Shown: piece by piece, positions 1 to 64,000 of the stretch
How the letters are laid out: each line of letters opens with the position of its first letter
How positions within the stretch are numbered: the first letter of the stretch is position 1
Assembly (NCBI GenBank): GCA_016219005.1
Contig: JACRCN010000087.1
Coordinates: 33,488 to 97,487 of the forward strand
Direction: 5' to 3'
From: Deltaproteobacteria bacterium
GTDB taxonomy: Bacteria > Desulfobacterota > Desulfobacteria > Desulfobacterales > SpSt-501
DNA length: 64,000 nt
Notes under the pieces: model-generated
Database searches by the model: none
What the model was told of the DNA's origin: nothing
The model's input: only the letters and a program-made list of their open reading frames with translations
Program-made: the position numbers and the translations under genes

Positions 1-57
1 GATGCCCGAGCTCGCTCCCGTAATGAGCACCTTGCGTTCCGCGTGTTGAGTCGACAT
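1..57 (-). CDS. SDR-family oxidoreductase, N-terminal fragment
   Basis: Only the first 19 codons lie in the window; the gene continues beyond base 1. The translation begins MSTQHAERK and runs into VLITGASSGI, the glycine-rich TGxxxGI dinucleotide-binding motif of short-chain dehydrogenases/reductases. An AGGAG Shine-Dalgarno lies about 7 bases before the ATG, which fixes the start. The family binds NAD(P)H and oxidises or reduces alcohols, ketones or acyl thioesters; the substrate cannot be judged from this fragment. The ORF is absent from the track because it is too short. Confidence 0.8.
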   Translation of the reverse strand, partial: MSTQHAERKVLITGASSGI

Positions 58-322
58 CCTTTTTCTCCTTTCGCAAACCTGCGGCGGTATCTTCCGGAAT
101 ACCCGATAGCCTCAGCTGGCCAGCCAGTTGAAGCTCCTGGGTGATTTGAGCCGCAGCTCTTTTCTGGTGCTCACCCTACACCCGGAACATGACCTGAACC
201 TTTCTCCAGGATTACATTTTTGAAAGGATTGGGCCGAGAGGGGAGCATCTCCCGGAAATGAAAGCTGCGGCTGGGCAGGTCGGATCGGGGATGCCGCCGG
301 CGACGAGGAAGCTGATCTGAAT

Positions 323-1747
323 TCAGGCGGCGGGGCAATGCGGGGGGGCCGCTACCGGAAGAAGCACCTTGAACGTGGATCCCTGGCCGGGACTGCTTTC
401 GACCTCGATGCGCCCCCTGTGGGCGCGGATCACGGCTTGAACCATGCTCAATCCGAGGCCGAGGCCGCGCTGGGAGCGTCCCTTTTCCCCGCGGAAAAGG
501 CGGTCGAATATCCTTGGCAGGTCTTGAGCCGGAATGCCGATGCCGTTGTCTCTTACCAGGACCGCCACGTCGGTCTCGCCCATGACCGCTTCGATGACAA
601 TCGAACCGCCGCTGGAAGTGAATTTGACCGCATTGTCCACCAGATTGGCAACCACTTGCCGAATTCGGTTAGAGTCCACCCGGACATGAAGCGCCTCAGG
701 AAGTGCCGTGGACAGGGTCACGCCCTTATCCTCCGCCACGTACTGGTAGAGATCGGCCACGTCTCTTACCAGTGCAACGATATCCGTGCTTTCTGATTTC
801 AGGTTCATGATTCCCTTTTCAGCCTCGGAGATGTCCATGAGCGTGTCCAGTGTGTTGACGATGCGTTCCGACTCCTCGGCGCTGTCCATGAGGGCCTCTC
901 GCAGGGGCCCTGTCCCGGAATCCGATTGAAGGGCGGTCTCGATGCCGCTGCGCATTCGGGTGACCGGGGTGCGCAGATCGTGGGCGACGTTGTCCAGCGC
1001 CTCACGCATGCCTCCCACCAGGGCCTCGATCCTTCCGAGCATTCCATTGAAAAGCTGGACGAGCTCCTCAAGCTCGTCGTCCGATTGACGGGAGGGTACC
1101 CGCGCATTCAAATTGCCGCCGTCGATGCATCGCACGGTTTGAATCAGGCCACGAATGGGCCGCAGAGCCCTGAGGGCGAGAAACAAGCCGGTGGTGATGC
1201 CGACCAGAACCACCGGGATCATGATTCCTGCGAAAATGGCTCCGAAACCCTCCAGGAGGTGTCCCGGCTTTTGAGGCTTCTTGCCGATCTGCAGGATCGA
1301 ACCGTCTGAAAGACGGCGGCTGAAAACATCGAGCATGTCCCCGTGCTCATTCGAAACCGGAAATCGCCACTGCTCCTCCGACACGGGGATGGAGCTGTTT
1401 ACGATCTTTTTCAGATCAGGCTCTTTCCACCGGCTGGGAATGGTTTCCGTGAGCGTGCGGTTGTCGGAATCCGCCAGGCGAATGAGCAGACCGGATTCCA
1501 GGTTGTTCGCCTGCTCCAGGCGAATGCCCCGGATGAGCGCCGGCAAGCCGTCGGTCCGCTCCACGAGCGCGTATTCGCTGATCTTCGCTTGAACAACTTT
1601 CTGGTCATAGGCCCTGATCGTTGAGGAAACCAGATAATACGTGAGCGCGAAAAGGATCAGGGAGCTGAAAATGAAGATGGCCGCATACCAAATGGTCAAT
1701 CGGAAACCGAGAGTCTTCCTGAATTGCCTAAGATTTCTTAATAACAT
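323..1747 (-). CDS. Sensor histidine kinase, CusS-like (HAMP-HisKA-HATPase)
   Basis: Membrane sensor kinase of 474 aa, likely paired with the OmpR-type regulator just upstream. Two membrane segments (about residues 17-40 and 168-193) enclose a periplasmic sensor domain of about 125 residues. A HAMP linker follows (about 194-245), then the HisKA dimerisation helix with [11 protein letters not shown] (phospho-acceptor His256). The HATPase domain has N box [10 protein letters not shown]1 DNGIGIP and G2 GLGLGLS. Its start overlaps the regulator's 3' end by 20 bases, which implies translational coupling. The architecture is that of heavy-metal or copper sensor kinases (CusS/CopS), but no metal-binding residues stand out in the periplasmic part, so the signal is unknown. 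All catalytic boxes look intact. Confidence 0.9.
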
Positions 1748-2402
1748 ACCCGACTCCCCGGATGGTGTGGATCAATTTTTGATCAAAATCCCGGTCCACC
1801 TTGTTTCGCAGGCGGCACACCAGGACATCCACCACGTTGGTCTGCGGATCGAAGTTATAATTCCAGATGTGCTCCAGAATCATGGTCTTGGACACGACCC
1901 GGTTCTCATGCCGCATGAGATATTCGAGCAGGCTGAACTCGCGCGGCGGCAGCTCGACCTTCTGTCCGGACCGAACAACCTCGCGGGTGAGAAGATCCAT
2001 GGAAAGATCGCCGATCGCCAGACTGGCGGCTTCTGCAGTTCCCGTCGATCGGCGAATCAAGGCCTGCAGCCGCGCCAGCAACTCGGCGAAGACGAAAGGT
2101 TTTACCAGGTAATCGTCGCTGCCCGTCTGCAGCCCTTTGATCCGGTCCCCGACCGATCGCTTGGCGCTCAGAATGATCACCGGGGTATGGGCCTGCGCCT
2201 TCCGCATTTCAGCGATGAGCGACAACCCATCGAGGCCCGGCAGCATGACGTCGATGATGGCGGCATCGTAGGGTTCGGTTTGAGCGAGGAACAGACCATC
2301 TTCGCCATTGCCGCTATGGTCGACGGCAAAACCTGCCTGCTCCAGTCCTTTGATGATGAAGCAGGCAATTTTAATGTCATCTTCCACAACCAGAATACGC
2401 AT
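1728..2402 (-). CDS. OmpR/PhoB-family response regulator
   Basis: DNA-binding response regulator of 224 aa. The receiver domain starts MRILVVEDD, with acidic pocket E7/D8/D9, phospho-acceptor Asp51 (IIDVMLPG) and the switch lysine in DYLVKPF. A winged-helix OmpR domain follows, with [26 protein letters not shown] and IRGVGYVI. The ORF track starts 16 codons earlier, but AAGGA about 8 bases before this ATG and the standard receiver start favour 2402. It is promoter-proximal to the kinase at 323-1747 and overlaps it, so the two form a two-gene operon. It most resembles CusR/CopR regulators; targets are unknown. The upstream 2403-2570 interval shows no strong promoter. Confidence 0.92.
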
Positions 2403-2506
2403 GGGGGTATCCTTCGTGATTCTCAGTGAGCGCGGCGGTGTTGACGACACCGGCCAAGGGGCAGGAAAAGGGCAACACGTGAAAGCGGAACTACCGTAGG
2501 CAAGCG

Positions 2507-2533
2507 GCCATCCCGCCCGTCAAACGGGATGGC
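2507..2533 (-). terminator. Hairpin downstream of TAXI TRAP permease
   Basis: A perfect 9-bp stem, GCCATCCCG / CGGGATGGC, with a 9-base loop lies 38 bases past the stop codon of the permease gene. No T-run follows on the minus strand, so it is not a textbook intrinsic terminator. It could be a 3' stabiliser or a Rho-type boundary. Confidence 0.35.
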
Positions 2534-2570
2534 GTTCAGCGCTGAAGTCCGGCCCATGAAAAGAACCCGC

Positions 2571-4550
2571 TCAGTGCAGGGCGACAAGCGACGGGGCATT
2601 TTTTCTCAGCTTCTGCAGCACCACCACCACGGCCACGCAGACCGCTCCCGCCAAGCTGCCGATGTGCCAGGGCAGCACGAAGCCCAATGCTCCGACGATC
2701 GTTATCGCCCGTTCCAGTGAACTGGACCGCTTGAGAAGCCAGCCAGAGCAGCCCGAGGCCAAAAGGCCGATTCCCACGAACGCGGATAGGATAGTCCAAA
2801 CGCCGCTCATCACATCGATCCCTTCAAAATGCAGGAGAAGGGCTCTCCCCTCGGGGAGCACCGTGAAAATAAACGGCAGCAGGAAGGCCGGGAGCGTATA
2901 TTTCCAGGCCATCATGGTCGTCTTATAGGGGTTGCCGCCGGTGATAGCCGCGGCGGCGAACGGCGACAGTGCCGTGGGCGGTGAGACCTCGGAAAGCAGG
3001 GCGTAGTAGAAGATGAACATGTGGGCGGCGTAGTCCGGGACACCCAGCTTGGTCAGCGCCGGGGCCGCAATCACCGCGGCGATGATGTAGGTCGCCGTGA
3101 TGGGCACGGCGAGACCGATGATCCAAAGCAGGATGCCGGTATATACAGCCGTCATGAAGAGGCTGCCGCCGGCATAGTCGATGATGATGCTGGATAGCTT
3201 GAGCCCCAGCCCCGTGAGGCTTACGATGCCGACGATGATCCCGGCCGCGGCGCAGATGGCGCCCACGTTGAGCACGGTGAGAGATCCCTGTTTGAGGGCT
3301 TCCATCAGTTTAGGCGGCGTGAACCGGCTCTCTTTGCGAATGAACGAAACCAGAAAGCAGGTCACGATCGCTGCAAAAACGGCGATCTGGGCGGTGAAGC
3401 CGGCGACCAGAAAGCCAACAATGGCTGCCAGCGGAATGAAGTGGTAGCCATAGCGCTTGAACAACTGGGAGGCCGTGCCGGCCCGGGTGAGCGCGACCTC
3501 TTTCAGCCCGAATTTCCTGGCATCGAACTCCACCATCCACAGCAGCCCCCAATAATAAAGCGCGGCGGGAATGGTGGCGAGCAAGATGACATCCAGGTAG
3601 CTGATCCGCAGGAACTCCGCGATCAGAAAAGCCGCCGCCCCCATGACCGGCGGGGTGGTGATGGCCCCCATGCCGCCCGCAGCCAGAAACCCTCCGGCGT
3701 TGTTGCGGTCGTAGCCGGACTGGGACAGCATGGGGTAGGCCACGGACCCGATGGCCACGGTGTTGGCAACCCCCGAGCCGGAAACCATCGCTAAAAAATA
3801 GGAGGTGGCCACCACCGCCCGGCCGGCGGCCGTCGGCTTCTGCCCCATGCTGGCAAATGCGAAGTCCACGTAAAACTTGCCCGCGCCCGAGACGGTCAGA
3901 AAGGCGCCGAAGATGCAGAACCCGGCGATGATCGTGGAGCACACGTCAATGGGCACCCCGAAGACGCCTTCCAGCGTCATGTACATGTGGCCGATGATGC
4001 GCTCGATATCGTAGCCGCGGTGCGTCCAGGGGGCTGGCAGCCACGGCCCAAAATAGGCATACAGCAGAAAGAGAATGCAGGTGATTGGCATGATCCAGCC
4101 GGATGAACGTCGGGTGGCTTCCAGTATGAGCAGGATGAACAGGACCCCGAGGTTCAGATCCCATGTTTCGGGTGTCACCGCCCGGTAGATGAACTCCTCG
4201 AAGTCGAAGAGCATATAGCCGATGCACACCAGGCCCAGGGCCGACAGGGTGATGTCAATCAGGGTGATCTTGCCCTTGTACTTTGGGGTTATCGGATAAT
4301 AGAGAAACGACAGCGCCAGAAGAAATGCCACGAAGACGCTTCTGAGAATCTGGGTGGTGACGGGGACAATGGCCGTATAAAGTGCGAAGGCCGACAAAGC
4401 GACCGCCAGCCAGGTAATGACCTGATGCCAGAAGCCCACCACCTTGCGCGTGGCGCCCTCCTCCGCCTCCATCAATTGATCGAGCTTCTTTTGCTGCTCC
4501 TCGGTGAGATCCGCGCCGGAGGTCCCCATCGTCGTCTGCTTGTCAGTCAT
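2571..4550 (-). CDS. TRAP transporter fused permease (DctQM-like), TAXI type
   Basis: Integral membrane permease of 659 aa in which the small (4TM) and large (12TM) TRAP subunits are one chain, as usual in TAXI-type TRAP systems. An N-terminal cytoplasmic stretch with EEQQKKLDQLMEAEEG precedes about 16-18 hydrophobic segments. Typical large-subunit signatures include VSGSGVANTVAIG, TPPVMGAAAF and SEVSPPTALSPFA. The start at MTDKQ is chosen because its ATG overlaps the TGA of the DUF1850 gene (ATGA) and has a GGGAG site; the track's longer start lies inside the upstream gene. It uses an ion gradient to import a solute delivered by the binding protein at 5017-6027. The substrate is unknown; glutamate and other organic acids are known for the family. 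Confidence 0.93.
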   Translation of the reverse strand: MTDKQTTMGTSGADLTEEQQKKLDQLMEAEEGATRKVVGFWHQVITWLAVALSAFALYTAIVPVTTQILRSVFVAFLLALSFLYYPITPKYKGKITLIDITLSALGLVCIGYMLFDFEEFIYRAVTPETWDLNLGVLFILLILEATRRSSGWIMPITCILFLLYAYFGPWLPAPWTHRGYDIERIIGHMYMTLEGVFGVPIDVCSTIIAGFCIFGAFLTVSGAGKFYVDFAFASMGQKPTAAGRAVVATSYFLAMVSGSGVANTVAIGSVAYPMLSQSGYDRNNAGGFLAAGGMGAITTPPVMGAAAFLIAEFLRISYLDVILLATIPAALYYWGLLWMVEFDARKFGLKEVALTRAGTASQLFKRYGYHFIPLAAIVGFLVAGFTAQIAVFAAIVTCFLVSFIRKESRFTPPKLMEALKQGSLTVLNVGAICAAAGIIVGIVSLTGLGLKLSSIIIDYAGGSLFMTAVYTGILLWIIGLAVPITATYIIAAVIAAPALTKLGVPDYAAHMFIFYYALLSEVSPPTALSPFAAAAITGGNPYKTTMMAWKYTLPAFLLPFIFTVLPEGRALLLHFEGIDVMSGVWTILSAFVGIGLLASGCSGWLLKRSSSLERAITIVGALGFVLPWHIGSLAGAVCVAVVVVLQKLRKNAPSLVALH

Positions 4551-5020
4551 CGCCAAAGCTCCCTGAGTTGGTGGATCAAATAGGTGCAAAGCGGCGGTCG
4601 CGCCAGCCGGATGAGGATTCGGCCTTCATCCGCCGGAACCGCTGCCAGCGGGATGCAGCGGTCGCCCACGCAGAGCACGTGGTTGCCAACGCTGTCCGCC
4701 GGGACGGAAAATTCCTGAAGCGTCCTGCTGGCATTGTGCGGGCCCCTGGTTTCAATGCCGAGGTACTCGAGGGCAGCCTCAGAGGAGACGACCTGGAAGA
4801 GCACCAGGCGCCCGGCCTCCACCCGGAGCCGCTCCTCCACCGGTACACCGTACATGGACTGGATGTAGTGCAGGGAGACCAGATCCCCCTCGCGAACCCA
4901 CACATGAGGCCCGGCCCGCCCGATCTCCAGCACTTGCGGCCGGATGCCGGCTACCAGGCAGGCCACCCCCAGCACGGCGAACGTCGCGATGCGCCGCGCC
5001 CGGGCACTTAGCCGGCTCAC
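4547..5020 (-). CDS. DUF1850 protein of TAXI TRAP operon
   Basis: Protein of 157 aa with an N-terminal hydrophobic segment (about residues 10-27) and a beta-rich domain that matches DUF1850, a family found almost only beside TAXI TRAP genes. The recognisable stretch is VWVREGDLVSLHYIQSMYG followed by VEERLRVEAG. The start is a GTG that overlaps the TGA of the binding-protein gene (GTGA), with GGGGGTG about 10 bases upstream. The track ORF begins 72 codons earlier inside the neighbour, and that portion is a shadow. Its stop overlaps the permease start (ATGA). It is likely a periplasmic or membrane-anchored accessory of the importer; its precise role is unknown. Confidence 0.85.
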   Translation of the reverse strand: MSRLSARARRIATFAVLGVACLVAGIRPQVLEIGRAGPHVWVREGDLVSLHYIQSMYGVPVEERLRVEAGRLVLFQVVSSEAALEYLGIETRGPHNASRTLQEFSVPADSVGNHVLCVGDRCIPLAAVPADEGRILIRLARPPLCTYLIHQLRELWR

Positions 5021-6027
5021 GCGGGTACGCTCACCCCCTTTTCCTTGAAGAATTTGGCAGCCCCCCTGTGATAGGGGATGGCCTTGTTGGAGGCGCCATT
5101 CTCCAGGGTAAAATTGGTGGCTTCCTTGTGAATGGCGGCGAGCTCGGGCTGGTGTTCGAAGATCACCTTGGTGATCTGATAGGCCAGGGCGTCGTCCATG
5201 GCTTCGTTGCAGATAATGATGTTGGCGACGCCGCACACGGGGGTGTCGTAACCGACACCGGTGTAAACGCCCTTGGGGATGATGGATTTATAGTAAACCG
5301 GTCCGTATTTAGCGCTCATGGGTGCAATCAGGTCCTCGTGGGGGATCAGGACCATCTTGATCCCGGGGGAGGCAGCGAGGTCCATGACGGAGGAAGTGGG
5401 AACACCGCCGTCCCAAAAGTAGGCATCGATCTTGCCGTCCTTCATGGCGCCGGCCGACTCGGCCGCGCCCAGGCGATCCTTCTTGACATCTTTTTCGTGG
5501 TTCAAACCGGCCGCCTCGAGCGTGCGCAGCGCCTTGACCTCGGTGCCGCTGCCGGGCGCGCCCGTGGACACGCGTTTGCCCTTGAGATCGGCCACTTTCT
5601 TGATTCCCGTGCCTTCGGTGGTTACCACGTGCATAATATTGGGGTAGGTGACGCAGAGGGTCCGGAGGGCAAGCGCATTCTTGAAGTTCCCCTGCCCCTT
5701 GAGCGCGTCATAGGCTACATCATTCATGCAGAACGCCAAATCGGACTTTTTGGCGCCGACGAGCTTGCAGTTATCGACCGAGGCGGCGGTCACCTCCGCC
5801 GTGGCTTCAACCCCTGCGTACTTGGTAAGCACGCTGGCAACCCCACCGCCCAAAACGAAATATACCCCGCCCATGCCGCCTGTCGCCACCGATATCCGTT
5901 TCTTGTCCTGGGCATGGAGGTTTGGCACCCCGCTCAGGAGGGCAGCACCACCCATGGCGGCACTGAGTTTCAGAAAGTCCCGGCGTACGATCCCATGACC
6001 CATGTCGAGCAGACGAACGATTCCCAT
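5017..6027 (-). CDS. TAXI-family TRAP solute-binding protein (Tat-type signal)
   Basis: Periplasmic substrate-binding component of 336 aa. The N-terminus carries RRDFLKLSAAMGG, a twin-arginine-type motif, then a hydrophobic stretch ending near NLHAQ. The mature protein starts KKRISVATGGMGGVYFVLGGG, the TAXI hallmark. Later motifs include LKGKRVSTGAPGSGTE and the hinge-region MKDGKIDAYFWDGG. The start at MGIVRLL has AAGGAG about 10 bases upstream; the extra 43 residues in the track are rejected. A second in-frame ATG (MGHGIVRRDF) could also serve. First gene of a three-gene operon with DUF1850 and the fused permease. A Tat signal on a TRAP binding protein suggests that it may fold before export, which is inference. 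Confidence 0.92.
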   Translation of the reverse strand: MGIVRLLDMGHGIVRRDFLKLSAAMGGAALLSGVPNLHAQDKKRISVATGGMGGVYFVLGGGVASVLTKYAGVEATAEVTAASVDNCKLVGAKKSDLAFCMNDVAYDALKGQGNFKNALALRTLCVTYPNIMHVVTTEGTGIKKVADLKGKRVSTGAPGSGTEVKALRTLEAAGLNHEKDVKKDRLGAAESAGAMKDGKIDAYFWDGGVPTSSVMDLAASPGIKMVLIPHEDLIAPMSAKYGPVYYKSIIPKGVYTGVGYDTPVCGVANIIICNEAMDDALAYQITKVIFEHQPELAAIHKEATNFTLENGASNKAIPYHRGAAKFFKEKGVSVPA

Positions 6028-6227
6028 CACCTGATTCTCCTTATTCGGCTGTGAGGTTGCGAAGCGATGACCGGTCCGTATCGCCATGCAAGGCAATTGA
6101 ACGTCGACCATCGGGCAGAGGTCATCCCCTCGTGCGCGCTCAGGCATTACGCGCAATTCCGAGGAGGCAGCGTTCTGATGAATTGTGCCTGATCCGGGCA
6201 GAAGGAGCTGAAGGACCTTGGATGCCC

Positions 6228-6256
6228 TTAAGAACGCAAACGGCCTGAAATGTCAA
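6228..6256 (-). promoter_or_regulatory. Candidate sigma70 promoter for TAXI TRAP operon
   Basis: On the minus strand a perfect TTGACA is followed after 17 bases by TCTTAA, a weak -10. Transcription would begin near 6220 and give a leader of about 190 bases before the binding-protein ATG. The perfect -35 is the only strong element, so this is tentative. Confidence 0.4.
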
Positions 6257-6292
6257 TAGGCTTGCCGGAGGAAAGCGGCTTTCGGCGGAGGC

Positions 6293-6328
6293 AAAAAAGG
6301 GCGGGACCGATGCCGCACCCGCGCCCCC
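6293..6328 (-). terminator. Intrinsic terminator after pncA
   Basis: On the minus strand a GC-rich stem (GGGCG.CGGG paired with CCCGCCC, one bulge) is followed directly by TTTTTT. It starts about 30 bases beyond the pncA stop and before the candidate TAXI promoter, the expected place for a terminator. Confidence 0.6.
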
Positions 6329-6358
6329 GGGTCCGGAGGCCGGGTTGGCGCCGGTCGG

Positions 6359-6976
6359 CTACAGTTCCTCGCGGATGGCGATACCGCTCGCTTTCATTTC
6401 CTCCAACGCCTCGGCCGTGGTGTCGGGGGCCACGCCTCGGCTGAGCCCTGCCACCACGGTGGCCTTGTAGCCGGCCTTCGCCGCATCCAGGGCCGTCGCC
6501 TTCACGCAGTAATCCGTGGCGATACCGTAGACGATGAGATCCTGGATGCTTCTTTTTTTCAAGAGGCCATCCATCTCCGTCCTGGCCCCGCCGTCGTCCT
6601 GGAAACCCGAGTAGCTGTCGTAATTCCGATCTTTCCCCTTTTGCACAACGGCATCAAAAAACGTCTCATCGAGAAGCAGTTTGGCGTTTTCGGTGCCCTG
6701 GACGCAGTGCGGCGGCCAGAGCACCTGTTTTTTGTCTCGGACCGCGACCACGTCGAACGGCTTCCGGCCGGGATGGTTCGTGTAAAACGAAATGTGATCC
6801 GCCGGATGCCAGTCCTGGGTGGCGAGCACGGTGTAGCCTGACTGCTTCAGCGCCCCGGTGGCTTTCCTGAGTTTTTCGATGAATGCCGCATCCGTACCCT
6901 CGACGGCGAGTGCTCCCTTTTTCCAGGTGGTGAAATCCCCTTGCACGTCGACCACGATGACGCCCATGATTTTCAT
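6359..6976 (-). CDS. pncA: Nicotinamidase (isochorismatase-like hydrolase)
   Basis: Hydrolyses nicotinamide to nicotinate and ammonia in NAD salvage. The 205-aa protein starts MKIMGVIVVDVQGDF, which supplies catalytic Asp10. Metal-site residues follow in TQDWHPADHISF, and WPPHCVQGT and DSYSGFQDDGG match nicotinamidases. The nucleophile Cys157 lies in GIATDYCVKATALDA, and the D10/C157 spacing matches E. coli PncA closely. The start is chosen for GGGAG five bases before the ATG; the track's extra 56 residues lie in the upstream gap. Transcribed alone on the minus strand, divergent from the YihY-family gene. The motif set is specific enough to prefer nicotinamidase over other isochorismatase-fold enzymes. 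Confidence 0.92.
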   Translation of the reverse strand: MKIMGVIVVDVQGDFTTWKKGALAVEGTDAAFIEKLRKATGALKQSGYTVLATQDWHPADHISFYTNHPGRKPFDVVAVRDKKQVLWPPHCVQGTENAKLLLDETFFDAVVQKGKDRNYDSYSGFQDDGGARTEMDGLLKKRSIQDLIVYGIATDYCVKATALDAAKAGYKATVVAGLSRGVAPDTTAEALEEMKASGIAIREEL

Positions 6977-7256
6977 GACGACTCCCTTGGAAATGTTTGA
7001 AGTTTCCTGTCTGCAGAGCTGCGCAATAAACCGGGCTGTATTGAAAGCATACGTGAAAAGCCGTAATCCCGTCAATGGGCTCGCCGCGGAAGCGGTTGGC
7101 CGCAGATATGGATTTTCAATTGCTTTCGTCTCATTATTTCTCATATACTCACCGCATCCGGAAAGGTCCGAACGGAAACGATCGGAGGCCTCGCCAGCGG
7201 TAGGATTCGCCGGTTACCCTGCAACCTTACGGTGAGCTTGTTCAGGAGCCCGCGCC

Positions 7257-8612
7257 ATGACGTTTTCGTCCGTTCAAACCATCCGCTCGGCAATATCCCG
7301 CACCCGGCAATTCTTTTTGTCCGGGCTGTGGTCGACGCAGCTGGACGCGCTGCCGAAGTGGAAAGCCCTGCCGGTACGGTTCCTGCGCGCCTTGACGTTA
7401 GCGGTGGCGGATTTCTTCAAAGACGATTGCACGCTGCGCGCCTCCTCCCTGACGTTCTACACCCTGCTGTCGATCGTGCCGGTCTGCGCGGTCATGTTCG
7501 GCGTTGCCAAGGGGTTCGGTTTCGACAAGCTGCTGGAAAAGGAGCTGATGGAGCAACTGGCCGGGCAGGAGCAGGCGCTGGAGCGCATCCTCGCATTCTC
7601 CCGAAAGCTGCTCGAGAACACCCAGGGCGGCCTGATGGCCGGCGCCGGTGTAGTGATGATGTTCTGGGCGGCGATCAAGGTGCTCGGCAACATCGAAGTC
7701 GCCCTGAACGCCATGTGGGCTATCAAGAAGCAGAGGACGTGGTGGCGGCGCTTCAGCGATTACCTGGCGGTGATGATCTTCAGCCCGATCCTGCTGATCG
7801 TGGCCGGAGGCGCGACCGTCTTCATTCGCACCCAGGTCAGCGCCATCGCCGGGAAATTCGCCATCGCGGGCATGATGGGCCCGCTGGTTTTACAGGCCTT
7901 GAAGCTGAGCCCGCTCGTCCTGATCTGCGCCCTCTTCACCCTGATCTACATGGTCATGCCGAACACCCGGGTCCCGTTCAAGCCGGCCCTGGGCGGCGGC
8001 ATCATCGCAGGAATTCTTTTCCAGATCGTCCAGGTGGTTTACATCGAGTTTCAGGTCGGGGTGGCCAGCTACAACGCCATTTACGGGAGTTTTGCGGCCC
8101 TGCCGCTTTTCTTTGTCTGGGTGCAGACAAGCTGGACCCTGGTGCTGTTCGGCGCGAAACTGTGCTACGCGTTCCAGAGCGCGGATACGTATTGCAGCGC
8201 CACGGGGTGCCCCGGGCTGCGACCCCACGAGAAGAAACTGCTGGCGCTGCGCATTGCGCGGTTGGTGATCCAGGATTTTGCCGCCGGGCAGGCGCCGTCG
8301 ACGGTCCCGCAGATTTCACAGCGCCTGCGGGTTCCGGCCCGCCGGGTGCAGGAACTGGTGGACGAACTCAGGCAAAGCGGCATTTTCACCGAAACCCGCA
8401 TCGCTAAAGGCCGCAAGCCGGCTTTCCAGCCGGCTACCGACATCCGCCGGCTCGACGTGCAGCGGGTAATTGAAGCGCTGGAGTTTGCCGGTGCCCCGCA
8501 AGAAGAAGTGCTGCTCTCAACCGCAGACTCCGCAACTATCGAGGAAGCCCTCCGCGAACTCGACCGGGCCGCGGCCCAGTCCCCGGCCAACCGGCCCTTG
8601 AAGGACTTGTAG
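7257..8612 (+). CDS. YihY/BrkB-family inner-membrane protein with C-terminal wHTH-like domain
   Basis: Protein of 451 aa. Residues about 45-300 form the YihY/BrkB core with around six membrane segments. Family stretches include DDCTLRASSLTFYTLLSIVP near the N-terminus, FWAAIKVLGNIE, and YNAIYGSFAALPLFFVWVQ. The old name ribonuclease BN for this family was an annotation error, so no nuclease role is implied. After about residue 320 a soluble tail follows; VPQISQRLRVPARRVQELVDELRQ looks like a small winged-helix module, seen in many longer members. The start has AGGAG eight bases upstream. Its physiological role is unknown; envelope permeability or lipid transport has been suggested for relatives. 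Monocistronic, divergent from pncA. Confidence 0.85.
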   Translation: MTFSSVQTIRSAISRTRQFFLSGLWSTQLDALPKWKALPVRFLRALTLAVADFFKDDCTLRASSLTFYTLLSIVPVCAVMFGVAKGFGFDKLLEKELMEQLAGQEQALERILAFSRKLLENTQGGLMAGAGVVMMFWAAIKVLGNIEVALNAMWAIKKQRTWWRRFSDYLAVMIFSPILLIVAGGATVFIRTQVSAIAGKFAIAGMMGPLVLQALKLSPLVLICALFTLIYMVMPNTRVPFKPALGGGIIAGILFQIVQVVYIEFQVGVASYNAIYGSFAALPLFFVWVQTSWTLVLFGAKLCYAFQSADTYCSATGCPGLRPHEKKLLALRIARLVIQDFAAGQAPSTVPQISQRLRVPARRVQELVDELRQSGIFTETRIAKGRKPAFQPATDIRRLDVQRVIEALEFAGAPQEEVLLSTADSATIEEALRELDRAAAQSPANRPLKDL

Positions 8613-8884
8613 ACCCTCAACCGGCCTGTGCAGCGATCGGCCGCCCCTGCGGGGCTTTGAGCCGACGTTGAAAGATTAAGGCGGGCAAACCAACCGGTTT
8701 TTTACACGGAGACCTGCACCACGATCTCCATCCCTGGAACTCCTTGAATGCCATGCCGAACGCGTCAAACGGTTTGTCGCACCGGCATTTGACATGGCTG
8801 GGGCGGAGGGAGTAAAGTCGCCGGGTCGATTGAGTCTATTACGTCAGTAGAGTTTGTTGCGTTTATGCCTTAAGGAGATTTGCC

Positions 8885-10597
8885 ATGATCGGCGCCAAAG
8901 TTATCGTGGACATGTTGCGGCAGTACCAGGTGGAATTCATCTTCGGTGTCCCGGGGGACACCAGCATTGCCCTCTACGAGGCGCTCTACGACGCCGGGGA
9001 AGGCATCCGCCACGTGATGGCCCGCGACGAGCGCTCCGCCTCGTTCATGGCCGACGCCTACGCGCGCCTGTCGCACAAGCCCGGGATCTGCGAATGCCCC
9101 AGCGGCGCAGGTCCGCTCTATTCCGTCCCGGGGGTCGCCGAGGCCAACGCCTCCTCCGTCCCGGTCATCCTGATGACTTCCGACATCCCGCTCGGCGGCG
9201 AGGGCAAGCAGACCATCACCGAGCTCGACTGCCAGAAACTCTTCGAGTCCATCACCAAGTGGTCGAGTGTCCTCAAGGACGTGCGCAAGATTCCGGAAAC
9301 CTTCCGCCGCGCCTTCCGCATCGCCACCTCCGGCCGACCCGGCGCGGTGCACCTGGCCCTGCCCCAGGAGGCGCTCAAGGGCGAGTACACGGGCGAGCCG
9401 CACACGGTCTACGCCGAGCCGGACTGCTGCGAATACCCGGCCTTCCGCACCCGCGGCAGTCGCCAGGTGCTCGAGGAGCTGACCCGGCAGCTCAGCGGCG
9501 CACGCCGTCCCGTCGTTATCGCCGGCGGCGGCGCCAACCACTCGCAGGCCGGGCCCCAGGTCATCGCGCTGGCGGAGTGGCTCCGCGCGCCGGTGGTCAC
9601 CACTATTTCCGGCCAGGGCATCATGCCGGACGAGCACCCGCTGGCGCTGGGGGTCATCGGCGACAACGGCTTCCACCCCCACGCCCACCGCGCGGTCGAG
9701 GACGGCGACGTCCTGCTCTACGTGGGCTGCAAGATGGGTTCGGTGTCCACCATCAGCTGGACGCTGCCCTCCTACCGCCCCGACCGCAAGATCCTCCAAG
9801 TCGACCTCGATCCCAAGCTGCTGGGCAACAACTTCCCGAATACGCTCAGCGTCGCCGGCGACGCCCGCCTGGTGCTGGACGACCTGATGGTCCTGCTCAA
9901 GCATTCCACCCCGGCCCGGACATCCTCCCCGTGGGTGGACGAGCTGAACCGCCTGCGCCGCCGGTTCTGGGAGGAGGCGCAGGCGGCGCTGAATTCGGAC
10001 GCAACGCCGATCCGGCCGGAGCGCGTCATGACGGCGCTGAACCGCCACCTGACGCCACCCTCCATTGTCATTTCCGATGCCGGAACCCCGACGCCCTACA
10101 TCACGCGTTTCCTCAAGCTGGCCGGCAAGGGCTCGCGCTTCATCATCCCCCGCTCCTACGGCGGCCTGGGCTATGCCATCCCGGCGGTGGTCGGCGCGTT
10201 TTTCGCGCAGCCCGGCGCGCGGCTGGTGGGCCTGTTCGGCGACGGCAGCCTCGGCATGTCCGCCGGCGAACTCGAGACCATCGCCCGGCTCAAGATCCCG
10301 GCCGTGCTGATCCATTTCAACAACGCCACCTTCGGCTGGATCCGTTCGCTGCAGGCCCTGCACAGCCAGGGCAAGTTCTACTCCGTGGATTTCACCGCCG
10401 GCAACCCCTGCCTGGTCGCCCAGGGCTTCGGCCTCAAGGCCCATGCCGTGAAATCCATCACCGATTTAGAGGAGGGCCTGCAACAAGCGTTTGCATCGGA
10501 AGGGCCGGTGTTCCTGGATATTCCCACCGCACCCAACCCCGGCGAGCTTCCGCCGGTCTATTCCTGGCTGCGGGCGGCGGAACACTCAAAAAAATAG
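8885..10597 (+). CDS. Thiamine-diphosphate enzyme, acetolactate-synthase-like
   Basis: Cytosolic ThDP-dependent enzyme of 570 aa with the three-domain POX/ALS layout. The N-terminal Pyr domain has FIFGVPGDTSIALYEAL and the activating glutamate Glu49 in ARDERSASFMADAYAR. A central domain has VIAGGGANHS. The C-terminal PP domain has the cofactor motif GDGSLGMSAGELET ending in NN about 30 residues on. Acetolactate synthase, glyoxylate carboligase, oxalyl-CoA decarboxylase and benzoylformate decarboxylase share this fold. Sequence features do not pick one, and no ilvN-like small subunit or branched-chain genes are nearby, so a catabolic decarboxylase or ligase is as likely. The start is set by TAAGGAG six bases upstream. 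A strong terminator follows. Confidence 0.87.
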   Translation: MIGAKVIVDMLRQYQVEFIFGVPGDTSIALYEALYDAGEGIRHVMARDERSASFMADAYARLSHKPGICECPSGAGPLYSVPGVAEANASSVPVILMTSDIPLGGEGKQTITELDCQKLFESITKWSSVLKDVRKIPETFRRAFRIATSGRPGAVHLALPQEALKGEYTGEPHTVYAEPDCCEYPAFRTRGSRQVLEELTRQLSGARRPVVIAGGGANHSQAGPQVIALAEWLRAPVVTTISGQGIMPDEHPLALGVIGDNGFHPHAHRAVEDGDVLLYVGCKMGSVSTISWTLPSYRPDRKILQVDLDPKLLGNNFPNTLSVAGDARLVLDDLMVLLKHSTPARTSSPWVDELNRLRRRFWEEAQAALNSDATPIRPERVMTALNRHLTPPSIVISDAGTPTPYITRFLKLAGKGSRFIIPRSYGGLGYAIPAVVGAFFAQPGARLVGLFGDGSLGMSAGELETIARLKIPAVLIHFNNATFGWIRSLQALHSQGKFYSVDFTAGNPCLVAQGFGLKAHAVKSITDLEEGLQQAFASEGPVFLDIPTAPNPGELPPVYSWLRAAEHSKK

Positions 10598-10924
10598 ACC
10601 CACGTGGACCCCTGCGGCAAACGGCCGATTACCCCAAGCGGGCCATAAAAAACCCCGGTGCGAAAGCACCGGGGTTTTTTATGGTATGTTGGGAAGTTCG
10701 GGTTTGGTATGGGTGTGTTTAGAGTTGAAGATCGCGAACAACTATGGATTGTATCAGAACATTGTTTGACACACAACATAGAATGGTCTAAAATTAAAAT
10801 GCAGGGGCATGGACCCCAGCAGTCATTCCCGCCTTTTTAAAAGCCCTGTTGTTTGGTTGAATGCATTCTTTTGTAATGAAGATAAAACAGTCGGTCGATC
10901 CGAATTTGCGATTGAGACAGGCGA
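10598..10924. other. Intergenic gap; GC content drops sharply
   Basis: The first part holds the TPP-enzyme terminator. From about 10685 the sequence becomes AT-rich and stays so through the next gene, unlike all surrounding DNA. Very short ORFs here (for example 10809-11042) lack ribosome-binding sites, and I do not call them genes. Confidence 0.6.
10647..10680 (+). terminator. Strong intrinsic terminator after TPP enzyme
   Basis: A perfect stem, AACCCCGGTGC / GCACCGGGGTT, closes a GAAA tetraloop and is followed by TTTTTT. It is preceded by A residues, so it could also act on the minus strand. It lies about 50 bases after the TPP-enzyme stop. Confidence 0.92.
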
Positions 10925-11512
10925 ATGTATAAAAATAATACCGAACCGCATAACAGTTCTTCTGATCTTAGTATTCTCCTTTCGACTATCTTCCATATCG
11001 CCTCCATTGCCTGCGTACCTTTCCTGGCCAATGGAACTGTAAACGGAAACATTTATGCATGCGGGTTGCTGATGGTTTGGACCATTTATTATTCCATTCG
11101 GTTGTTCAAGTCCGGAAAAATGCTCGGGTTGGCTTTCTTTCTCATCACCTTATCTGCAGTTGTGTTTGGGATATACAAGTTTGGATTGATGTCACAATAT
11201 AAAAATGCGAAGATTTATCTAGAAGAGGAAAAAACATTTTGCAGAGAAACCACATACGAAACGCTTTTGTTGAAATATGAAGCACAAAAAAGCATGATCA
11301 GCGCAGCCTTTCGAGCATGCCTCGACAAGCAACACATTCCACCCGAATCCTGCATCAAGGAGGTAAATCACGGGACAAGCCTGAATGAAGTCATGCTGGG
11401 TAATCGTCTGTTGCGTTTGACCAACTGTGCAAATTCCTTGAGCACTAAGGAAAAGAGCGTGGATCGCCTCAAGAATAGACCCTGGGTCAAGTTCTGGATG
11501 GGTTTACTTTGA
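10925..11512 (+). CDS. Orphan membrane protein in AT-rich patch
   Basis: I do not recognise this 195-aa protein. About three hydrophobic stretches can be seen near residues 17-36, 43-58 and 66-87, followed by a soluble, helix-rich C-terminal half with YLEEEKTFCRETTYE and four cysteines in all. Codon use is strongly A/T at third positions, unlike every neighbour, which suggests recent acquisition. The ATG has a GACAGG site a few bases upstream. The 3' end overlaps the convergent hrpB gene by 9 bases, so the gene has been kept intact up against its neighbour. No phage or transposase gene is adjacent to explain its arrival. Confidence 0.6.
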   Translation: MYKNNTEPHNSSSDLSILLSTIFHIASIACVPFLANGTVNGNIYACGLLMVWTIYYSIRLFKSGKMLGLAFFLITLSAVVFGIYKFGLMSQYKNAKIYLEEEKTFCRETTYETLLLKYEAQKSMISAAFRACLDKQHIPPESCIKEVNHGTSLNEVMLGNRLLRLTNCANSLSTKEKSVDRLKNRPWVKFWMGLL

Positions 11513-14023
11513 GCTTTTTTTCGTCCGGTGCGTCGGCTTTGCCTGAAGCGGATCATCGGGCCAGGGATGCTTCGGGTAGCGGCCCCTGAGATCTTTCTTC
11601 ACCTCGGAGTAGCCCCGGGCCCAGAACCCGGCCAGATCCGCGGTCACCTGCATGGGCCGGCCCGCCGGGGAAAGCAGGTGCAGCAGCACGGGTTGTTTGC
11701 CGCCGCCGACACGCGGGGTGTCGGTTCCGCCGAACATCTCCTGGATGCGCACCGCCAGCACCGGGATTTCACCGGAATAATCCAGGCGGATGCGCGAGCC
11801 GCTCGGCACCGTGAGATGGGTTGGAGCGAGTTCGTCGAGCGCCCGCCGCTGCCGCCAGTTGAGCATCCCGGCCAGTGCGGCTTCCAGGTCGACTTTCTTC
11901 AAATCCGGCAGCCGGGTGATGCCGGAGAGGTGAGCGCCCAGCCAATCCTCCAAAGAGCCGGCCAGCTTCGGGTCCGACACGTCCGGCCATTCCGGCCCGC
12001 CCGCGCCGACACGCCGCACGAACATCACGCGCTCCTGCCAGCGCCGCGCTTCCCGGGTCCAGGGCAGGCAGCCGATGCCTGCCAGCCGGATCCCCTTGAT
12101 CAGCGCCGACGCGATGACGGCGGGGTCCGGCGCGGAGAGCTGTTCTGATTTGAGAACAAGTGCCCCGAGCCTCAGTTCCCGTTCGGCAACCACCGCCTGC
12201 TTGCGGGGGTCCCAGTCGAGGATCTTGCGGGTGTGGACCTGCCCGGCATACTGGTCGAGCAGGGTCTCCAGATCGTAGGCCGCGGCGAGAAAGATGCGCG
12301 CCTCGCGGCGCTCACCGTCGAGATCGGCGGCAACGATGTAGTCCGAAGTGGAAAGCGGTTCCGGCGCGGCAAAAAAAGCGCCACGGCCGTTGGTCAACAG
12401 GAAGCGGCCCGGTGCGCCAGCCCGCCGCTGCCCAATGCGGTCGGGATAGGCCCAGGCGAGCAGCCGGCCGGCTTCGATCCGTGCTGCGCCTTGCGCTGCC
12501 AGGCCCAGGCGCTGGCGGAGCGCCTCCGCCAGTCGAATGACACGGCGGCAGGCCGCGCGGTCCACGACACGGCGCGAAGCATCGGACCGTTCGCCCACCC
12601 GCAGATCGTGAATGATCTCCAGCCGCAACCGCAGGTCCGAGTCCTGCGCTCCAGACGCAAACGGCACAAAATCCCGCTCGCTCAAAAGTGCCGCCATGTC
12701 GCAGGCCGCCCCGCCGGCCCCCGCGTCCATCGCCGCCAGCACCATGTGGGCCAGGCGGGGGTGCATGGGCAGCTCCGCCATCCGGCGCCCGTGGCGGGTA
12801 ACTGCCCCGGCGCCGTCCAGCGCGCCGACCTCGGACAGGAGCTGCCGCGCCTGGTCGAACGCCGCCGCGGGCGGCGGGTCGAGCCATCGCAGCCGGCCGG
12901 GGGAACCGACCCCCCACGCGGCCAACTCGAGCGCCAGCGCGGCGAGATCGGCCTGCAGGATCTCCGGAACGCTGCGCGGCGCAAGACGGCCGTGGGCCTC
13001 CTCGGACCACAGCCGGTAGCACACCCCCGGCGCCGTGCGGCCGGCCCGGCCGCGGCGCTGGTCAGCGGACTCGCGCGAGACCGGCAGGGTCACCAGTCGC
13101 GTCATGCCGCTGCGGACATCCAGCCGGGGAGCACGCGCCAACCCGCTGTCGACCACCACGCGGATACCTTCAATGGTCAGGCTGGTCTCGGCGATGTTGG
13201 TGGCCAGTACGATCTTGCGCCGACCCGCCGGCGCCGGGGCGATGGCCCGGTCCTGCTCCTCGCGGGTCAGGTTGCCGGAAAGCGGTGCCAGCATCCACTC
13301 CGGCCCTAAACGCGATGCCTGCAGCAGCGCCAGGACCCGGCGGATCTCCGGCGCCCCGGGCAGAAAAGCGAGAATGCTGCCGGTCTCGGCGGCGGCCGCG
13401 GCGAGCACCGCTGCCGCAACCTCCCGTTCCAGGGGCTGACCGCCGCCTCGGCCGCCCGCATAGCGCGTCTCCACCTCGAACTGCCGGCCTTCGCAGGCGA
13501 CGACTGGAGCGCCGCCGAGCAGCGCGGCGACGGGCTCCGTTTCCATGGTAGCGGACATCACTAAAAGCTTCAGGTCCGGGCTCAGCACTCCCTGCAGGTC
13601 CAGGCAGAGCGCCAGCCCCAGGTCGGCCTCCAGGTGGCGCTCATGGAACTCGTCAAAGATCACCAGCCCCGTCCCTGCCAGAGAGGCGTCGCGCTGCATC
13701 AGACGCGTCAGCACCCCTTCGGTCACCACCTCGATGCGGGTCTGGGGACCAACGCGCGTGTCCATGCGCACCCGGTAGCCCACGGTCCGGCCCACGGGCT
13801 CGCCCAGGAGCTGCGCCATGTAGGCCGCAGCGGCCCGCGCCGCCAGGCGCCGCGGCTCGAGCATGACGATGCGCCGACCCGCGAGCCAGGGTTCGCCCAG
13901 CAGGGCCAGAGGGGCCCGCGTGGTTTTCCCGGACCCGGGGGGCGCCTGGAGAATCGCACCGGCGCCCGAACCCAGGGCGGCCTTGAGATCCCCCAGCACG
14001 GCATCAATCGGAAGCGGCATCAT
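11504..14023 (-). CDS. hrpB: ATP-dependent helicase HrpB (DEAH/RHA type)
   Basis: Large helicase of 839 aa, matching HrpB in length and domain order. Motif I is APPGSGKTTRAPL (about residue 28), motif II is DEFHERH, and motif III is SATM. The helicase C domain follows with ATNIAETSLTI and QRRGRAGRTAPGVCYR, then the HA2 region and an HrpB-specific C-terminal domain ending KHPWPDDPLQAKP. It is predicted to unwind RNA or RNP using ATP; the cellular role of HrpB is not well defined. Two adjacent ATGs compete as start and neither has a clear Shine-Dalgarno. The gene overlaps the orphan gene's 3' end by 9 bases. Upstream is a minus-strand terminator-like hairpin inside the probable leader. Confidence 0.93.
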   Translation of the reverse strand: MMPLPIDAVLGDLKAALGSGAGAILQAPPGSGKTTRAPLALLGEPWLAGRRIVMLEPRRLAARAAAAYMAQLLGEPVGRTVGYRVRMDTRVGPQTRIEVVTEGVLTRLMQRDASLAGTGLVIFDEFHERHLEADLGLALCLDLQGVLSPDLKLLVMSATMETEPVAALLGGAPVVACEGRQFEVETRYAGGRGGGQPLEREVAAAVLAAAAAETGSILAFLPGAPEIRRVLALLQASRLGPEWMLAPLSGNLTREEQDRAIAPAPAGRRKIVLATNIAETSLTIEGIRVVVDSGLARAPRLDVRSGMTRLVTLPVSRESADQRRGRAGRTAPGVCYRLWSEEAHGRLAPRSVPEILQADLAALALELAAWGVGSPGRLRWLDPPPAAAFDQARQLLSEVGALDGAGAVTRHGRRMAELPMHPRLAHMVLAAMDAGAGGAACDMAALLSERDFVPFASGAQDSDLRLRLEIIHDLRVGERSDASRRVVDRAACRRVIRLAEALRQRLGLAAQGAARIEAGRLLAWAYPDRIGQRRAGAPGRFLLTNGRGAFFAAPEPLSTSDYIVAADLDGERREARIFLAAAYDLETLLDQYAGQVHTRKILDWDPRKQAVVAERELRLGALVLKSEQLSAPDPAVIASALIKGIRLAGIGCLPWTREARRWQERVMFVRRVGAGGPEWPDVSDPKLAGSLEDWLGAHLSGITRLPDLKKVDLEAALAGMLNWRQRRALDELAPTHLTVPSGSRIRLDYSGEIPVLAVRIQEMFGGTDTPRVGGGKQPVLLHLLSPAGRPMQVTADLAGFWARGYSEVKKDLRGRYPKHPWPDDPLQAKPTHRTKKSSK

Positions 14024-14062
14024 GACAATCGGTTATAGTGGCGAACGGTCCGGCTCGGCAAC

Positions 14063-14102
14063 AAAAAAGCGCAGGCCGGCAGATGCGGGCCGGCCTGCGC
14101 TT
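14063..14102 (-). terminator. Terminator-like hairpin in hrpB leader
   Basis: A 12-bp stem, GCGCAGGCCGGC / GCCGGCCTGCGC, extended by two A-T pairs, ends in TTTTTT on the minus strand. It lies 40 bases before the hrpB start and points into it. No minus-strand gene precedes it, so it is either an attenuator for hrpB or a block against antisense transcription from the uspA side. Confidence 0.7.
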
Positions 14103-14116
14103 GGGGAAGGTTTGTG

Positions 14117-14145
14117 TTGACAAGAAAGCCATATCAGATTAAAAA
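14117..14145 (+). promoter_or_regulatory. Candidate sigma70 promoter for universal stress gene
   Basis: A perfect TTGACA is followed after 17 bases by TAAAAA. The start of transcription would be near 14152, about 50 bases before the ATG. The sequence around the -35 (GGTTTGTGTTGACAA) recurs almost exactly upstream of the TAXI gene at 15303. Confidence 0.5.
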
Positions 14146-14191
14146 TTTAGCGTTTTATAGCGGGTTTCCTTATCCCGAAACTCTAAATTTT
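14142..14191 (+). repeat. Inverted repeat in the 5' leader of uspA-like gene
   Basis: AAAATTTAG at 14142-14150 and CTAAATTTT at 14183-14191 are perfect inverted repeats. The right arm ends just before the AGGGGGA ribosome-binding site. It may be an operator or an mRNA stem that affects initiation; no more can be said from sequence. Confidence 0.45.
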
Positions 14192-14201
14192 AGGGGGAAA
14201 A

Positions 14202-14738
14202 ATGAGCCTGCAACTTCCTCAAATAAAAAAAATCCTCTTCACGACGGACCTCTCACAGCAGACGAGACACGCGTTCAGCTACGCTGCAGGGTTGGCGCAC
14301 CAATACGGCGCCACGCTGACGATCCTTTATGTAATGGAGGATATATCAGGGTCTCAAAGCGCAAATCTGAAAGCATTCATCGGCAGCGAGCGCTGGAAGG
14401 AGCTGAAAACCTCCTATGAACAGCAAATCCAGCAGGTTCTCATCGGCAAAAAGCGGGAGGGCGCCATGATTCGGGAGGCCCTCGGGGCTATGTTCACTGC
14501 CGCGCAAAATGAGCTTCCGGAGAAGAACCTGCGGTCAGATGAAATTGTGGTCACCCAGGGCGACACGGTTGACTGCATCACCCAGGAAGCCGAGGCCCGG
14601 CAGGTCGATCTCATCGTCATGGGCTATCACCCGCAGGGGCGGCTGGGGGAGGCCATAATCGGCAGCGTCAGCCGCAACGTGGTGCGCCGGAGCAAGGTTC
14701 CGGTGCTCCTGGTGCGTCTGCCGGAGCTGGGGGTGTGA
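14202..14738 (+). CDS. Universal stress protein (UspA family)
   Basis: Cytosolic protein of 178 aa with the UspA alpha/beta fold. It starts MSLQLPQIKKILFTTDLS, the usual first strand and aspartate. Near the C-terminus it has VMGYHPQGRLGEAIIGS, which matches the G-2x-G-9x-G(S/T) nucleotide-binding signature, so it is predicted to be the ATP-binding type. The final strand is VPVLLVRL. It is about 30 residues longer than minimal UspA because of a helical insertion around residues 60-95. AGGGGGA precedes the ATG. It is monocistronic with its own promoter and terminator, which fits stress-responsive expression. Partner and trigger are unknown. Confidence 0.9.
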   Translation: MSLQLPQIKKILFTTDLSQQTRHAFSYAAGLAHQYGATLTILYVMEDISGSQSANLKAFIGSERWKELKTSYEQQIQQVLIGKKREGAMIREALGAMFTAAQNELPEKNLRSDEIVVTQGDTVDCITQEAEARQVDLIVMGYHPQGRLGEAIIGSVSRNVVRRSKVPVLLVRLPELGV

Positions 14739-14779
14739 TTTTTTTCGTTCCGCCCGCCTGAAAGAACACCATCACAATA

Positions 14780-14821
14780 ATCAAAGGCCGTGGGGTCGAA
14801 GCCCACGGCCTTTGATTTTTC
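14780..14821 (+). terminator. Intrinsic terminator after universal stress gene
   Basis: A perfect long stem, ATCAAAGGCCGTGGG paired with its complement around a short loop, is followed by TTTTTCC. It starts about 40 bases after the stop codon. Confidence 0.92.
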
Positions 14822-15302
14822 CCCGAATACTCTCGGCATTGCATCATTTCCCCTGCCATCGGCGGAAATTCCGGTAGTCGTCCAGCATCCGCGGTTCCTT
14901 CAACGAGCCGAACGGGATATCACCCTACCCCGTCCGGCGGTAAAGGCGTCCTTTCCCTGCGAATTCCGAAAAGCTCATGAGTGCGGAGCAAGTCAGACGC
15001 GGTGCGATCCTCTCGCAAGGACTCGGTGTGGTCGAAACCCATACTGGAGATGGCGATGCAGGATAAACCCCCACCGTATAAGATTTGCGGCGGAAAGGTT
15101 TGAGTTGACAAAGAGCCCATGCCATAATAGAGATCAAACTTTAGAGTGTTTGCATAAATTGATAACCTTATAATATCTATAAAGCCCGGTTGGAAGCTGA
15201 AGAAGATTCAGCCCCGCCCCGCCTTTTATTCCGGCCGGCGTAACACGGTTCTTCGAAACAGCGGCACCGCGTTTCACCCATCATACTCGAAGGAGGAATA
15301 CG
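14822..15302. other. Long leader/promoter region of second TAXI TRAP operon
   Basis: About 480 bases without a convincing gene; several short ORFs in both directions lack ribosome-binding sites. TTGACA at 15105-15110 sits in GGTTTGAGTTGACAA, a near copy of the uspA promoter context, but its -10 is poor (TAGAGA at 17-base spacing). A perfect TATAAT occurs at 15169-15174 with no good -35. The last 130 bases before the SBP start would be leader; GAAGGAGGAA just before the ATG is a strong Shine-Dalgarno. Confidence 0.45.
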
Positions 15303-16349
15303 ATGTCAGGGAAAAGACCAGTTTACAGCTTTTCGGTATTCGTGGCAGCCCTTGTCGCCGTTTTTACTTTTTCGGCGATCGATCCGGCTAACGCGCAGGA
15401 GCGCAAGTCGATCCGCTGGGCCACCTCCAGCACCGGTTCATACGGGTATAAGGTCGCGGCCCAGATGGTCAAAGTGCTGGAGGACGCGCTGGGTGGCCAA
15501 TACACCGTCACCGTCAATCCGTATCCATCGACGACCGCCGCTATGAAGGCGACCATGGATGGCGATGCGGAGATCGGCTACACCGCCGACGTCGGGATGG
15601 CCGATGTCTACAAGGGCGAAGGCGCCTTCAAGGATTACAAGCCCGCCAAGTCGAGGATGGTCCACACCTGGTATGCGTACCCGATGGAGTCGTTCATGGC
15701 CGTGTATGCCCCGAAGGCCGACCAGTTCAAGTCCTGGGGCGACTTCAGCGGCAAGCCGGTGTTCTTCACCCCCGCCGGCTTCATGAACTGGCTGAATTTC
15801 CGGCGCATCTACAAGGCGCTGGGCTACAACTTCAAGCATGTCCAGATCGGCGAGGCGGCCCAGGGCGACGCGCTCCAGGCCGGCACCATCGTCGGCGCTG
15901 TCTGCTATACGACCGCCGGCAAGTCCCTTCCGTCCTACTGGCGCGAGACCGAGCTGCGCCTGGACATCAAGTTGATCAACCCGAGCCCGGATGAAGTCAA
16001 GAAGCTGACCGCGGCGAACCTCGCGCCCACGGAGATCGATGCGACGAAGGTATTCAGCAAGGATGTCGGCGTGAAGACGGTCCTGGGCGTGCCCCTCCTG
16101 TTCGCCTACAACATGCTGGCGGATATGCCCGAGGAGATCGTCTACAAGATGCTGAGCAAGTTCTATGCTGAACGCGATAACCTTGCCAAGGCCGACCCGG
16201 GTTTCGAACCCATGGCGCGCGACTTTATCGGCATGCAGGTGAAAGGCATCAACGGCGAGCCGGACGCTCCCGTACATGCGGGGCTGGCGAAGTTCCTCAA
16301 GGAGCACAAGGCCTGGAACGACAAGTGGAAGATCGCCGGCAGCAAGTGA
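15303..16349 (+). CDS. TAXI-family TRAP solute-binding protein
   Basis: Periplasmic binding protein of 348 aa. A Sec-type signal peptide spans about residues 1-31 and ends in the ANA|QE cleavage site. The mature start IRWATSSTGSYGYKVAA is the TAXI-type first strand and loop. It is clearly a different subfamily from the protein at 5017-6027, which has the GGMGG loop and a twin-arginine signal. Tryptophan- and tyrosine-rich segments (VHTWYAYPMESF, FMNWLNFRR) may line the ligand pocket. AGGAGG lies about 7 bases before the ATG. It is followed after 182 bases by its fused permease; a strong hairpin in that gap may let the SBP be made in excess. Ligand unknown. Confidence 0.9.
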   Translation: MSGKRPVYSFSVFVAALVAVFTFSAIDPANAQERKSIRWATSSTGSYGYKVAAQMVKVLEDALGGQYTVTVNPYPSTTAAMKATMDGDAEIGYTADVGMADVYKGEGAFKDYKPAKSRMVHTWYAYPMESFMAVYAPKADQFKSWGDFSGKPVFFTPAGFMNWLNFRRIYKALGYNFKHVQIGEAAQGDALQAGTIVGAVCYTTAGKSLPSYWRETELRLDIKLINPSPDEVKKLTAANLAPTEIDATKVFSKDVGVKTVLGVPLLFAYNMLADMPEEIVYKMLSKFYAERDNLAKADPGFEPMARDFIGMQVKGINGEPDAPVHAGLAKFLKEHKAWNDKWKIAGSK

Positions 16350-16369
16350 TCGCGCAATCGGACGCCCGG

Positions 16370-16408
16370 GGGTGAGGACCTGCGCCGCACAGGCGCCGGT
16401 CCTCGCCC
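16370..16408 (+). promoter_or_regulatory. Intercistronic hairpin between SBP and permease
   Basis: A two-part stem pairs GGGTGAGGACC with GGTCCTCGCCC (one G-U) and then GCGCC with GGCGC around a 5-base loop. No T-run follows. An outer 8-bp pairing (ATCGGACG at 16357, CGTCCGAT at 16444) could extend it. It probably protects the SBP message or partly attenuates read-through. Confidence 0.55.
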
Positions 16409-16531
16409 GGCCCGCTTACCGCGGGGTTCGGCCGAGCACCGGACGTCCGATCCGTTGACCGCCCGCACCCGCCGTATCTGCGCCGCAGTTCGGCAGTCGA
16501 AAGGCCATCTGGATCGAAAGGAGAGAAAGCC

Positions 16532-18493
16532 GTGCTGAGTGAGCAACTCAAGCCGTACGCCAATGTCAAGAACCTGAGGTTTGTCTTATCGCTCGTTATG
16601 TTCGTCTGGCTGGGGTGGTACTTTTACACCGGCTTTGGAGGCCCGAGTGAACTCGTGGCGGCCCTTGTGCCGATCGCCATGATGCTGCAGATCCTGTGCA
16701 TGCATGAAAATGGTTATATTTACAAGCGACTGCCGCCCATCGCCAATCATGTCCTTGTCGCTATCTATCTTGCCGTCTGCCTTTTTGCCTTCTACCATTT
16801 CGTGACGGAGTACGAACAGATCGCGATCTGGCGACAGGGCTCCTACACCCGGATGGACTTCATCATGGGTTTGCTGGTTTTCCTCCTGGTGATGGAACTG
16901 TCGCGGATCGCCCATTCGGAGCTGTTTTGGATGAACGTGGTATTGGTTTTCTACACCCTGTGGGGCTATCTGAGTCCGATTGATTTCTTCTGGCACCCGG
17001 GGACCACGTTTTACCGGGTGATCACATCGAGCACGGTCGAGCTCGCGACCGGCATTTACGGGCAGTACTCCCAGATCGCGCTGACGACGATCGCGGCATT
17101 CCTGCTCTTGGCCGCGGCGGCGCGCGGGTTCGATGCCCAGGGGGCGATGGTCCATTTCATGCGGCGCATCGCCGGGAAGTCGCGGGCTACGATCCCTCAG
17201 ACGGCGGTGCTCGCCTCGTCCGCGGTCGGCATGATCAGCGGCAGCGGCGCGGCCAACGCCACGGTGGTCGGCGCTTTCACGATCCCGCTGATGAAACGCT
17301 ACGGCTTTCCGGGTGAGTTCGCCGGAGCGGTGGAGACCGCGGCTTCGATGGGCGGGCTCATTATGCCGCCGGTCATGGCGGTCGCCGGTTTCGTGATGGC
17401 GGAATTCCTCGGCGTGTCTTACTGGAGCGTAACGCTGCGCGGCTTCTCCCTCGCCTTCGTCTACTACGCCACGCTCGGCCTGTCCGTTTATCTGCTGAGC
17501 GTGAGACTGATGCCCGCCGATCCGATCGAGAAAACAACCATTCCGATGTACGAGCAGATCAAGACGGGGATCTTCTTCCTGGGGATCCTTTTTCTCACCC
17601 TCCTGATGGGGGGGCTCAACTACGGCGAGCAGCTCGCGGGGCTCTATACCGGTGCCTTCATGTTCGCGCTCCTCATCCTGCTCTATCTTTTTTTCAAGTA
17701 CGTGTTGAAGGACCCTGTGGCGGATAAGGATGCGCTTTTAAAGAACATCCGCATCATGATCGAGACGCATGCCGAGCTGACCTCCTATCTGACGCTGCTG
17801 CTGTGCACGCTCGGCATCATGGTCGGCCTGTTCACCGTGACCGGCTTCATCAACCGCATGGGGGGCATGATGCTGCGGGTCGGCGAGTTTAACATCATCG
17901 CACTGGTTTTGATGGCCTGGGTGTTCGGCTGGCTGGTCGGCGCCGGCCTGCCGCCGACGGCCACCTATATCGTGCTGGCGGTCATCATCGTGGACCCCTT
18001 GCGCAAGCTCGGCATCGATCCCTGGGTCGCGCATTTCTTCTGCTTTTTGATCGCGGTCTGGGGCGAATTGTCGCCGCCGACCTCGCTCGCGGCGGCGGTC
18101 TCGGCACGAATCGCGGAGGCGTCATTCGTAAAGACCATGTTTGAGGCGCTGAAACTCTGCCTCCCCGTCACCCTCATGACGTTTGCCATCTTCATCCGCT
18201 CCGAGCTTGTGACAAAGCCGGGCTGGGGGCAGATCGTGGATACGCTGCTCGTGGCAATCGCCTGCTGCGGCATCACCTTCGCCTTGTTCGGGCGGGTTGT
18301 CCGCAATCAGCGCTCGGACGTGATGCTGCGCGTGGTGCTGGCCATAGCCTCGTTCATGGTGATGTTCCATCCGGACGGCAACATAGCGCTTGGGGCGGCC
18401 ATCTGTGTGCTGCCGGCAACGATCTACAGCACTCTCTGCCACCGGCGGATCGCCCGGCCGAGGAGCGCGCTGGAGCAGGTGCCCGTCAGCTGA
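16532..18493 (+). CDS. TRAP transporter fused permease, TAXI type
   Basis: Integral membrane protein of 653 aa with fused small and large TRAP subunits. The first four hydrophobic segments (about residues 15-145) form the DctQ-like part; the rest is the DctM-like ion-coupled channel with about 12 segments. Signatures are ISGSGAANATVVG, LIMPPVMAVAGFV and GELSPPTSLAAAVSARI. The start is GTG, with AAAGGAGAG eight bases upstream. It works with the binding protein at 15303-16349 to import an organic acid or similar anion. Unlike the first TAXI system in this window, no DUF1850 gene is present. The operon ends at a strong hairpin shared with the convergent glycyl-radical-enzyme gene. Confidence 0.93.
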   Translation: MLSEQLKPYANVKNLRFVLSLVMFVWLGWYFYTGFGGPSELVAALVPIAMMLQILCMHENGYIYKRLPPIANHVLVAIYLAVCLFAFYHFVTEYEQIAIWRQGSYTRMDFIMGLLVFLLVMELSRIAHSELFWMNVVLVFYTLWGYLSPIDFFWHPGTTFYRVITSSTVELATGIYGQYSQIALTTIAAFLLLAAAARGFDAQGAMVHFMRRIAGKSRATIPQTAVLASSAVGMISGSGAANATVVGAFTIPLMKRYGFPGEFAGAVETAASMGGLIMPPVMAVAGFVMAEFLGVSYWSVTLRGFSLAFVYYATLGLSVYLLSVRLMPADPIEKTTIPMYEQIKTGIFFLGILFLTLLMGGLNYGEQLAGLYTGAFMFALLILLYLFFKYVLKDPVADKDALLKNIRIMIETHAELTSYLTLLLCTLGIMVGLFTVTGFINRMGGMMLRVGEFNIIALVLMAWVFGWLVGAGLPPTATYIVLAVIIVDPLRKLGIDPWVAHFFCFLIAVWGELSPPTSLAAAVSARIAEASFVKTMFEALKLCLPVTLMTFAIFIRSELVTKPGWGQIVDTLLVAIACCGITFALFGRVVRNQRSDVMLRVVLAIASFMVMFHPDGNIALGAAICVLPATIYSTLCHRRIARPRSALEQVPVS

Positions 18494-18572
18494 CCGTTTT
18501 TCCGCACGCGCCGGACCGGAGAAGCGGCTGGAGGAGCCATCGTCGACAGGGCCAGCCGCAGCGTGCTGCATT

Positions 18573-18630
18573 AAAATCCGAAAGGCCGCAGGGTGTGCTT
18601 CCCTGCGGCCTTTCGGATTTTCTTTTTTCC
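18573..18630. terminator. Bidirectional terminator between TRAP and glycyl radical enzyme
   Basis: A perfect 21-bp stem (AAAATCCGAAAGGCCGCAGGG and its complement) with a 7-base loop is followed on the plus strand by CTTTTTT. On the minus strand the flanking TTTTAAT can serve. It sits between two convergent genes and probably ends both transcripts. Confidence 0.92.
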
Positions 18631-18754
18631 GTCCGATCAAATCTTGGCAACCACAGTCCCGCGGGTCGAAGGCGGAGATGCCACGTCGGTACGTGAGCGT
18701 TTAACCCGCGAGGCAACGCAGCCATCGGGGCGCAGACGGGGTTTTAGGCCCGTT

Positions 18755-21187
18755 TCAAACCCCATGCTCGGCGCGCGATAATATTTCCTGCTGAATGTCT
18801 TTGCTCAATAGCACGAAGTAGTCGGAGTACCCGGCCACGCGGATCAGCAGGTTGCGGTGCTCCTCCGGCCGGTCCATGGCATCCAGCAGGATCTTCCGGT
18901 CGACGATGTTGAACTGCATGTGGAAGCCCCCCTGGGCAAAGTAGGTCCGGATGAGAGCGGCGAGCTTCTGCAGGTCACGGTCGCTCTTCACCGTCTGGGG
19001 GCTGATCTTGATGTTGAGCAGGGTTCCGTTGGTCCGGGCGTGGTCCAACTTGGACACCGAGCGCGTGGAGGCGGTGGGGCCCTTGCGGTCATGGCCCTGA
19101 ACCGGGCTCACCCCCTCGGACAGCCAGGCCCGGGCATGCCGGCCGTCCGGCGTCGCGCCGGTCGCTTCGCCGAGCGAGATGTGGCTCGTGGTGGGCAGCA
19201 GGTCCACCCAATATCTGGCGCCCTGGGTGTCGGAATGGCGTTCCACGGCCGAGCAGAAGATGTCCTGCACCCGCACGGCGAGCTCGTCCGCATACTCGTC
19301 GTCGTTTCCGTAGTGCGGGGTCTTGTTGACCAGCGTCAGGCGCAGGGCCTCCTGCCCCTCCCAGTTGCGGTCAAGCGCGTCAATCAGCTCGGGCATGCCG
19401 ACGGAGCGGTTGTCGAAAACGTGCTTGCGGATGCCGGAAAGCGCGTCGGCCACCGTGCCGACCGCAACCCCGCTCATCGTGGCGATCTTGTAGTGCGACC
19501 CGCCGGCGTGCCAGTCGACGGCCGCGGCGATGCAGTCGTCGACCACGGCCGAGGTGAACGGCACCGGGCAGTAGCGGGCATAAATATCGCGCACGGTGTT
19601 GTCGTAGCGGACCTTCAGCGCCACGAAGTGTTCGACCTGGGCCTCGAAAGCTGCGAGCACCTCATCGAAGCCGGCGAAGGCCCTGGGGTCGCCGGTCTGC
19701 GGCCCCAGGGGCTCGCCCGTCAAACGGTCGACCCCGTTGTTGAGGGCCAGTTCGAGAGCCTTGGCCAGGTTGAAGTAACCGGTGGAGGCCATGCGGTCCT
19801 TGCCGTCGCAGAACACGGCCACACAGCCGTTCAGGCTGCTCGCGCGCGCGTCGCTCAACGTCTTGCCGCGGTTGACCATGCCCAGCACCATGACGTCGGA
19901 GTTGAACATGGCCGGCATGCCGGTGCCCCGCCGCAGGACCTCGCAGCAGCGCATCAAAAATCTGGGCGGCGTGAGCGATGCGATCTGGGCCGAAAGCCCG
20001 GGCTGGGGCAGCAACGTGCGCTCCAAGGCCTCCAGGCACATGAAGGACACCTCGTTCACGGCGTCGCGGCCCTGGCGGGTGAGCCCGCCGATGTTCAGGT
20101 TCTGGAACTCGGGGTAGGAGCTCGAGGTCTGGACTTCGCCCGAGTCCTTGGCCAGGGTGATTTCGTCGAGCTTGACCCACAACAGGTCGAGCAATTCCTG
20201 GGCTTGCGCCTGGGTGATCTCGCCCGAATCGATGCTGTGGCGGTAGTAGGGATAGATGTACTGGTCGAAGCGGCCCGGCCCGAAGGCGTGGCCGTCGGTC
20301 TCGAGGTTGAGCATCAACTGCGTGATCCAAAAGGACTGCAACGCCTCCTGGAAGGTGACCGCCGGCTTGGCCGGAACCCGGTCCAGGATGGCGGCGGTCG
20401 CCAACAGCTCGGAGCGGCGAACGGGGTCGGACTGCAGAACGGCCAGGTGCCGCGCCTCGGCGGCGTAGCGGCCGGCTAAAAGCACCGCGGCCTCGCAGGC
20501 CATGATCACCGACTGCAGGAACTGGCGCTTGTGCACGCAATCCCGGTCGTGGGTGCCGAGCCGGGCCAGGGATTGCTCCACCTGGGCGACGATGCCCTCC
20601 ACGCCATGGGTGAGCACCTTCGCGTAGCCGGCGTTGATGTGGCCGATGGTGCGGGAGCGGAAGTAGTTGTAGATCAGGCCACACTCGTCGGCCCGCCAGA
20701 TGTCGGCCGGCACGGCTTCCATGATCCGGTCGCCGATCTGCCGGCCCTTCCAGTAGGGAAACACCTCCGCCCGCAGGATCTGCTTGGTTGGTTCGCTCAC
20801 ATGGAAAGGTGTGCTGCTGCGGGTGGCCAGCCGGTCGAGGTCGCGCTCCACCCAGTCGCAGCTGACCTCGGGGAACACGGGTGAGCCGCGCGGGGTCAGG
20901 GCCTTCATGCCGACGATGAGCTCGCCCTCCTGGATCTTCACCGGGTGCTCGGTCACGATGCGCAGGAGCATCCGGCCCCGGCGGGTGGTGAGCGGCTGCC
21001 CCTCGGTCTCCCGGTAGCTGCGCGTCACGGAAACGGCCCGCTCCGGGTGCAGCTCGGGCGGAGTCTTGCGGTTGCGTTCGATCCCTTGCTGCACACGGGC
21101 GCTGGGCCCGGTCTGGCCGACGCCCGATTTCCCGGTCGCAGCTTCGATGGGGATCGGCCTGTGGGTTTCAAGACGGACCGTCGTCAT
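18755..21187 (-). CDS. Glycyl radical enzyme, PFL2-like, non-canonical active site
   Basis: Oxygen-sensitive radical enzyme of 810 aa. The C-terminal glycyl radical motif IRVAGYSDYF gives radical site Gly786. The catalytic loop is LNGCVAVF with thiyl Cys455. Substrate-barrel motifs resembling glycerol dehydratase and choline lyase are present: NLETDGHAFGPGRFDQYIYP and LELALNNGVDRLTGE. In those eliminating lyases the loop reads GCVE, and the glutamate two residues after the cysteine is the general base. Here it is Ala457, so a standard water or amine elimination is doubtful. No radical-SAM activase is in the window, so activation must come from elsewhere. AGGAGG precedes the ATG. It follows its FadR-type regulator by 30 bases. 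Substrate unknown. Confidence 0.9.
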   Translation of the reverse strand: MTTVRLETHRPIPIEAATGKSGVGQTGPSARVQQGIERNRKTPPELHPERAVSVTRSYRETEGQPLTTRRGRMLLRIVTEHPVKIQEGELIVGMKALTPRGSPVFPEVSCDWVERDLDRLATRSSTPFHVSEPTKQILRAEVFPYWKGRQIGDRIMEAVPADIWRADECGLIYNYFRSRTIGHINAGYAKVLTHGVEGIVAQVEQSLARLGTHDRDCVHKRQFLQSVIMACEAAVLLAGRYAAEARHLAVLQSDPVRRSELLATAAILDRVPAKPAVTFQEALQSFWITQLMLNLETDGHAFGPGRFDQYIYPYYRHSIDSGEITQAQAQELLDLLWVKLDEITLAKDSGEVQTSSSYPEFQNLNIGGLTRQGRDAVNEVSFMCLEALERTLLPQPGLSAQIASLTPPRFLMRCCEVLRRGTGMPAMFNSDVMVLGMVNRGKTLSDARASSLNGCVAVFCDGKDRMASTGYFNLAKALELALNNGVDRLTGEPLGPQTGDPRAFAGFDEVLAAFEAQVEHFVALKVRYDNTVRDIYARYCPVPFTSAVVDDCIAAAVDWHAGGSHYKIATMSGVAVGTVADALSGIRKHVFDNRSVGMPELIDALDRNWEGQEALRLTLVNKTPHYGNDDEYADELAVRVQDIFCSAVERHSDTQGARYWVDLLPTTSHISLGEATGATPDGRHARAWLSEGVSPVQGHDRKGPTASTRSVSKLDHARTNGTLLNIKISPQTVKSDRDLQKLAALIRTYFAQGGFHMQFNIVDRKILLDAMDRPEEHRNLLIRVAGYSDYFVLLSKDIQQEILSRAEHGV

Positions 21188-21217
21188 GGATGACCTCCTG
21201 TCCCGGATTTTCGCATT

Positions 21218-21994
21218 CTATGATGATGGTGCGCGATGCTTGACCGGCGCGCGGACCGCGGACCGCGCCCTGCCCCCGGCGGCCGATCTCTGCTGCATGA
21301 CCGTGGTGGCACGATGCACATGCCCCCGGGCGAGACTTTCGGCGCGCTCCGCATCACCCCGGGACACCGCCGTGACGATCTCTTTCAATTCCGCGAGAGT
21401 GGTCTGAATCGTTTCCTCATCCCGGGGCAAATACGCGCTGATGTGGTAACGATGGAAATTGCTGTGCACGGTTTCCAGAAAAAAATGGTGCAGGGGATTT
21501 CCGGCGATGCGCGCGAGAGCCAGGTGTATTTCCCTGTCCACCTGCATGAACTCATCCCATTTCGCAGCACCCGATTGAGCCAGATCCGCCGCCTGTTTCA
21601 GCAGCCGCTTGAGCTCGCCCATGTTTTTGGAGCCGGCCCGCAGGGCCGCCCGGCGGGTCAGCAACCCCTCGAGGTCCTGCCGGAACTCCGAAATCTCCTC
21701 CATCGTGATGCGCCGGGATCGAACGAAAAGCCCAAGGCTTTCGATCATGGAATCGGCGTTGATCTCCTTGACGAAGATTCCGCCGCGGTGGCCCTTGCGG
21801 ATCTCCACCAACCCCTTCTGCTCCAGCACCCGCAGGGATTCCCGCAGCGTGTTGCGGCTGACGTCCATCAGCACCTGCAGTTCGCGCTCGGAGGGCAGTC
21901 GATCGCCGGCGGAAAGGCGGCCTTGGAGGATGGCGGCCTCCATCTGATGGATGACGCTCTCGAAGGCGCGCACTTGTCGCACTTTAGTGAACAT
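21218..21994 (-). CDS. FadR/GntR-family regulator of the glycyl radical enzyme
   Basis: Transcription factor of 258 aa. An N-terminal GntR winged helix (residues about 8-75) has LSAGDRLPSERELQ and VSRNTLRESLRVLEQKGLVEIRKG. A C-terminal FCD effector domain (about 100-235) follows, with metal/effector-type positions around FRQDLEGLL and REIHLALARIAGNP. The start is placed at MFTKVRQ, 32 codons after the track start, because a strong promoter with a palindromic operator covers the longer start, which would lie upstream of the transcription start. The ATG has only a weak ribosome site. It is co-transcribed with the enzyme gene 30 bases downstream and is likely an autoregulated, inducer-released repressor. 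Confidence 0.88.
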   Translation of the reverse strand: MFTKVRQVRAFESVIHQMEAAILQGRLSAGDRLPSERELQVLMDVSRNTLRESLRVLEQKGLVEIRKGHRGGIFVKEINADSMIESLGLFVRSRRITMEEISEFRQDLEGLLTRRAALRAGSKNMGELKRLLKQAADLAQSGAAKWDEFMQVDREIHLALARIAGNPLHHFFLETVHSNFHRYHISAYLPRDEETIQTTLAELKEIVTAVSRGDAERAESLARGHVHRATTVMQQRSAAGGRARSAVRAPVKHRAPSS

Positions 21995-22077
21995 GGAAGG
22001 GGCCGGGTGTTCCGTCTTGGACGGTGGGTGTTGGCCGGGCTCCTGATGACCCAAACACCAGGTTGCCTGAAAAATCA

Positions 22078-22090
22078 ATGGTTCAACCAT
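22078..22090. promoter_or_regulatory. FadR-type operator, perfect palindrome
   Basis: ATGGTTCAACCAT is a perfect 13-base palindrome and contains TGGT-NNN-ACCA, the FadR-subfamily consensus core. It overlaps the -10 element of the regulator's own promoter, a classic repression geometry. A further half-site GGTTGAAC occurs at 22127-22134. Confidence 0.75.
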
Positions 22091-22115
22091 ACTTTATTCT
22101 GAACGGTGCTGTCAA
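22086..22115 (-). promoter_or_regulatory. Sigma70 promoter of fadR-like/glycyl radical enzyme operon
   Basis: On the minus strand a perfect TTGACA is followed after 18 bases by TATGGT. Transcription would start near 22079, with an 85-base leader to the regulator's ATG at 21994. The operator palindrome lies over the -10 and start site. Confidence 0.65.
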
Positions 22116-22355
22116 GCCGAATATCGGGTTGAACGCGGAGGCCCAGCCGGTCCTCCAAAGCGTTTTTCTGATTGACTTGTCGACGGCATAGAACTAAAGC
22201 TTCAATCTTAACCGCCGGCCGGCAGGACTCTCCCTGGCGATGGCTGAACCGCGAGCCGCCACGGACTGTTCACATTCCGGCGCAGCGAAAACCCGGCAGG
22301 GCCTGCCGGAAATGGCCGGGGCGTGCGCCGCGGCTCGGGCGAAGGGCAAAGCACC

Positions 22356-23339
22356 ATGTTGAGACAGTGCTTTAAGATTGTCGACGGCCGGCTGCAGGAA
22401 TGCCCCCAGGAAGAGGGGCAAATCCATGTATACGTGAAGCCCGACGAGGCCGAGCAGCGACACCTGATCGACACGCTCAAACTCGACGAGCACACCCTGA
22501 TGTCCTCGCTCGATCCCGACGAGCTCGCCCGGCTCGAGTTCGAGCCCAAGCACACCGTGGCGATTTTCAAGCGGCCGCGCTACTACACGGCGGCCGACCA
22601 TTTTCTGTTCAAGGTGTCTTCGGTCGGCGCCTTCCTGTTCAAGGACAAACTGATCGTGACGCTTTCGGAGGAAATGGCCCTCTTCGACAGCGCCAAGGCC
22701 TACACGCGCATGCAGTCCCCGACCGACGTTTTCCTGCGCATGATCTACCGCTCGATCTACCACTTTCTGGAACACTTGCGCGTGATCCACACGCTTTCGG
22801 ACGAGGTGGAGCTCTCCATCAATGACGCCAGCGACAACACGAGCCTGCTGAATCTCTTCACGCTTGAGAAAAGCCTCGTGTACTTCCTGAGCGCCATCCA
22901 GTCGAACGGCATGCTGATCGGCCGCCTCAAGACCGCCCAGAGCCGCGTCGGGTTCACGAACGAACAGATCGAGTTCGTCGAGGACCTCCAGATCGAAAAC
23001 AACCAGTGCTTCAGCGAGTCCAAGATCTACTCGGACATTCTCTCCGGCATGATGGACGCGCGCGTGTCCATCGTCAGCAACAACCTCAACGTGTTGATGA
23101 AACGCCTGGCGATCCTGACGGTCATCTTCGGCGCGCTGAACATCCCGGCCAGTATGGGCGGCATGAGCGAGTTCAGCCGGTACGTCGTGGACGAGCTGAA
23201 AGTCGGGCCGGGTATCGCGTATCTGCTGTTCACGCTGGGGATGGGCCTGCTGGGCTGGCTGAGCTACCGTGTACTGGCGTTCTTCAGGGTGTTCTCCGTC
23301 GACCCCGCGCTGACCTGGCACCCCCGCCGGAGAAAGTAG
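22356..23339 (+). CDS. CorA-family divalent cation channel, GMN motif altered
   Basis: Protein of 327 aa with CorA layout: an N-terminal cytoplasmic alpha/beta domain, a long stalk helix (about residues 130-265) and two C-terminal membrane segments (about 247-266 and 285-308). The pore-mouth signature, normally YGMN, reads GGMS here (ASMGGMSEF). The loop after it is EFSRYVVDELKVG rather than the usual acidic MPE loop. The family moves Mg2+, Co2+, Ni2+ or, in ZntB, Zn2+, and loss of the Asn suggests changed selectivity. The start at MLRQCFKI is preferred over the track start because of GAAGGG about 9 bases upstream. Monocistronic; neighbours give no substrate hint. Confidence 0.85.
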   Translation: MLRQCFKIVDGRLQECPQEEGQIHVYVKPDEAEQRHLIDTLKLDEHTLMSSLDPDELARLEFEPKHTVAIFKRPRYYTAADHFLFKVSSVGAFLFKDKLIVTLSEEMALFDSAKAYTRMQSPTDVFLRMIYRSIYHFLEHLRVIHTLSDEVELSINDASDNTSLLNLFTLEKSLVYFLSAIQSNGMLIGRLKTAQSRVGFTNEQIEFVEDLQIENNQCFSESKIYSDILSGMMDARVSIVSNNLNVLMKRLAILTVIFGALNIPASMGGMSEFSRYVVDELKVGPGIAYLLFTLGMGLLGWLSYRVLAFFRVFSVDPALTWHPRRRK

Positions 23340-23399
23340 CGCCCGCTGCCGGGACTCGCTGCTTCCCACTGAAGAAACCGTTAACAGGCTGAAGCCGTT

Positions 23400-23951
23400 T
23401 CATTCGGATTCTCTAAATATAACGGCGTCCTCTTGCGCGTCCTGCACCTGCTGCTGAGCGGCGGCGGCGTTCTGTTCGGCCTGTTTCACCTGGTCGGCCG
23501 CTTCCTGGGCCTTCGCTTCAGCCGCCTGAGCGGCATCCGCCGCCTGCTTCAATTCGTATGTGGACACCTGGCGCATGTACTGGTTGCTGTCGTGCGTGTC
23601 GATGTACTCCTCGGATTGCCGGATCGTCTGCTGCGCCTCCCGCTCCGCCTCCGCCGCCTTCTGTTTCGCCGCCTCCAACTGCTCCTGAGCCTGCCGGGCC
23701 TGCTGCTCCGCCTGCTGGACTTCCCAGTTCTCAATCGACTGCGGCTGGATGGGCTGGACTGCGGCCGGGGATTCGGGCGGGTTGCTCATCACGTCTTCCA
23801 CAGCAGCCCCGGGCGGCGGCGGGGTCTCGGTGATGTGAACCGCGCCGTTCTTGTCGGTCCAGGTATAGATGCTTCCGGCCCAGAGGCCGGACGCGGACTG
23901 GAAGATGCAGGTGACTACGCCCAGAAAAACGATGAACTTGATGGAATGCAT
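23400..23951 (-). CDS. DUF4124-domain envelope protein with coiled coil
   Basis: Exported protein of 183 aa. A signal peptide (MHSIKFIVFLGVV to about LWAGS) is followed by SIYTWTDKNGAVHITETPPPP, the start of DUF4124, a small domain common at the N-termini of proteobacterial periplasmic proteins. After a proline-rich linker (about residues 58-75) the rest is Ala/Gln/Glu-rich heptad repeat, with QAEQQARQAQEQLEAAKQKA, predicted to form a long coiled coil. The track's 35 extra N-terminal residues are rejected because the signal peptide begins at MHSIKF; its ribosome site is weak. Function unknown. It lies with two other small envelope genes on the same strand (24092, 24569). Confidence 0.75.
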   Translation of the reverse strand: MHSIKFIVFLGVVTCIFQSASGLWAGSIYTWTDKNGAVHITETPPPPGAAVEDVMSNPPESPAAVQPIQPQSIENWEVQQAEQQARQAQEQLEAAKQKAAEAEREAQQTIRQSEEYIDTHDSNQYMRQVSTYELKQAADAAQAAEAKAQEAADQVKQAEQNAAAAQQQVQDAQEDAVIFRESE

Positions 23952-24091
23952 AGGACCGCCCAAAAGGGTGAGCCACCCTCGGCGAGGGCGGCCCGGAAGA
24001 TAATGCCGCAGATTGAACCTTGCATAAAAAACGTGGCGCCGGCGGCCGGCATGCACCGGTCAGATGCCTTGGCGACGTGGCGGGACCCGGG

Positions 24092-24484
24092 CTACTTGCC
24101 CATGAACACCCTGAGTTCCCGCATGTCGATGAGGCCGTCCCGGTTCGTATCCGCCGTGAAGAAATCGATGTGCACGGCGTAGAGAAACTCAGCGAGCGAC
24201 AGCTTGCCGTTGCTGTTTCTGTCCGCGTTCTGGAACGCCTGGGGAGCCACCGGCTCCGCGGCTGCGAGCTCGACGATCGTCAGGTCCCCGTCCTTGTCCA
24301 CGTCGGCAAAGTAAAACACTTCCGTCATCCGCTGATTGTATTCTTCCCGATCCATTTTCTGGTCGCCGTTCTTGTCGGCCAGGCCCATCGTGCCCGTCGT
24401 GTCAAGCTTGGGGGCGCCGGCACCGAGCGCCGGGAAGGCCGAGATAACGCACAACGCTATGATCAGGGCACTCAGCGCTTTCAT
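24092..24484 (-). CDS. Secreted EF-hand calcium-binding protein
   Basis: Exported protein of 130 aa with a signal peptide (residues 1-22, cleavage near ALG-AG). Four EF-hand-type loops follow one another: DKNGDQKMDREEY, DVDKDGDLTIVEL, DRNSNGKLSLAEF and DTNRDGLIDMREL. Loops 1, 2 and 4 have the full Dx[DN]xDG pattern with a glutamate at position 12; loop 3 has Asn/Ser variations (DRNSNG). The protein is therefore a calmodulin-like calcium binder in the periplasm or outside the cell. AAGGA lies about 11 bases before the ATG. Its role is unknown; calcium buffering, adhesion or sensing are possibilities. Confidence 0.88.
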   Translation of the reverse strand: MKALSALIIALCVISAFPALGAGAPKLDTTGTMGLADKNGDQKMDREEYNQRMTEVFYFADVDKDGDLTIVELAAAEPVAPQAFQNADRNSNGKLSLAEFLYAVHIDFFTADTNRDGLIDMRELRVFMGK

Positions 24485-24568
24485 GTCGCTTCATCCTTTC
24501 ATTTCATTCGAAGAATTGCCGGCGGCATACTCGGCAGCAAGCGTTTACCGGTTGCCAGCCGGATTCGC

Positions 24569-25102
24569 TCAACTTACGATTTTCCAGCTGCCATCGGGCT
24601 GACGGCAGGCCGTGCCGTAGGCCTGGTGCTGTTGATTGCCGATGTTCACGGTTTGCTGGTATTCCCGGCAGTACTGGCCGTTGTCGTTCTGGTAGGTTCG
24701 AACCGGTGTTACCGTTCCGCTGTGCCCGCTGTCCGGGTTTTTCCAAGCCACGCTGCTTTTGGAAGGAGCCGTTTCCATGGCCCGGGAGGCCGCCTGCTGC
24801 TGCTGTTGCTTGTCTTTGCCGTCTAAAAAGTCGCCAATGGCTCCACCGGCCAGGCCGCCCGCAAGCGCTCCGCCGATGATGCCCAACGGCCCGCCATGCA
24901 GCGCTGCCCCGATCAGCCCGCCGGCGGTTGCACCCCCCAAGCCGCCGATGATGGCTTTGGTGTTCTGGGACGCCCAGTTCTCAGCACTCGACATGGAACT
25001 GCTGCCTCCCGAACTAGTGGCGCAGCCCGCTGCGGCCAGGGCGACCACCAGGACGGCTGCCCACGATTTGCGGTTTGAAAAAAACAGCTCAACCCTCTTC
25101 AT
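24569..25102 (-). CDS. Glycine-zipper lipoprotein with surface-antigen-like C-terminus
   Basis: Outer-membrane lipoprotein of 177 aa. The signal peptide ends in lipobox LAAAGC (Cys at about residue 26). A glycine-zipper membrane segment (about 50-95) reads IIGGLGGATAGGLIGAALHGG and continues with further GG repeats. A poly-Gln stretch follows (DKQQQQQAAS). The C-terminal domain has SGTVTPVRTYQND and CREYQQTVNIG...ACRQPDGSWKIV, as in the 17-kDa surface-antigen/RT0821-like proteins. The start at MKRVELFF has GGGAGG nine bases upstream. Such proteins are linked to envelope integrity; the exact role here is unknown. First of three small envelope genes on this strand. Confidence 0.85.
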   Translation of the reverse strand: MKRVELFFSNRKSWAAVLVVALAAAGCATSSGGSSSMSSAENWASQNTKAIIGGLGGATAGGLIGAALHGGPLGIIGGALAGGLAGGAIGDFLDGKDKQQQQQAASRAMETAPSKSSVAWKNPDSGHSGTVTPVRTYQNDNGQYCREYQQTVNIGNQQHQAYGTACRQPDGSWKIVS

Positions 25103-25254
25103 GACCGCACCTCCCGTCAGGATGCCATGGTGGGTAAAAAGGCAATGCAAGGTGATGAAACCGGGAAGAAACTAAACCCCGATTGAATGAAAGTCAAGTT
25201 GTGCACGCGCGGCCATGGCCGCCGGGGAAAGGTTTCAGAAGATATTCCTGCACG

Positions 25255-25776
25255 TCACTTTTTGAATATCACGGGCTTCGGCTCATAGTCCCCGGAAGCG
25301 ACCTGCTCCCAGAAGGTCTTTTCATTTTCCATCCATCTTGAGCCGAATCTGCTGTTGAAAAAACTGCCGAGCTTATTGAACATATGCATCAGACTGGATC
25401 GGTGCTCCAGGGATAGGACATCTTCCAGGAACTCGGTGATTTCCGACATTTTTTCCTTCGGAATGTAAGCACGAGCGCCCATCTCAATCGATTTTTTAAG
25501 GTAATCGGCGGACAGGGCATGGGCGGTGAGCATGATGGTCGGAAACCCCAAGTGGACCGCGGCATTAAGGAGATCGAATCCTCGCACACCCATGATGTCA
25601 AGAATAACGGCATCGTATGTCCAGGAGCGGAGCAGGTGAAAACCGGTCTCATAGTCCGTCGCCCGGTCCAGAATCAGCCCGGCGTGTTCCGTCAGAATAT
25701 CCTGCAGGGTATCGAGGACATCGGGTTCGTCGTCTACGGCCAGCAAGCGCTTGCCGCTTAAAATGCTGTCGGTCAT
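25255..25776 (-). CDS. Single-domain response regulator with aromatic C-terminal tail
   Basis: Cytosolic receiver protein of 173 aa. RLLAVDDEPDVLDTLQDIL gives the acidic pocket, VILDIMGV gives phospho-acceptor Asp60, and AYIPKEK gives the switch lysine. There is no DNA-binding or enzymatic output domain. The last 50 residues contain KLGSFFNSRFGSRW followed by FW, which is also found in the paralogue at 33120-33677. The start at MTDSILSG has AAAGGAG ten bases upstream. It is the last gene of the liv/acyl-CoA-ligase operon, 41 bases after the ligase stop. No kinase is adjacent; the kinases at 33746-36615 are the nearest candidates. Confidence 0.88.
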   Translation of the reverse strand: MTDSILSGKRLLAVDDEPDVLDTLQDILTEHAGLILDRATDYETGFHLLRSWTYDAVILDIMGVRGFDLLNAAVHLGFPTIMLTAHALSADYLKKSIEMGARAYIPKEKMSEITEFLEDVLSLEHRSSLMHMFNKLGSFFNSRFGSRWMENEKTFWEQVASGDYEPKPVIFKK

Positions 25777-25817
25777 TTTATATGCTCCTTTGCCGTTTTC
25801 CGTAATTGGCGCAAGGC

Positions 25818-27509
25818 TCAATTTTTGGCTTCTTCATGACGCGCCCCCTTTTCCCCCTTCGAAATCCGCCTGCGTTCATCGTCACGGATCTCGCGCCGGA
25901 GCAGTTTGCCGACTTTTGATTTCGGAAGCATGTCCCTGAATTCGATGTAAGCCGGAACCTTATAGGGCGCCAGACGGTCCCGACACCACTTGATCAATTC
26001 GGTACCGCCCACACCGCGAGCATCCTCCTTCAAGACGACTATGGCTTTGATCCGCTCCCCCACCTTGGGATCCGGAACACCCACCACGCACGCACCGATC
26101 ACCGTTGGGTTGTCCTGGAGGGTGGCCTCCACTTCGGAGGCAGACACGCGGTACCCTTTGTGCTTGATGATGTCGGCGGACCTTTCGACATAAATCAGCT
26201 CACCCGTCGGTTTTGCACTGACGAAGTCCCCCATGCGGCACCACGTTTTTCCGTTGAGCTCGATAAATGCCTTGCGGGTTTCCTCGGGCTTTTGATAGTA
26301 CTCTTTTATCGTGAAAGGGGAAGTGACCAGAAGCTCTCCGCTCTGGTCCCCGACCACCGGTTCGAGGGTCTCTGGCTCCACAATCAGGCATTCCCGGCTT
26401 TTCAAGGGAAAGCCTATGGCCCTTGGACTGGGCTCTACGCCGATCTTGCTGTAGGCCACATGCCCCACTTCAGTGGAGCCGTAAACCTGGTAGATGGGGA
26501 TGCCGCAGCGCTCCCGCCACCGTTTCTTTACTTCCTCGGGGAGAACATCTCCACCACAGAAACAAAATTTCAGCGAACTCAGATCGTAGCGCTCGAGCCG
26601 GTCGTGTTCGAGTATCATCCGGTAAAGCGTCGGAACGCCAAGCATCCACCGAACACGGTTTCGTGCGATCGTCGCCAGAATTGCGTCTACCTGGGGGACC
26701 GGCATCAGCATAACGGTGTTGCCCTTGTTCAAGCCGACGGCCATGAACAGGCCCAACGCCATGATATGAAACAGCGGATTGATGGCAATATAGGTGTCTG
26801 CGCCTTCCATGAGATGATCGCCGCCCACGTCTTCGGTGACGTCGTTCACGTAGGAGGTCATGCCGATGTGCGTGCCCTGCACGCCCTTGGGGAACCCGGT
26901 GGTGCCGCCGGTGTAGAGAATGTAGGACAAATCCTTCCACGGATCAATCGCCGTCTTTCCCGCCAAGGGCGGGTGAGCCAACATCGATCGGAAGGAAATG
27001 ACCCGGTCGTTCTTTTCGATCTTTCCGGAAGGGATCTTGTCGAAAAGCACGCCCAGATATTTTTTCCAAGGAGGGAGAAGATCCGCCATGTTTGTCACAA
27101 TCACCCGTTTAAGGCCGGTTTTGGCGGATGCTTCTTTGACGTAGCAATAATTGGTGTCCATGCAGATGGCTGTTTCGACACCGGAGTTCTCGACCATATA
27201 GGCGATTTCGTGGGAGGTATATATCGGAGATACCGGCACGACCACGGCGCCGACCTTCTGGATGCCCAAAAAAGCGATGACCCACTGGATGGAGTTGGCG
27301 ATGTAAATCATCACCCGATCGCCCTTGCCGACGCCCAAGCCGGCCAAGGCACCGGCAAAACGCTCGCTCAATTCCTTCAGGCGGCGATATGAGAAGCGTT
27401 CCCCGAGATAGAAAATGGCGGTTTGGTCCGGATACCGCTCGCTCATCCTGTCGAACCGTGTGAACGTCAGTTCACTTTCGAGTGCATCGCCGTGGGCAGG
27501 CATCTCCAA
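25818..27509 (-). CDS. Acyl-CoA ligase (AMP-forming), FadD/aryl-CoA ligase type
   Basis: Activates a carboxylic acid to its CoA thioester via an acyl-adenylate. The 563-aa chain has P-loop YILYTGGTTGFPKGV (about residue 190), the A5-type motif YQVYGSTEVGH, A8 GELIYVERSADIIKHKGYRVSASEVE and the C-terminal catalytic lysine in LPKSKVGKLLRREI. It is of fatty/aromatic-acid length. The start is TTG with AAGGAG five bases upstream; an ATG two codons later is an alternative. It follows livF by 51 bases in the same operon, so the acid imported by the Liv system is probably its substrate. Medium-chain, branched or aromatic acids are all possible. Confidence 0.9.
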   Translation of the reverse strand: MEMPAHGDALESELTFTRFDRMSERYPDQTAIFYLGERFSYRRLKELSERFAGALAGLGVGKGDRVMIYIANSIQWVIAFLGIQKVGAVVVPVSPIYTSHEIAYMVENSGVETAICMDTNYCYVKEASAKTGLKRVIVTNMADLLPPWKKYLGVLFDKIPSGKIEKNDRVISFRSMLAHPPLAGKTAIDPWKDLSYILYTGGTTGFPKGVQGTHIGMTSYVNDVTEDVGGDHLMEGADTYIAINPLFHIMALGLFMAVGLNKGNTVMLMPVPQVDAILATIARNRVRWMLGVPTLYRMILEHDRLERYDLSSLKFCFCGGDVLPEEVKKRWRERCGIPIYQVYGSTEVGHVAYSKIGVEPSPRAIGFPLKSRECLIVEPETLEPVVGDQSGELLVTSPFTIKEYYQKPEETRKAFIELNGKTWCRMGDFVSAKPTGELIYVERSADIIKHKGYRVSASEVEATLQDNPTVIGACVVGVPDPKVGERIKAIVVLKEDARGVGGTELIKWCRDRLAPYKVPAYIEFRDMLPKSKVGKLLRREIRDDERRRISKGEKGARHEEAKN

Positions 27510-27560
27510 TCGGACTCCTTCTATCGGGTTCTGATCTCTGAAAAAAAAGAACGCTCTCGA

Positions 27561-28307
27561 TTAAATCCCGAAATAGGCTGAACGCACATCCGGGTTGTTC
27601 ATCAGCTCTTCCCGTGTGCCCTCCAGAACGGCTGAGCCGTTTTCCAGAATGAAGGCGTAGTTTATGATAGGAATGACCGGCCGCGCGTACTGTTCGGTAA
27701 TGATGATGGAGATTTTTCGCTCATCCCGGATTTCCCGCGTGGCATGCATCAGCATGGCCTGCATCAATGGGCTAAGGCCCAGCAAAGGCTCATCAAGGAG
27801 AAGTATTTTCGGCTGCGCCATAAGCGCCCGGCCAATGGCCAGCATCTGCTGCTCGCCGCCGCTCAAAAAGCCGCCCAGCCGGCTTTTGAGCTTTGTGAGG
27901 GCTGGAAAAACCTTGAATACATATTCCAGGGTTTCCTGCGCCTGGGCGGCCGTTGCCAGGTAACCCCCAATTTTCAGGTTTTCCAGGACGCTGCATTCCT
28001 TGAAGATACGGCGGCGCTCCGGACAAAGGACTATTCCAAGCCGTGCCCGGCGGCTGGATTTCGAGGCCATGATCTCCTGGTCCCGGTATCGGATGCTGCC
28101 GGTGAGGGTGATGCGCTCCCCTCCGGCCATTTCTTCCTTTTTGCGGATATCGAGCATGATGCCGGACAGCGCATACATAAGCGTGGACTTGCCGGCGCTG
28201 TTAGCACCAAACACCCCGACAATCTGGTTTTCACCGCATCGGATGCTCACATTGTTGAGGGCCAGCATGTTTTCGTAAAACACCATGAGACCGGTCGCCT
28301 CAAGCAT
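27561..28307 (-). CDS. livF: Branched-chain-type ABC importer ATPase LivF
   Basis: ATP-binding subunit of 248 aa. Walker A is GANSAGKST (with Ser in place of the usual Gly-Ala at that spot), signature is FLSGGEQQMLAIGRAL, Walker B is ILLLDEPLLGLSP, and the H-loop position is occupied by threonine-glutamate in IIITEQYARP, with no histidine visible. LivF proteins typically lack that histidine (…EQN), so this fits the subfamily. Compared with E. coli LivF there is an insertion of about ten residues after the Walker A helix (IRKKEEMAGGERITL). Its ATG overlaps the livG stop by 8 bases. It pairs with LivG to energise the LivHM channel. Confidence 0.9.
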   Translation of the reverse strand: MLEATGLMVFYENMLALNNVSIRCGENQIVGVFGANSAGKSTLMYALSGIMLDIRKKEEMAGGERITLTGSIRYRDQEIMASKSSRRARLGIVLCPERRRIFKECSVLENLKIGGYLATAAQAQETLEYVFKVFPALTKLKSRLGGFLSGGEQQMLAIGRALMAQPKILLLDEPLLGLSPLMQAMLMHATREIRDERKISIIITEQYARPVIPIINYAFILENGSAVLEGTREELMNNPDVRSAYFGI

Positions 28308-29088
28308 GGCGCATCACCTCCTCGACCTTCTCCGAGCCGAAATAGGCTTCTCGGACCCGAGGGTCGGCCATCACCTCCGCGGCGGATCCCTCGACCAGTT
28401 TCTCACCAAAATTCAGCACCAGAACCCGGTCGGCAACCTTGAAAAGCTCCCGAAGGCGGTGTTCAATCATGATCAACGTGATGCCGCTCATCTGGAGCCG
28501 TTCGATCAAGGGCACCATGCTTGCGATTTCGCTCATGCTCAAGCCGGAGAAAACCTCATCGCAGATGATCAGCTCGGGTTTGAGCGCCAGGCAGCGGGCC
28601 AACTCCAGTCGCTTGAGATAGCCGGTCGGAAGGGTCGACGTCACCTTGAAGGGCACGTAGGAGTCCCGCTCGAAACCGATTTCCTCCAGGATATCGATGC
28701 CGACGGTGTTCCGGTCGCCGCGCCGGCCGCCGCCGCGCCAGCCGCCGGTGCGCCTGGCCCGGGGGGAAAAGAGCGGGATCACCAGATTCTTGTAGGCGGG
28801 CAAGCTGAAATAGGGGCGCATGATCTGGAAAGTCCGCGTCAGTCCCATATCGGCAATTTTGTGGGGAGGTTTTCCGGTGATGTTCTTGCCCCGGAACAGG
28901 ATGCGGCCGGAAGAAGGCTTAACAAAACCAGTGATGCAGTTGACGGTGGTTGTTTTTCCGGACCCGTTTGGACCGATGATGCCCAGAATTTCCCCCTCGC
29001 CGACCTCAAAACTTACCCGGTTGAGCGCGATGATGCCGCCGAAGGTTTTGGTTATCTCCTGGATTTGCAGGATCGGCCCCTCCTTCAT
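28300..29088 (-). CDS. livG: Branched-chain-type ABC importer ATPase LivG
   Basis: ATP-binding subunit of 262 aa. Walker A is GPNGSGKTT; the region normally holding LSGGQ reads LPTGYLKRLELARCLA, an altered signature; Walker B is ELIICDEVFSGLS, with Val where Pro is usual; the H-loop is MIEHRLREL. A Gly/Arg-rich stretch (ARRTGGWRGGGRRGDR) replaces the usual linker near residue 125. The start at MKEGPIL is chosen because it overlaps the livM stop (ATGA) and has the correct family start; 99 further residues in the track are a shadow of livM. The altered signature motif is unusual but compatible with an active heterodimer in which LivF supplies the good one. Confidence 0.88.
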   Translation of the reverse strand: MKEGPILQIQEITKTFGGIIALNRVSFEVGEGEILGIIGPNGSGKTTTVNCITGFVKPSSGRILFRGKNITGKPPHKIADMGLTRTFQIMRPYFSLPAYKNLVIPLFSPRARRTGGWRGGGRRGDRNTVGIDILEEIGFERDSYVPFKVTSTLPTGYLKRLELARCLALKPELIICDEVFSGLSMSEIASMVPLIERLQMSGITLIMIEHRLRELFKVADRVLVLNFGEKLVEGSAAEVMADPRVREAYFGSEKVEEVMRHA

Positions 29089-30104
29089 ATCTTTTTCCAC
29101 CTTTCGATCTGGTGATATTTCCGTTGGCCATACACCATCAGCCCCTCGCTGCGAAAGACAACGAAGGCCAGCAGGATGAGGGAATAAAAGACGATTCGAA
29201 GCGTGCCGAAATCCCGTAGCAACTCCGACACGGGGACCAGAATGAGGCAGCCGATCACCGGGCCCACCAGGGTCCCGCTGCCGCCGATGACGGTCGCGGC
29301 AATGGGCAGCACTGAAAAGTCGAGGGCAAATGTGGAGATCCCTGCCCACATGTAAATGTGCACCAGGCTGGCTCCGGCAAAACAACCGATGGCCGAAGCG
29401 ATGAACACGGCGAGCGCCTTGTAGGAGGTGATGTTCATTCCAGAGGCCCGCACCGCCTGATCGTTGTCCTTCACGGCGCGCAGCACCAACCCGAGGTCGG
29501 TATTGACCAGTCTGCGCATGCCGAAAAGGAACAGCAACAGCATGCCAATGATGAAATATTGCTCCATCCAGGCGCTCGGTAAGCTATCGATGCCCATGAT
29601 CCCGTCGGTTCCGCCCAGGATATCAAGCGCCTCAATGGCCCGGGCCATGAACAGAGGATACATCAACGTGACAATGGCAAAGTACACGCCACGCAGAGGC
29701 AGGCACGGCAACAGCAGCAGGGTGCAAACGATGCCGCCGATAAGTGTGGCGACGGCTATTGAAAGCAGAGCGGCAAAGCCAAATACGCTGTTTAGGACGG
29801 CCGACAAGTACCCGCCGACCCCCACAAAGAAAGCTCCGCCGAGTGAGACCAAGCCCACCTGGTGCGCCAAGAAGTCGAAACTCAGCGCCAGAAGGGCGTA
29901 TATGCATACGATCGAAATCACCCGCTGCCAGTACATGTCCGGAATCATCAGTGGCGCAACCAGCAGGCCAACGATGATGACGAACCGCGGCATGATCAGG
30001 TACACAAGTTCTCTCCAGGACATCAACGCGTAAATCCCTTCCGTCCTGACTTTGATGCCCCGATCGATCCTTTCTTTGCGACGCTGGTGCGTTCCCGTGG
30101 TCAA
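29085..30104 (-). CDS. livM: Branched-chain-type ABC importer permease LivM
   Basis: Inner-membrane permease of 339 aa with about nine hydrophobic segments. LivM signatures are LLALSFDFLAHQVGLVSLGG, RGVYFAIVTL, GGTDGIMGI, LVLRAVKDNDQAVRASGMN and TVIGGSGTLVGPVIG. I place the start at a TTG that overlaps the livH stop (TTGA) with GGAGGA seven bases upstream. An internal ATG (MSWREL, start 30023) has a poorer site and would drop 27 hydrophilic residues. The track start is 57 codons further up inside livH. Pairs with LivH to form the channel. Confidence 0.88.
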   Translation of the reverse strand: MTTGTHQRRKERIDRGIKVRTEGIYALMSWRELVYLIMPRFVIIVGLLVAPLMIPDMYWQRVISIVCIYALLALSFDFLAHQVGLVSLGGAFFVGVGGYLSAVLNSVFGFAALLSIAVATLIGGIVCTLLLLPCLPLRGVYFAIVTLMYPLFMARAIEALDILGGTDGIMGIDSLPSAWMEQYFIIGMLLLFLFGMRRLVNTDLGLVLRAVKDNDQAVRASGMNITSYKALAVFIASAIGCFAGASLVHIYMWAGISTFALDFSVLPIAATVIGGSGTLVGPVIGCLILVPVSELLRDFGTLRIVFYSLILLAFVVFRSEGLMVYGQRKYHQIERWKKI

Positions 30105-30967
30105 ACGCGCTCCTCCAGTTCCTTCTGCTGGCCGAAAATGCCGGACGGCTTGAAGATGAGTGTCAGAATGATGGCCAGCAGGGCAACGACCATCTGATAA
30201 TGCGACCCCAGATAGACGGCTGTCAGTATCTGTGCAAAACCGATGATAAAAGCAGCCAGAACCGCGCCGGCCCAACTGCCAAGCCCGCCGACGATGCAGA
30301 CGGCGATGGCCAAAATCAGCACATTGTAGCCGGATTCCACCACAATGTTCCCCAGCGGCAGAAGCAACATGGCGCTGAGAGCCGCCAGCGAAGACCCGAG
30401 ACCCATGGCCACAACCGCCATGACATCCGAATCAATCCCCAGCATGAGCGCCGCCCGCTCGTCCTGAGCCATACCCCTCAAAGCCAGGCCGATGCGGGTT
30501 TTGTGTGTAAACAGCCACAAGAAAGCCACCAGAGCCGCCCCGACGCCTACCGTCAGAAGCCGTTGGTAGTCGACCGAGATTCCGCCGATGGCCGCACTGC
30601 CCTCGATGAACGGCGGCAGGGTGTAAGTCATGCCTTTGAATCCGCCCCATCTCAGTCCCTCAAGAATGGCCAGTGCAATTGCATAGGTGGCGATGATTTC
30701 CGAAATCTCCATGCCCCTGATACGTATCAGAAAAAACTGGTAGATGACGGAACCGACAATGGCCGTGACGGCAATGGCCAAAAGGATGCTGAGCAGGTAG
30801 TTGATCCCCAGTATGTTCAGGGCGCTCCAGGCAACGAACCCGCTGAGCACGTACAGTGCGCCGTGGGCAAAATTGGGCAGGCGGCTGATGCCGTACACCA
30901 AGGCGAAACCCAGTGCATAAAGGGCCAGCGCCACACTGTTGATCGTACCGTAGATGATTATATCCAT
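30101..30967 (-). CDS. livH: Branched-chain-type ABC importer permease LivH
   Basis: Inner-membrane permease of 288 aa, eight or so membrane segments. Family features are NSVALALYALGFALVYGIS, LPNFAHGALYVLSGF, RGMAQDERAALMLGID (the cytoplasmic coupling loop) and GLGSWAGAVLAAFIIG. It lies 102 bases after livK and overlaps livM at its stop. The ribosome site is modest (CCGGA immediately before the ATG). Liv-type systems carry branched amino acids, but close relatives in anaerobes import aromatic and other carboxylic acids; the operon's CoA ligase favours the latter. Confidence 0.92.
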   Translation of the reverse strand: MDIIIYGTINSVALALYALGFALVYGISRLPNFAHGALYVLSGFVAWSALNILGINYLLSILLAIAVTAIVGSVIYQFFLIRIRGMEISEIIATYAIALAILEGLRWGGFKGMTYTLPPFIEGSAAIGGISVDYQRLLTVGVGAALVAFLWLFTHKTRIGLALRGMAQDERAALMLGIDSDVMAVVAMGLGSSLAALSAMLLLPLGNIVVESGYNVLILAIAVCIVGGLGSWAGAVLAAFIIGFAQILTAVYLGSHYQMVVALLAIILTLIFKPSGIFGQQKELEERV

Positions 30968-31069
30968 TCCGGTTAATCCGTTCAGCGATTGACGCTGATC
31001 CCGGGACCAGCGGGTGGGAAGTTTTTCTCCTGAGTTCGCGATCGCGGAGGCCGGGTGTGGCCCCTGCGT

Positions 31070-32341
31070 TTATTTTTTCATCCAGGGCGGCAGCAGAATT
31101 TCTCCCATGGCAATACTCTTGGGGTATACCACGATCCGTTTGCCGTCCTGCCATTGCAGGATGCTGCCGACAGCACCCTCTTTGGGATCGGTTGAAGGAA
31201 TGATCTGGTGGCTCTTGGGATCGAACCTGACTCTGCCGTATACTCCCACGATATCGGTTTTTTCTAGGGCATCCACAATCTTGCTGGAGTCGAGACTTCC
31301 GGCGCGCAGGATGGCGTCCTTCAAAACATAAACGGCCATATAGCTGCTGGATGTTCCCAGGCCTTCCGGTTCGACCCCCCACCGCTTGGTGTAGGCGTTG
31401 TAGAACTTCATCGTCCATGGAGTGGCGTTGGAAGGGGCATTGCCGGCATTGACCACGTTGCAGAGAGTGAATTCACCCTTGCCGTTGGTTGCTTTCCAGA
31501 AGCCGGGCTGCTCGGCGGCAGCAAGGGTGGAGCCAAAAGGAAGCGCTGGTATTTTCATGTCGTGCCACTGCTTGAGAAGTATGGCGCTTTCGGGCATGTC
31601 CATCCAGATGTTGATTATTTCCGCTTTTGTATCTTTGGCCTTCAGCAGCCCCATTGAAAAATCGGTTGCGCCGGTGGGGTAAATTTCCAGGCCGGTAACA
31701 TTCCATCCCTTTTTGGTAGCGATATCTTTGACGAGTTCGGCCGCGCCGCGGGCGTGGCTGACGTCCTGGGCGACAATGAATAGATTCTTAAACCCGTGCT
31801 TTTCTTTCAGTTCGGTAAAATTGGCGAAAATTTCACCGACCAGGTTCTTGGCTTCACCGTGGATACGGAAGCAGTACTTGAATTTGTCATACTGTTCGGC
31901 CACCAGGTCGGTGTATTTCGGGGTCAGCGCTCCGGTGGTCAGGATGGATACTTTTTTATATTTTGAAAGCAGCGGCATGGCCGCCAGAGCCGCTTCGGAG
32001 CGGACCGGCCCGCCAATAATGAAATCCGCTTTTTTATCCAGGATCAGCTTTTCCATGGCAAGCAGCGCTTCGCTCACCGGCACCCCGGGCTCGAGATCCC
32101 GGGTGTCGATGACTTCTATTTTGAACGGCCGCTTTTCTCCGCCGATCGCCACACCGCCATCGGCATTGATTTCTTCAACCGCGAGGGTAATGCCTCGCTC
32201 GGCGTCCCAGCCGTATAGGAAGGCCATCGAAAGCGGGCATCCAATGACGATCGGTTTTGCGGCTCGAGCGGCTGGTACAAACAGGAGCGACAATCCAATC
32301 AAGAAGAGAAATGTTGAGATCGCACGATGCCGGAGACTCAT
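31070..32341 (-). CDS. livK: Liv-type ABC substrate-binding protein
   Basis: Periplasmic binding protein of 423 aa (peripla_BP_6 type). A Sec signal peptide ends at PAARA (residues 1-27), and the mature chain starts AKPIVIGCPLSMAFLYGWDAERGITLAVEEINADGG. Two Rossmann-like lobes follow, with DFIIGGPVRSEAALAA and FIVAQDVSHARGAAELV. The start at MSLRHRA has AAGGAGGTG seven bases upstream; the 51 extra residues in the track lie in the leader. It is longer than LivJ/LivK of E. coli (about 367), as is common for binding proteins of aromatic or larger acids. First gene of the operon livK-H-M-G-F-ligase-RR. Ligand unknown. Confidence 0.9.
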   Translation of the reverse strand: MSLRHRAISTFLFLIGLSLLFVPAARAAKPIVIGCPLSMAFLYGWDAERGITLAVEEINADGGVAIGGEKRPFKIEVIDTRDLEPGVPVSEALLAMEKLILDKKADFIIGGPVRSEAALAAMPLLSKYKKVSILTTGALTPKYTDLVAEQYDKFKYCFRIHGEAKNLVGEIFANFTELKEKHGFKNLFIVAQDVSHARGAAELVKDIATKKGWNVTGLEIYPTGATDFSMGLLKAKDTKAEIINIWMDMPESAILLKQWHDMKIPALPFGSTLAAAEQPGFWKATNGKGEFTLCNVVNAGNAPSNATPWTMKFYNAYTKRWGVEPEGLGTSSSYMAVYVLKDAILRAGSLDSSKIVDALEKTDIVGVYGRVRFDPKSHQIIPSTDPKEGAVGSILQWQDGKRIVVYPKSIAMGEILLPPWMKK

Positions 32342-32509
32342 ACTGCACCTCCTTTTCCATTGGAACAACTGGGGTTGGCTATCCGGACATGCACCCGTTC
32401 TCACCGGATTTAAATGCAAAATGGCGGTTATTGGAACAAGAAATTCAATCGAGTTTTTTTGTGGTGTTTTCAGCAATTGCATCGCATGGAACAAAATGAA
32501 TGGTGTTTT

Positions 32510-32538
32510 TTATTATTATATGTTTTCAGATATGTCAA
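32510..32538 (-). promoter_or_regulatory. Candidate promoter for liv operon
   Basis: On the minus strand a perfect TTGACA lies before an AT-rich block (TATAATAATAA). At 17-base spacing the -10 is TAATAA; the better-looking TATAAT is too close (12 bases). The leader would be about 165 bases. The surrounding 100 bases are AT-rich compared with the flanks. Confidence 0.4.
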
Positions 32539-32615
32539 TCGGATTGCTGCGGGCCCAGCGTTCTGATAAACAGGTTATGCTGTTTTTTGAACCCACGTTA
32601 CAGCGGAGGAGCGTG

Positions 32616-33038
32616 ATGGATCAGAAGGTCAGGGAAGCGATCGTGAACGCCGCGCACCAGGAGCCATTTGCAAGACTCCTCGGCATCGAACTGCTCGAGT
32701 TGGAGGCCGGCTATTCCCGGGTGGGCATGGTCTACGACCCCTCGCGCCAGGACAACATCTATGCCCGGGCGCACGGCGGGGTCCTGTTCGGGTTGATCGA
32801 CGAAGCGTTTGAGACCGCGGGGCAGACGGACGGTTCGGTGGCGGTCGCGCTGAATGTCAACGTGACGTATATCGCCAGCCCCGAGCCCGGTGACCGCCTG
32901 CACGCCGAAGCCCGGCGCGTTGCCCAGACCAAAAGGACCGCGAACTACGACATCAAAGTCACCGACTCAGGCGGCCGCCTCATCGCCGTCTGTCAAGCGC
33001 TTGCCTACCGCACGGGCAAACCGATCCCTTTTCTTTGA
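32616..33038 (+). CDS. PaaI-type hotdog thioesterase
   Basis: Acyl-CoA thioesterase of 140 aa. The hotdog core has FARLLGIELLELEAGYSRV, then NIYARAHGGVLFGLIDEAFETAG, which contains the HGG motif and an acidic residue in the following helix as in PaaI. VNVTYIASPEPGDRLHAEA forms the central strands. GGAGGA six bases before MDQKVRE fixes the start; the track's 301 extra residues are antisense to livK. It is divergent from the liv operon and probably recycles CoA from thioesters made by the ligase there. Its stop codon lies inside a perfect inverted repeat. Confidence 0.88.
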   Translation: MDQKVREAIVNAAHQEPFARLLGIELLELEAGYSRVGMVYDPSRQDNIYARAHGGVLFGLIDEAFETAGQTDGSVAVALNVNVTYIASPEPGDRLHAEARRVAQTKRTANYDIKVTDSGGRLIAVCQALAYRTGKPIPFL

Positions 33039-33064
33039 GCGCATCCATCCGGATGCGCTCAAAG
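33033..33064. repeat. Perfect 14-bp inverted repeat over a stop codon
   Basis: CTTTGAGCGCATCC, a 4-base loop, and its exact complement. It covers the thioesterase stop codon and lies between two convergent genes. Neither strand has a T-run, so it is terminator-like but not canonical; it may be a bidirectional 3'-end stabiliser. Confidence 0.6.
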
Positions 33065-33119
33065 ACACTCCGAAATCCGGATATCGAAACCCGAAACAAA
33101 CCCGGATCCGGCAAAACCG

Positions 33120-33677
33120 TCATATGCCCTTGTCCAGGATCCTGGGATCGTGCTTGAGCCGTTCCTGGATGCCCTTGCCGATCTGGTAGGTGCGGCTGAA
33201 TTCCGACCAGAATTCCTGGTCCTTCGCCTTCCAATCCGGGCCGAAGCGCTTATCGAAATAGTCGCCCAGCTTCTCGAACAAAAGCTTCCAGGGAGGCTCA
33301 TCCCGCTCGAAGCATCCCAGCAGATTGTTCAACAGCACATCCAACTCGGCCAACGTCTCTTTGGGCAGATAGGAGATGGCGCCCTTGCGAATGGAGTCCA
33401 TGAGCGTTTCGGGGCTGATGGCATGCGCGGTCAGCATGACGGTCGGGATGCCCCGGGCGACGGCCTCCTCGAGGAGCTGCAATCCATTGACACCCATAAT
33501 GTCCAGGATGGCGAGGTCGTAGCGCTTCTCCTTTATTTTCCGGGAAGCGGTCGCATAATCGCGTGCCCCATCGACGCGGGCATCTTCCAGAATCTCTGCG
33601 ATCGTATCGAGGATGTCCTCCTCGTCGTCGACGGCCAGGATGTGCTTGCCCTTGATGTAGGATAGTGGAACTGTCAT
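33120..33677 (-). CDS. Single-domain response regulator with aromatic C-terminal tail (paralogue)
   Basis: Cytosolic receiver protein of 185 aa, paralogue of the one at 25255-25776. HILAVDDEEDILDTIAEIL gives the acidic pocket, LAILDIMGV gives Asp59, and SYLPKET the switch lysine. The tail KLGDYFDKRFGPDW followed by FW matches the other protein position by position, and about 20 further residues follow. No output domain is recognised. AGGAGG precedes the ATG. It is the last gene of the ACT-kinase-kinase-regulator operon, 68 bases after the small kinase, so it is the likely phosphate acceptor of those kinases. Confidence 0.9.
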   Translation of the reverse strand: MTVPLSYIKGKHILAVDDEEDILDTIAEILEDARVDGARDYATASRKIKEKRYDLAILDIMGVNGLQLLEEAVARGIPTVMLTAHAISPETLMDSIRKGAISYLPKETLAELDVLLNNLLGCFERDEPPWKLLFEKLGDYFDKRFGPDWKAKDQEFWSEFSRTYQIGKGIQERLKHDPRILDKGI

Positions 33678-33745
33678 CGGTAACCTCCTGGTTTTGGGTC
33701 AGCTTGTATCGGCTGCTGTCCTCTGATCGGTCCCGTGCGTGCCGG

Positions 33746-34549
33746 TTAGGCCGCTTTCAACTGCAGGGGCAACGTCAGGCAGAACGTCGCACCCGCCCCC
33801 TTGCGGCTGGTGACGTGGATATCCCCCCCCAAAGATCGGGCCAGAATGAGAGCCCCGGCAAGCCCCAGCCCGTGTCCTTTGCGCTCGACGAACGCACACT
33901 CCGCAATCTGGGTGTAGCGTCTGAAGATGAGGTCGTGATGGTCCGGCGCGATCCCCGGGCCGTCGTCTTTGACCGCCAGCACGAACCGGTCGGCCTCAAC
34001 AGCCATCTGCACGTCCATGCGCTGTTTGCGATGATGCAGCGCGTTCTTGAACAGATTGCCGGCGATCTGGCGGAATTTGGTTTCATCCTGGAACATCTCC
34101 GCGGCCGCCGCGGCGGCGGGGGTGTCAACGAAGATGCCGTGGCTGATCAGCAGCTTGGTGAGTTCATCTTCGATCTGGTACTTGCCGATCGCCTCCGATG
34201 CCGGCCCGGTCATCGTCTCCAGAGCATCCTTGAGCGCCTGACGCACGGACGTTAGCGGAGAGAAGCGGGAGCAGGCCAGACACCCGGCCTCCGACCGGCC
34301 GATCTCCAGCAAGTCGTGCAGGAGCCCCCGGGCTTTGCGCGTGTTGCGCAGGCTGCGCATCAGCGTGTTGGCCTGCTTGGTGCTCAGCGGCCCGTATTGA
34401 TCCTGCTTCTCCAGCACCGTGCGCAGCCCGGTTTCGATGATCGCGATGGGGTCCTTGAGCTCGTGAATAAGGAACTCGATGCTGATTTCATGGAAAAACC
34501 GGGCCGGCGACACGCCCGTTCCCGGCGTTGTGTCTTTTTCACGCACCAT
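33746..34549 (-). CDS. Small soluble histidine kinase with CxxC linker
   Basis: Kinase of 267 aa with no membrane segment and no sensor domain. The dimerisation helix has IEFLIHELKDPIAI (His29), so nearly the whole protein is kinase core. Between the DHp and ATPase domains lies EAGCLACSRFSP, a CxxC motif. The ATPase domain has N box NLFKNAL, G1 KDDGPGIAP and G2 GHGLGLAGALILARS. Because it lacks its own sensor it may form heterodimers with the larger kinase encoded 35 bases upstream, or sense redox state or a metal through the CxxC. It is followed by the response regulator at 33120. The start has GGAGG about 10 bases upstream. Confidence 0.85.
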   Translation of the reverse strand: MVREKDTTPGTGVSPARFFHEISIEFLIHELKDPIAIIETGLRTVLEKQDQYGPLSTKQANTLMRSLRNTRKARGLLHDLLEIGRSEAGCLACSRFSPLTSVRQALKDALETMTGPASEAIGKYQIEDELTKLLISHGIFVDTPAAAAAAEMFQDETKFRQIAGNLFKNALHHRKQRMDVQMAVEADRFVLAVKDDGPGIAPDHHDLIFRRYTQIAECAFVERKGHGLGLAGALILARSLGGDIHVTSRKGAGATFCLTLPLQLKAA

Positions 34550-34584
34550 GCCGATACGGCCTCCGCCATTCTTTGGTGAACCTG

Positions 34585-36615
34585 TTATGCAGCTTCCTTC
34601 ACCCCGGCCGTCGCCGGCCGGAACTGCACCGTGACCGTGGTGCCGCCCGTATCACGGCATTCATCCGCGTTGCGCAACTGCCCGCATTCGCTGGCGTCCC
34701 CCGGGCACTCCTCTTTCTCGGCAGGAAGGAAGCGGCAGCGCGTGGACTCCATTCGGATCTTGAACCCGTAGCGCTCGGCAAAGATCTGCATGCGCAGGAG
34801 GTCAAAGCCTTTTCCACCCGCCTTGAAATCATAGGGACTGCGGGTGGAATACTGCAACGGCTCATACGCCGTGAAGAAATTACCTAAAATCAACTGTTGG
34901 TTTTCTGCGGTGATTCCGATTCCGGTGTCCCGAATCTCGAGTTCCGGTCCGGCCTTCCCGGCTCGAACGGTCACCCGCACCTCGCCGCCGTCCGGCGTAT
35001 TTTCAACCGCGTTGCGGAGCAATCCCACGATGACCTTGCCCAGGACCTCCGCGGGGATGACGATAGACTCGGTCTCCGCCGGGTTGAACTCCACGGCGAC
35101 CCGGCGGTGCGCAAATTCGGGGCGCAGGATATTGAGGGTCTCGTCCGCGTACCGGGCCAGGTTGATTTTCTCCGATTTTGAATCCCGCGGCCCGAAAATC
35201 CAGTCGATTCTGCGGCGCAGTCTTTCGGTGGCGCTTTCTTCTCCGAATTCGTCGGCCGCCAGCGCCTCCAGTTCATCGGCGCACTGATCCAGCAGGACCG
35301 ACAGCATGCGATGGGGGGCCTCCTCCTTCTCCTGCAGCATATCCTCGATCTTGTACTGCATGTCCAGGATGCGCTGGAGATTGCGCTGGGCGCGGTCCAG
35401 TGTCTTTCCCCAGCGACGGTCGTCGTTCAGCTTGGCGAGCGGCTTGGCCAGAAGGTTCAGGGAGGCGGAGAGCACCGAAAGCGGTGTCTTGAGTTCATGG
35501 GACAGGTGATGGATCACACGATCCTTGGCGCGGTTGAGGCGGTTCACCTCCTGGAAGGAGCGCTCGAGCGCCTCCAGGATGCTGGCGTTCTCGATGGGCA
35601 GGGCCACGAGATTGGCCAGAGTGCTCAGCAGCGCTGTGTCGGCCTCGGTGAACGGCCCGCCCTTTTTGTTCACGGCGCACAGCACGCCGATCATGCGCTT
35701 CTGAGTCACCAGGGGCACGTCCAGCATGCTGCGCGTCCGGTGCCTGGCCTTTTCATCGACCTGGGCAAAAAAGAACGGACTCTGCGAGGTATCGTTGACC
35801 ATCAACGGCTTGCCGGTTCGAACCACCTCGCCTGCCACTCCCTTGTCGGACGGGAAACGGATCTCCTTCATCCGCTGGCCGGTGTCGATGTTATCGAAAA
35901 CGGCCTCGCGGAAGAAGAACTCTTTGTTTTCATCGTCCAGAAGGATGACCATCGCGCCCTCGACGTCCAGCAGCTGCCGGACCTCCCGGGTGATGAACTC
36001 CAGCCGTACATCCAGGGTCCGAAACTGATACAAGGCCTGGGCAATCCGAAACAGGGCCTGGTTGATGCGGGCGGTGCGCTTGTCCTGGGTCACATCCCGC
36101 AGGGTGATGACCTGGCCGGCCGGTTGGTTGTCTTCATCGTAAAAAATGGCGCCGTCGATGATGATGTCGAGCAGCCGGCCGTCTTTGGTCAAACGCTTGG
36201 TCTCGAAATTGTGAATGATCTTCTCCCGGTAGAGCCGGCTCAGCCCCTCGCGGGTCTGGGATTTGTACTCTTCCGGGACAAACGGGATGATTTTACCCTG
36301 CAGTTCCTCCAGCGTCCAGCCGAAGACGCTTTCAAAAGCGGGGTTCAGATAGGAGACTGTGCTGTCCAGGTTGAAGACGAAGACCGGATCCGGCAGGAAA
36401 TTGAGGAAGGCGCGGTAGCGCCGTTCCGCCCGGCGGCTGGTCTCGGAGAGCTCCAGGGCACACTCTTGAGATTCTCTCGGCGCGCGCTGGTTCAGATGTC
36501 TGCCGGCAGCTTTCTTTGCCGGATGGGCGGCAGAGCTTACAGCCGTCGGCGGAGGCCTGGAAGACGAAACCGCTTTTTTGTTTTTTCCGTAAACCATTGC
36601 GGCGCCTTCGGGCAT
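34585..36615 (-). CDS. PAS-GAF histidine kinase with four-Cys insert in ATPase domain
   Basis: Cytosolic sensor kinase of 676 aa. A basic, disordered N-terminus (1-50) precedes a PAS domain (about 68-180; FLNFLPDPVFVFNLDS, ITLRDVTQDK), a GAF domain (about 195-360; FPSDKGVAGEVVRTGKP, IGVLCAVNK), HisKA with IHHLSHELKTPLSV and a HATPase domain (NAVENTPDGGE, RDTGIGI). The G2 box is degenerate (AGGKGFDLLR instead of GLGL). Just after it four cysteines with spacing C-x9-C-x6-C-x8-C (residues 627-653) interrupt the domain before the final GGTTVTVQF strand. The ATG overlaps the ACT gene's TGA by one base; a TTG one codon earlier is possible. It is co-transcribed with the ACT protein, the small kinase and the regulator. 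Confidence 0.88.
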   Translation of the reverse strand: MPEGAAMVYGKNKKAVSSSRPPPTAVSSAAHPAKKAAGRHLNQRAPRESQECALELSETSRRAERRYRAFLNFLPDPVFVFNLDSTVSYLNPAFESVFGWTLEELQGKIIPFVPEEYKSQTREGLSRLYREKIIHNFETKRLTKDGRLLDIIIDGAIFYDEDNQPAGQVITLRDVTQDKRTARINQALFRIAQALYQFRTLDVRLEFITREVRQLLDVEGAMVILLDDENKEFFFREAVFDNIDTGQRMKEIRFPSDKGVAGEVVRTGKPLMVNDTSQSPFFFAQVDEKARHRTRSMLDVPLVTQKRMIGVLCAVNKKGGPFTEADTALLSTLANLVALPIENASILEALERSFQEVNRLNRAKDRVIHHLSHELKTPLSVLSASLNLLAKPLAKLNDDRRWGKTLDRAQRNLQRILDMQYKIEDMLQEKEEAPHRMLSVLLDQCADELEALAADEFGEESATERLRRRIDWIFGPRDSKSEKINLARYADETLNILRPEFAHRRVAVEFNPAETESIVIPAEVLGKVIVGLLRNAVENTPDGGEVRVTVRAGKAGPELEIRDTGIGITAENQQLILGNFFTAYEPLQYSTRSPYDFKAGGKGFDLLRMQIFAERYGFKIRMESTRCRFLPAEKEECPGDASECGQLRNADECRDTGGTTVTVQFRPATAGVKEAA

Positions 36616-37058
36616 CAATGTTCGGTCTCGAGAATCCCGAAATTATCGGCATCCAGCAGCTTCATCCCGTTGGCCTGGAGCACCTCGATCGCCTTGTCGT
36701 TGTCGCCGAAGCGGAAAATCATGACCGCGTTGCCCGAAGAAAAGTGGATATGGGCATACATGAACACGACATTGACGTTGGCCTCGGTGAGAGGCTTCAG
36801 CAGCCGGGCCAGGCTGCCGGGCTTGTCCTCGATTTCAACGGCCACAACATCATTCACGAACGCGGGGATGTGAAGCTCCATGAGGACGCGCCGCGCCTTG
36901 GCTACATCCGACACCAGAAGACGCAGTTGTCCGAACGCCCCCGTATCCACCAGGTTGAGGGCTCTCAGGTTGATCCCTGCCTTGCCCAGGGCTTCGGTCA
37001 CTTCATAAAGTCGCCCCGGTGCGTTTTCGATGGACACCACAATCTGTTTTAACTTCAT
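36615..37058 (-). CDS. Tandem ACT-domain protein
   Basis: Small soluble protein of 147 aa made of two ACT domains. The first starts LKQIVVSIENAPGRLYEVTEAL with GINLRALNL; the second has VAVEIEDKPGSLARLLKPL and NVVFMYAHIHF. ACT pairs bind amino acids or similar small molecules at their interface. Proteins of this form are often encoded beside phenylacetate-CoA ligases in anaerobes, but no such ligase is here. Instead it heads an operon with two kinases and a regulator, which suggests a ligand-binding sensor input. AAGGAG lies nine bases before the ATG, and a good promoter lies about 100 bases upstream. Confidence 0.87.
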   Translation of the reverse strand: MKLKQIVVSIENAPGRLYEVTEALGKAGINLRALNLVDTGAFGQLRLLVSDVAKARRVLMELHIPAFVNDVVAVEIEDKPGSLARLLKPLTEANVNVVFMYAHIHFSSGNAVMIFRFGDNDKAIEVLQANGMKLLDADNFGILETEH

Positions 37059-37157
37059 ACCATTCTCTCCTTTTCGACATGACGGCCTCGGGCATCGTCG
37101 TACGCGTGTGAATCACCGGCGGGAATGCGCCGTCGCTGCAATTTCACGTCCCTGCAG

Positions 37158-37185
37158 AATATATGGAATCGGATTTTGGTGTCAA
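37158..37185 (-). promoter_or_regulatory. Sigma70 promoter of ACT-kinase operon
   Basis: On the minus strand a perfect TTGACA and TATATT are 16 bases apart. Transcription would start near 37150, giving a leader of about 90 bases before the ACT gene. Confidence 0.6.
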
Positions 37186-37452
37186 GCAGCCTGCGGGAGG
37201 GCCGTCCGGCGCAGTCCCCGGAGCCAAGGGGCAGAAACGGCACCCGCTCGCCCGCCGGCTCCCAACAGCCCGGTGAAAGCCGTTAGCGCACGGCGCGAGA
37301 TCCCGACGATCAGATATTCAATTCGAGATGGATCGTCTTCGCGGGACTGAAACCGGCTGCATTGAAAAACCGGATGGATTGCCGGTCGTCTTATCCACCC
37401 GGTCCGCGATCCTTTCAACCCCTGCCTTGCGCGGGTGCCCGACGAATTCACC
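37186..37452. other. Gap between signalling operon and MFS gene
   Basis: This is the remainder of the 394-base gene-free interval between the ACT gene and the MFS stop codon. I see no ORF with a ribosome-binding site, no clear terminator with a T-run and no RNA gene. The end of the MFS transcript is therefore not marked by a recognisable signal. Confidence 0.5.
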
Positions 37453-38727
37453 TTAATTCCGTCGGATGGTTTCCCTGACAAAACAGCCGGCCCCAAGGGC
37501 AATCAGGGAGCACACGAACAGGGCGGAAAACGCCTGTTGGTAACCGGCCAGCGTGAAAGCTCCATCGACCCGGCCCTGGCCTTCGAGCAGATATCCCAGG
37601 ACCGGTTGGAAGACGGCTCCGCCGGCAAACGGAAAAAGGTTCACCAGACCGGTGGCGGTTCCGGCCATTTGAACCGGAAAAAGCTCCTTGTTGGCGGTAA
37701 ACCCGATCACCACGATGGCACTGGAGAAGAGCCCCAGCCCGAAACACATCGCCACGAGCACCCCCGGGGTCACCTGGGCCGTCCGGAAAGCCAGCAGGGC
37801 GGTAATCCCCGCCGTGATGAGGCTGGACAGAACCAGGACCGGTTTGCGCGCCCGGAAGATGCTGTTGGAAACATAGCTCAACAGCGGGCTTCCCACCATC
37901 ATCCCGACCGCCAGCATGGACAACACATTCGCGGCCTGGTCCTTGCTCAACTGGTGGACCTGAATGAGGTACGGGCCGCCCCACAGACCGCCAAAGGAAA
38001 AAAACACGGCGCAATTGAAAAAGAACCAGACCGCCAGCGGCCAGAACGCCTTGCAGCCGACCACCCTGCGCATGCCCTCCCGGAGGGCGATGGGTTCGAC
38101 TTTGGACTGGAGATGTTCGGCCGGAGACGGCCAGCCGAGATCCGCCGGTCGATCGCGCACCACCATCCAGACCAGTGCGGCCAGGACCAAGGTGCAGGCC
38201 CCCACCACAGCAAACGACAGACGCCAGCCGATCCAGACGCTGAGCCAAGCCAGGGGGGCGGCGGCAATCAAGGACCCCAGCCCGCCGACGGCCATGAGGA
38301 TCCCCGTCATGACGGCGAACTCGTTCACCCGAAACCACTCGGCCAGAATTTTCATCGTCGGCACGAAGAGCATGGCCACGCCGACCCCGACCAGGGCCCG
38401 GCCGGCCAGGGCCCAGGCGGCCGATGGCGCAATCCCCAGCAGAACCGAACCGATAGAAGCCACCAGAAAGAAAATGGTGATGGTCTTCCTCGGCCCCCAG
38501 GAATCGGAGAGCAGACCGGCCGGCAGTTGCATGACGGCATAAGGGTAGAAGTAGGCCGCGGACAGGAGCCCCGTGAGCGTGCCGCCGGTCTTCAGGTCTT
38601 GCATCATGTCGACCGCAACGACGGCAGGGCACAATCGATGAAAATAGACGAGGATGTACCCGCCGGAGAGAACCCAGAAAATGATCCAGCGGTAGCGGAG
38701 AAATTTCGGCAGCGCGGAGTTGCCCAT
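37453..38727 (-). CDS. MFS transporter, ACS/OPA-like organic anion carrier
   Basis: Inner-membrane carrier of 424 aa with 12 predicted segments. Typical MFS motifs are present: GLLSDSWGPRKTI (motif A in loop 2-3, with Asp and Arg) and GRALVGVGVAMLFVP in segment 4. The N-terminal YILVYFHRLCPAVVAVDM is characteristic of the glycerol-3-phosphate/hexuronate-type branch. It probably moves an organic acid by proton or anion exchange. The start at MGNSALPKF is chosen on family grounds; a GTG 12 codons earlier is the track's choice, and neither has a good ribosome site. It lies at the distal end of the dicarboxylate block but is separated by 270 bases that hold an inverted repeat. Confidence 0.85.
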   Translation of the reverse strand: MGNSALPKFLRYRWIIFWVLSGGYILVYFHRLCPAVVAVDMMQDLKTGGTLTGLLSAAYFYPYAVMQLPAGLLSDSWGPRKTITIFFLVASIGSVLLGIAPSAAWALAGRALVGVGVAMLFVPTMKILAEWFRVNEFAVMTGILMAVGGLGSLIAAAPLAWLSVWIGWRLSFAVVGACTLVLAALVWMVVRDRPADLGWPSPAEHLQSKVEPIALREGMRRVVGCKAFWPLAVWFFFNCAVFFSFGGLWGGPYLIQVHQLSKDQAANVLSMLAVGMMVGSPLLSYVSNSIFRARKPVLVLSSLITAGITALLAFRTAQVTPGVLVAMCFGLGLFSSAIVVIGFTANKELFPVQMAGTATGLVNLFPFAGGAVFQPVLGYLLEGQGRVDGAFTLAGYQQAFSALFVCSLIALGAGCFVRETIRRN

Positions 38728-38760
38728 GTTCGGATTCCGTTTCCCGTAAAGGGTAAACTT

Positions 38761-38967
38761 CACCGGGACATCGTCAAGGAGGGCCTGGTGGTGGTGGCAC
38801 AGGCGATCGGCGAATTCGCCGACTTCATCGGGCTGTTCATGGCGGCCATGTGGCGCATGGACGCCATCCCTATCATGCGGCGGAACTGGCCCCTCATCGC
38901 CCGGATCGGCTCGATCTACCCCTGGACCACCTGTAAACGCGGAGAACGGATCAGACTAGAATCATGA
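38761..38967 (+). pseudogene. Possible gene remnant or small ORF with strong coding bias
   Basis: The frame reading EGLVVVAQAIGEFADFIGL and then MAAMWRMDAIPIMRRNWP has almost exclusively G or C at third positions for about 55 codons, then ends at a TGA inside an inverted repeat. A GTG at 38788 has AAGGAGG five bases upstream, so a 59-aa product is conceivable. I do not recognise the sequence. It sits in the gap between the MFS gene and the CMD gene, on the opposite strand to both. It may be the 3' remnant of a lost gene. Confidence 0.3.
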
Positions 38968-38995
38968 TAGCGTCGCTGACGCCATCATGATTCTA
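38957..38995. repeat. 18-bp inverted repeat with one mismatch
   Basis: TAGAATCATGATAGCGTC and its near-complement enclose a 3-base loop. It begins 4 bases beyond the CMD gene's stop. No T-run follows on either strand. Likely a 3'-end hairpin of the minus-strand operon, though its length and AT-rich stem differ from the GC-rich terminators elsewhere in the window. Confidence 0.6.
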
Positions 38996-38998
38996 AAG

Positions 38999-39391
38999 TC
39001 ATCCCACGTGCCAGAGGCCCTTTTCGAGCAGCACCGCCTTCAGCGTTTTCAGGGCCTGGTTGGCCGAGGGGACACCGCCGTAGACGATCGTCTGAAAAAT
39101 GACCTCGGCGATTTCCGCCGGCGTGCAGCCGACATTCAGCGCCGCCTGGATGTGCAGCTTGAGCTCATCCGGCCGCGAAAGCACGGTCAGGCAGGCCACG
39201 GTGACAAGTTGCCGGGTCGGGTGGGGAATTTTTTCGCGGGCGTACATCTGACCGGTGATGAAGAGGGACAAATCCTTGGCGAGGTCCTTGTCAAAGGCCT
39301 TCCAGAGATCGAAGGGCCGCTCGTCCTTCACGCCTTTGAAATAGAGATCCGCCGTCTTCCGGGTCTTCTCGATGAGTTCTTTGTCCGCCAT
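38999..39391 (-). CDS. Carboxymuconolactone-decarboxylase-family protein
   Basis: Small helical protein of 130 aa from the CMD/AhpD superfamily. The signature region is RPDELKLHIQAALNVGCTPAEIAEVIFQ, with the Glu-Lys-His pattern of the family, but the CxxC of AhpD peroxidases is absent. Members include gamma-carboxymuconolactone decarboxylase and many uncharacterised proteins. An aromatic beta-ketoadipate route is not expected in an anaerobe, so another role is likely. It is the last gene after ETF:QO, with a 24-base gap, so it is probably co-transcribed with it. GGGGGG precedes the ATG. Confidence 0.82.
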   Translation of the reverse strand: MADKELIEKTRKTADLYFKGVKDERPFDLWKAFDKDLAKDLSLFITGQMYAREKIPHPTRQLVTVACLTVLSRPDELKLHIQAALNVGCTPAEIAEVIFQTIVYGGVPSANQALKTLKAVLLEKGLWHVG

Positions 39392-39415
39392 AACTTTCCC
39401 CCCGCAGCCGAGCAG

Positions 39416-41065
39416 CTAAACGATTGAATAATTGGGGCCCCCGCCCCCCTCCGGGCAGGTCCAGATGATATTATTGAAGGGGTCCTTGATCTCGCAGGTC
39501 TTGCAGTGCAGGCAGTTGGAGGGCGTGAGTTTCAGGCGCCGTCGGCCCCCTTCTTCCTGGATCATCTCGTAAACCTGCCCCGGGCAGAACCGGGTGCAGG
39601 GGCTGCGGAACGTCTCCCAGCAACGCGTCACGCACAATTCCTTGTCGGGGATGAGCAGATGGCAGGGTTGATCCTCCTCGTGCTTGGTGCCGGAAAGATA
39701 CACGCCGGTAAGCTTGTCCAGGTAGAGTTTGCCGTCGTGATCCTGAACCTGGGTGGACGGCCTAAAGCGGCCCGCCTGCAGGGTAGAGGCATCGTCGGTG
39801 ATGTTCATCGGATCGACGAATCCGCGGCCGCCGGTGACGAACTGGGCGCCCAGGGTGATGAATTTGGCAATCCCTTTCTGGGACAGGGCTTGACCGAAAT
39901 TGCGGGCGGCATAAAGCTCGTTTCTGATCCAGCTGCCCTCCACCTTGACGCGGTAGTCCCCGAGAGTTGCGGCGGAAACATCGCCTTTCCCAACGGCCGT
40001 CAGAATCGTCTCGGCTGCCAGCATGCCGGATTTCATGGCGGTGTGGATGCCTTTCAGCCGCTGTACGTTCAACATGGAGGCGCTGTCGCCGACGAACAGC
40101 GCCCCGTCGACGGCCAGTTGCGGCATGGTGTACAGCCCGCCGGCCGCCAGCGTCTTAGCGCCCTGCTGAAGCACCTTGCCGTGGCGGATGATATCTGCGA
40201 TCAGCGGATGCTTCTTGAACCTCAGAAATTCTTGGTAGGGCTCGAGCCCGGGGTCTTCATAATCCAGACCGACCACCAATCCCAGGGACACCCGGTTTTC
40301 CTTCATCCGGTAAAGGAACCCTCCGCCTTTGGTGTTCAGCCCCAGGGGATACCCGAAGGTGTGCAGCACCGTGAAGGGCGAGGCTAAAAAGGGGCTCGCG
40401 GCCGGAATTTCGATCACTTCCTTGACCGCGGTTTCGAAGACCTGGGGCATCCGGCCCGCAAAAATGCCGAGTTTCTTGCCGACCTCGCGGATCAGGCTCC
40501 CCTTGGGCCCCTCGCCGAAGACCGTCACCTTGCCCAGCAAGTCGACCCCCGGCTCGAAATTGGACTTCGGCTTGCCGTCCTTGTTGACGCCCTTGTCGCC
40601 TGTGCGCACGCCGATCACCCGTCGCCCGGCTTCGTCGTACAGGGCCTCCACGCCGGCAAACCCGGGAAAGATGTTCACCCCCAACTCCTCGGCGATGGTC
40701 CCGAGCCACGCGCAGAACCTGGAGAGGCTGATGATGAAACATCCCTCGTTATGCATGCTGGGGGGCGCGTAAGGCAGCCGCAACTGGCCGGTCGCTGTCA
40801 GATAGAACACGCCATCGCGCAAGTCCGTTTCCTCGATCGGGCAGCCCTTCTCGCGGAAATCCGGCATCAGATCTATCAGCGCCTTGGGGTCCAGCACGGC
40901 CCCGCTCAAGGAATGGGCGCCGATCGATTCGCCCTTTTCGATGATGCAGACCTCGATTTCACGGCCTTGCTGCTGAGCGAGTTTCTTCAGGTGGATGGCC
41001 CCAGCCAGGTTGGCCGGCCCCGCGCCCACAAAGAGAACGTCGAATTCCAGCTGTTCCCGTTCCAT
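39416..41065 (-). CDS. Electron-transfer flavoprotein:ubiquinone oxidoreductase
   Basis: Membrane-associated FAD/[4Fe-4S] enzyme of 549 aa that passes electrons from reduced ETF to the quinone pool. An FAD-binding Rossmann motif VLFVGAGPANLAGAIHLK is at the N-terminus. GALFVGDSASMLN is the second FAD motif. GGFLYRMKENRVSLGLVVGLDYEDP matches ETF:QO. The C-terminal ferredoxin-like domain has CTRFCPGQVYE and NCLHCKTCEIKDP, supplying the cluster cysteines. The start at MEREQLEF has AGGAAAG upstream; the track start is ten codons earlier. It follows etfA by 196 bases on the same strand. In anaerobes it lets acyl-CoA oxidation reduce menaquinone. Confidence 0.93.
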   Translation of the reverse strand: MEREQLEFDVLFVGAGPANLAGAIHLKKLAQQQGREIEVCIIEKGESIGAHSLSGAVLDPKALIDLMPDFREKGCPIEETDLRDGVFYLTATGQLRLPYAPPSMHNEGCFIISLSRFCAWLGTIAEELGVNIFPGFAGVEALYDEAGRRVIGVRTGDKGVNKDGKPKSNFEPGVDLLGKVTVFGEGPKGSLIREVGKKLGIFAGRMPQVFETAVKEVIEIPAASPFLASPFTVLHTFGYPLGLNTKGGGFLYRMKENRVSLGLVVGLDYEDPGLEPYQEFLRFKKHPLIADIIRHGKVLQQGAKTLAAGGLYTMPQLAVDGALFVGDSASMLNVQRLKGIHTAMKSGMLAAETILTAVGKGDVSAATLGDYRVKVEGSWIRNELYAARNFGQALSQKGIAKFITLGAQFVTGGRGFVDPMNITDDASTLQAGRFRPSTQVQDHDGKLYLDKLTGVYLSGTKHEEDQPCHLLIPDKELCVTRCWETFRSPCTRFCPGQVYEMIQEEGGRRRLKLTPSNCLHCKTCEIKDPFNNIIWTCPEGGGGPNYSIV

Positions 41066-41261
41066 GTTCACTTTCCTGCGCCGCTTCAATGCCAATGGCT
41101 GAATAAATCAATACATCGTCGCTTGCATGCGCAAATAAACGACTTCGTGCAAAGTCCCAAATCCAAGGCACGCAATCCCCGCGGTACGAGGCATACGATC
41201 GCTACGCCGCAGTGCCTGCGGGGTGCGGGGCAATGCCGGGGGCGGACTATCAGCGAAGTCG

Positions 41262-42227
41262 TCAAGATCTTATCTTTTTGACCGCTTCCGTCACCTCCGG
41301 CAGGATCTGGAAGATGTCGCCGACCACGCCGAAATCAGCCTTGGAAAATACAGGTGCTTCCGGATCCTTGTTGATCGCCACAATTACTTTGGCAGTCGAC
41401 ATGCCGGCCAGGTGCTGGATGGCGCCGGAGATGCCGCAGGCGATATAAAGCGCGGGCGAGACCACCTTGCCGGTCTGGCCCACTTGATCGGCGTGCTTGC
41501 GCCAGCCCTCATCCACGGCGGAACGCGAGGCCCCCACGGCGCCGTCCATGGCCGCGGCCAGGTCCTCGATCGGCTTGAAATTGCCGCCCGTGCCGCGGCC
41601 TCCGGAAACGATGACCTCGGCCTCGGTCAGTTCGACCTTGCCGCCGGAGTCCATCACCTTCTCAACCACCTCGGTCTTGACTTCCCCGAGCCGGACCGCC
41701 GGCTTCTCAACGGCCGACTCCCGCGCGATCTCGATGATGCTCATGACGTTGGGCCGCACGGCAATGATCTGGGGCGCGCCCTGGATCTGCACGTCGGCGA
41801 AGATCTTCCCGCCGAACATCGGCCGCGTGCAGGTGATGGCGCCGTTCTGAACCGACACGGCGGTGCAGTCCATGGCGAGCCCCGCGTCCAGCCGGGCAGC
41901 CAGGCGCGCGCACAGGTCCTTGCCCTGCGCCGAGGCCCCGGCGATCAGGACCGCCGGGGACAGGGACTTGACCAAATCGGCGACGACGTTCGTGTAAGCG
42001 TCGGTGCGGTAGTCCGCGAGACCTGGGTCGTCCAGCACGACGATCTTGTCCGGACCGTGCTTTTTAATCTCCGCGGCCAGAGCCTCGACGCCCGAGCCGA
42101 TGATGACGGCCGTCAGCGGGCAGGATAGCCCGTCGGCCAAACGCCGGCCAGCGCTCACCACTTCGTAAGACACCTTGCGGAACTTCCCGTCCCGCTGTTC
42201 GGTGATTGCAATCACACCCTGTGCCAT
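41262..42227 (-). CDS. etfA: Electron transfer flavoprotein, alpha subunit
   Basis: FAD-binding subunit of 321 aa. The C-terminal FAD domain has VIVSGGRGTGGNF, the adenine-ring loop VGASRSAVDEGW, the flavin loop QVGQTGKVVSPALYIACGIS and AINKDPEAPVFSKADFGVVGD, all diagnostic of EtfA. The N-terminal domain makes the heterodimer contact with EtfB. The start is set at MAQGV, six bases after AGGAG; the track ATG two codons earlier overlaps that site. It lies 25 bases after etfB. It is not a bifurcating type by any feature I can see, and the adjacent ETF:QO argues for a quinone-linked role. Confidence 0.95.
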   Translation of the reverse strand: MAQGVIAITEQRDGKFRKVSYEVVSAGRRLADGLSCPLTAVIIGSGVEALAAEIKKHGPDKIVVLDDPGLADYRTDAYTNVVADLVKSLSPAVLIAGASAQGKDLCARLAARLDAGLAMDCTAVSVQNGAITCTRPMFGGKIFADVQIQGAPQIIAVRPNVMSIIEIARESAVEKPAVRLGEVKTEVVEKVMDSGGKVELTEAEVIVSGGRGTGGNFKPIEDLAAAMDGAVGASRSAVDEGWRKHADQVGQTGKVVSPALYIACGISGAIQHLAGMSTAKVIVAINKDPEAPVFSKADFGVVGDIFQILPEVTEAVKKIRS

Positions 42228-42252
42228 ATCCATCTCCTTTCCGGGAACCCGG

Positions 42253-43041
42253 TCAGATCAGTTTCGCTTCTTCGTGCAGAATCCGGACCAGCTCCGCGGC
42301 GATCGCCTGAGGCGTCTCCGCCTGGATCATGCGCACGGCCTTGCGCTCCGGCGGCAGCCGCAGCGCCTTGACGACCACCTTGCGGTGAGCGGCGCCGACC
42401 GCGGCGGGGTCCAGGCCCAGGTCTGCGAGGGTCTTTGCCTCCAGGGGCTTCTTCTTGGCTTTCATGATGCCGGGAAGCGAAGCGTAGCGGGGTTCGTTCA
42501 AACCGCGCTGCGTCGTAAAAAGAGCCGGGAGCGTGGCTTCCACCACCACGGTGCCGCCCTCCACGGCGCGTTGACAGCGGATCTTGCCGTCGAGGATTTC
42601 GGCCTTGGCCACGAGCGACACGTGCGGGATGCCGAGCAACTCGGCCACGGCCGCGCCGACCTGGTAATTGTCCTCATCCACCGCCCGCTGTCCGGCGATG
42701 ATCAGGTGGAACGGGATGGCCTTGACGGCGGCGGCCAGGATCTTGGCGGTGGCCAGGGAATCGCTGCCTTCCGCCAGGGGGTCATTGATGTGGATACCCT
42801 TGTCCGCGCCCATGGCAAGTGCCGTGCGGATGGTCTCCTGGGTCTTCTGGGGCCCCACTGACACGATGGTGACACTGCCGCCCTTGGCCTCCTTGATGCG
42901 CAGGGCCTCTTCGACGGCGAGTTCGTCGTAGGGGTTCATGACCCACTTGATGTCATCCTTCTTGATGGAGGCGCCGTCGCCCGCGATCTGGACCAAAGAC
43001 TCCGTGTCTGGCACCTGTTTGACTAAAACAACGATATCCAT
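42253..43041 (-). CDS. etfB: Electron transfer flavoprotein, beta subunit
   Basis: AMP-binding (or FAD-binding in bifurcating forms) subunit of 262 aa. It starts MDIVVLVKQVPDTES and has MNPYDELAVEEALRIKE, VGPQKTQETIRTALAMGAD and the ETF-beta signature region VEATLPALFTTQRGLNEPRYASLPGIMKAKKK, which includes the recognition loop that contacts the partner dehydrogenase. AAGGAG six bases before the ATG. It sits between the acyl-CoA dehydrogenase gene (29 bases upstream) and etfA, so the encoded ETF is probably the dedicated acceptor for that dehydrogenase. Confidence 0.95.
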   Translation of the reverse strand: MDIVVLVKQVPDTESLVQIAGDGASIKKDDIKWVMNPYDELAVEEALRIKEAKGGSVTIVSVGPQKTQETIRTALAMGADKGIHINDPLAEGSDSLATAKILAAAVKAIPFHLIIAGQRAVDEDNYQVGAAVAELLGIPHVSLVAKAEILDGKIRCQRAVEGGTVVVEATLPALFTTQRGLNEPRYASLPGIMKAKKKPLEAKTLADLGLDPAAVGAAHRKVVVKALRLPPERKAVRMIQAETPQAIAAELVRILHEEAKLI

Positions 43042-43069
43042 GCTTGACTCCTTTCCCGATCAGGTGGAC

Positions 43070-44233
43070 TTATCGGTTCGCCTTGCGGATGCCGAGCTGG
43101 TCGAGGGCAATGATCCACTTGCAGATGTTGGCCGAGCCCTCGACCATGGTGTAGGTCGGCGCATCGCGGAAATAGCGCGCCACCGGGTACTCGGTCGAGT
43201 AGCCGTAGGCGCCCAGAATGCGCATGGCGTAGTTGGCGCACTTGCTGGCGACCTCGCCGGCGAAATATTTGGCCTGAGCGACGTCCAGGCCGTTGTCCAG
43301 CCGGCCCTGGTCCTTGGCCCAGGCGGCCCTGTAGACCAGCAGGCGGGCGGCCTCGATTTCGGCCGACATCTGCGCGATCAGGTCCTGGTTCATCTGGAAC
43401 TCGCCGATCCTTTTGCCGAACTGCTTGCGGTCGTTGCAGTATTTGATCGCGGCATCCAGGCAGGCCTGGGCCAGCCCCACGGCGCCGGCCGCCGCCGAAA
43501 GCCGGGTCTGGTTGAGCGAGCTGAACACGATCTTGGCCCCGTCGCCCGGCGCCCCCAGGAGGTTTTCCTTGGGCAGGCGGCAGTCCGTCAGAAAGACTTC
43601 GCCGGTGGGCGAGGAATGCGAGCCCATCTTGTCCAACTGGGAGGTCTTGACACCGTTGAAGTTCTTCGGTTCCAGCACGAAGGCCGAAAGCCCCCTGGAT
43701 TCCTTCGCGCGGTCCGTGTAGGCATAGTAGATGAGCACGTCGGCCACGTGGGCGTTGGAGATCCAGGTCTTGGAGCCGTTCAGCAGCCAGTGGTCGCCCT
43801 TGTCCTCGGCGTTGGACTGCATGGCCATGACGTCCGAGCCGGCGTCGGGCTCGGTGATGGCGAAGCCGCCCACGTACTCGGCGCTCACGAGCTTGGATAT
43901 GTATTTCTTCCGCAACGCCTCGCTGCCGTATTTGAAGATGGTGTAAGCGCAGCCGAGGGTCTGCATGTTGACCTGCACTCTCAGGGAGCTTGAGGCCCGG
44001 GCAATTTCCTCGGTGACGATCATGGCCGCCATGAACCCCATGCCCTCCCCGCCATATTCCTCGGGAATGACGGTCCCGAAAAAGCCGAGTTCCCCCATGG
44101 GCCTGAGGGCTTCCTTATACGGGAAGTGGTGTTTGCTGTCCCATTCATCGGCGTTGGGCGCAATCTTTTTTTCCGCGAATTCGCGGACGGCCTTGCGAAG
44201 CATTTCGAGTTCTTTAGATAGCGCAAAATCCAT
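43070..44233 (-). CDS. Glutaryl-CoA-dehydrogenase-like acyl-CoA dehydrogenase
   Basis: FAD enzyme of 387 aa that oxidises an acyl-CoA to the enoyl-CoA. Signatures are GFAITEPDAGSDVMAM (flavin and substrate loop), WISNAHVADVLIYYAYT, RKQFGKRIGEFQMNQ and ILGAYGYSTEYPV. The catalytic base is Glu365 in TYTMVEGSANICK. From memory the whole chain closely resembles the non-decarboxylating glutaryl-CoA dehydrogenase of Desulfococcus multivorans. The residue before the base is Val364 where decarboxylating enzymes have Tyr. I therefore infer glutaryl-CoA to glutaconyl-CoA without CO2 loss. Adjacent etfBA, ETF:QO, CoA-transferase and TRAP genes support this. GGAGGAG precedes the ATG. Confidence 0.85.
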   Translation of the reverse strand: MDFALSKELEMLRKAVREFAEKKIAPNADEWDSKHHFPYKEALRPMGELGFFGTVIPEEYGGEGMGFMAAMIVTEEIARASSSLRVQVNMQTLGCAYTIFKYGSEALRKKYISKLVSAEYVGGFAITEPDAGSDVMAMQSNAEDKGDHWLLNGSKTWISNAHVADVLIYYAYTDRAKESRGLSAFVLEPKNFNGVKTSQLDKMGSHSSPTGEVFLTDCRLPKENLLGAPGDGAKIVFSSLNQTRLSAAAGAVGLAQACLDAAIKYCNDRKQFGKRIGEFQMNQDLIAQMSAEIEAARLLVYRAAWAKDQGRLDNGLDVAQAKYFAGEVASKCANYAMRILGAYGYSTEYPVARYFRDAPTYTMVEGSANICKWIIALDQLGIRKANR

Positions 44234-44387
44234 CGGTCGTTCTCCTCCCTCTGATTTGGCCGGTCACAGCCTGAGTGCGGCAACACATTGCGGGCGATCA
44301 TAGCGGGATGAACGGCTAAAATCAATAGTCAAACAGGCGTCCGCGCAGCACCGGCGGGCGGTCTCGATGCGGGGCGCCGCCGCTGCC

Positions 44388-44418
44388 GGCGGGGCCCGGA
44401 ATTCACTCCGGCCCCGCC
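44388..44418 (-). terminator. GC-rich hairpin between dctM and dehydrogenase gene
   Basis: GGCGGGGCCCGGA and TCCGGCCCCGCC pair with one bulged base around a 6-base loop, about 35 bases beyond the dctM stop. No T-run follows. It may reduce read-through from the TRAP genes into the dehydrogenase gene. Confidence 0.4.
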
Positions 44419-44451
44419 CGAAAAGAACAGAATCGTCCAGCTCAGGCGGAG

Positions 44452-45777
44452 TCACAGGGCGGGAATGCTGCTGTCTATGGCCTCCCAGAAGCCCATGGCC
44501 TTGGGCAGCCACAGGACCACGTCCGGCAGATAGGTCATCATGAAGAGAACGGCGAGTTGAATGACCAGAAAGGGGATCACGGCTTTGGTAACGTAAATGA
44601 TGTCCTTGTTGGCCATGGCACCGGTGATGTACATACTGACTCCCACGGGCGGGGTGCAGTAGCCGATAGCCAGATTCACCGTCATGAGCAGCCCGAAATG
44701 CATGAAATCGATGTCGAAGGTGGGCAGCAGCGGGATGATCACCGGCCCGATGATCAGGGTGGCGGAGATCACGTCCATGAACATGCCCACCACCAGCAGA
44801 AAAAGGTTGATCACCATCAGGAATGTCCAACCGGAGTGAATGTGTGCGATCACCGCCTCGGCGATCTTGCCCGGAACGTTTTCAAAGGTCAGGTAGCGAC
44901 CGAAACAGGTGGCGCCGGCCACGATGATGAGCAACGTCGCCGAGGTCACGGCCGAGCCGACAATGACTTTCTTCACATCCCTGAACTTCATGGATTTGTG
45001 GATGATAAGTTCCACAAAGAAGGCGTACATGCACGCCACCACGGCGGCTTCGTTGGCCGTGAACACGCCGGAGAAAGTACCCACGAAAATGATCACCGGC
45101 AGCATGAGCGACCAGAACCCTTCCTTGAATACCGTCACCACCTCCCCGAAGCTCGGAACCGGCATGCGCACGATCGTCTGCGAGTCCTTGAACAGAAAAT
45201 AAGTGTAAATGCAAGTGAACCCCATGATGAAAATGCCCGGGATGAACCCGGTCAGAAACAGGCCCTGCAGCGAGACATTGGTGATCATGGCATAGAGGAT
45301 CATGCTGATGCTGGGAGGAATGATGATCCCCAGGTTGGGCGCGGTGGTCATCAACCCGACGCTGTATTTTTCAGAATAGCCGTTCTTGATCAAGGCCGGG
45401 ATCATGAACCCGCCCAGCGCCACGACCGTGGCCACCGTGGAACCGGAAATTGCGCCGAAAAGCCCGCATCCCAGACACCCGGCCATGCCCAGCCCGCCGG
45501 GCAGCCAGCTCACCAGGGTGTTGACCATTTTGATGAGCTTCTCCACGATGGTACCGGCAGTCATGATGTTGCCGCACAGGATGAAGAACAGCACGACCAC
45601 AAGGGCGAAGTTGTCCATGCTTTTGAAAAAGCTCTGCACGAGCATCAGGGTCTGGGTTTCCGGCGCGAAAAAGACAAACCCTAAAATGCCCGTGAAGAAA
45701 AGGCTCATGTAAACCGGAACGTAGGCCGCCATGGCCCCCATCAGCAGCAGCAGGATGATGATCACACTGGTGTCCAT
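44452..45777 (-). CDS. dctM: TRAP transporter large permease DctM
   Basis: Large membrane subunit of 441 aa with about 12 segments, of DctM length. Features are GCGLFGAISGSTVATVVALG, LMTTAPNLGIIIPPSISMILYA, FTANEAAVVACMYAFFVE and YCTPPVGVSMYITGAMA. It couples Na+ or H+ entry to uptake of the dicarboxylate delivered by DctP. It lies 49 bases after dctQ and is the third gene of dctPQM. AAAGGAA is about 12 bases upstream of the ATG. Substrate inferred from context as a C4-C5 dicarboxylate. Confidence 0.94.
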   Translation of the reverse strand: MDTSVIIILLLLMGAMAAYVPVYMSLFFTGILGFVFFAPETQTLMLVQSFFKSMDNFALVVVLFFILCGNIMTAGTIVEKLIKMVNTLVSWLPGGLGMAGCLGCGLFGAISGSTVATVVALGGFMIPALIKNGYSEKYSVGLMTTAPNLGIIIPPSISMILYAMITNVSLQGLFLTGFIPGIFIMGFTCIYTYFLFKDSQTIVRMPVPSFGEVVTVFKEGFWSLMLPVIIFVGTFSGVFTANEAAVVACMYAFFVELIIHKSMKFRDVKKVIVGSAVTSATLLIIVAGATCFGRYLTFENVPGKIAEAVIAHIHSGWTFLMVINLFLLVVGMFMDVISATLIIGPVIIPLLPTFDIDFMHFGLLMTVNLAIGYCTPPVGVSMYITGAMANKDIIYVTKAVIPFLVIQLAVLFMMTYLPDVVLWLPKAMGFWEAIDSSIPAL

Positions 45778-45826
45778 AACAAGGCGGTTCCTTTATCAGC
45801 CGGTAGGCTTCATTTTGCGCTCTGCA

Positions 45827-46330
45827 TCAGCGCTTGATTTGAGCACGCTGGTTGAGGATGATATCCTCGCGCATCACGATGAGCAGGCGCATGATCATCA
45901 GGACGCCCATCAAAGGCAAGGTTGCGTAAAGATAGACGGTGGGGATCTGCAGGATCAATGTGGACTGGTTGCTTTCCACCTGCATGGCACACATCTGATA
46001 GCCGAAATAAATCATCACGGCGGCAAACACCAGGTTGACCCCATAGCTCAGCATGGCAAACGGAAATTTGAGCACGGGCACCAGTTGCACGAGTGCGTCG
46101 ATACGGACGGTCGAACGGTTTTTGACGGCCACACTGCAGCCGATGAATGTCGTGTAGAGGATGACCTCCCGGACCAACTCCTCGGACCAGGCCAGGGAGT
46201 AGGAAAAGACGTAGCGCAGAATCACGTTGAAAAAAAGCGACACCATGGCTACCAGGACGGTGATGAACAACGTCCACTCCTCGAAAACCGTGAGCACCTT
46301 GTCCACAACTGCAATTAGCTTTGTCATCAT
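45827..46330 (-). CDS. dctQ: TRAP transporter small permease DctQ
   Basis: Small membrane subunit of 167 aa with four hydrophobic segments (about residues 15-35, 50-68, 88-110 and 130-150). The family-typical RYVFSYSLAWSEELVREVILY is present after segment 1. It bridges the binding protein and DctM. Two adjacent ATGs compete; AGGAA precedes both. A hairpin separates it from dctP, 78 bases upstream. Confidence 0.92.
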   Translation of the reverse strand: MMTKLIAVVDKVLTVFEEWTLFITVLVAMVSLFFNVILRYVFSYSLAWSEELVREVILYTTFIGCSVAVKNRSTVRIDALVQLVPVLKFPFAMLSYGVNLVFAAVMIYFGYQMCAMQVESNQSTLILQIPTVYLYATLPLMGVLMIMRLLIVMREDIILNQRAQIKR

Positions 46331-46365
46331 CGTTCCTGAGCAAAAAAGGTGGCGGGCATGTAAAG

Positions 46366-46384
46366 GGGGGCTTTAAGCCCCCCT
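46366..46384 (-). promoter_or_regulatory. Intercistronic hairpin between dctP and dctQ
   Basis: GGGGGGC and GCCCCCC form a perfect stem around a 5-base loop; on the minus strand it is followed by TTTA. It is probably a partial terminator or 3' stabiliser that keeps binding-protein mRNA in excess over permease mRNA. Confidence 0.6.
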
Positions 46385-46408
46385 GTTGTCTCAGCGGTTC
46401 AGCATGGG

Positions 46409-47497
46409 TTAGGGTTTGTACCCCATGAAATCCTGCACTTCCTTGAGGTATTTCTCGGGCCGGTAGGTGTCGCTCGGGTAGAGCTGGTTGATCTCGGCCG
46501 CATACTTGTAGTGCACCGGGTCGCCCAGCTTCCTCAGAGTCGCCGTGTCGGCCGCGGAAAGGGTGAAGAACTGCACGCCGGCAGCCTTGGCCTTGGCGAT
46601 TTCTTCTTCTTCCTGGGCCTTGCCCTGCTTGCGGATGTCGGCGCACACATCATGGATCGTCGCGACAAACGTCTTCTGCAGGTCGGCCGGCAGGGTCTTG
46701 AACCAGGCCTTGTTGAAGATCCAGATGAACAGGCCCTGAGCATAATTCACCTGAGTGAAGAACTTGGCGTCTTCGAACTTCTTGGTGATGTTGCACACCA
46801 TAGGGGTGTGATCCAGACCGTCTATGGTGCCCGTCTTCATTGCCATAGGCACGTCCGGCCAGGGCATGACCACCGGGTTGATACCCCAGGCGTTGTATGT
46901 GAGCTTGTTGACCTCGGCCTCGGCGATGCGGAATTTGACCTTCCTGGCGTCCTCCAGGCTCTTGACCGGGGTCCGGGAGGCCCATCCGTAATTTCCGTAG
47001 CCGGTGATGTCCAGACCCATGATGCCCTGGTGTTCCATGGCATTCATGAAATGATCGAACATCTTCTTGTTGGCGACAAACTTGTCCAGTTTCTCGAATG
47101 AGTCGATCAGGTAAGGCAGGTTGACCACGCCGAAACGGGGGCCGAGATTGGTGGCGGCCACCGAGCTGACCGCCATGCCCTGAATGGCGCCCATCTTCAG
47201 CTGATTGAGAACTTCCACTTCGCCGCCCAGCATGGAGAAGGGTTTGTAGTCGAAGTAAATCTGGCCCTTGGTGCGTTTCCAGAGCTCGTCCCGGATGGCA
47301 AATCCGGCGAAGACCCCTTTAATGGCCGGCGAGGATACGTTGGATACGACCACTTTGTACTTGGCGCCGGACGGATCGAACGCCGGTTTCCAGGCATCCA
47401 TCGGCGATGCCTTTTGTTGGGCCAGAACCGGCCCGGCGAGCATGGTGAGAAGAACAAGACAAGCCAAAGTCAATAGCAACGCTTTGCTTACTTTCAT
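46409..47497 (-). CDS. dctP: TRAP dicarboxylate-binding protein DctP
   Basis: Periplasmic binding protein of 362 aa. The signal peptide spans residues 1-26 (VLA|QQ). The DctP fold shows in FDYKPFSMLGGEVEVLNQLKMGAIQGMAV, and the carboxylate-clamp region in KVKFRIAEAEVNKLTYNAWGINPVVMPWPDVPMAMKTGTIDGLD; the conserved clamp arginine of the family is expected at FRIAE. AAAGGAG is nine bases before the ATG. Two promoter-like sites lie just upstream. It is the first gene of a separate transcription unit after the CoA-transferase genes. Confidence 0.93.
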   Translation of the reverse strand: MKVSKALLLTLACLVLLTMLAGPVLAQQKASPMDAWKPAFDPSGAKYKVVVSNVSSPAIKGVFAGFAIRDELWKRTKGQIYFDYKPFSMLGGEVEVLNQLKMGAIQGMAVSSVAATNLGPRFGVVNLPYLIDSFEKLDKFVANKKMFDHFMNAMEHQGIMGLDITGYGNYGWASRTPVKSLEDARKVKFRIAEAEVNKLTYNAWGINPVVMPWPDVPMAMKTGTIDGLDHTPMVCNITKKFEDAKFFTQVNYAQGLFIWIFNKAWFKTLPADLQKTFVATIHDVCADIRKQGKAQEEEEIAKAKAAGVQFFTLSAADTATLRKLGDPVHYKYAAEINQLYPSDTYRPEKYLKEVQDFMGYKP

Positions 47498-47519
47498 CGC
47501 TGTCTCCTTTTTTCTTCCC

Positions 47520-47547
47520 TAGTTAATAAACTACGTTCATTTGTCAA
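47520..47547 (-). promoter_or_regulatory. Proximal promoter of dctP
   Basis: On the minus strand TTGACA and TAACTA are separated by 16 bases. Transcription would start near 47513, only a few bases before the Shine-Dalgarno, so the leader would be very short. Confidence 0.45.
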
Positions 47548-47562
47548 AGAATGTTTAAAAGC

Positions 47563-47591
47563 TATAAAACAGCTAACCCAATCTTTGTCAA
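47563..47591 (-). promoter_or_regulatory. Distal promoter of dctP
   Basis: On the minus strand a perfect TTGACA and TTTATA lie 17 bases apart. It gives a leader of about 60 bases. Both -35 elements are followed by AA, so the two promoters look like a tandem pair. Confidence 0.55.
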
Positions 47592-47638
47592 GGGAAAAAG
47601 TGGCTCCTTATCAGTCTCGCCACCCAGGCCCCGTGGGG

Positions 47639-48409
47639 TTATTCGTTTGCCCGGGTCCAGTAGCCGCTGGGATCGAACCGGGCGATCATGGCGAGTTCCC
47701 GGGCGGTGGGCGGTGGGGTTCGCACCAGATCCTGAGCGAGCCTGAGCGGCCAGCCGGTATGAGCCTGAACGTCTTCCACAGTGACGCCGGGGTGCAGAGA
47801 GGATAGAACCGTCTCGGAAGTTCCGGGGTCGAAGCGGAATATACCCAGGGTGGTAATGATGGCTGACGGGCCGCCGCGGGGAAGCCCCACCCGTTCGCGC
47901 CACCCGGGGCCGTCTCCGTACCCGGGCGATGTGATGTAATCCACGCGGGGCAGAAACCGGCGGCGTTCGTGCGCCATGATGATGATGTGGCGTCGGGCGA
48001 GGCTGGCCAGGTCGCAGGCGCCGCCGCTGCCCGGCAAGCGGGTCTGGACGTTCTCGACACCGCCGATGTAGCTGGTATTGAGGTTGCCGAAGCGGTCCAC
48101 TTGGGCCCCGCCGATGAAGCTCACGTCCACCGACCCGCTCTGGAGCAGCCCCATCATATCGGCCGTGTCGGCCAGCCACAGCGCCCGGTAGAGATTGGGC
48201 AGGTCGCCCATGGTCAAAATCGGCGCTGGCGCCATGTCATCGCGGACCACTCCCAGCTCGTAGACCCCCACGGCATGGGGGGCGTGCGTGCTCTTGGCGA
48301 GGAGAAAGCCCAGCAGCGGCAGCCGCATGCCGACGAATACGATCTCGCCGTCCGCAATTTCACGGGCCGCCGCGACGACCATGAGGTGGGAGGGGATATA
48401 ATCCGTCAC
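47639..48409 (-). CDS. Glutaconate-type CoA-transferase, subunit B
   Basis: Subunit of 256 aa of a class I CoA-transferase of the glutaconate type. The probable catalytic glutamate is Glu51 in VGVYELGVV, close to position 54 used by glutaconate CoA-transferase. SFIGGAQVDRFGNLNTS is the family's glycine loop. LPGSGGACDLASLARR matches GctB. It follows subunit A by six bases. Enzymes of this type exchange CoA between a dicarboxylate and acetyl-CoA or another donor. With the nearby glutaryl-CoA-dehydrogenase-like enzyme, the substrate is probably glutarate or a related acid. The IpdAB-type ring-cleaving hydrolases are structural relatives, but they lack the catalytic glutamate. Confidence 0.87.
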   Translation of the reverse strand: MTDYIPSHLMVVAAAREIADGEIVFVGMRLPLLGFLLAKSTHAPHAVGVYELGVVRDDMAPAPILTMGDLPNLYRALWLADTADMMGLLQSGSVDVSFIGGAQVDRFGNLNTSYIGGVENVQTRLPGSGGACDLASLARRHIIIMAHERRRFLPRVDYITSPGYGDGPGWRERVGLPRGGPSAIITTLGIFRFDPGTSETVLSSLHPGVTVEDVQAHTGWPLRLAQDLVRTPPPTARELAMIARFDPSGYWTRANE

Positions 48410-48415
48410 AAGACC

Positions 48416-49327
48416 CTAGTATCCATAATCCACCGGTGCGGGAAAAAGGTGGTTTCGCAGTACAAGTTCAGACATCCGTTCAGCGCCTAATAGCCTCAGA
48501 TAGTCATCGCGCGATTTCGGAGTGTCCACCCAGCGTTCCTGCCAGCGGACGAAGGCCTCGGGGGTCCGGCTGGCGTTGCGGTATTCGATGAACGCCCGGT
48601 GGTCCCGGTTGTAGCAGCCCGCAACCGGTGCGGGGTGGGCGCCCCAGGGGACATGGCACACGGCGCTGACCCGGAATCCGGGGATGATTACCCGGTTGGG
48701 ATCACTGACAATGACTGCGGCGGGGACAATCTCCTCCGCGGTGATGACCACGTGCCGGGCGGCCAGGCAGGCATCGCGCATGACGCCGAGGTTGCCCCAG
48801 ACATGGGCACTGCCGGACTCGTCGGCACGCTGGACGTGGATGAGGGCGACATCCGGTGCGATCGCCGCCACCGCGGCCAAAGGGGTGCCGGTGAAGGGAC
48901 AGGCGATCGGTTTGAGCCCGGGATGGGCAACGAAAAGGCCGCTGCCCAGGGCGGTGCGCACGGGCATGAAGGACACACCCATGGCGGCGGCCTTGAGGGC
49001 CATGGCGATGGTCAGGTTGGAGTGGTCCTCGACGCGCAGGGCGCCCGATTCAACCGCCCGGCGGAAATTGTAGCCGGAACCGGTGATCACATTGCCCACC
49101 CAGGCGGCCTGCACCCGGTGCACGCAGCCGGCGCCGATCATCTGGTCGAAGAGCATGTCGGAGATCGGGCCGATGAGGCCGAGCCCGCGCTTGCGCTGCC
49201 GCATGATCTCGTGGCCGGCGGCAAAGGGAATCGACGCCTCCAGGCCGAGACCTGCCGCTACAGAGCTTCCGTCCGGGACAAACCGCCCGATGGCTTCGGA
49301 AAGAGAGATCAGCTTGGATGTCGACAT
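48416..49327 (-). CDS. Glutaconate-type CoA-transferase, subunit A
   Basis: Subunit of 303 aa. SKLISLSEAIGRFVPDGSSVAAG is the N-terminal strand and oxyanion loop, MRQRKRGLGLIGPISDMLFDQMIGAG the next element, and DVALIHVQRADESGSAHVWG is the conserved family signature. The start is set at MSTSKLI because the track's earlier ATG would place the start inside the ribosomal-operon terminator; the ribosome site (GGTTGAGCGA) is weak. It lies just beyond that terminator. No obvious promoter separates them, so low-level read-through may contribute to its expression. Confidence 0.87.
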   Translation of the reverse strand: MSTSKLISLSEAIGRFVPDGSSVAAGLGLEASIPFAAGHEIMRQRKRGLGLIGPISDMLFDQMIGAGCVHRVQAAWVGNVITGSGYNFRRAVESGALRVEDHSNLTIAMALKAAAMGVSFMPVRTALGSGLFVAHPGLKPIACPFTGTPLAAVAAIAPDVALIHVQRADESGSAHVWGNLGVMRDACLAARHVVITAEEIVPAAVIVSDPNRVIIPGFRVSAVCHVPWGAHPAPVAGCYNRDHRAFIEYRNASRTPEAFVRWQERWVDTPKSRDDYLRLLGAERMSELVLRNHLFPAPVDYGY

Positions 49328-49342
49328 TCGCTCAACCGAAGT

Positions 49343-49373
49343 AAAAAAGCCCCGGCACATAGGTGCCGGGGCT
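49343..49373 (-). terminator. Intrinsic terminator of the S10-spc-alpha operon
   Basis: On the minus strand a perfect 10-bp GC-rich stem, GCCCCGGCAC / GTGCCGGGGC, with a 4-base loop is followed by TTTTTT. It begins about 18 bases after the rplQ stop codon. Confidence 0.93.
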
Positions 49374-49391
49374 GGTGCGTCACTGCACAAA

Positions 49392-49967
49392 TTACTCGGG
49401 TGTTTCAGCCGATCCTTTTTCGGGCTCCGGCGCTTCAGCCGGGGCCGCGGCCGGGGCTGCCTTTTTGCGTGGCGTCCGTTTGGGCGCCGCCGCGGCGGTT
49501 TCCGCCGCGGCTTTCGCCTTGGGTGCGCTGGCCGACGCGGCCTTCTTTTTTGCGGGTGCGTCCTTGGCCGGCGCCTTCTTCTTGGCCTTTTTCTTTGCCT
49601 TCGCTTCCGCTTCCGAGCCGACGAGTTCCACGAGGGTCATGTCGGCGGCATCGCCGGGTCGCGGCCCGATCTTGACCAGACGCGTGTACCCGCCGGCGGT
49701 GCTCCCGAAACGCTCGGTCGCCTTCTCAAAAAGCTTGTGAACCACCGCCTTCTCCTGGACGATGGCCAGCGCCTGTCGCCGCGCGTGCAAGTCGCCGCGC
49801 TTGGCCAGGGTGACAATGTGGTCCGCCCAGCGCCGCAGTTCCTTGGCCTTGGTGTCGGTGGTCCGGATGCGATCATGCTTGAACAACGAGGTCACCAGGT
49901 TGCGGAACATGGCGTTCAGATGACTCGTTTTGCGACTCAGTTTAAGCCCGGCCTTGCGATGTCTCAT
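49392..49967 (-). CDS. rplQ: Ribosomal protein L17 with long Ala/Lys-rich tail
   Basis: Large-subunit protein at the peptide exit tunnel. Residues 1-115 are ordinary L17 (GLKLSRKTSHLNAMFRNLV, IRTTDTKAKELRRWAD). Family members are usually about 120 residues, but this one is 191. The extra 75 residues are low-complexity, built from AKKKAKKKAP, AAAETAAAAP and a final acidic PEPEKGSAETPE. GC-rich repeats in this stretch could have expanded by slippage. It is the last gene of the cluster, directly before the terminator. Confidence 0.96.
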   Translation of the reverse strand: MRHRKAGLKLSRKTSHLNAMFRNLVTSLFKHDRIRTTDTKAKELRRWADHIVTLAKRGDLHARRQALAIVQEKAVVHKLFEKATERFGSTAGGYTRLVKIGPRPGDAADMTLVELVGSEAEAKAKKKAKKKAPAKDAPAKKKAASASAPKAKAAAETAAAAPKRTPRKKAAPAAAPAEAPEPEKGSAETPE

Positions 49968-49975
49968 AAAACCGA

Positions 49976-50995
49976 TTACGCTCCTTCCTCACTGTCTTCC
50001 TGCGGCGCCACGAACCCGTCCATCTTCATGCCCAGCGAAAGGCCCATTTCCGTCAGCACCTCCTTGATCTCGTTCAAGGATTTGCGCCCGAAATTCTTGG
50101 TCTTCAGCATCTCGGGTTCGGACTTGCTCACCAATTGCCAGATCTTGTGGATGTCCGCGTTCTTAAGGCAGTTGGCGCTGCGGACCGACAGCTCGAGCTC
50201 GTCAACGCTGCGCAGGAGGTTCTCATTGAACGTGGGTTTGTCCCTGGCATCGAGTTTGCGGTCGGGCTCCGGCTCGCGGCCCTCGTCGAAATTGATGAAA
50301 ATGCTCATCTGCTCTTTCAGGATCTTGGCGGCGTAGGCGACCGCATCTTCCGGCAGGATGCTGCCGTCCGTCCAGACTTCCATGGTGAGCTTGTCGTAGT
50401 CCGTGCGCTGTCCCACGCGGGCGTTGCCCACGACGTAGTTGACCCGCTTGATCGGGGCGTAGACGGCATCGATCGGTATCGTGCCGACCGGCGCTGCCTC
50501 GTCCTTGTTGGCCTCCGCGAGCGAATACCCTTTCCCGGCCCGGACCGTCATCGTCATCTGGAGACGGGCCTTTTCGGAAAGGGTGGCGATGTGCTGCTTC
50601 GGGTTGAGGACCGCGCACCGGCCGTCGTCGCAAACGATGTGGCCGGCGGTCACCTCGCCCGCGTCGGAAACATCGATGTGCACGGTCTTGGCTTTGGGAT
50701 CATCGACCTTGAGCCGCACTTCCTTCAGGTTCAGCAGGATTTCGGACACGTCCTCGAGCACCCCTGGAATCACGCTGAACTCATGCTTGACCCCCTCGAA
50801 CTTCACCGACGTAATGGCCGCCCCGTGCAGGGATGAGAGAATGACCCGTCGCAACGCGTTGCCAATGGTGATCCCGAACCCGCGCTCCAGCGGCTCGCAG
50901 ACAAACTTTCCGTAAGTCGGGTTGCTGGTGACCTGAATTTTGTCGGGCTTGATTATCTTCTGCCAGTTCATGTACATCAATGCATCAGACGGCAT
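49976..50995 (-). CDS. rpoA: RNA polymerase alpha subunit
   Basis: Subunit of 339 aa. The N-terminal dimerisation domain has [26 protein letters not shown]-type sequence (here [13 protein letters not shown]), then a linker after EGREPEPD, and the C-terminal domain with [15 protein letters not shown] and [15 protein letters not shown], which contacts UP elements and activators. The start at MPSDALMY has AGGAG nine bases upstream; 56 further residues in the track are rejected. It lies between rpsD and rplQ as in the standard alpha operon. Confidence 0.97.
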   Translation of the reverse strand: [339 protein letters not shown]

Positions 50996-51048
50996 GGTGT
51001 AATCTCCTCGTTTCCTCGGGGTGCAGAAAAAGGTAGCGTCTCTCCCGG

Positions 51049-51678
51049 TTACTTCGAATACAGCTCGACGACGAGCTGTTCCTGCATCGGCATGGTCAGG
51101 TCTTCGCGCACGGGCAGGCTCTTGACGACACCCTTGAGATTGTCTTTGGCGAGGTCCAGCCACTGGGGGACCCCCCGTCGTACCACGGCGTCGAGCGAGT
51201 CCTGGATGAGCTGAATCTTCCGGCTGCGCTCGCGCACCTCGACCGCGTCCCCGATTTTGACCCGGTAGGAAGGGATGTTCACTTTTCGGCCGTTGACGAG
51301 AAAATGGTTATGCTGGACCATCTGCCGGGCCTGCGTGCGTGAGCTGGCAAACCCCAGGCGAAAGACAACGTTGTCGAGCCGGCATTCCAGCGCCACCAGC
51401 AGGTTGGTGCCGGTGATGCCCTTGTGGCGCTCGGCCCGCTCGAAAAAGAGATGGAACTGTTTTTCCGAAAGGCCGTAGATCCGCTTGATCTTCTGCTTCT
51501 CCCGCAGCTGGATGCCGTAGTCGGACATCTTGCGGCCGCGGCGCTCCCCGTGCTGGCCGGGGGGGTAGGACCGCCGGTCGAAGGCGCATTTAACGGAGTA
51601 ACAACGGTCTCCTTTGAGAAACAGCTTGACATTTTCGCGTCGGCAGATCCGACAGTCGGAACCGGAATACTTAGCCAA
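51049..51678 (-). CDS. rpsD: Ribosomal protein S4, zinc-binding form
   Basis: Small-subunit assembly initiator of 209 aa that binds 16S rRNA. The N-terminus carries four cysteines ([10 protein letters not shown] and later RCYSVKC), the zinc-binding C+ form. The S4 RNA-binding domain has [18 protein letters not shown] and [17 protein letters not shown]. Often the autogenous regulator of the alpha operon. Its ATG follows rpsK by about 50 bases. Confidence 0.97.
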
Positions 51679-51730
51679 AATACCCTCCCTTTGAAACGAT
51701 TACATATATAGGAATACGTCCTTGCACACC

Positions 51731-52120
51731 CTACACGCGCCGGCGCTTGGGCGGCCGGCAGCCGTTGTGGGGAATGGGGGTGACGTCTTTGATGGAGGTG
51801 ACGTTGAAGCCGGTGTTCTGCAAGGCGCGCAGGGCGGACTCCCGGCCGGGTCCGGGGCCCTTGATGAACACCACGACGCTTTTCATTCCCGCCGCGATGG
51901 CTTTCTTGGCGGCATCTTCCGCGGCAACTTGGGCGGCGAAGGGAGTGCTCTTGCGCGACCCCTTGAATCCAAGCACCCCGGCGCTGGACCACGCCACCGT
52001 GTTGCCGATGCTATCGGTGATGGTCACGATGGTGTTGTTGAATGTCGACTGAATGTGTACGACGCCGCTGGCGACGCTCCGTTGAGCCTTTTTCTTGACC
52101 TGGGTAGACTTGGTTGCCAT
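51731..52120 (-). CDS. rpsK: Ribosomal protein S11
   Basis: Platform protein of the small subunit, 129 aa, near the mRNA exit site. Signatures are [19 protein letters not shown] and [18 protein letters not shown], with the basic tail [14 protein letters not shown] lysine-rich N-terminus ([11 protein letters not shown]) is a little longer than in E. coli. It lies 56 bases after rpsM. Confidence 0.97.
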
Positions 52121-52176
52121 AGATTGTTTACCTGTTTAGTTGCGGAGGTGATGTTCAGAACAATATCTGGAATCCG

Positions 52177-52557
52177 CTATTTCTTGGTGAGCACCTTCTT
52201 TTTGACGGTGGACCGCCGCGGACCTTTCCGCGTGCGGGAGTTCGTGTGCGTGCGCTGGCCCCGCACGGGCAGCCCCTTGCGGTGACGCAGGCCGCGGTAG
52301 CAGCCGAGATCCATCAGACGCTTGATGCTCATGGAGACCTCGGTGCGCAGTTCTCCCTCCACCGTGTGATCGCTGTCAATGACCTTGCGGATGCCGTTGA
52401 CCTGGCCTTCCGTCAGATCGTCGCTCTTCATGTTCGGGTCAATGTTCAGTTGGTCGAGGATCTTGCGGGAAGTGGATCTGCCGATCCCGTAGATGTACGT
52501 CAACCCGATCTCAATCCGCTTGTTTCTGGGCAAATCGACGCCCGCTATACGTGCCAA
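52177..52557 (-). CDS. rpsM: Ribosomal protein S13
   Basis: Head protein of the small subunit, 126 aa, contacting tRNAs and the L5 bridge. It starts [31 protein letters not shown] is the helix-hairpin region, and [18 protein letters not shown] the universal C-terminal motif. It follows rpmJ by 14 bases. Confidence 0.97.
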
Positions 52558-52571
52558 GGTTGAGACCCTCC

Positions 52572-52685
52572 TTATCCTTGTCGCTGTTTATGCCGCTTGT
52601 TTTCGCAAACCACGCGCACGACGCCCTTGCGCCGCACGATTTTGCATTTGGGGCATATCTTCTTCACAGAGGCCCTTACTTTCAT
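52572..52685 (-). CDS. rpmJ: Ribosomal protein L36, zinc-binding form
   Basis: Not in the ORF track because of its length (37 aa). Reading the minus strand gives [19 protein letters not shown] followed by [18 protein letters not shown] and TAA. The two CxxC-type cysteines, the later cysteine and the histidine form the zinc site of the C+ form of L36. GGGAGAG lies about 7 bases before the ATG. It sits between infA and rpsM, the usual place. Confidence 0.96.
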
Positions 52686-52718
52686 GTGGATTCTCTCCCT
52701 CCGGCTGTCGCGTCGTCG

Positions 52719-52937
52719 TTATTTAGACCGGTAGACGATTCTGCCCCGGCTGAGGTCGTAGGGGGACAGCTCCAGGGTGACCTTGTCGCCCGGCAGAATC
52801 TTGATGAAATGCATGCGCATCTTGCCGGAGATGTGGGCCAGCACCTGGTGCTTGTTTTCGAGCTCTACCCTGAACATCGCATTGGGCAAGGTCTCGAGCA
52901 CCACCCCTTCGACCCGTATCGCTTCCTCTTTCGCCAT
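52719..52937 (-). CDS. infA: Translation initiation factor IF-1
   Basis: S1-fold protein of 72 aa that occupies the ribosomal A site during initiation. It has [21 protein letters not shown], the loop [15 protein letters not shown] and the end [16 protein letters not shown]. The start at MAKEEA is the family start, with GGGAG nine bases upstream; the track begins seven codons earlier. It follows secY directly: map and adk, often found here, are missing. Confidence 0.96.
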
Positions 52938-52991
52938 CCAATCGCTCCCGCCCCGCACGAGGGGCCTGCCCCGGCTGCAGCGCCGCCTGCG

Positions 52992-54305
52992 TTACGAGCG
53001 GCCCCGCACCCGTCCGGCGCCCCCCTTCAGAAATCCCTCGTAGTGCCGAGTGAGCATGTGACTCTCGATCTGAGAGATGGTGTCGATCGCCACCCCCACC
53101 ACGATCAGCAGGGCCGTGCCGCCGAAGTAGAACGGCACGTTGAAATGACTGATTAGTATGGACGGCAACACGCAGATGGCCGACACGTAGAAAGCGCCGC
53201 CCAGGGTGATCCGGCTCAGCACCTTGTCGATGTACTCGGCCGTGCGCCGGCCGGGGCGGATCCCCGGTATGAACCCGCCGGCCTTTTTCATGTTGTCCGC
53301 CACATCCGTGGGGTTGAAGGTCACGGCAGTGTAGAAATAGCAGAAGAAAAAGATAAACCCCACGAAAAGCAGCTCGTAGAACAGCTGGCCCGGCCGTATG
53401 GCGTCGGAGATGGTCTGCACCCAGGGAATCTTGATGAAGCTCGCGATGGTGGCCGGAAACATGATGATCGACGATGCGAAAATCGGCGGAATCACCCCGG
53501 AGCTGTTGATCTTGAGCGGCAAATGGGTGCTCTGACCGCCATACATGCGCCGGCCCACCACGCGCTTGGCGTACTGGACCGGTATCCGGCGCTGCCCCTG
53601 TTCCACGAAGATGATGACCCCCACCACCACCACCATGAGCGCCAGCAGCGTGATCACCAGAAAGATGCCGATTTCACCCGTCGACAGCAGCTGGAAGGTC
53701 TGACCGATGGCGACCGGCATCCGGCAGACGATGCCGGAGAAGATGATGAGCGAAATCCCGTTACCGATCCCGCGCTCGGTGATCTGCTCCCCCAGCCACA
53801 TGATGAAGGCCGTGCCGGCGGTGAGGGTGATGACGGTCAACAGGCGGAAACTCCAGCCGGGGTGGAGCACCACCGCCGCCCCGCCGGGCGCGGTCATGGT
53901 CTCCAGGCCCACGGCGATGCCGAAGCCCTGGATGATGCTCAGCACGACCGTACCGTAGCGGGTGTACTGGGTGATCTTCTTGCGTCCCTGCTCGCCCTCC
54001 TTCTTCAGCTGCTCCAGATGCGGGACCACCGCGGTCAGCAGCTGCAGAATGATCGAGGAGCTGATGTAAGGCATGATCCCCAGCGCGAACACCGACAGCC
54101 GCTCCAGGGCTCCGCCCGAGAACATGTCGACCAGACCGAGCAGCGTGCCCTTGGCGGCGGCGAAAATGGAGGCCAGCGCGCTGCTGTCCACCCCCGGCAC
54201 CGGGATCTGCACCCCGATCCGGTAGACGATCAGCAGCCCCAGGCTGAAGAGGATCCGGCGCTTCAGCTCGGGGATCCGGAAAATGTTGGCAAACCCGGCG
54301 ATCAT
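52992..54305 (-). CDS. secY: Protein translocase subunit SecY
   Basis: Central channel of the Sec translocon, 437 aa with ten membrane segments. The plug region has [20 protein letters not shown], the later loop [20 protein letters not shown] is the cytoplasmic ribosome/SecA contact, and [17 protein letters not shown] is highly conserved. Its ATG overlaps the rplO stop (ATGA). Confidence 0.97.
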
Positions 54306-54745
54306 GCCTCGACCTCGATCTTCCCGCCCGCCGCTTCAATTTTTTCCTTGGCCGACCGGCTGACAAGCGTCAGCTTCACGCTCAGGGGATACCCGATGTC
54401 GCCGTATCCGAGCAGCTTGACCCCGTCCCAGGCACCCTTGACCAGGCCCGCCTGAACGAGGGCCGCACGGTCCACGACGCTGCCGCTCTCGAACCGGGAC
54501 AAGTCGCGGATGTTGACGACGGCAATCCGCTTGCGGAAGATGTTGGTGAAGCCCCGCTTCGGCACGCGCCGCTGCAAGGGCATCTGCCCGCCTTCGAACC
54601 CCGGGTGAGTCTGGCCGCCGGAGCGCGCCTTGTGGCCCTTGTTGCCCCGCCCGGCGGTTTTGCCCCAACCCGATCCGACCCCGCGCCCCACACGCTTCTC
54701 GCCCTTGCGGGAGTTCTTCGCCGGTTTCAGTTCGTGCAGCTTCAT
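54302..54745 (-). CDS. rplO: Ribosomal protein L15
   Basis: Large-subunit protein of 147 aa. The Gly/Arg-rich N-terminal tail ([17 protein letters not shown]) reaches into 23S r[20 protein letters not shown] is the family signature. Both ends overlap neighbours by four bases (rpmD upstream, secY downstream), so the three are translationally coupled. Confidence 0.97.
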
Positions 54746-54930
54746 GCCTTCTTCTCCTCGGCCTTCACCAGGTGGGACACTTTGTGGATCATCCCCCGGA
54801 TGGCGGGCGTGTCTTCGAGTTCAACCGTCTTGTTGATCCGGGTCAGCCCCATGCCCCGCAACACCTGGCGGTGCTTCTCCGGCCGACCGATCATGCTTCT
54901 GACTAAGGTCACTTTCAACATTCCTGCCAT
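54742..54930 (-). CDS. rpmD: Ribosomal protein L30
   Basis: Small large-subunit protein, 62 aa from the start chosen here. [20 protein letters not shown] and [19 protein letters not shown] are diagnostic. The track start is seven codons earlier without a ribosome site; MAGMLKV has CGGAAG upstream, and MLKV itself is another option. Its stop overlaps the rplO start. Confidence 0.93.
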
Positions 54931-54969
54931 CACTTCCGTCCTCTTAGACATTAGACCGCCGCCGGGGCG

Positions 54970-55467
54970 TCATGCCAACTGATCGGCGTTCATGCCCCGC
55001 CGCGCCGCCACCTCCTCACGACTTTCCAGTTGCTGCAGCCCCTGAACGGTGGCCCGAACCAGGTTGTGGGGGTTGTGGGATCCGATGCATTTGGTGAGGA
55101 TGTTCTGCACCCCCACGGCTTCCAGCACGGCGCGAACCGCACCGCCGGCAATCAGGCCGGTGCCCTGGGCGGCCGGCCGCAACATCACCTTCCCGGCGCC
55201 GAACCGGCCCATCACCTCGAAGGGGATGGTGCCCTTGATCAACGCCACAGTGACCATGTTCTTCTTGGCCTGCTCCACACCCTTGCGGATGGCCTCCGGA
55301 ACTTCATGGGCTTTCCCAAGCCCATACCCGACCGATCCCTTGCCGTCGCCGACGACAACGATCGCGCTGAACCCGAAACGGCGGCCACCCTTGACCACTT
55401 TGGCCACGCGGTTGATATGGACGACCTTGTCGATGAGTTGAAGTTCGTCGCGATTCTGCTTAAACAA
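54970..55467 (-). CDS. rpsE: Ribosomal protein S5
   Basis: Small-subunit fidelity and mRNA-entry protein, 165 aa. [19 protein letters not shown] and [18 protein letters not shown] are the S5 signatures; [18 protein letters not shown] follows. The best start is a TTG ([10 protein letters not shown] follows) with GAAGGAGG nine bases upstream. The track's earlier ATG would add ten residues that are not S5-like and lie across this ribosome site. Confidence 0.93.
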
Positions 55468-55526
55468 GAGCCTGCCTCCTTCACCTGGATGGGTCAACCG
55501 GAACGCCGGAGCGATCCACTACACGG

Positions 55527-55892
55527 TTAGAACTGCAACCCGGCTTCCCGGGCACCCTCCGAAACCGCCTTCACCCGGCCGTGGTACAAAAACCCGTTCC
55601 GGTCGAAGACCACCTTGTCGATGCCCTTGGCCTTCGCCCGCTCGGCCACCAGTTTGCCGACCAGCGTCGCGCGGTCCACCTTTTTATGATCGTCGGCAGC
55701 GGCCGTCACGGTCTTATCCAGACTGCAGGCGGACACCAGCGTATGGCCCTGGGTGTCGTCGATGATCTGAGCATAAATGTGCCGCGCGCTGCGAAAAACG
55801 GTGAGTCGCGGCCGCTGCTGGGTGCCCGTCACCCGCTTTCGGATCCGACTCTTGCGCCGCACCCGTTGATCGAATTTAGTTTTCGCGCCCAT
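55527..55892 (-). CDS. rplR: Ribosomal protein L18
   Basis: 5S rRNA-binding protein, 121 aa. The basic N-terminus [39 protein letters not shown] and the ending [27 protein letters not shown] are all typical. It lies between rplF and rpsE. Confidence 0.97.
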
Positions 55893-55922
55893 GATTGATC
55901 TAACGCCCCCGTTTCTGTTCGG

Positions 55923-56462
55923 TTACTTCGTTCCGGTCTTGCCGGCCTTTTTCTGAATCCGTTCCTCGGCGTACTTGATGCCCTTGCCTTTGTAAGGCTC
56001 CGGCGGACGCAGCCGGCGGATGGCGGCGGCGGTTCGGCCGAGTTCCTCTTTGTCGATGCCGGAGAGCTTGACGGTTGTGTTCTTTTCGACGGCCGCGTTG
56101 ATCCCCGCCGGCAGTTGGAACTCCTTGGGGGAGGAGAACCCCAGCTGAAACACCAGAATCTTGCCCTTCAACTCGGCCCGGTAGCCAATCCCGTTAATTT
56201 CCAGGACCCGCTCGAACCCCTGCGAGACGCCGGTCAGCATGTTGGCCACGAGGCTCCGGGTGAGCCCCTGCAGGGCGCGGCTGTTTTTCGTCTCCAGGGT
56301 CAGCTGAACATTGACGACACCCTTATCGATCTTCAGGTCGACGTCGGGGTGGATGGTCCGGCTCAGCTTGCCGTTCTTGCCTTCGACGACGAGCGACCGA
56401 TCTTTATAGACGATCTTGGTGTTGGCCGGGATCGGAATCGGTTTTTTGCCTACTCGCGACAT
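55923..56462 (-). CDS. rplF: Ribosomal protein L6
   Basis: Large-subunit protein of 179 aa near the factor-binding site, with two repeated domains. It starts MSRVGKKPIPIPANTKI and ends RRLRPPEPYKGKGIKY, the L6 signature. It lies 30 bases upstream of rplR. Confidence 0.97.
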   Translation of the reverse strand: MSRVGKKPIPIPANTKIVYKDRSLVVEGKNGKLSRTIHPDVDLKIDKGVVNVQLTLETKNSRALQGLTRSLVANMLTGVSQGFERVLEINGIGYRAELKGKILVFQLGFSSPKEFQLPAGINAAVEKNTTVKLSGIDKEELGRTAAAIRRLRPPEPYKGKGIKYAEERIQKKAGKTGTK

Positions 56463-56507
56463 AAATTACTCCCTCACTCGGTGGGATGCCCACTTGAAGG
56501 CACCCGA

Positions 56508-56906
56508 TCAGCTGACGGTGCAGAGCAGCTCGCCGCCGATATTTTCTTTGCGCGCCTGCTTGTCGGTCATCAGGCCCTTGGACGTGGACAGGATCGAAAT
56601 CCCCATTCCGCTCAGGACGGGCTTGAGGTCCTTGCTCTTCGCGTAGGACCGGCGACCGGGCTTGCTCATGCGTTTGATCTGGTGGAAGGCGCTGGCTTGC
56701 CCCGAGCCGTATTTAAGATAGATGCGCAGGACCCCCTGCTTTCCGTCCTTGAGAAACTTGTAGTTCTTGACGAAGCCCTCATCTTTCAGGATGCGGGCCA
56801 CTTCCACCTTCAACTTGGACCCCGGCACATCCACGCTGCTGAACTTGGCCTTGGCGCCATTGCGGATGCGGGTCAACATGTCGGCTACTGGGTCGGTGAC
56901 TGCCAT
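56508..56906 (-). CDS. rpsH: Ribosomal protein S8
   Basis: 16S-binding assembly protein, 132 aa, often the spc-operon autoregulator. It starts MAVTDPVADMLTRIRNG and has KPGRRSYAKSKDLKPVLSG and GISILSTSKGLMTDKQAR. Confidence 0.97.
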   Translation of the reverse strand: MAVTDPVADMLTRIRNGAKAKFSSVDVPGSKLKVEVARILKDEGFVKNYKFLKDGKQGVLRIYLKYGSGQASAFHQIKRMSKPGRRSYAKSKDLKPVLSGMGISILSTSKGLMTDKQARKENIGGELLCTVS

Positions 56907-57002
56907 GAGATTCTCCTATCGTATACCGAATACCGGGGTGGAGTGTTGCGCCGTCCGGCGGGTCTGCCCACCGCTTCGCGCCGCCCCGGTTGGGATTGCC
57001 TT

Positions 57003-57188
57003 TCACCAGCTGGACTTGATCACCCCCGGCAGTTTACCCTGCGACGCCATGTTCCGGAAACAAATGCGGCAGAGGCCGAATCTGCGCAGGAAGGCCCGGG
57101 GCCGACCGCAGATCGGGCACCGGTTATAGGTCCGAACCTTGAACTTGGGGGTTTGCTTTGACTTCAGTTTGAGCGCCTTCTTTGCCAA
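57003..57188 (-). CDS. rpsN: Ribosomal protein S14, short zinc-binding type
   Basis: Small-subunit head protein of 61 aa. [20 protein letters not shown] supplies the four zinc ligands, so this is the short type Z (C+) form instead of the 100-aa zinc-free form. [16 protein letters not shown] and the ending [15 protein letters not shown] are standard. Confidence 0.97.
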
Positions 57189-57274
57189 ATCTTCCTCCTT
57201 GCGATCCTGCCTCTAAGCCGGACCTTGCCCGGCCGCCAGCCTCGGCGGCCCGCTCCGGGCCCCGGCGTCGATGC

Positions 57275-57814
57275 CTAGTTGCGGAACGGCATCCCCATCA
57301 GCCGGAGAAGTTCCTTGCCTTCCTCGTCGGTTCGGGCGGTGGTTACGATGCTGACGTTCAGTCCCTTGATCGCATCGATTTTATCGTAGTCGATCTCGGG
57401 GAAAATGATGTGCTCCTTGATGCCGAGGGAGTAGTTTCCCCGGCCGTCAAAGGCCTTTGCGGAAACGCCCCGGAAGTCGCGGACGCGCGGCAGGGCCACG
57501 TTCACAAGCTTCTGCAGGAAGTCGAACATCCGCGTGTGACGCAAGGTCACCATGCAGCCGATGGGCATACCTTCCCGCAGCTTGAAGGCCGCGATCGACT
57601 TCTTGGCCCGCGTGATCACCGGATGCTGTCCGGCGATGGCCTTCAGTTCCTCGGTCGCGGTCTCCAAGATCTTGACGTTTTGAATGGCTTCGCCCAAGCC
57701 CATGTTGAGCACGACCTTGCGGAACTTCGGGACCTCCATGACGTTCTTGTACTTAAAGGTCTCGATCAGCTTGGGCACAACCTCTTTTTCGTATAAGTCT
57801 TTCATTCGAGACAT
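57275..57814 (-). CDS. rplE: Ribosomal protein L5
   Basis: 5S rRNA-binding protein, 179 aa, at the top of the large subunit. Signatures are [38 protein letters not shown] and [20 protein letters not shown]. It lies 22 bases after rplX. Confidence 0.97.
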
Positions 57815-57836
57815 GCAGTTCCTCCGCCGGCCGCCA

Positions 57837-58166
57837 TCAGGATTCTATGGCTTCGCCGCATTTGACGCAAGTCCGGATCTTTTTGCCGTCATCGAGCGTC
57901 TTGTGCGCCACCCGGGTGGCAGCCATGCACTTGTTGCACATCAGCATGACGTTTTCCCAGGGTATCGGCGCCTCGCTTTCCAGAATGCCCCCCTGCCGCG
58001 TGCGTGCATTCGGCCGGGTGTGGCGCTTCATGATGTTCACCTTTTCGACCACAATGCGGTCCTTTTTCCGGAGCACTTTGAGCACTTTGCCGATCTTGCC
58101 CTTGTCCTTGCCGGTGAGGACCTTCACCTTGTCGTTCTTTTTGATGGCACACTTTTCAAACTTCAT
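57837..58166 (-). CDS. rplX: Ribosomal protein L24
   Basis: Assembly-initiating large-subunit protein, 109 aa. [20 protein letters not shown] is the KOW motif; [11 protein letters not shown]-like sequence follows. The C-terminus has MCNKCMA and CVKCGEAI, two CxxC pairs that probably bind zinc. The start at MKFEKC has GGAGAGG eight bases upstream; the track start is five codons earlier. Confidence 0.96.
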
Positions 58167-58209
58167 ACGCCGCCTCTCCAACCGGGCGTGTGCGACCGCC
58201 CGGGCACGC

Positions 58210-58578
58210 CTATAGCACCTCGGGTGCCAGGGAAATGATTTTCATGAACCGCTTGGTGCGAAGCTCGCGCGCCACCGGCCCGAAGATGCGCGTCCCGATC
58301 GGCTCCTTGGCCTGGTTGATCAGGACCGCCGAGTTCTCGTCGAAGCGGATGTAAGAGCCGTCCGACCGTCGGACCCCCTTCTTGGTCCGCACCACCACGG
58401 CCTTGAGCACATCGCCCTTCTTCACCTTGGCGTTCGGGATGGCTTCCTTCACCGAGACCACGATAATGTCGCCCACCGTGGCGTACCGCCGCCGCGTACC
58501 GCCGAGCACCTTGATGCAGTAGAGCACCTTCGCCCCGGAATTGTCAGCCGCCTTCAACCGTGTTTCAACCTGTATCAT
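58210..58578 (-). CDS. rplN: Ribosomal protein L14
   Basis: Large-subunit protein of 122 aa at the inter-subunit face. It starts [39 protein letters not shown] and [13 protein letters not shown] are the universal motifs. Confidence 0.97.
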
Positions 58579-58598
58579 GGCTCAGTTTCCTTTGTGCG

Positions 58599-58856
58599 TT
58601 ACGCCGCTTTCTCGACGATCTTGCTGACGCGCCAGTGCTTGCTACGGCTGATCGGCCGGGATTCGGTGATGATCACCTTGTCCCCGATCTGACAGCTGTT
58701 TTGCTCGTCGTGGGCGGCAAACTTGGTCCGGCGCTTGATATACTTGTGGTACATCGCGTGTTTGACCGTGCGCTCGACCGCCACGACCACGGTTTTGTCC
58801 ATTTTGTTGCTGACGACGACGCCAACGACCTGCCGTTTCATCTCGCGTGCTTTCAT
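58599..58856 (-). CDS. rpsQ: Ribosomal protein S17
   Basis: 16S-binding OB-fold protein, 85 aa. [20 protein letters not shown] and [20 protein letters not shown] are diagnostic. The ATG (MKAREMK) is chosen; the track's GTG three codons earlier immediately follows the rpmC stop and is also possible. Confidence 0.95.
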
Positions 58857-58865
58857 GTCCACCAC

Positions 58866-59075
58866 TTATGCTTTGGCGTTCTGGGAGTTCAAGGCCGCCT
58901 CCCGAATGACTGTCTGCAACCGGGCGACGTCCTGTTTGGTCTGCTGGATCTTGCGCGGGTTTTCCAGTTGGCCGATTTCATGCTGAAACCGCAGGTTGAA
59001 CAACTCCTGCTTCAGGTCGACCAGCTTGCGCTGCAACTCATCGACCGTCAACTCGCGGATCTCGCTCGCGTTCAT
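58866..59075 (-). CDS. rpmC: Ribosomal protein L29
   Basis: Helical hairpin protein of 69 aa near the exit tunnel. [35 protein letters not shown] and a helical tail are typical. Its ATG overlaps the rplP stop (ATGA). Confidence 0.96.
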
Positions 59076-59488
59076 AACGATTCGCTCCTCTCAACAAATT
59101 TCGTCTGAATCGAAAGCTTGTGCGCCGCCAGTCGAAAAGCTTCGATGGCCTGCTCCCGGGGGACCCCCTGCATTTCATAGAGGATGCGGCCGGGCCGGAC
59201 CACCGCCACCCAGCCCTCGGGGGCGCCCTTGCCCTTGCCCATGCGAACTTCCGCCGGCTTCTTGGTGATCGGCTTGTCCGGGAAGACGCGGATCCATATC
59301 CGGCCGCCGCGCTTGACGTAGCGGGTCATCGCAATACGGGCCGCCTCGATCTCCTTGGCGTTGACCCAACCGTTGCCGGTCGCCTGCAGCCCGAATTCGC
59401 CGAACGTCAGGCTGCTCCCGCGCCACGCCATGCCCCTGCGGCGGCCTTTCATCTGTTTGCGGAATTTGACCTTCTTGGGACTCAGCAT
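59072..59488 (-). CDS. rplP: Ribosomal protein L16
   Basis: Large-subunit protein of 138 aa by the A-site t[42 protein letters not shown] and [16 protein letters not shown] are the L16 signatures. Four-base overlap with rpmC. Confidence 0.97.
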
Positions 59489-59506
59489 CTTCTTGTCTCC
59501 TGTGCG

Positions 59507-60160
59507 TTAACTCGGCTCGGCGATGGGCGGTTCCTTGCGCAGGACCTCTCCCTTGAAAATCATGACCTTGACCCCGACGACCCCGTATGTCGTGCGCGCC
59601 TCGGCAGTGCCGTAGTCGATGTCCGCCCGCAGAGTGTGCAGGGGCACCCGCCCCTCACGGTACCACTCGGTGCGGGCGATTTCCGCCCCGCCGAGACGGC
59701 CGGCGCAGATCACTTTGATGCCGAGCGCGCCGAACCTCAGCGACGACTGCACCGCGCGCTTCATGGCGCGCCGGAATGCCACCCTGCGTTCGAGCTGGTT
59801 AGCCACGTTTTCCGCCACCAGCTGGGCGTCAATCTCGGGCTTGCGGACCTCCTGGATGTCGATCAGCACCTCGTGGACGGTCAACTGCTCGACCTCTTTC
59901 TTGAGCTGAGCGATCTCGGCACCCTTCTTGCCGATAACGATGCCCGGTCGGGCGGTGTAGATGCGCAGGCGGATGCGCTTGGCCGATCGTTCGATCTCGA
60001 TGCGGGACACTCCGGCGTGGTAGAGCTTCTGCTTGATGAACTTACGCAGATTGTAATCCTCGAAGATGTAATCGGCGTAGTTCTTGCCGCCGAACCACCG
60101 GGACTCCCACGTCTTGATGATCCCAAGCCTCAAACCGACCGGGTTGACTTTCTGGCCCAA
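59507..60160 (-). CDS. rpsC: Ribosomal protein S3
   Basis: mRNA-entry protein, 217 aa. [20 protein letters not shown] starts it; the KH domain has [20 protein letters not shown], and the S3 C-domain has [20 protein letters not shown]. It lies 16 bases after rplV. Confidence 0.97.
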
Positions 60161-60176
60161 GCTCTATCCTCCTTTA

Positions 60177-60518
60177 TTAAACCGAAGACTTTTCCGACAA
60201 CACCACGGTGATGTGGCAGGTCGGCTTCAAAATGCGCGTGCCTCTTCCGCGGGCCTTGGTACCCCAGCGTTTTAGCACCGGGCCCTCGTCGGCCGTGATA
60301 TTGCGCACGACCAGCCGGTCGACATCCACGTCCGGTTTCTGGTCGGCGTTCGCCACGGCGGAACGCAGGGCCTTCTCCAGCGTCTTGGCCGCTTTCTGGG
60401 GCATGAACTTCAGAATGCTCAGCGCGGCCCCCACCGGCTTTCCCTTCACCGCTGAGGACACCTTCAGCACCTTGAGCGATGACACGCGCACATATCTCGA
60501 AACGGCTTTAGCCTGCAT
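60177..60518 (-). CDS. rplV: Ribosomal protein L22
   Basis: Exit-tunnel protein of 113 aa. [25 protein letters not shown] and the tunnel hairpin [20 protein letters not shown] are characteristic. Confidence 0.97.
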
Positions 60519-60563
60519 GGCGGATCGTTCCTCTTCTTTCCGGGTTCTTCAGGGCCGGCCTAA

Positions 60564-60842
60564 TCAGGCAGCCTTGGTCTTCTTGTCGCCCGAGTGGCCG
60601 TGGAAGGTTCGGGTCGGTGAAAACTCCCCCAGCTTGTGTCCGACCATGTTCTCGGAGACGAACACGGGGATGAACTTGCGGCCGTTATGAACGGCCAGCG
60701 TCAGCCCCACCATCTCCGGCACGATGATCGAACGCCGGGACCAGGTTTTGATGACTCTGCTGGTGCGTGTTTCCTGGGCAACCTGTACTTTTTTCAAAAG
60801 CGCCGCTTCGATGAACGGACCTTTTTTCAACGACCTTGCCAT
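60564..60842 (-). CDS. rpsS: Ribosomal protein S19
   Basis: Head protein of the small subunit, 92 aa. [48 protein letters not shown]-type region and [19 protein letters not shown] are typical. Confidence 0.97.
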
Positions 60843-60918
60843 AGCATCTCCAGACGAGTCGGTTCCAACGGAAACCGGTGACTGTGTTTATGGACTCCCG
60901 CGCCAACCGGCAGCAGCG

Positions 60919-61740
60919 CTAGCTGCGCCGCTTTACGATCAGCCGGTCGCTCGGTTTCTTCTTGCGCGTCTTGTACCCCTTGGTCGGCATGCCCCACGGG
61001 CTGCAGGGGTGCCGGCCGCCGGAGGATTTGCCTTCGCCGCCGCCCATGGGGTGGTCGACCGGATTCATGGCCACCCCGCGCGTATGCGGCCGTTTTCCCA
61101 GCCAGCGCTTGCGCCCGGCCTTGCCGTACGAGACTTTTTCGTGCTGCAGATTGCCCACCTGTCCGACGGTGGCGCGGCAGTCAAGCAGCACCTTTCGCAC
61201 CTCGCCGGAAGGCAGCTTGATCAGGGCGTAGTTGCCCTCTTTGGCCATCAACTGCGCGAAGCCGCCGGCGCTGCGCACGATCTGCCCGCCCCGGCCGACC
61301 CGCAATTCGATATTGTGCACCTGGGTACCGAGCGGCATGTTCCGCAACGGCAGGCTGTTGCCCGGCTTGATGTCCGCCGCGGGCCCGGCCTCCACCATAT
61401 CGTTCACCTTGAGGTCCTGGGGCGCCAGGATGTAGCGCTTCTCGCCGTCCACGTAGTGCAGCAGGGCGATGCGGGCGGACCGGTTCGGGTCGTATTCGAT
61501 GGAGGCCACCCGGGCCGGAATGCCGATTTTGTCGCGCTTGAAGTCGATGATCCGGTAGTGCCGCTTGTGCCCCCCGCCCCGCTGCCAGGCCGTCACCCGA
61601 CCGTAGACGTTGCGGCCGCCGCTCTTGTTGAGCGACTGCAGCAGGCTTTTCTCCGGCGTTGTTTTCGTGATCTCTTCAAACGTGTCGTAGGTCTGAAAGC
61701 GCCGCCCCGGAGAGGTCGGCTTGACTTTTTTGATTCCCAT
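60919..61740 (-). CDS. rplB: Ribosomal protein L2
   Basis: Peptidyl-transferase-centre protein of 273 aa. [39 protein letters not shown], and [21 protein letters not shown], which holds the functionally important histidine loop, are present. Confidence 0.97.
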
Positions 61741-61757
61741 CGTCTGCTCCTCGGATC

Positions 61758-62045
61758 TTACGCCCCTTCAAAAAATTCGATGCGCTCGCCCGGCATCAGC
61801 CGTACGATCGCCTTCTTCCAGTCCCGGCGCTTGCCTGCAATCCGGCCGCGCTGGGTTGTTTTGCCCAGCATCTGCATGGTGCGCACGGAGGTCACCCGGA
61901 CCTTAAACGCCTGCTCCACGGCCCGCCGGATTTCGATACGGTTCGCCCGGCGGTCGACCTCGAAGGACACCTGGTTGCTCAGTTCCTTCTGAATGTTGGT
62001 TTTTTCCGTGATCAGGGGCCGGATGATGATATCGTAATGTTTCAT
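61758..62045 (-). CDS. rplW: Ribosomal protein L23
   Basis: Exit-site protein of 95 aa that docks SRP and trigger factor. [19 protein letters not shown] and [20 protein letters not shown] are standard. Its ATG overlaps the rplD stop (ATGA). Confidence 0.97.
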
Positions 62046-62665
62046 GAGATCAGCCTCCCCTCGATAACCTTGATCGCCGGCTGCAGCAGCACGAGCGTAT
62101 CGTACTTGAGCACGTCGTAGACGTTCAGCCCCTCGCTGCGCAACACCTTGACCTTCGGCACGTTGCGCGAGGAACGCTCCAGGTGGTCGTTCTTCGCCTC
62201 CGTGATGATGAGTGCGCTCTTGAGGTTCAGGGCCTTCAAGGCGTTCACGAAGCGCCGGGTCTTGATCTCGGACAGGTCGAACCCGTCGAGCACGATCAGC
62301 GCGTTCTCCTGGAACTTGCTGCTCAAGGCCATTTTGAGGGCGAGCCGGCGGACCTTCTTCGGGACCTGATAGTCATAGGTCCGGCCGTCCGGCCCGAAAA
62401 TAACGCCGCCGCCTCTCAGCAACGGCGACTTGATGTCGCCGCGCCGCGCCCGGCCGGTGCCCTTCTGCTTGTAGAGCTTGCGGGTGCTGCCGGCGACGTC
62501 CCCGCGGTGCTTTACCTGGGGATGGGCATTGCGCCGGTTGGCGAGTTGCATGGTCACGACCTCATGCAGCACATGCGACTTGACCGGAACGTTGAACACC
62601 GCGTCCGGCAGGTCGGCCTGCGCCACCTGCTGGCCTTCGATATTGAGGACATCTATGACAGCCAT
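62042..62665 (-). CDS. rplD: Ribosomal protein L4
   Basis: Large-subunit protein of 207 aa with a tunnel loop. [20 protein letters not shown] and [20 protein letters not shown] mark the loop; [15 protein letters not shown] is near the end. Often the S10-operon autoregulator in enterics. Confidence 0.97.
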
Positions 62666-62695
62666 GGTTCCACCATTTTCCGTTGCAACGTCACG

Positions 62696-63334
62696 CTATT
62701 TTTTCCTGACGATCTTTTGTTTCTTGACGGCCACCAGACCTGTTGCGGGGCCCGGCACGGCGCCCTTCACCATGAGGATGTTTTCCTCCGGCCGGATGTC
62801 GACGATCTCGATGTTCTGCATGGTCTGGTGATCCACCCCGTAGTGCCCCGGCATGCCCCTGCCCTTGAACACGCGGGAGGGCCAGGCACTCGTACCGATC
62901 GAGCCGGGAATCCGGTGGCACTTGCTGCCGTGGGTCTTGGGGCCGCCGCTGAAGCCTTCCTTCTTCATGACGCCGGCGAAACCCCGCCCCTTGGTGGTCC
63001 CGCAGACGTCCACCCGTTCCCCCACTGCGAAAATCTCGATCGTGATCTTCTGCCCGAGGCTGTAGGCCTCCGGGTTGTCCACTGCGAACTCCTGCACGTG
63101 GCGGAAGAACGTCTCCCCGCTCTTGCGGAAGTGTCCCTGGCGGGGCTTGGTCACGCGCTTGGCCTTGACTTCACTGAACCCCAGCTGCAAGGCGTTGTAT
63201 CCGTCCGTCGCCGTGGTCTTGATCTGGGTCACGACGCAGGGGCCGGCCTCGATGACGGTCACCGGAACGTAGCGGCCGTCCGGGGCGAAAAGCCCCGTCA
63301 TCCCCAGTTTTTTCCCCATTAGTCCTTTGCTCAT
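62696..63334 (-). CDS. rplC: Ribosomal protein L3
   Basis: Large-subunit assembly protein, 212 aa. MSKGLMGKKLGMTGLFAPDG, KGRGFAGVMKKEGFSGGP and HRIPGSIGTSAWPSRVFKGR are the L3 signatures. It lies 46 bases after rpsJ. Confidence 0.97.
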   Translation of the reverse strand: MSKGLMGKKLGMTGLFAPDGRYVPVTVIEAGPCVVTQIKTTATDGYNALQLGFSEVKAKRVTKPRQGHFRKSGETFFRHVQEFAVDNPEAYSLGQKITIEIFAVGERVDVCGTTKGRGFAGVMKKEGFSGGPKTHGSKCHRIPGSIGTSAWPSRVFKGRGMPGHYGVDHQTMQNIEIVDIRPEENILMVKGAVPGPATGLVAVKKQKIVRKK

Positions 63335-63380
63335 ATTCGCAACTCGCCTTCCTGCTTGCCCGTTCCGCCGCTGGCCCGGA

Positions 63381-63692
63381 CTAGAGTTTGATTTCGACGT
63401 CGACCCCCGGGGAGAGATCCAGCTTCATCAGGGCGTCCACGGTCTGCTGCGTCGGCTCGAGAATGTCCAGCAGGCGCTTGTGAGTCCGCATTTCGAACTG
63501 CTCCCGGGACTTTTTGTCCACGTGGGGCGACCGCAGCACGGTGTACTTGTTGATCCGTGTCGGCAACGGTATCGGGCCGACGACCTTGGCCCCGGTCTTG
63601 GAGGCCGTGTCCACGATGTCGGTGGCGGACTGGTCCAGCAGTTTGTGATCGTAGGCCTTGAGTCGGATCCGTATTTTCGTGTTCGTAATCAT
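63381..63692 (-). CDS. rpsJ: Ribosomal protein S10
   Basis: Head protein, also the NusB/NusG partner in antitermination, 103 aa. [41 protein letters not shown] and [18 protein letters not shown] are universal. It lies 18 bases after the tuf stop. Confidence 0.97.
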
Positions 63693-63710
63693 GATTCACT
63701 CGTTCCTTTG

Positions 63711-64000
<290 letters not shown>

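Follow-up and report, generated by a model that had tools for sequence, protein, structure and literature searches.

The window (the whole stretch of 64,000 nucleotides analysed here) encodes two response regulators, P0001 and P0002, which belong to an undescribed family of receivers ending in a conserved, tryptophan-rich aromatic tail. Both are response regulators by fold and chemistry. The tail, absent from Pfam, NCBIfam and PDB as searched, is probably the part that relays the signal to a partner protein. Examination of open-licence papers revealed no description of this family.

Two tailed regulators and their operons

The two regulators displayed the following organization:

25255..25776 (-): P0001 (173 aa), receiver at residues ~8-122 followed by the aromatic tail; closes the Liv/CoA-ligase operon
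25579..25599 (-): short beta3-alpha3 loop DIMGVRG of P0001, D60-G66, including phosphosite D60
25303..25407 (-): aromatic tail module of P0001, residues 124-158
25258..25302 (-): clade-specific C-terminal tip of P0001, region ASGDYEPKPVIFKK
33120..33677 (-): P0002 (185 aa), paralogous tailed receiver; closes the ACT-HKp-HKs operon
33483..33503 (-): short loop DIMGVNG of P0002, D59-G65
33198..33296 (-): aromatic tail module of P0002, residues 128-160
33123..33185 (-): clade-specific tip of P0002, region GKGIQERLKHDPRILDKGI

The original prediction had linked both proteins through a common phosphosite and a common tail, and both likenesses were recovered. The string ILDIMGV is present in each of them, BLASTP aligned 157 aa of them, tail included, at 43% identity (E 2e-42), and the tails alone (KLGSFFNSRFGSRWMENEKTFW in P0001, KLGDYFDKRFGPDWKAKDQEFW in P0002) reached a Smith-Waterman score of 77, against a mean of 23 and a maximum of 50 among 10,000 shuffles. 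A purine-rich, ribosome-site-like sequence precedes both genes. No recognised output domain was found in either protein: Response_reg (PF00072) was the only Pfam domain above cut-off (46.1 and 47.8 bits, curated cut-off 30.2) and ended at residue 108-115, while NCBIfam matches stayed far under cut-off and covered the receiver part only. Beyond the receiver extend some 45-60 residues, comprising the conserved helical aromatic module and the tip.

The genes accompanying them are:

25818..27509 (-): acyl-CoA ligase (AMP-binding), directly upstream of P0001
27561..32494 (-): Liv-type ABC importer genes, whole block
27561-28307 (-): LivF
within 28300-29385 (-): LivG
within 29085-30275 (-): LivM
30101-30967 (-): LivH
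31070-32494 (-): solute-binding protein
33746..34549 (-): HKs, short histidine kinase (HisKA-HATPase, H-box HELKDPI) without recognised sensor domain
34585..36618 (-): HKp, PAS-GAF-HisKA-HATPase sensor kinase
34612..34989 (-): C-terminal part of the HKp ATPase domain, with AGGKGxDL and a four-cysteine motif
36615..37058 (-): ACT domain pair protein, overlapping the start of the HKp ORF by 4 bases

As had been proposed, P0001 closes an operon composed of the solute-binding protein, LivHMGF and CoA-ligase genes, about 41 bases after the ligase gene. The paralogues were also said to lie in different operons. This is correct as to the number of operons, but these form neighbouring clusters rather than distant ones: the ACT-HKp-HKs-P0002 operon lies just upstream of the Liv operon, with a gap of 626 bases between P0002 and the gene of the solute-binding protein, so that the paralogues bracket the transporter and ligase genes. 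The ACT pair protein may be a ligand sensor supplying an amino-acid or metabolite signal. Its gene was kept upstream of HKp in about 19 loci.

Extent of the family

Conservation of the tail was not restricted to these two proteins, since profile searches recovered 134 non-redundant relatives. Members were defined as non-redundant ORFs scoring above 100 bits in the collected loci; all other ORFs scored 62 bits or less, and this gap makes the family sharply bounded. A profile built from the two sequences picked up close relatives from public genomes and, at the threshold applied, was positive in 28 of the 40 kin genomes, 25 times strongly. At the level of the phylum, 39 genomes out of 297 had tailed regulators. 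Within the range of the searches, all 134 relatives belong to Desulfobacterota-type genomes; among 26 genomes reached via loci outside the family, a single one (G337, a Deltaproteobacteria record) was positive. The family is expanded in sulfate reducers and syntrophs, reaching 11 copies in one genome, and its genes often adjoin others for uptake or acyl-CoA activation.

Residues D15, D16, D60, T84 and K107 were conserved at 100% in the 134-member alignment. With the acidic pair, D60, T84 and K107 all kept, members are phosphorylation-competent by residue content. A tail match was obtained for 130 members. Two of the remaining ones (L223 and L127) are ORFs cut by contig ends and another (L214) is frame-shifted, its tail sitting in a different frame where the tail search picked it up, which leaves L165 as the sole intact member without tail. 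Some of the long open frames around members turned out to be stop-to-stop artefacts of GC-rich DNA (e.g. L095).

The position of the tail was checked by a tail-only search of the 40 genomes, which led to the C-termini of these receivers save for two weak strays, one with internal stops (G026:C3) and one at E 0.02 (G038:C223). With these as the only extra matches in the 40 genomes, a mobile module carried by other proteins was discarded as an explanation of the tail.

A short loop that accompanies the tail

All 134 members displayed DIMG[VI]xG at the phosphosite. The corresponding beta3-alpha3 loop is two residues shorter than in Thermotoga DrrD (DIMLPVHDG) and lacks the usual proline. Searched as a DNA pattern in the 40 genomes, this motif gave 59 matches and its reversed control none. 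Tailed receivers accounted for 56 of these 59 matches, and 56 of the 57 clear tail matches in the same genomes carried the motif. Short loop and tail hence hardly ever occur apart, and the family is recognisable from a motif of seven residues. The three other matches proved unrelated and were named from sequence as an ABC ATPase and two transglutaminase-like proteins.

Aromatic module and clade-specific tip

The tail is composed of two parts, an aromatic module common to all clades and a C-terminal tip proper to each clade. In a tail profile of 64 sequences (P0001 numbering), W148 was invariant and L136, F140 and F144 nearly so; over the full set, conservation was 98% for W148, 95% for F140, 92% for F144, 89% for L136, 87% for W156 and 85% for W129. 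The AlphaFold2 model of P0001, computed with 33 relatives, had a mean pLDDT of 91.9 and a pTM of 0.87, and placed tail helices at 125-144 and 153-161 with block means mostly of 90-92. The P0002 model was poorer in the tail (block means ~68-77), with an ill-defined tip (41-51).

Comparisons with known folds concerned the receiver. Foldseek matched PDB receivers, and alignments continuing past the receiver into an output domain usually had an rmsd of at least 10 A. The tail as part of a known domain was set aside, as Pfam and NCBIfam offered no match, and the tail profile drew only short, non-significant matches from PDB, such as FFDEKYGPNW of a dynein light chain (E 0.1). A membrane-binding helix was not favoured either: the mean net charge of the tail is about zero and mean hydrophobicity is negative in its most amphipathic 18-residue windows.

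In the P0002 clade (35 sequences), the tip reads GKGIQERLxxDxxIxxKGI or close variants, with nearly always identical spacing. At least one copy of the P0002 type (L027) comes from a culturable relative, Desulfosarcina alkanivorans PL12. Mean information was 3.45 for the aromatic module, 3.16 for the tip and 3.45 for the receiver, the whole tail being about as conserved as the receiver itself. The P0001 clade (10 sequences) displayed GxYxPxPVI[LF]KK or a close variant instead. Both clades were supported in the tree, with bootstrap values not fully settled. A relationship was observed between tip and gene context: members of the P0002 clade occurred with ACT, HKp and HKs genes wherever the contig was long enough (L145, L019 and L034 are among the exceptions), and those of the P0001 clade had Liv genes and/or a CoA ligase upstream. 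That tips follow operon type is the best evidence for partner-specific parts in the tail, yet it is a correlation.

Associated kinases and other neighbours

Of 94 loci, 43 had an HKs-like kinase close to a tailed regulator and 31 an HKp-like one, counting neighbours down to ~30% identity, so that some may reflect general kinase similarity. Among 23 HKs homologues, the phospho-acceptor histidine and the N- and G-box residues were invariant. The G2 box of HKp is modified to AGGKGxDL (AGGKGFDLLRM in the window copy) and is followed by four cysteines (RC, CPGx4C and a C before GG[TS]) that were invariant in 24 homologues. PDB matches stopped short of this region and NCBIfam models matched at a weak kinase level at most. 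The cysteines possibly form a metal, Fe-S or redox site inside the kinase catalytic domain.

Co-occurrence was nearly perfect. Among the 297 genomes, 39 contained tailed regulators, 38 contained HKp and 37 both (Fisher p 1.3e-43, 17 families, phylogeny uncorrected). HKs was present in 24 of the 25 regulator-bearing genomes among the 40 close kin and in none of the 15 others, the regulator-bearing genome without HKs being 65% complete. In some genomes (G063, G101), kinase and regulator genes lie apart. Regulators often outnumbered HKp, with 11 versus 5 in G221, 8 versus 2 in G031, 4 versus 1 in both G034 and G004, and 2 versus 1 here, which suggests that one kinase pair serves several regulators.

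CoA ligases were the commonest enzymes beside the remaining copies (8 of 93 proteins scanned). Other neighbours included ABC and TRAP transporters, UbiD, adenine deaminase, thiolase and CoA transferase as well as unrelated genes, and catabolism looks over-represented. In view of this diversity, extending in many relatives to other catabolic or unrelated genes, the ligase was rejected as universal target. Adenine deaminase-like genes lie beside tailed regulators at L151:12550-14325, L144:4401-6212 and L174:5788-7581.

Alternative architectures

Some members departed from the single-domain organization. In six of them (L123, L124, L126, L129, L164 and L210; the Pfam scan covered the first five), an HKs-like kinase is fused N-terminally to the tailed receiver, which keeps its tail. 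In four others (L028-L031, from three Desulfotignum and one other Desulfobacteraceae record), the fused domain is a universal stress protein (Usp) domain, as in L029:5581-6492, where Pfam was run and an ABC ATPase gene adjoins.

A further architecture was that of L165:9757-11016 (-), where a family receiver has the short loop but no tail and continues into a winged helix and a BTAD domain. Two tailed receivers and homologues of both HKp and HKs are encoded in the same operon. Since L165 is nested among tailed members in the tree, an output domain has probably taken the place of the tail, although this is a single case.

What the tail may do

The original prediction regarded the tail as an unrecognised output or docking element. 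In favour of this view, the tail is conserved far outside the two proteins, contrary to the condition named for refuting it; it comes after this receiver in all clear matches; it is foreign to the domain libraries and PDB searched; and a DNA-binding output takes its place in L165, as an output or docking element would lead one to expect. The short loop, the strict kinase association, the kinase fusions and the clade-specific tips come in addition to what that prediction contained. A tentative scheme, which we consider possible but somewhat short of probable, combines the receiver family, the kinase pair and a tail whose module and tip dock a partner. HKp, with its PAS-GAF sensor and four-cysteine ATPase domain, would sense a signal, perhaps together with the ACT protein, and phosphoryl groups would reach D60 of P0001 or D59 of P0002 via HKs. 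Phosphorylation would then alter the presentation of module and tip, and the tip would dock a partner specific to each copy, presumably in a phospho-dependent manner. For P0001, this partner would probably be encoded in the Liv/CoA-ligase operon or act on it; for P0002, it would probably be a component of the kinase module. The same kinase pair would phosphorylate several tailed regulators.

The near-perfect co-occurrence with HKp fits equally well a tail that serves for kinase recognition by docking HKp or HKs, the regulators then being phosphate carriers or sinks in the manner of Spo0F. HKp co-occurs nearly one-to-one with tailed regulators, and the aromatic module is common to all clades whatever their neighbours. 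Yet the tail is kept even where HKs is fused to the receiver, homologues of HKp and HKs share the operon of tail-less L165, and tips differ among clades that would share one kinase. The retention of the tail in HKs fusions, along with its loss in the sole member with another output, favours output over kinase docking, and we hold kinase recognition to be rather unlikely. A structural cap, stabilising a receiver weakened by the shortened loop and having no partner of its own, would account for the strict pairing of short loop and tail and agrees with the pTM of 0.87 obtained with the tail included. Weak couplings of the tail with beta5/alpha5 (I105-F140 and I113-L136) point the same way but were not significant, the analysis being too shallow at Neff 68. 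Such a cap appears improbable, as L165 has the short loop without tail and clade-specific tips are conserved. Tandem family genes in several genomes and the helical model of the aromatic tail would also suit dimerisation, in which two phosphorylated regulators would pair through their tails, tandem copies giving heterodimers; dimerisation alone does not explain why tips are clade-specific and follow operon type, and we rate it as quite improbable.

A broader extension of the preferred partner-docking scheme would see here a Desulfobacterota-specific hub. In it, one Cys-motif kinase pair would respond to redox or metabolite state by phosphorylating many tailed receivers, and each receiver, its gene lying with a catabolic operon, would control the proteins of that operon post-translationally through its own tip. 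Such a hub is unlikely as a whole; if true, it would represent a new kind of response-regulator output. The frequent uptake and acyl-CoA activation neighbours point to an unstudied layer of control in anaerobic carbon turnover.

Relation to known systems

The single-domain regulators CheY, Spo0F and DivK likewise display a receiver fold and a complete phosphorylation site without catalytic or DNA-binding output domain. The tailed family adds to this an aromatic tail with clade-specific tip, a loop shorter by two residues and a co-inherited kinase pair. No onward histidine phosphotransferase of the Spo0F type was recognised among the neighbours examined. The best PDB sequence matches were OmpR/PhoB-type receivers such as Thermotoga DrrD (1kgs, 3nnn), over the receiver part only; in contrast to DrrD, the tailed family has no winged helix, replaces DIMLPVHDG by DIMGVRG and ends in a tail without counterpart there. 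Foldseek also retrieved the similar receiver fold of RssB (6z4c, 7lcm). The RssB receiver works through protein contacts and is followed by a long signalling helix and then by an effector that does not bind DNA. Tailed members lack this effector domain and have a short tail of unrelated sequence. Hybrid histidine kinases resemble the relatives in which HKs and receiver are fused, except that the fused receiver keeps its tail and that the window encodes the two as separate genes.

Many response regulators lack an output domain, and usually no target is known for them. Here an output-like element can be diagnosed, the kinase pair is private to the family and the tips are specific to operons, which makes the question of what such regulators bind testable with a short peptide.

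Elsewhere in the window, a glycyl-radical enzyme of the pyruvate formate lyase family is encoded at 18755-21187 (-), and the gene of a GntR/FCD regulator (21218-22090) adjoins it.
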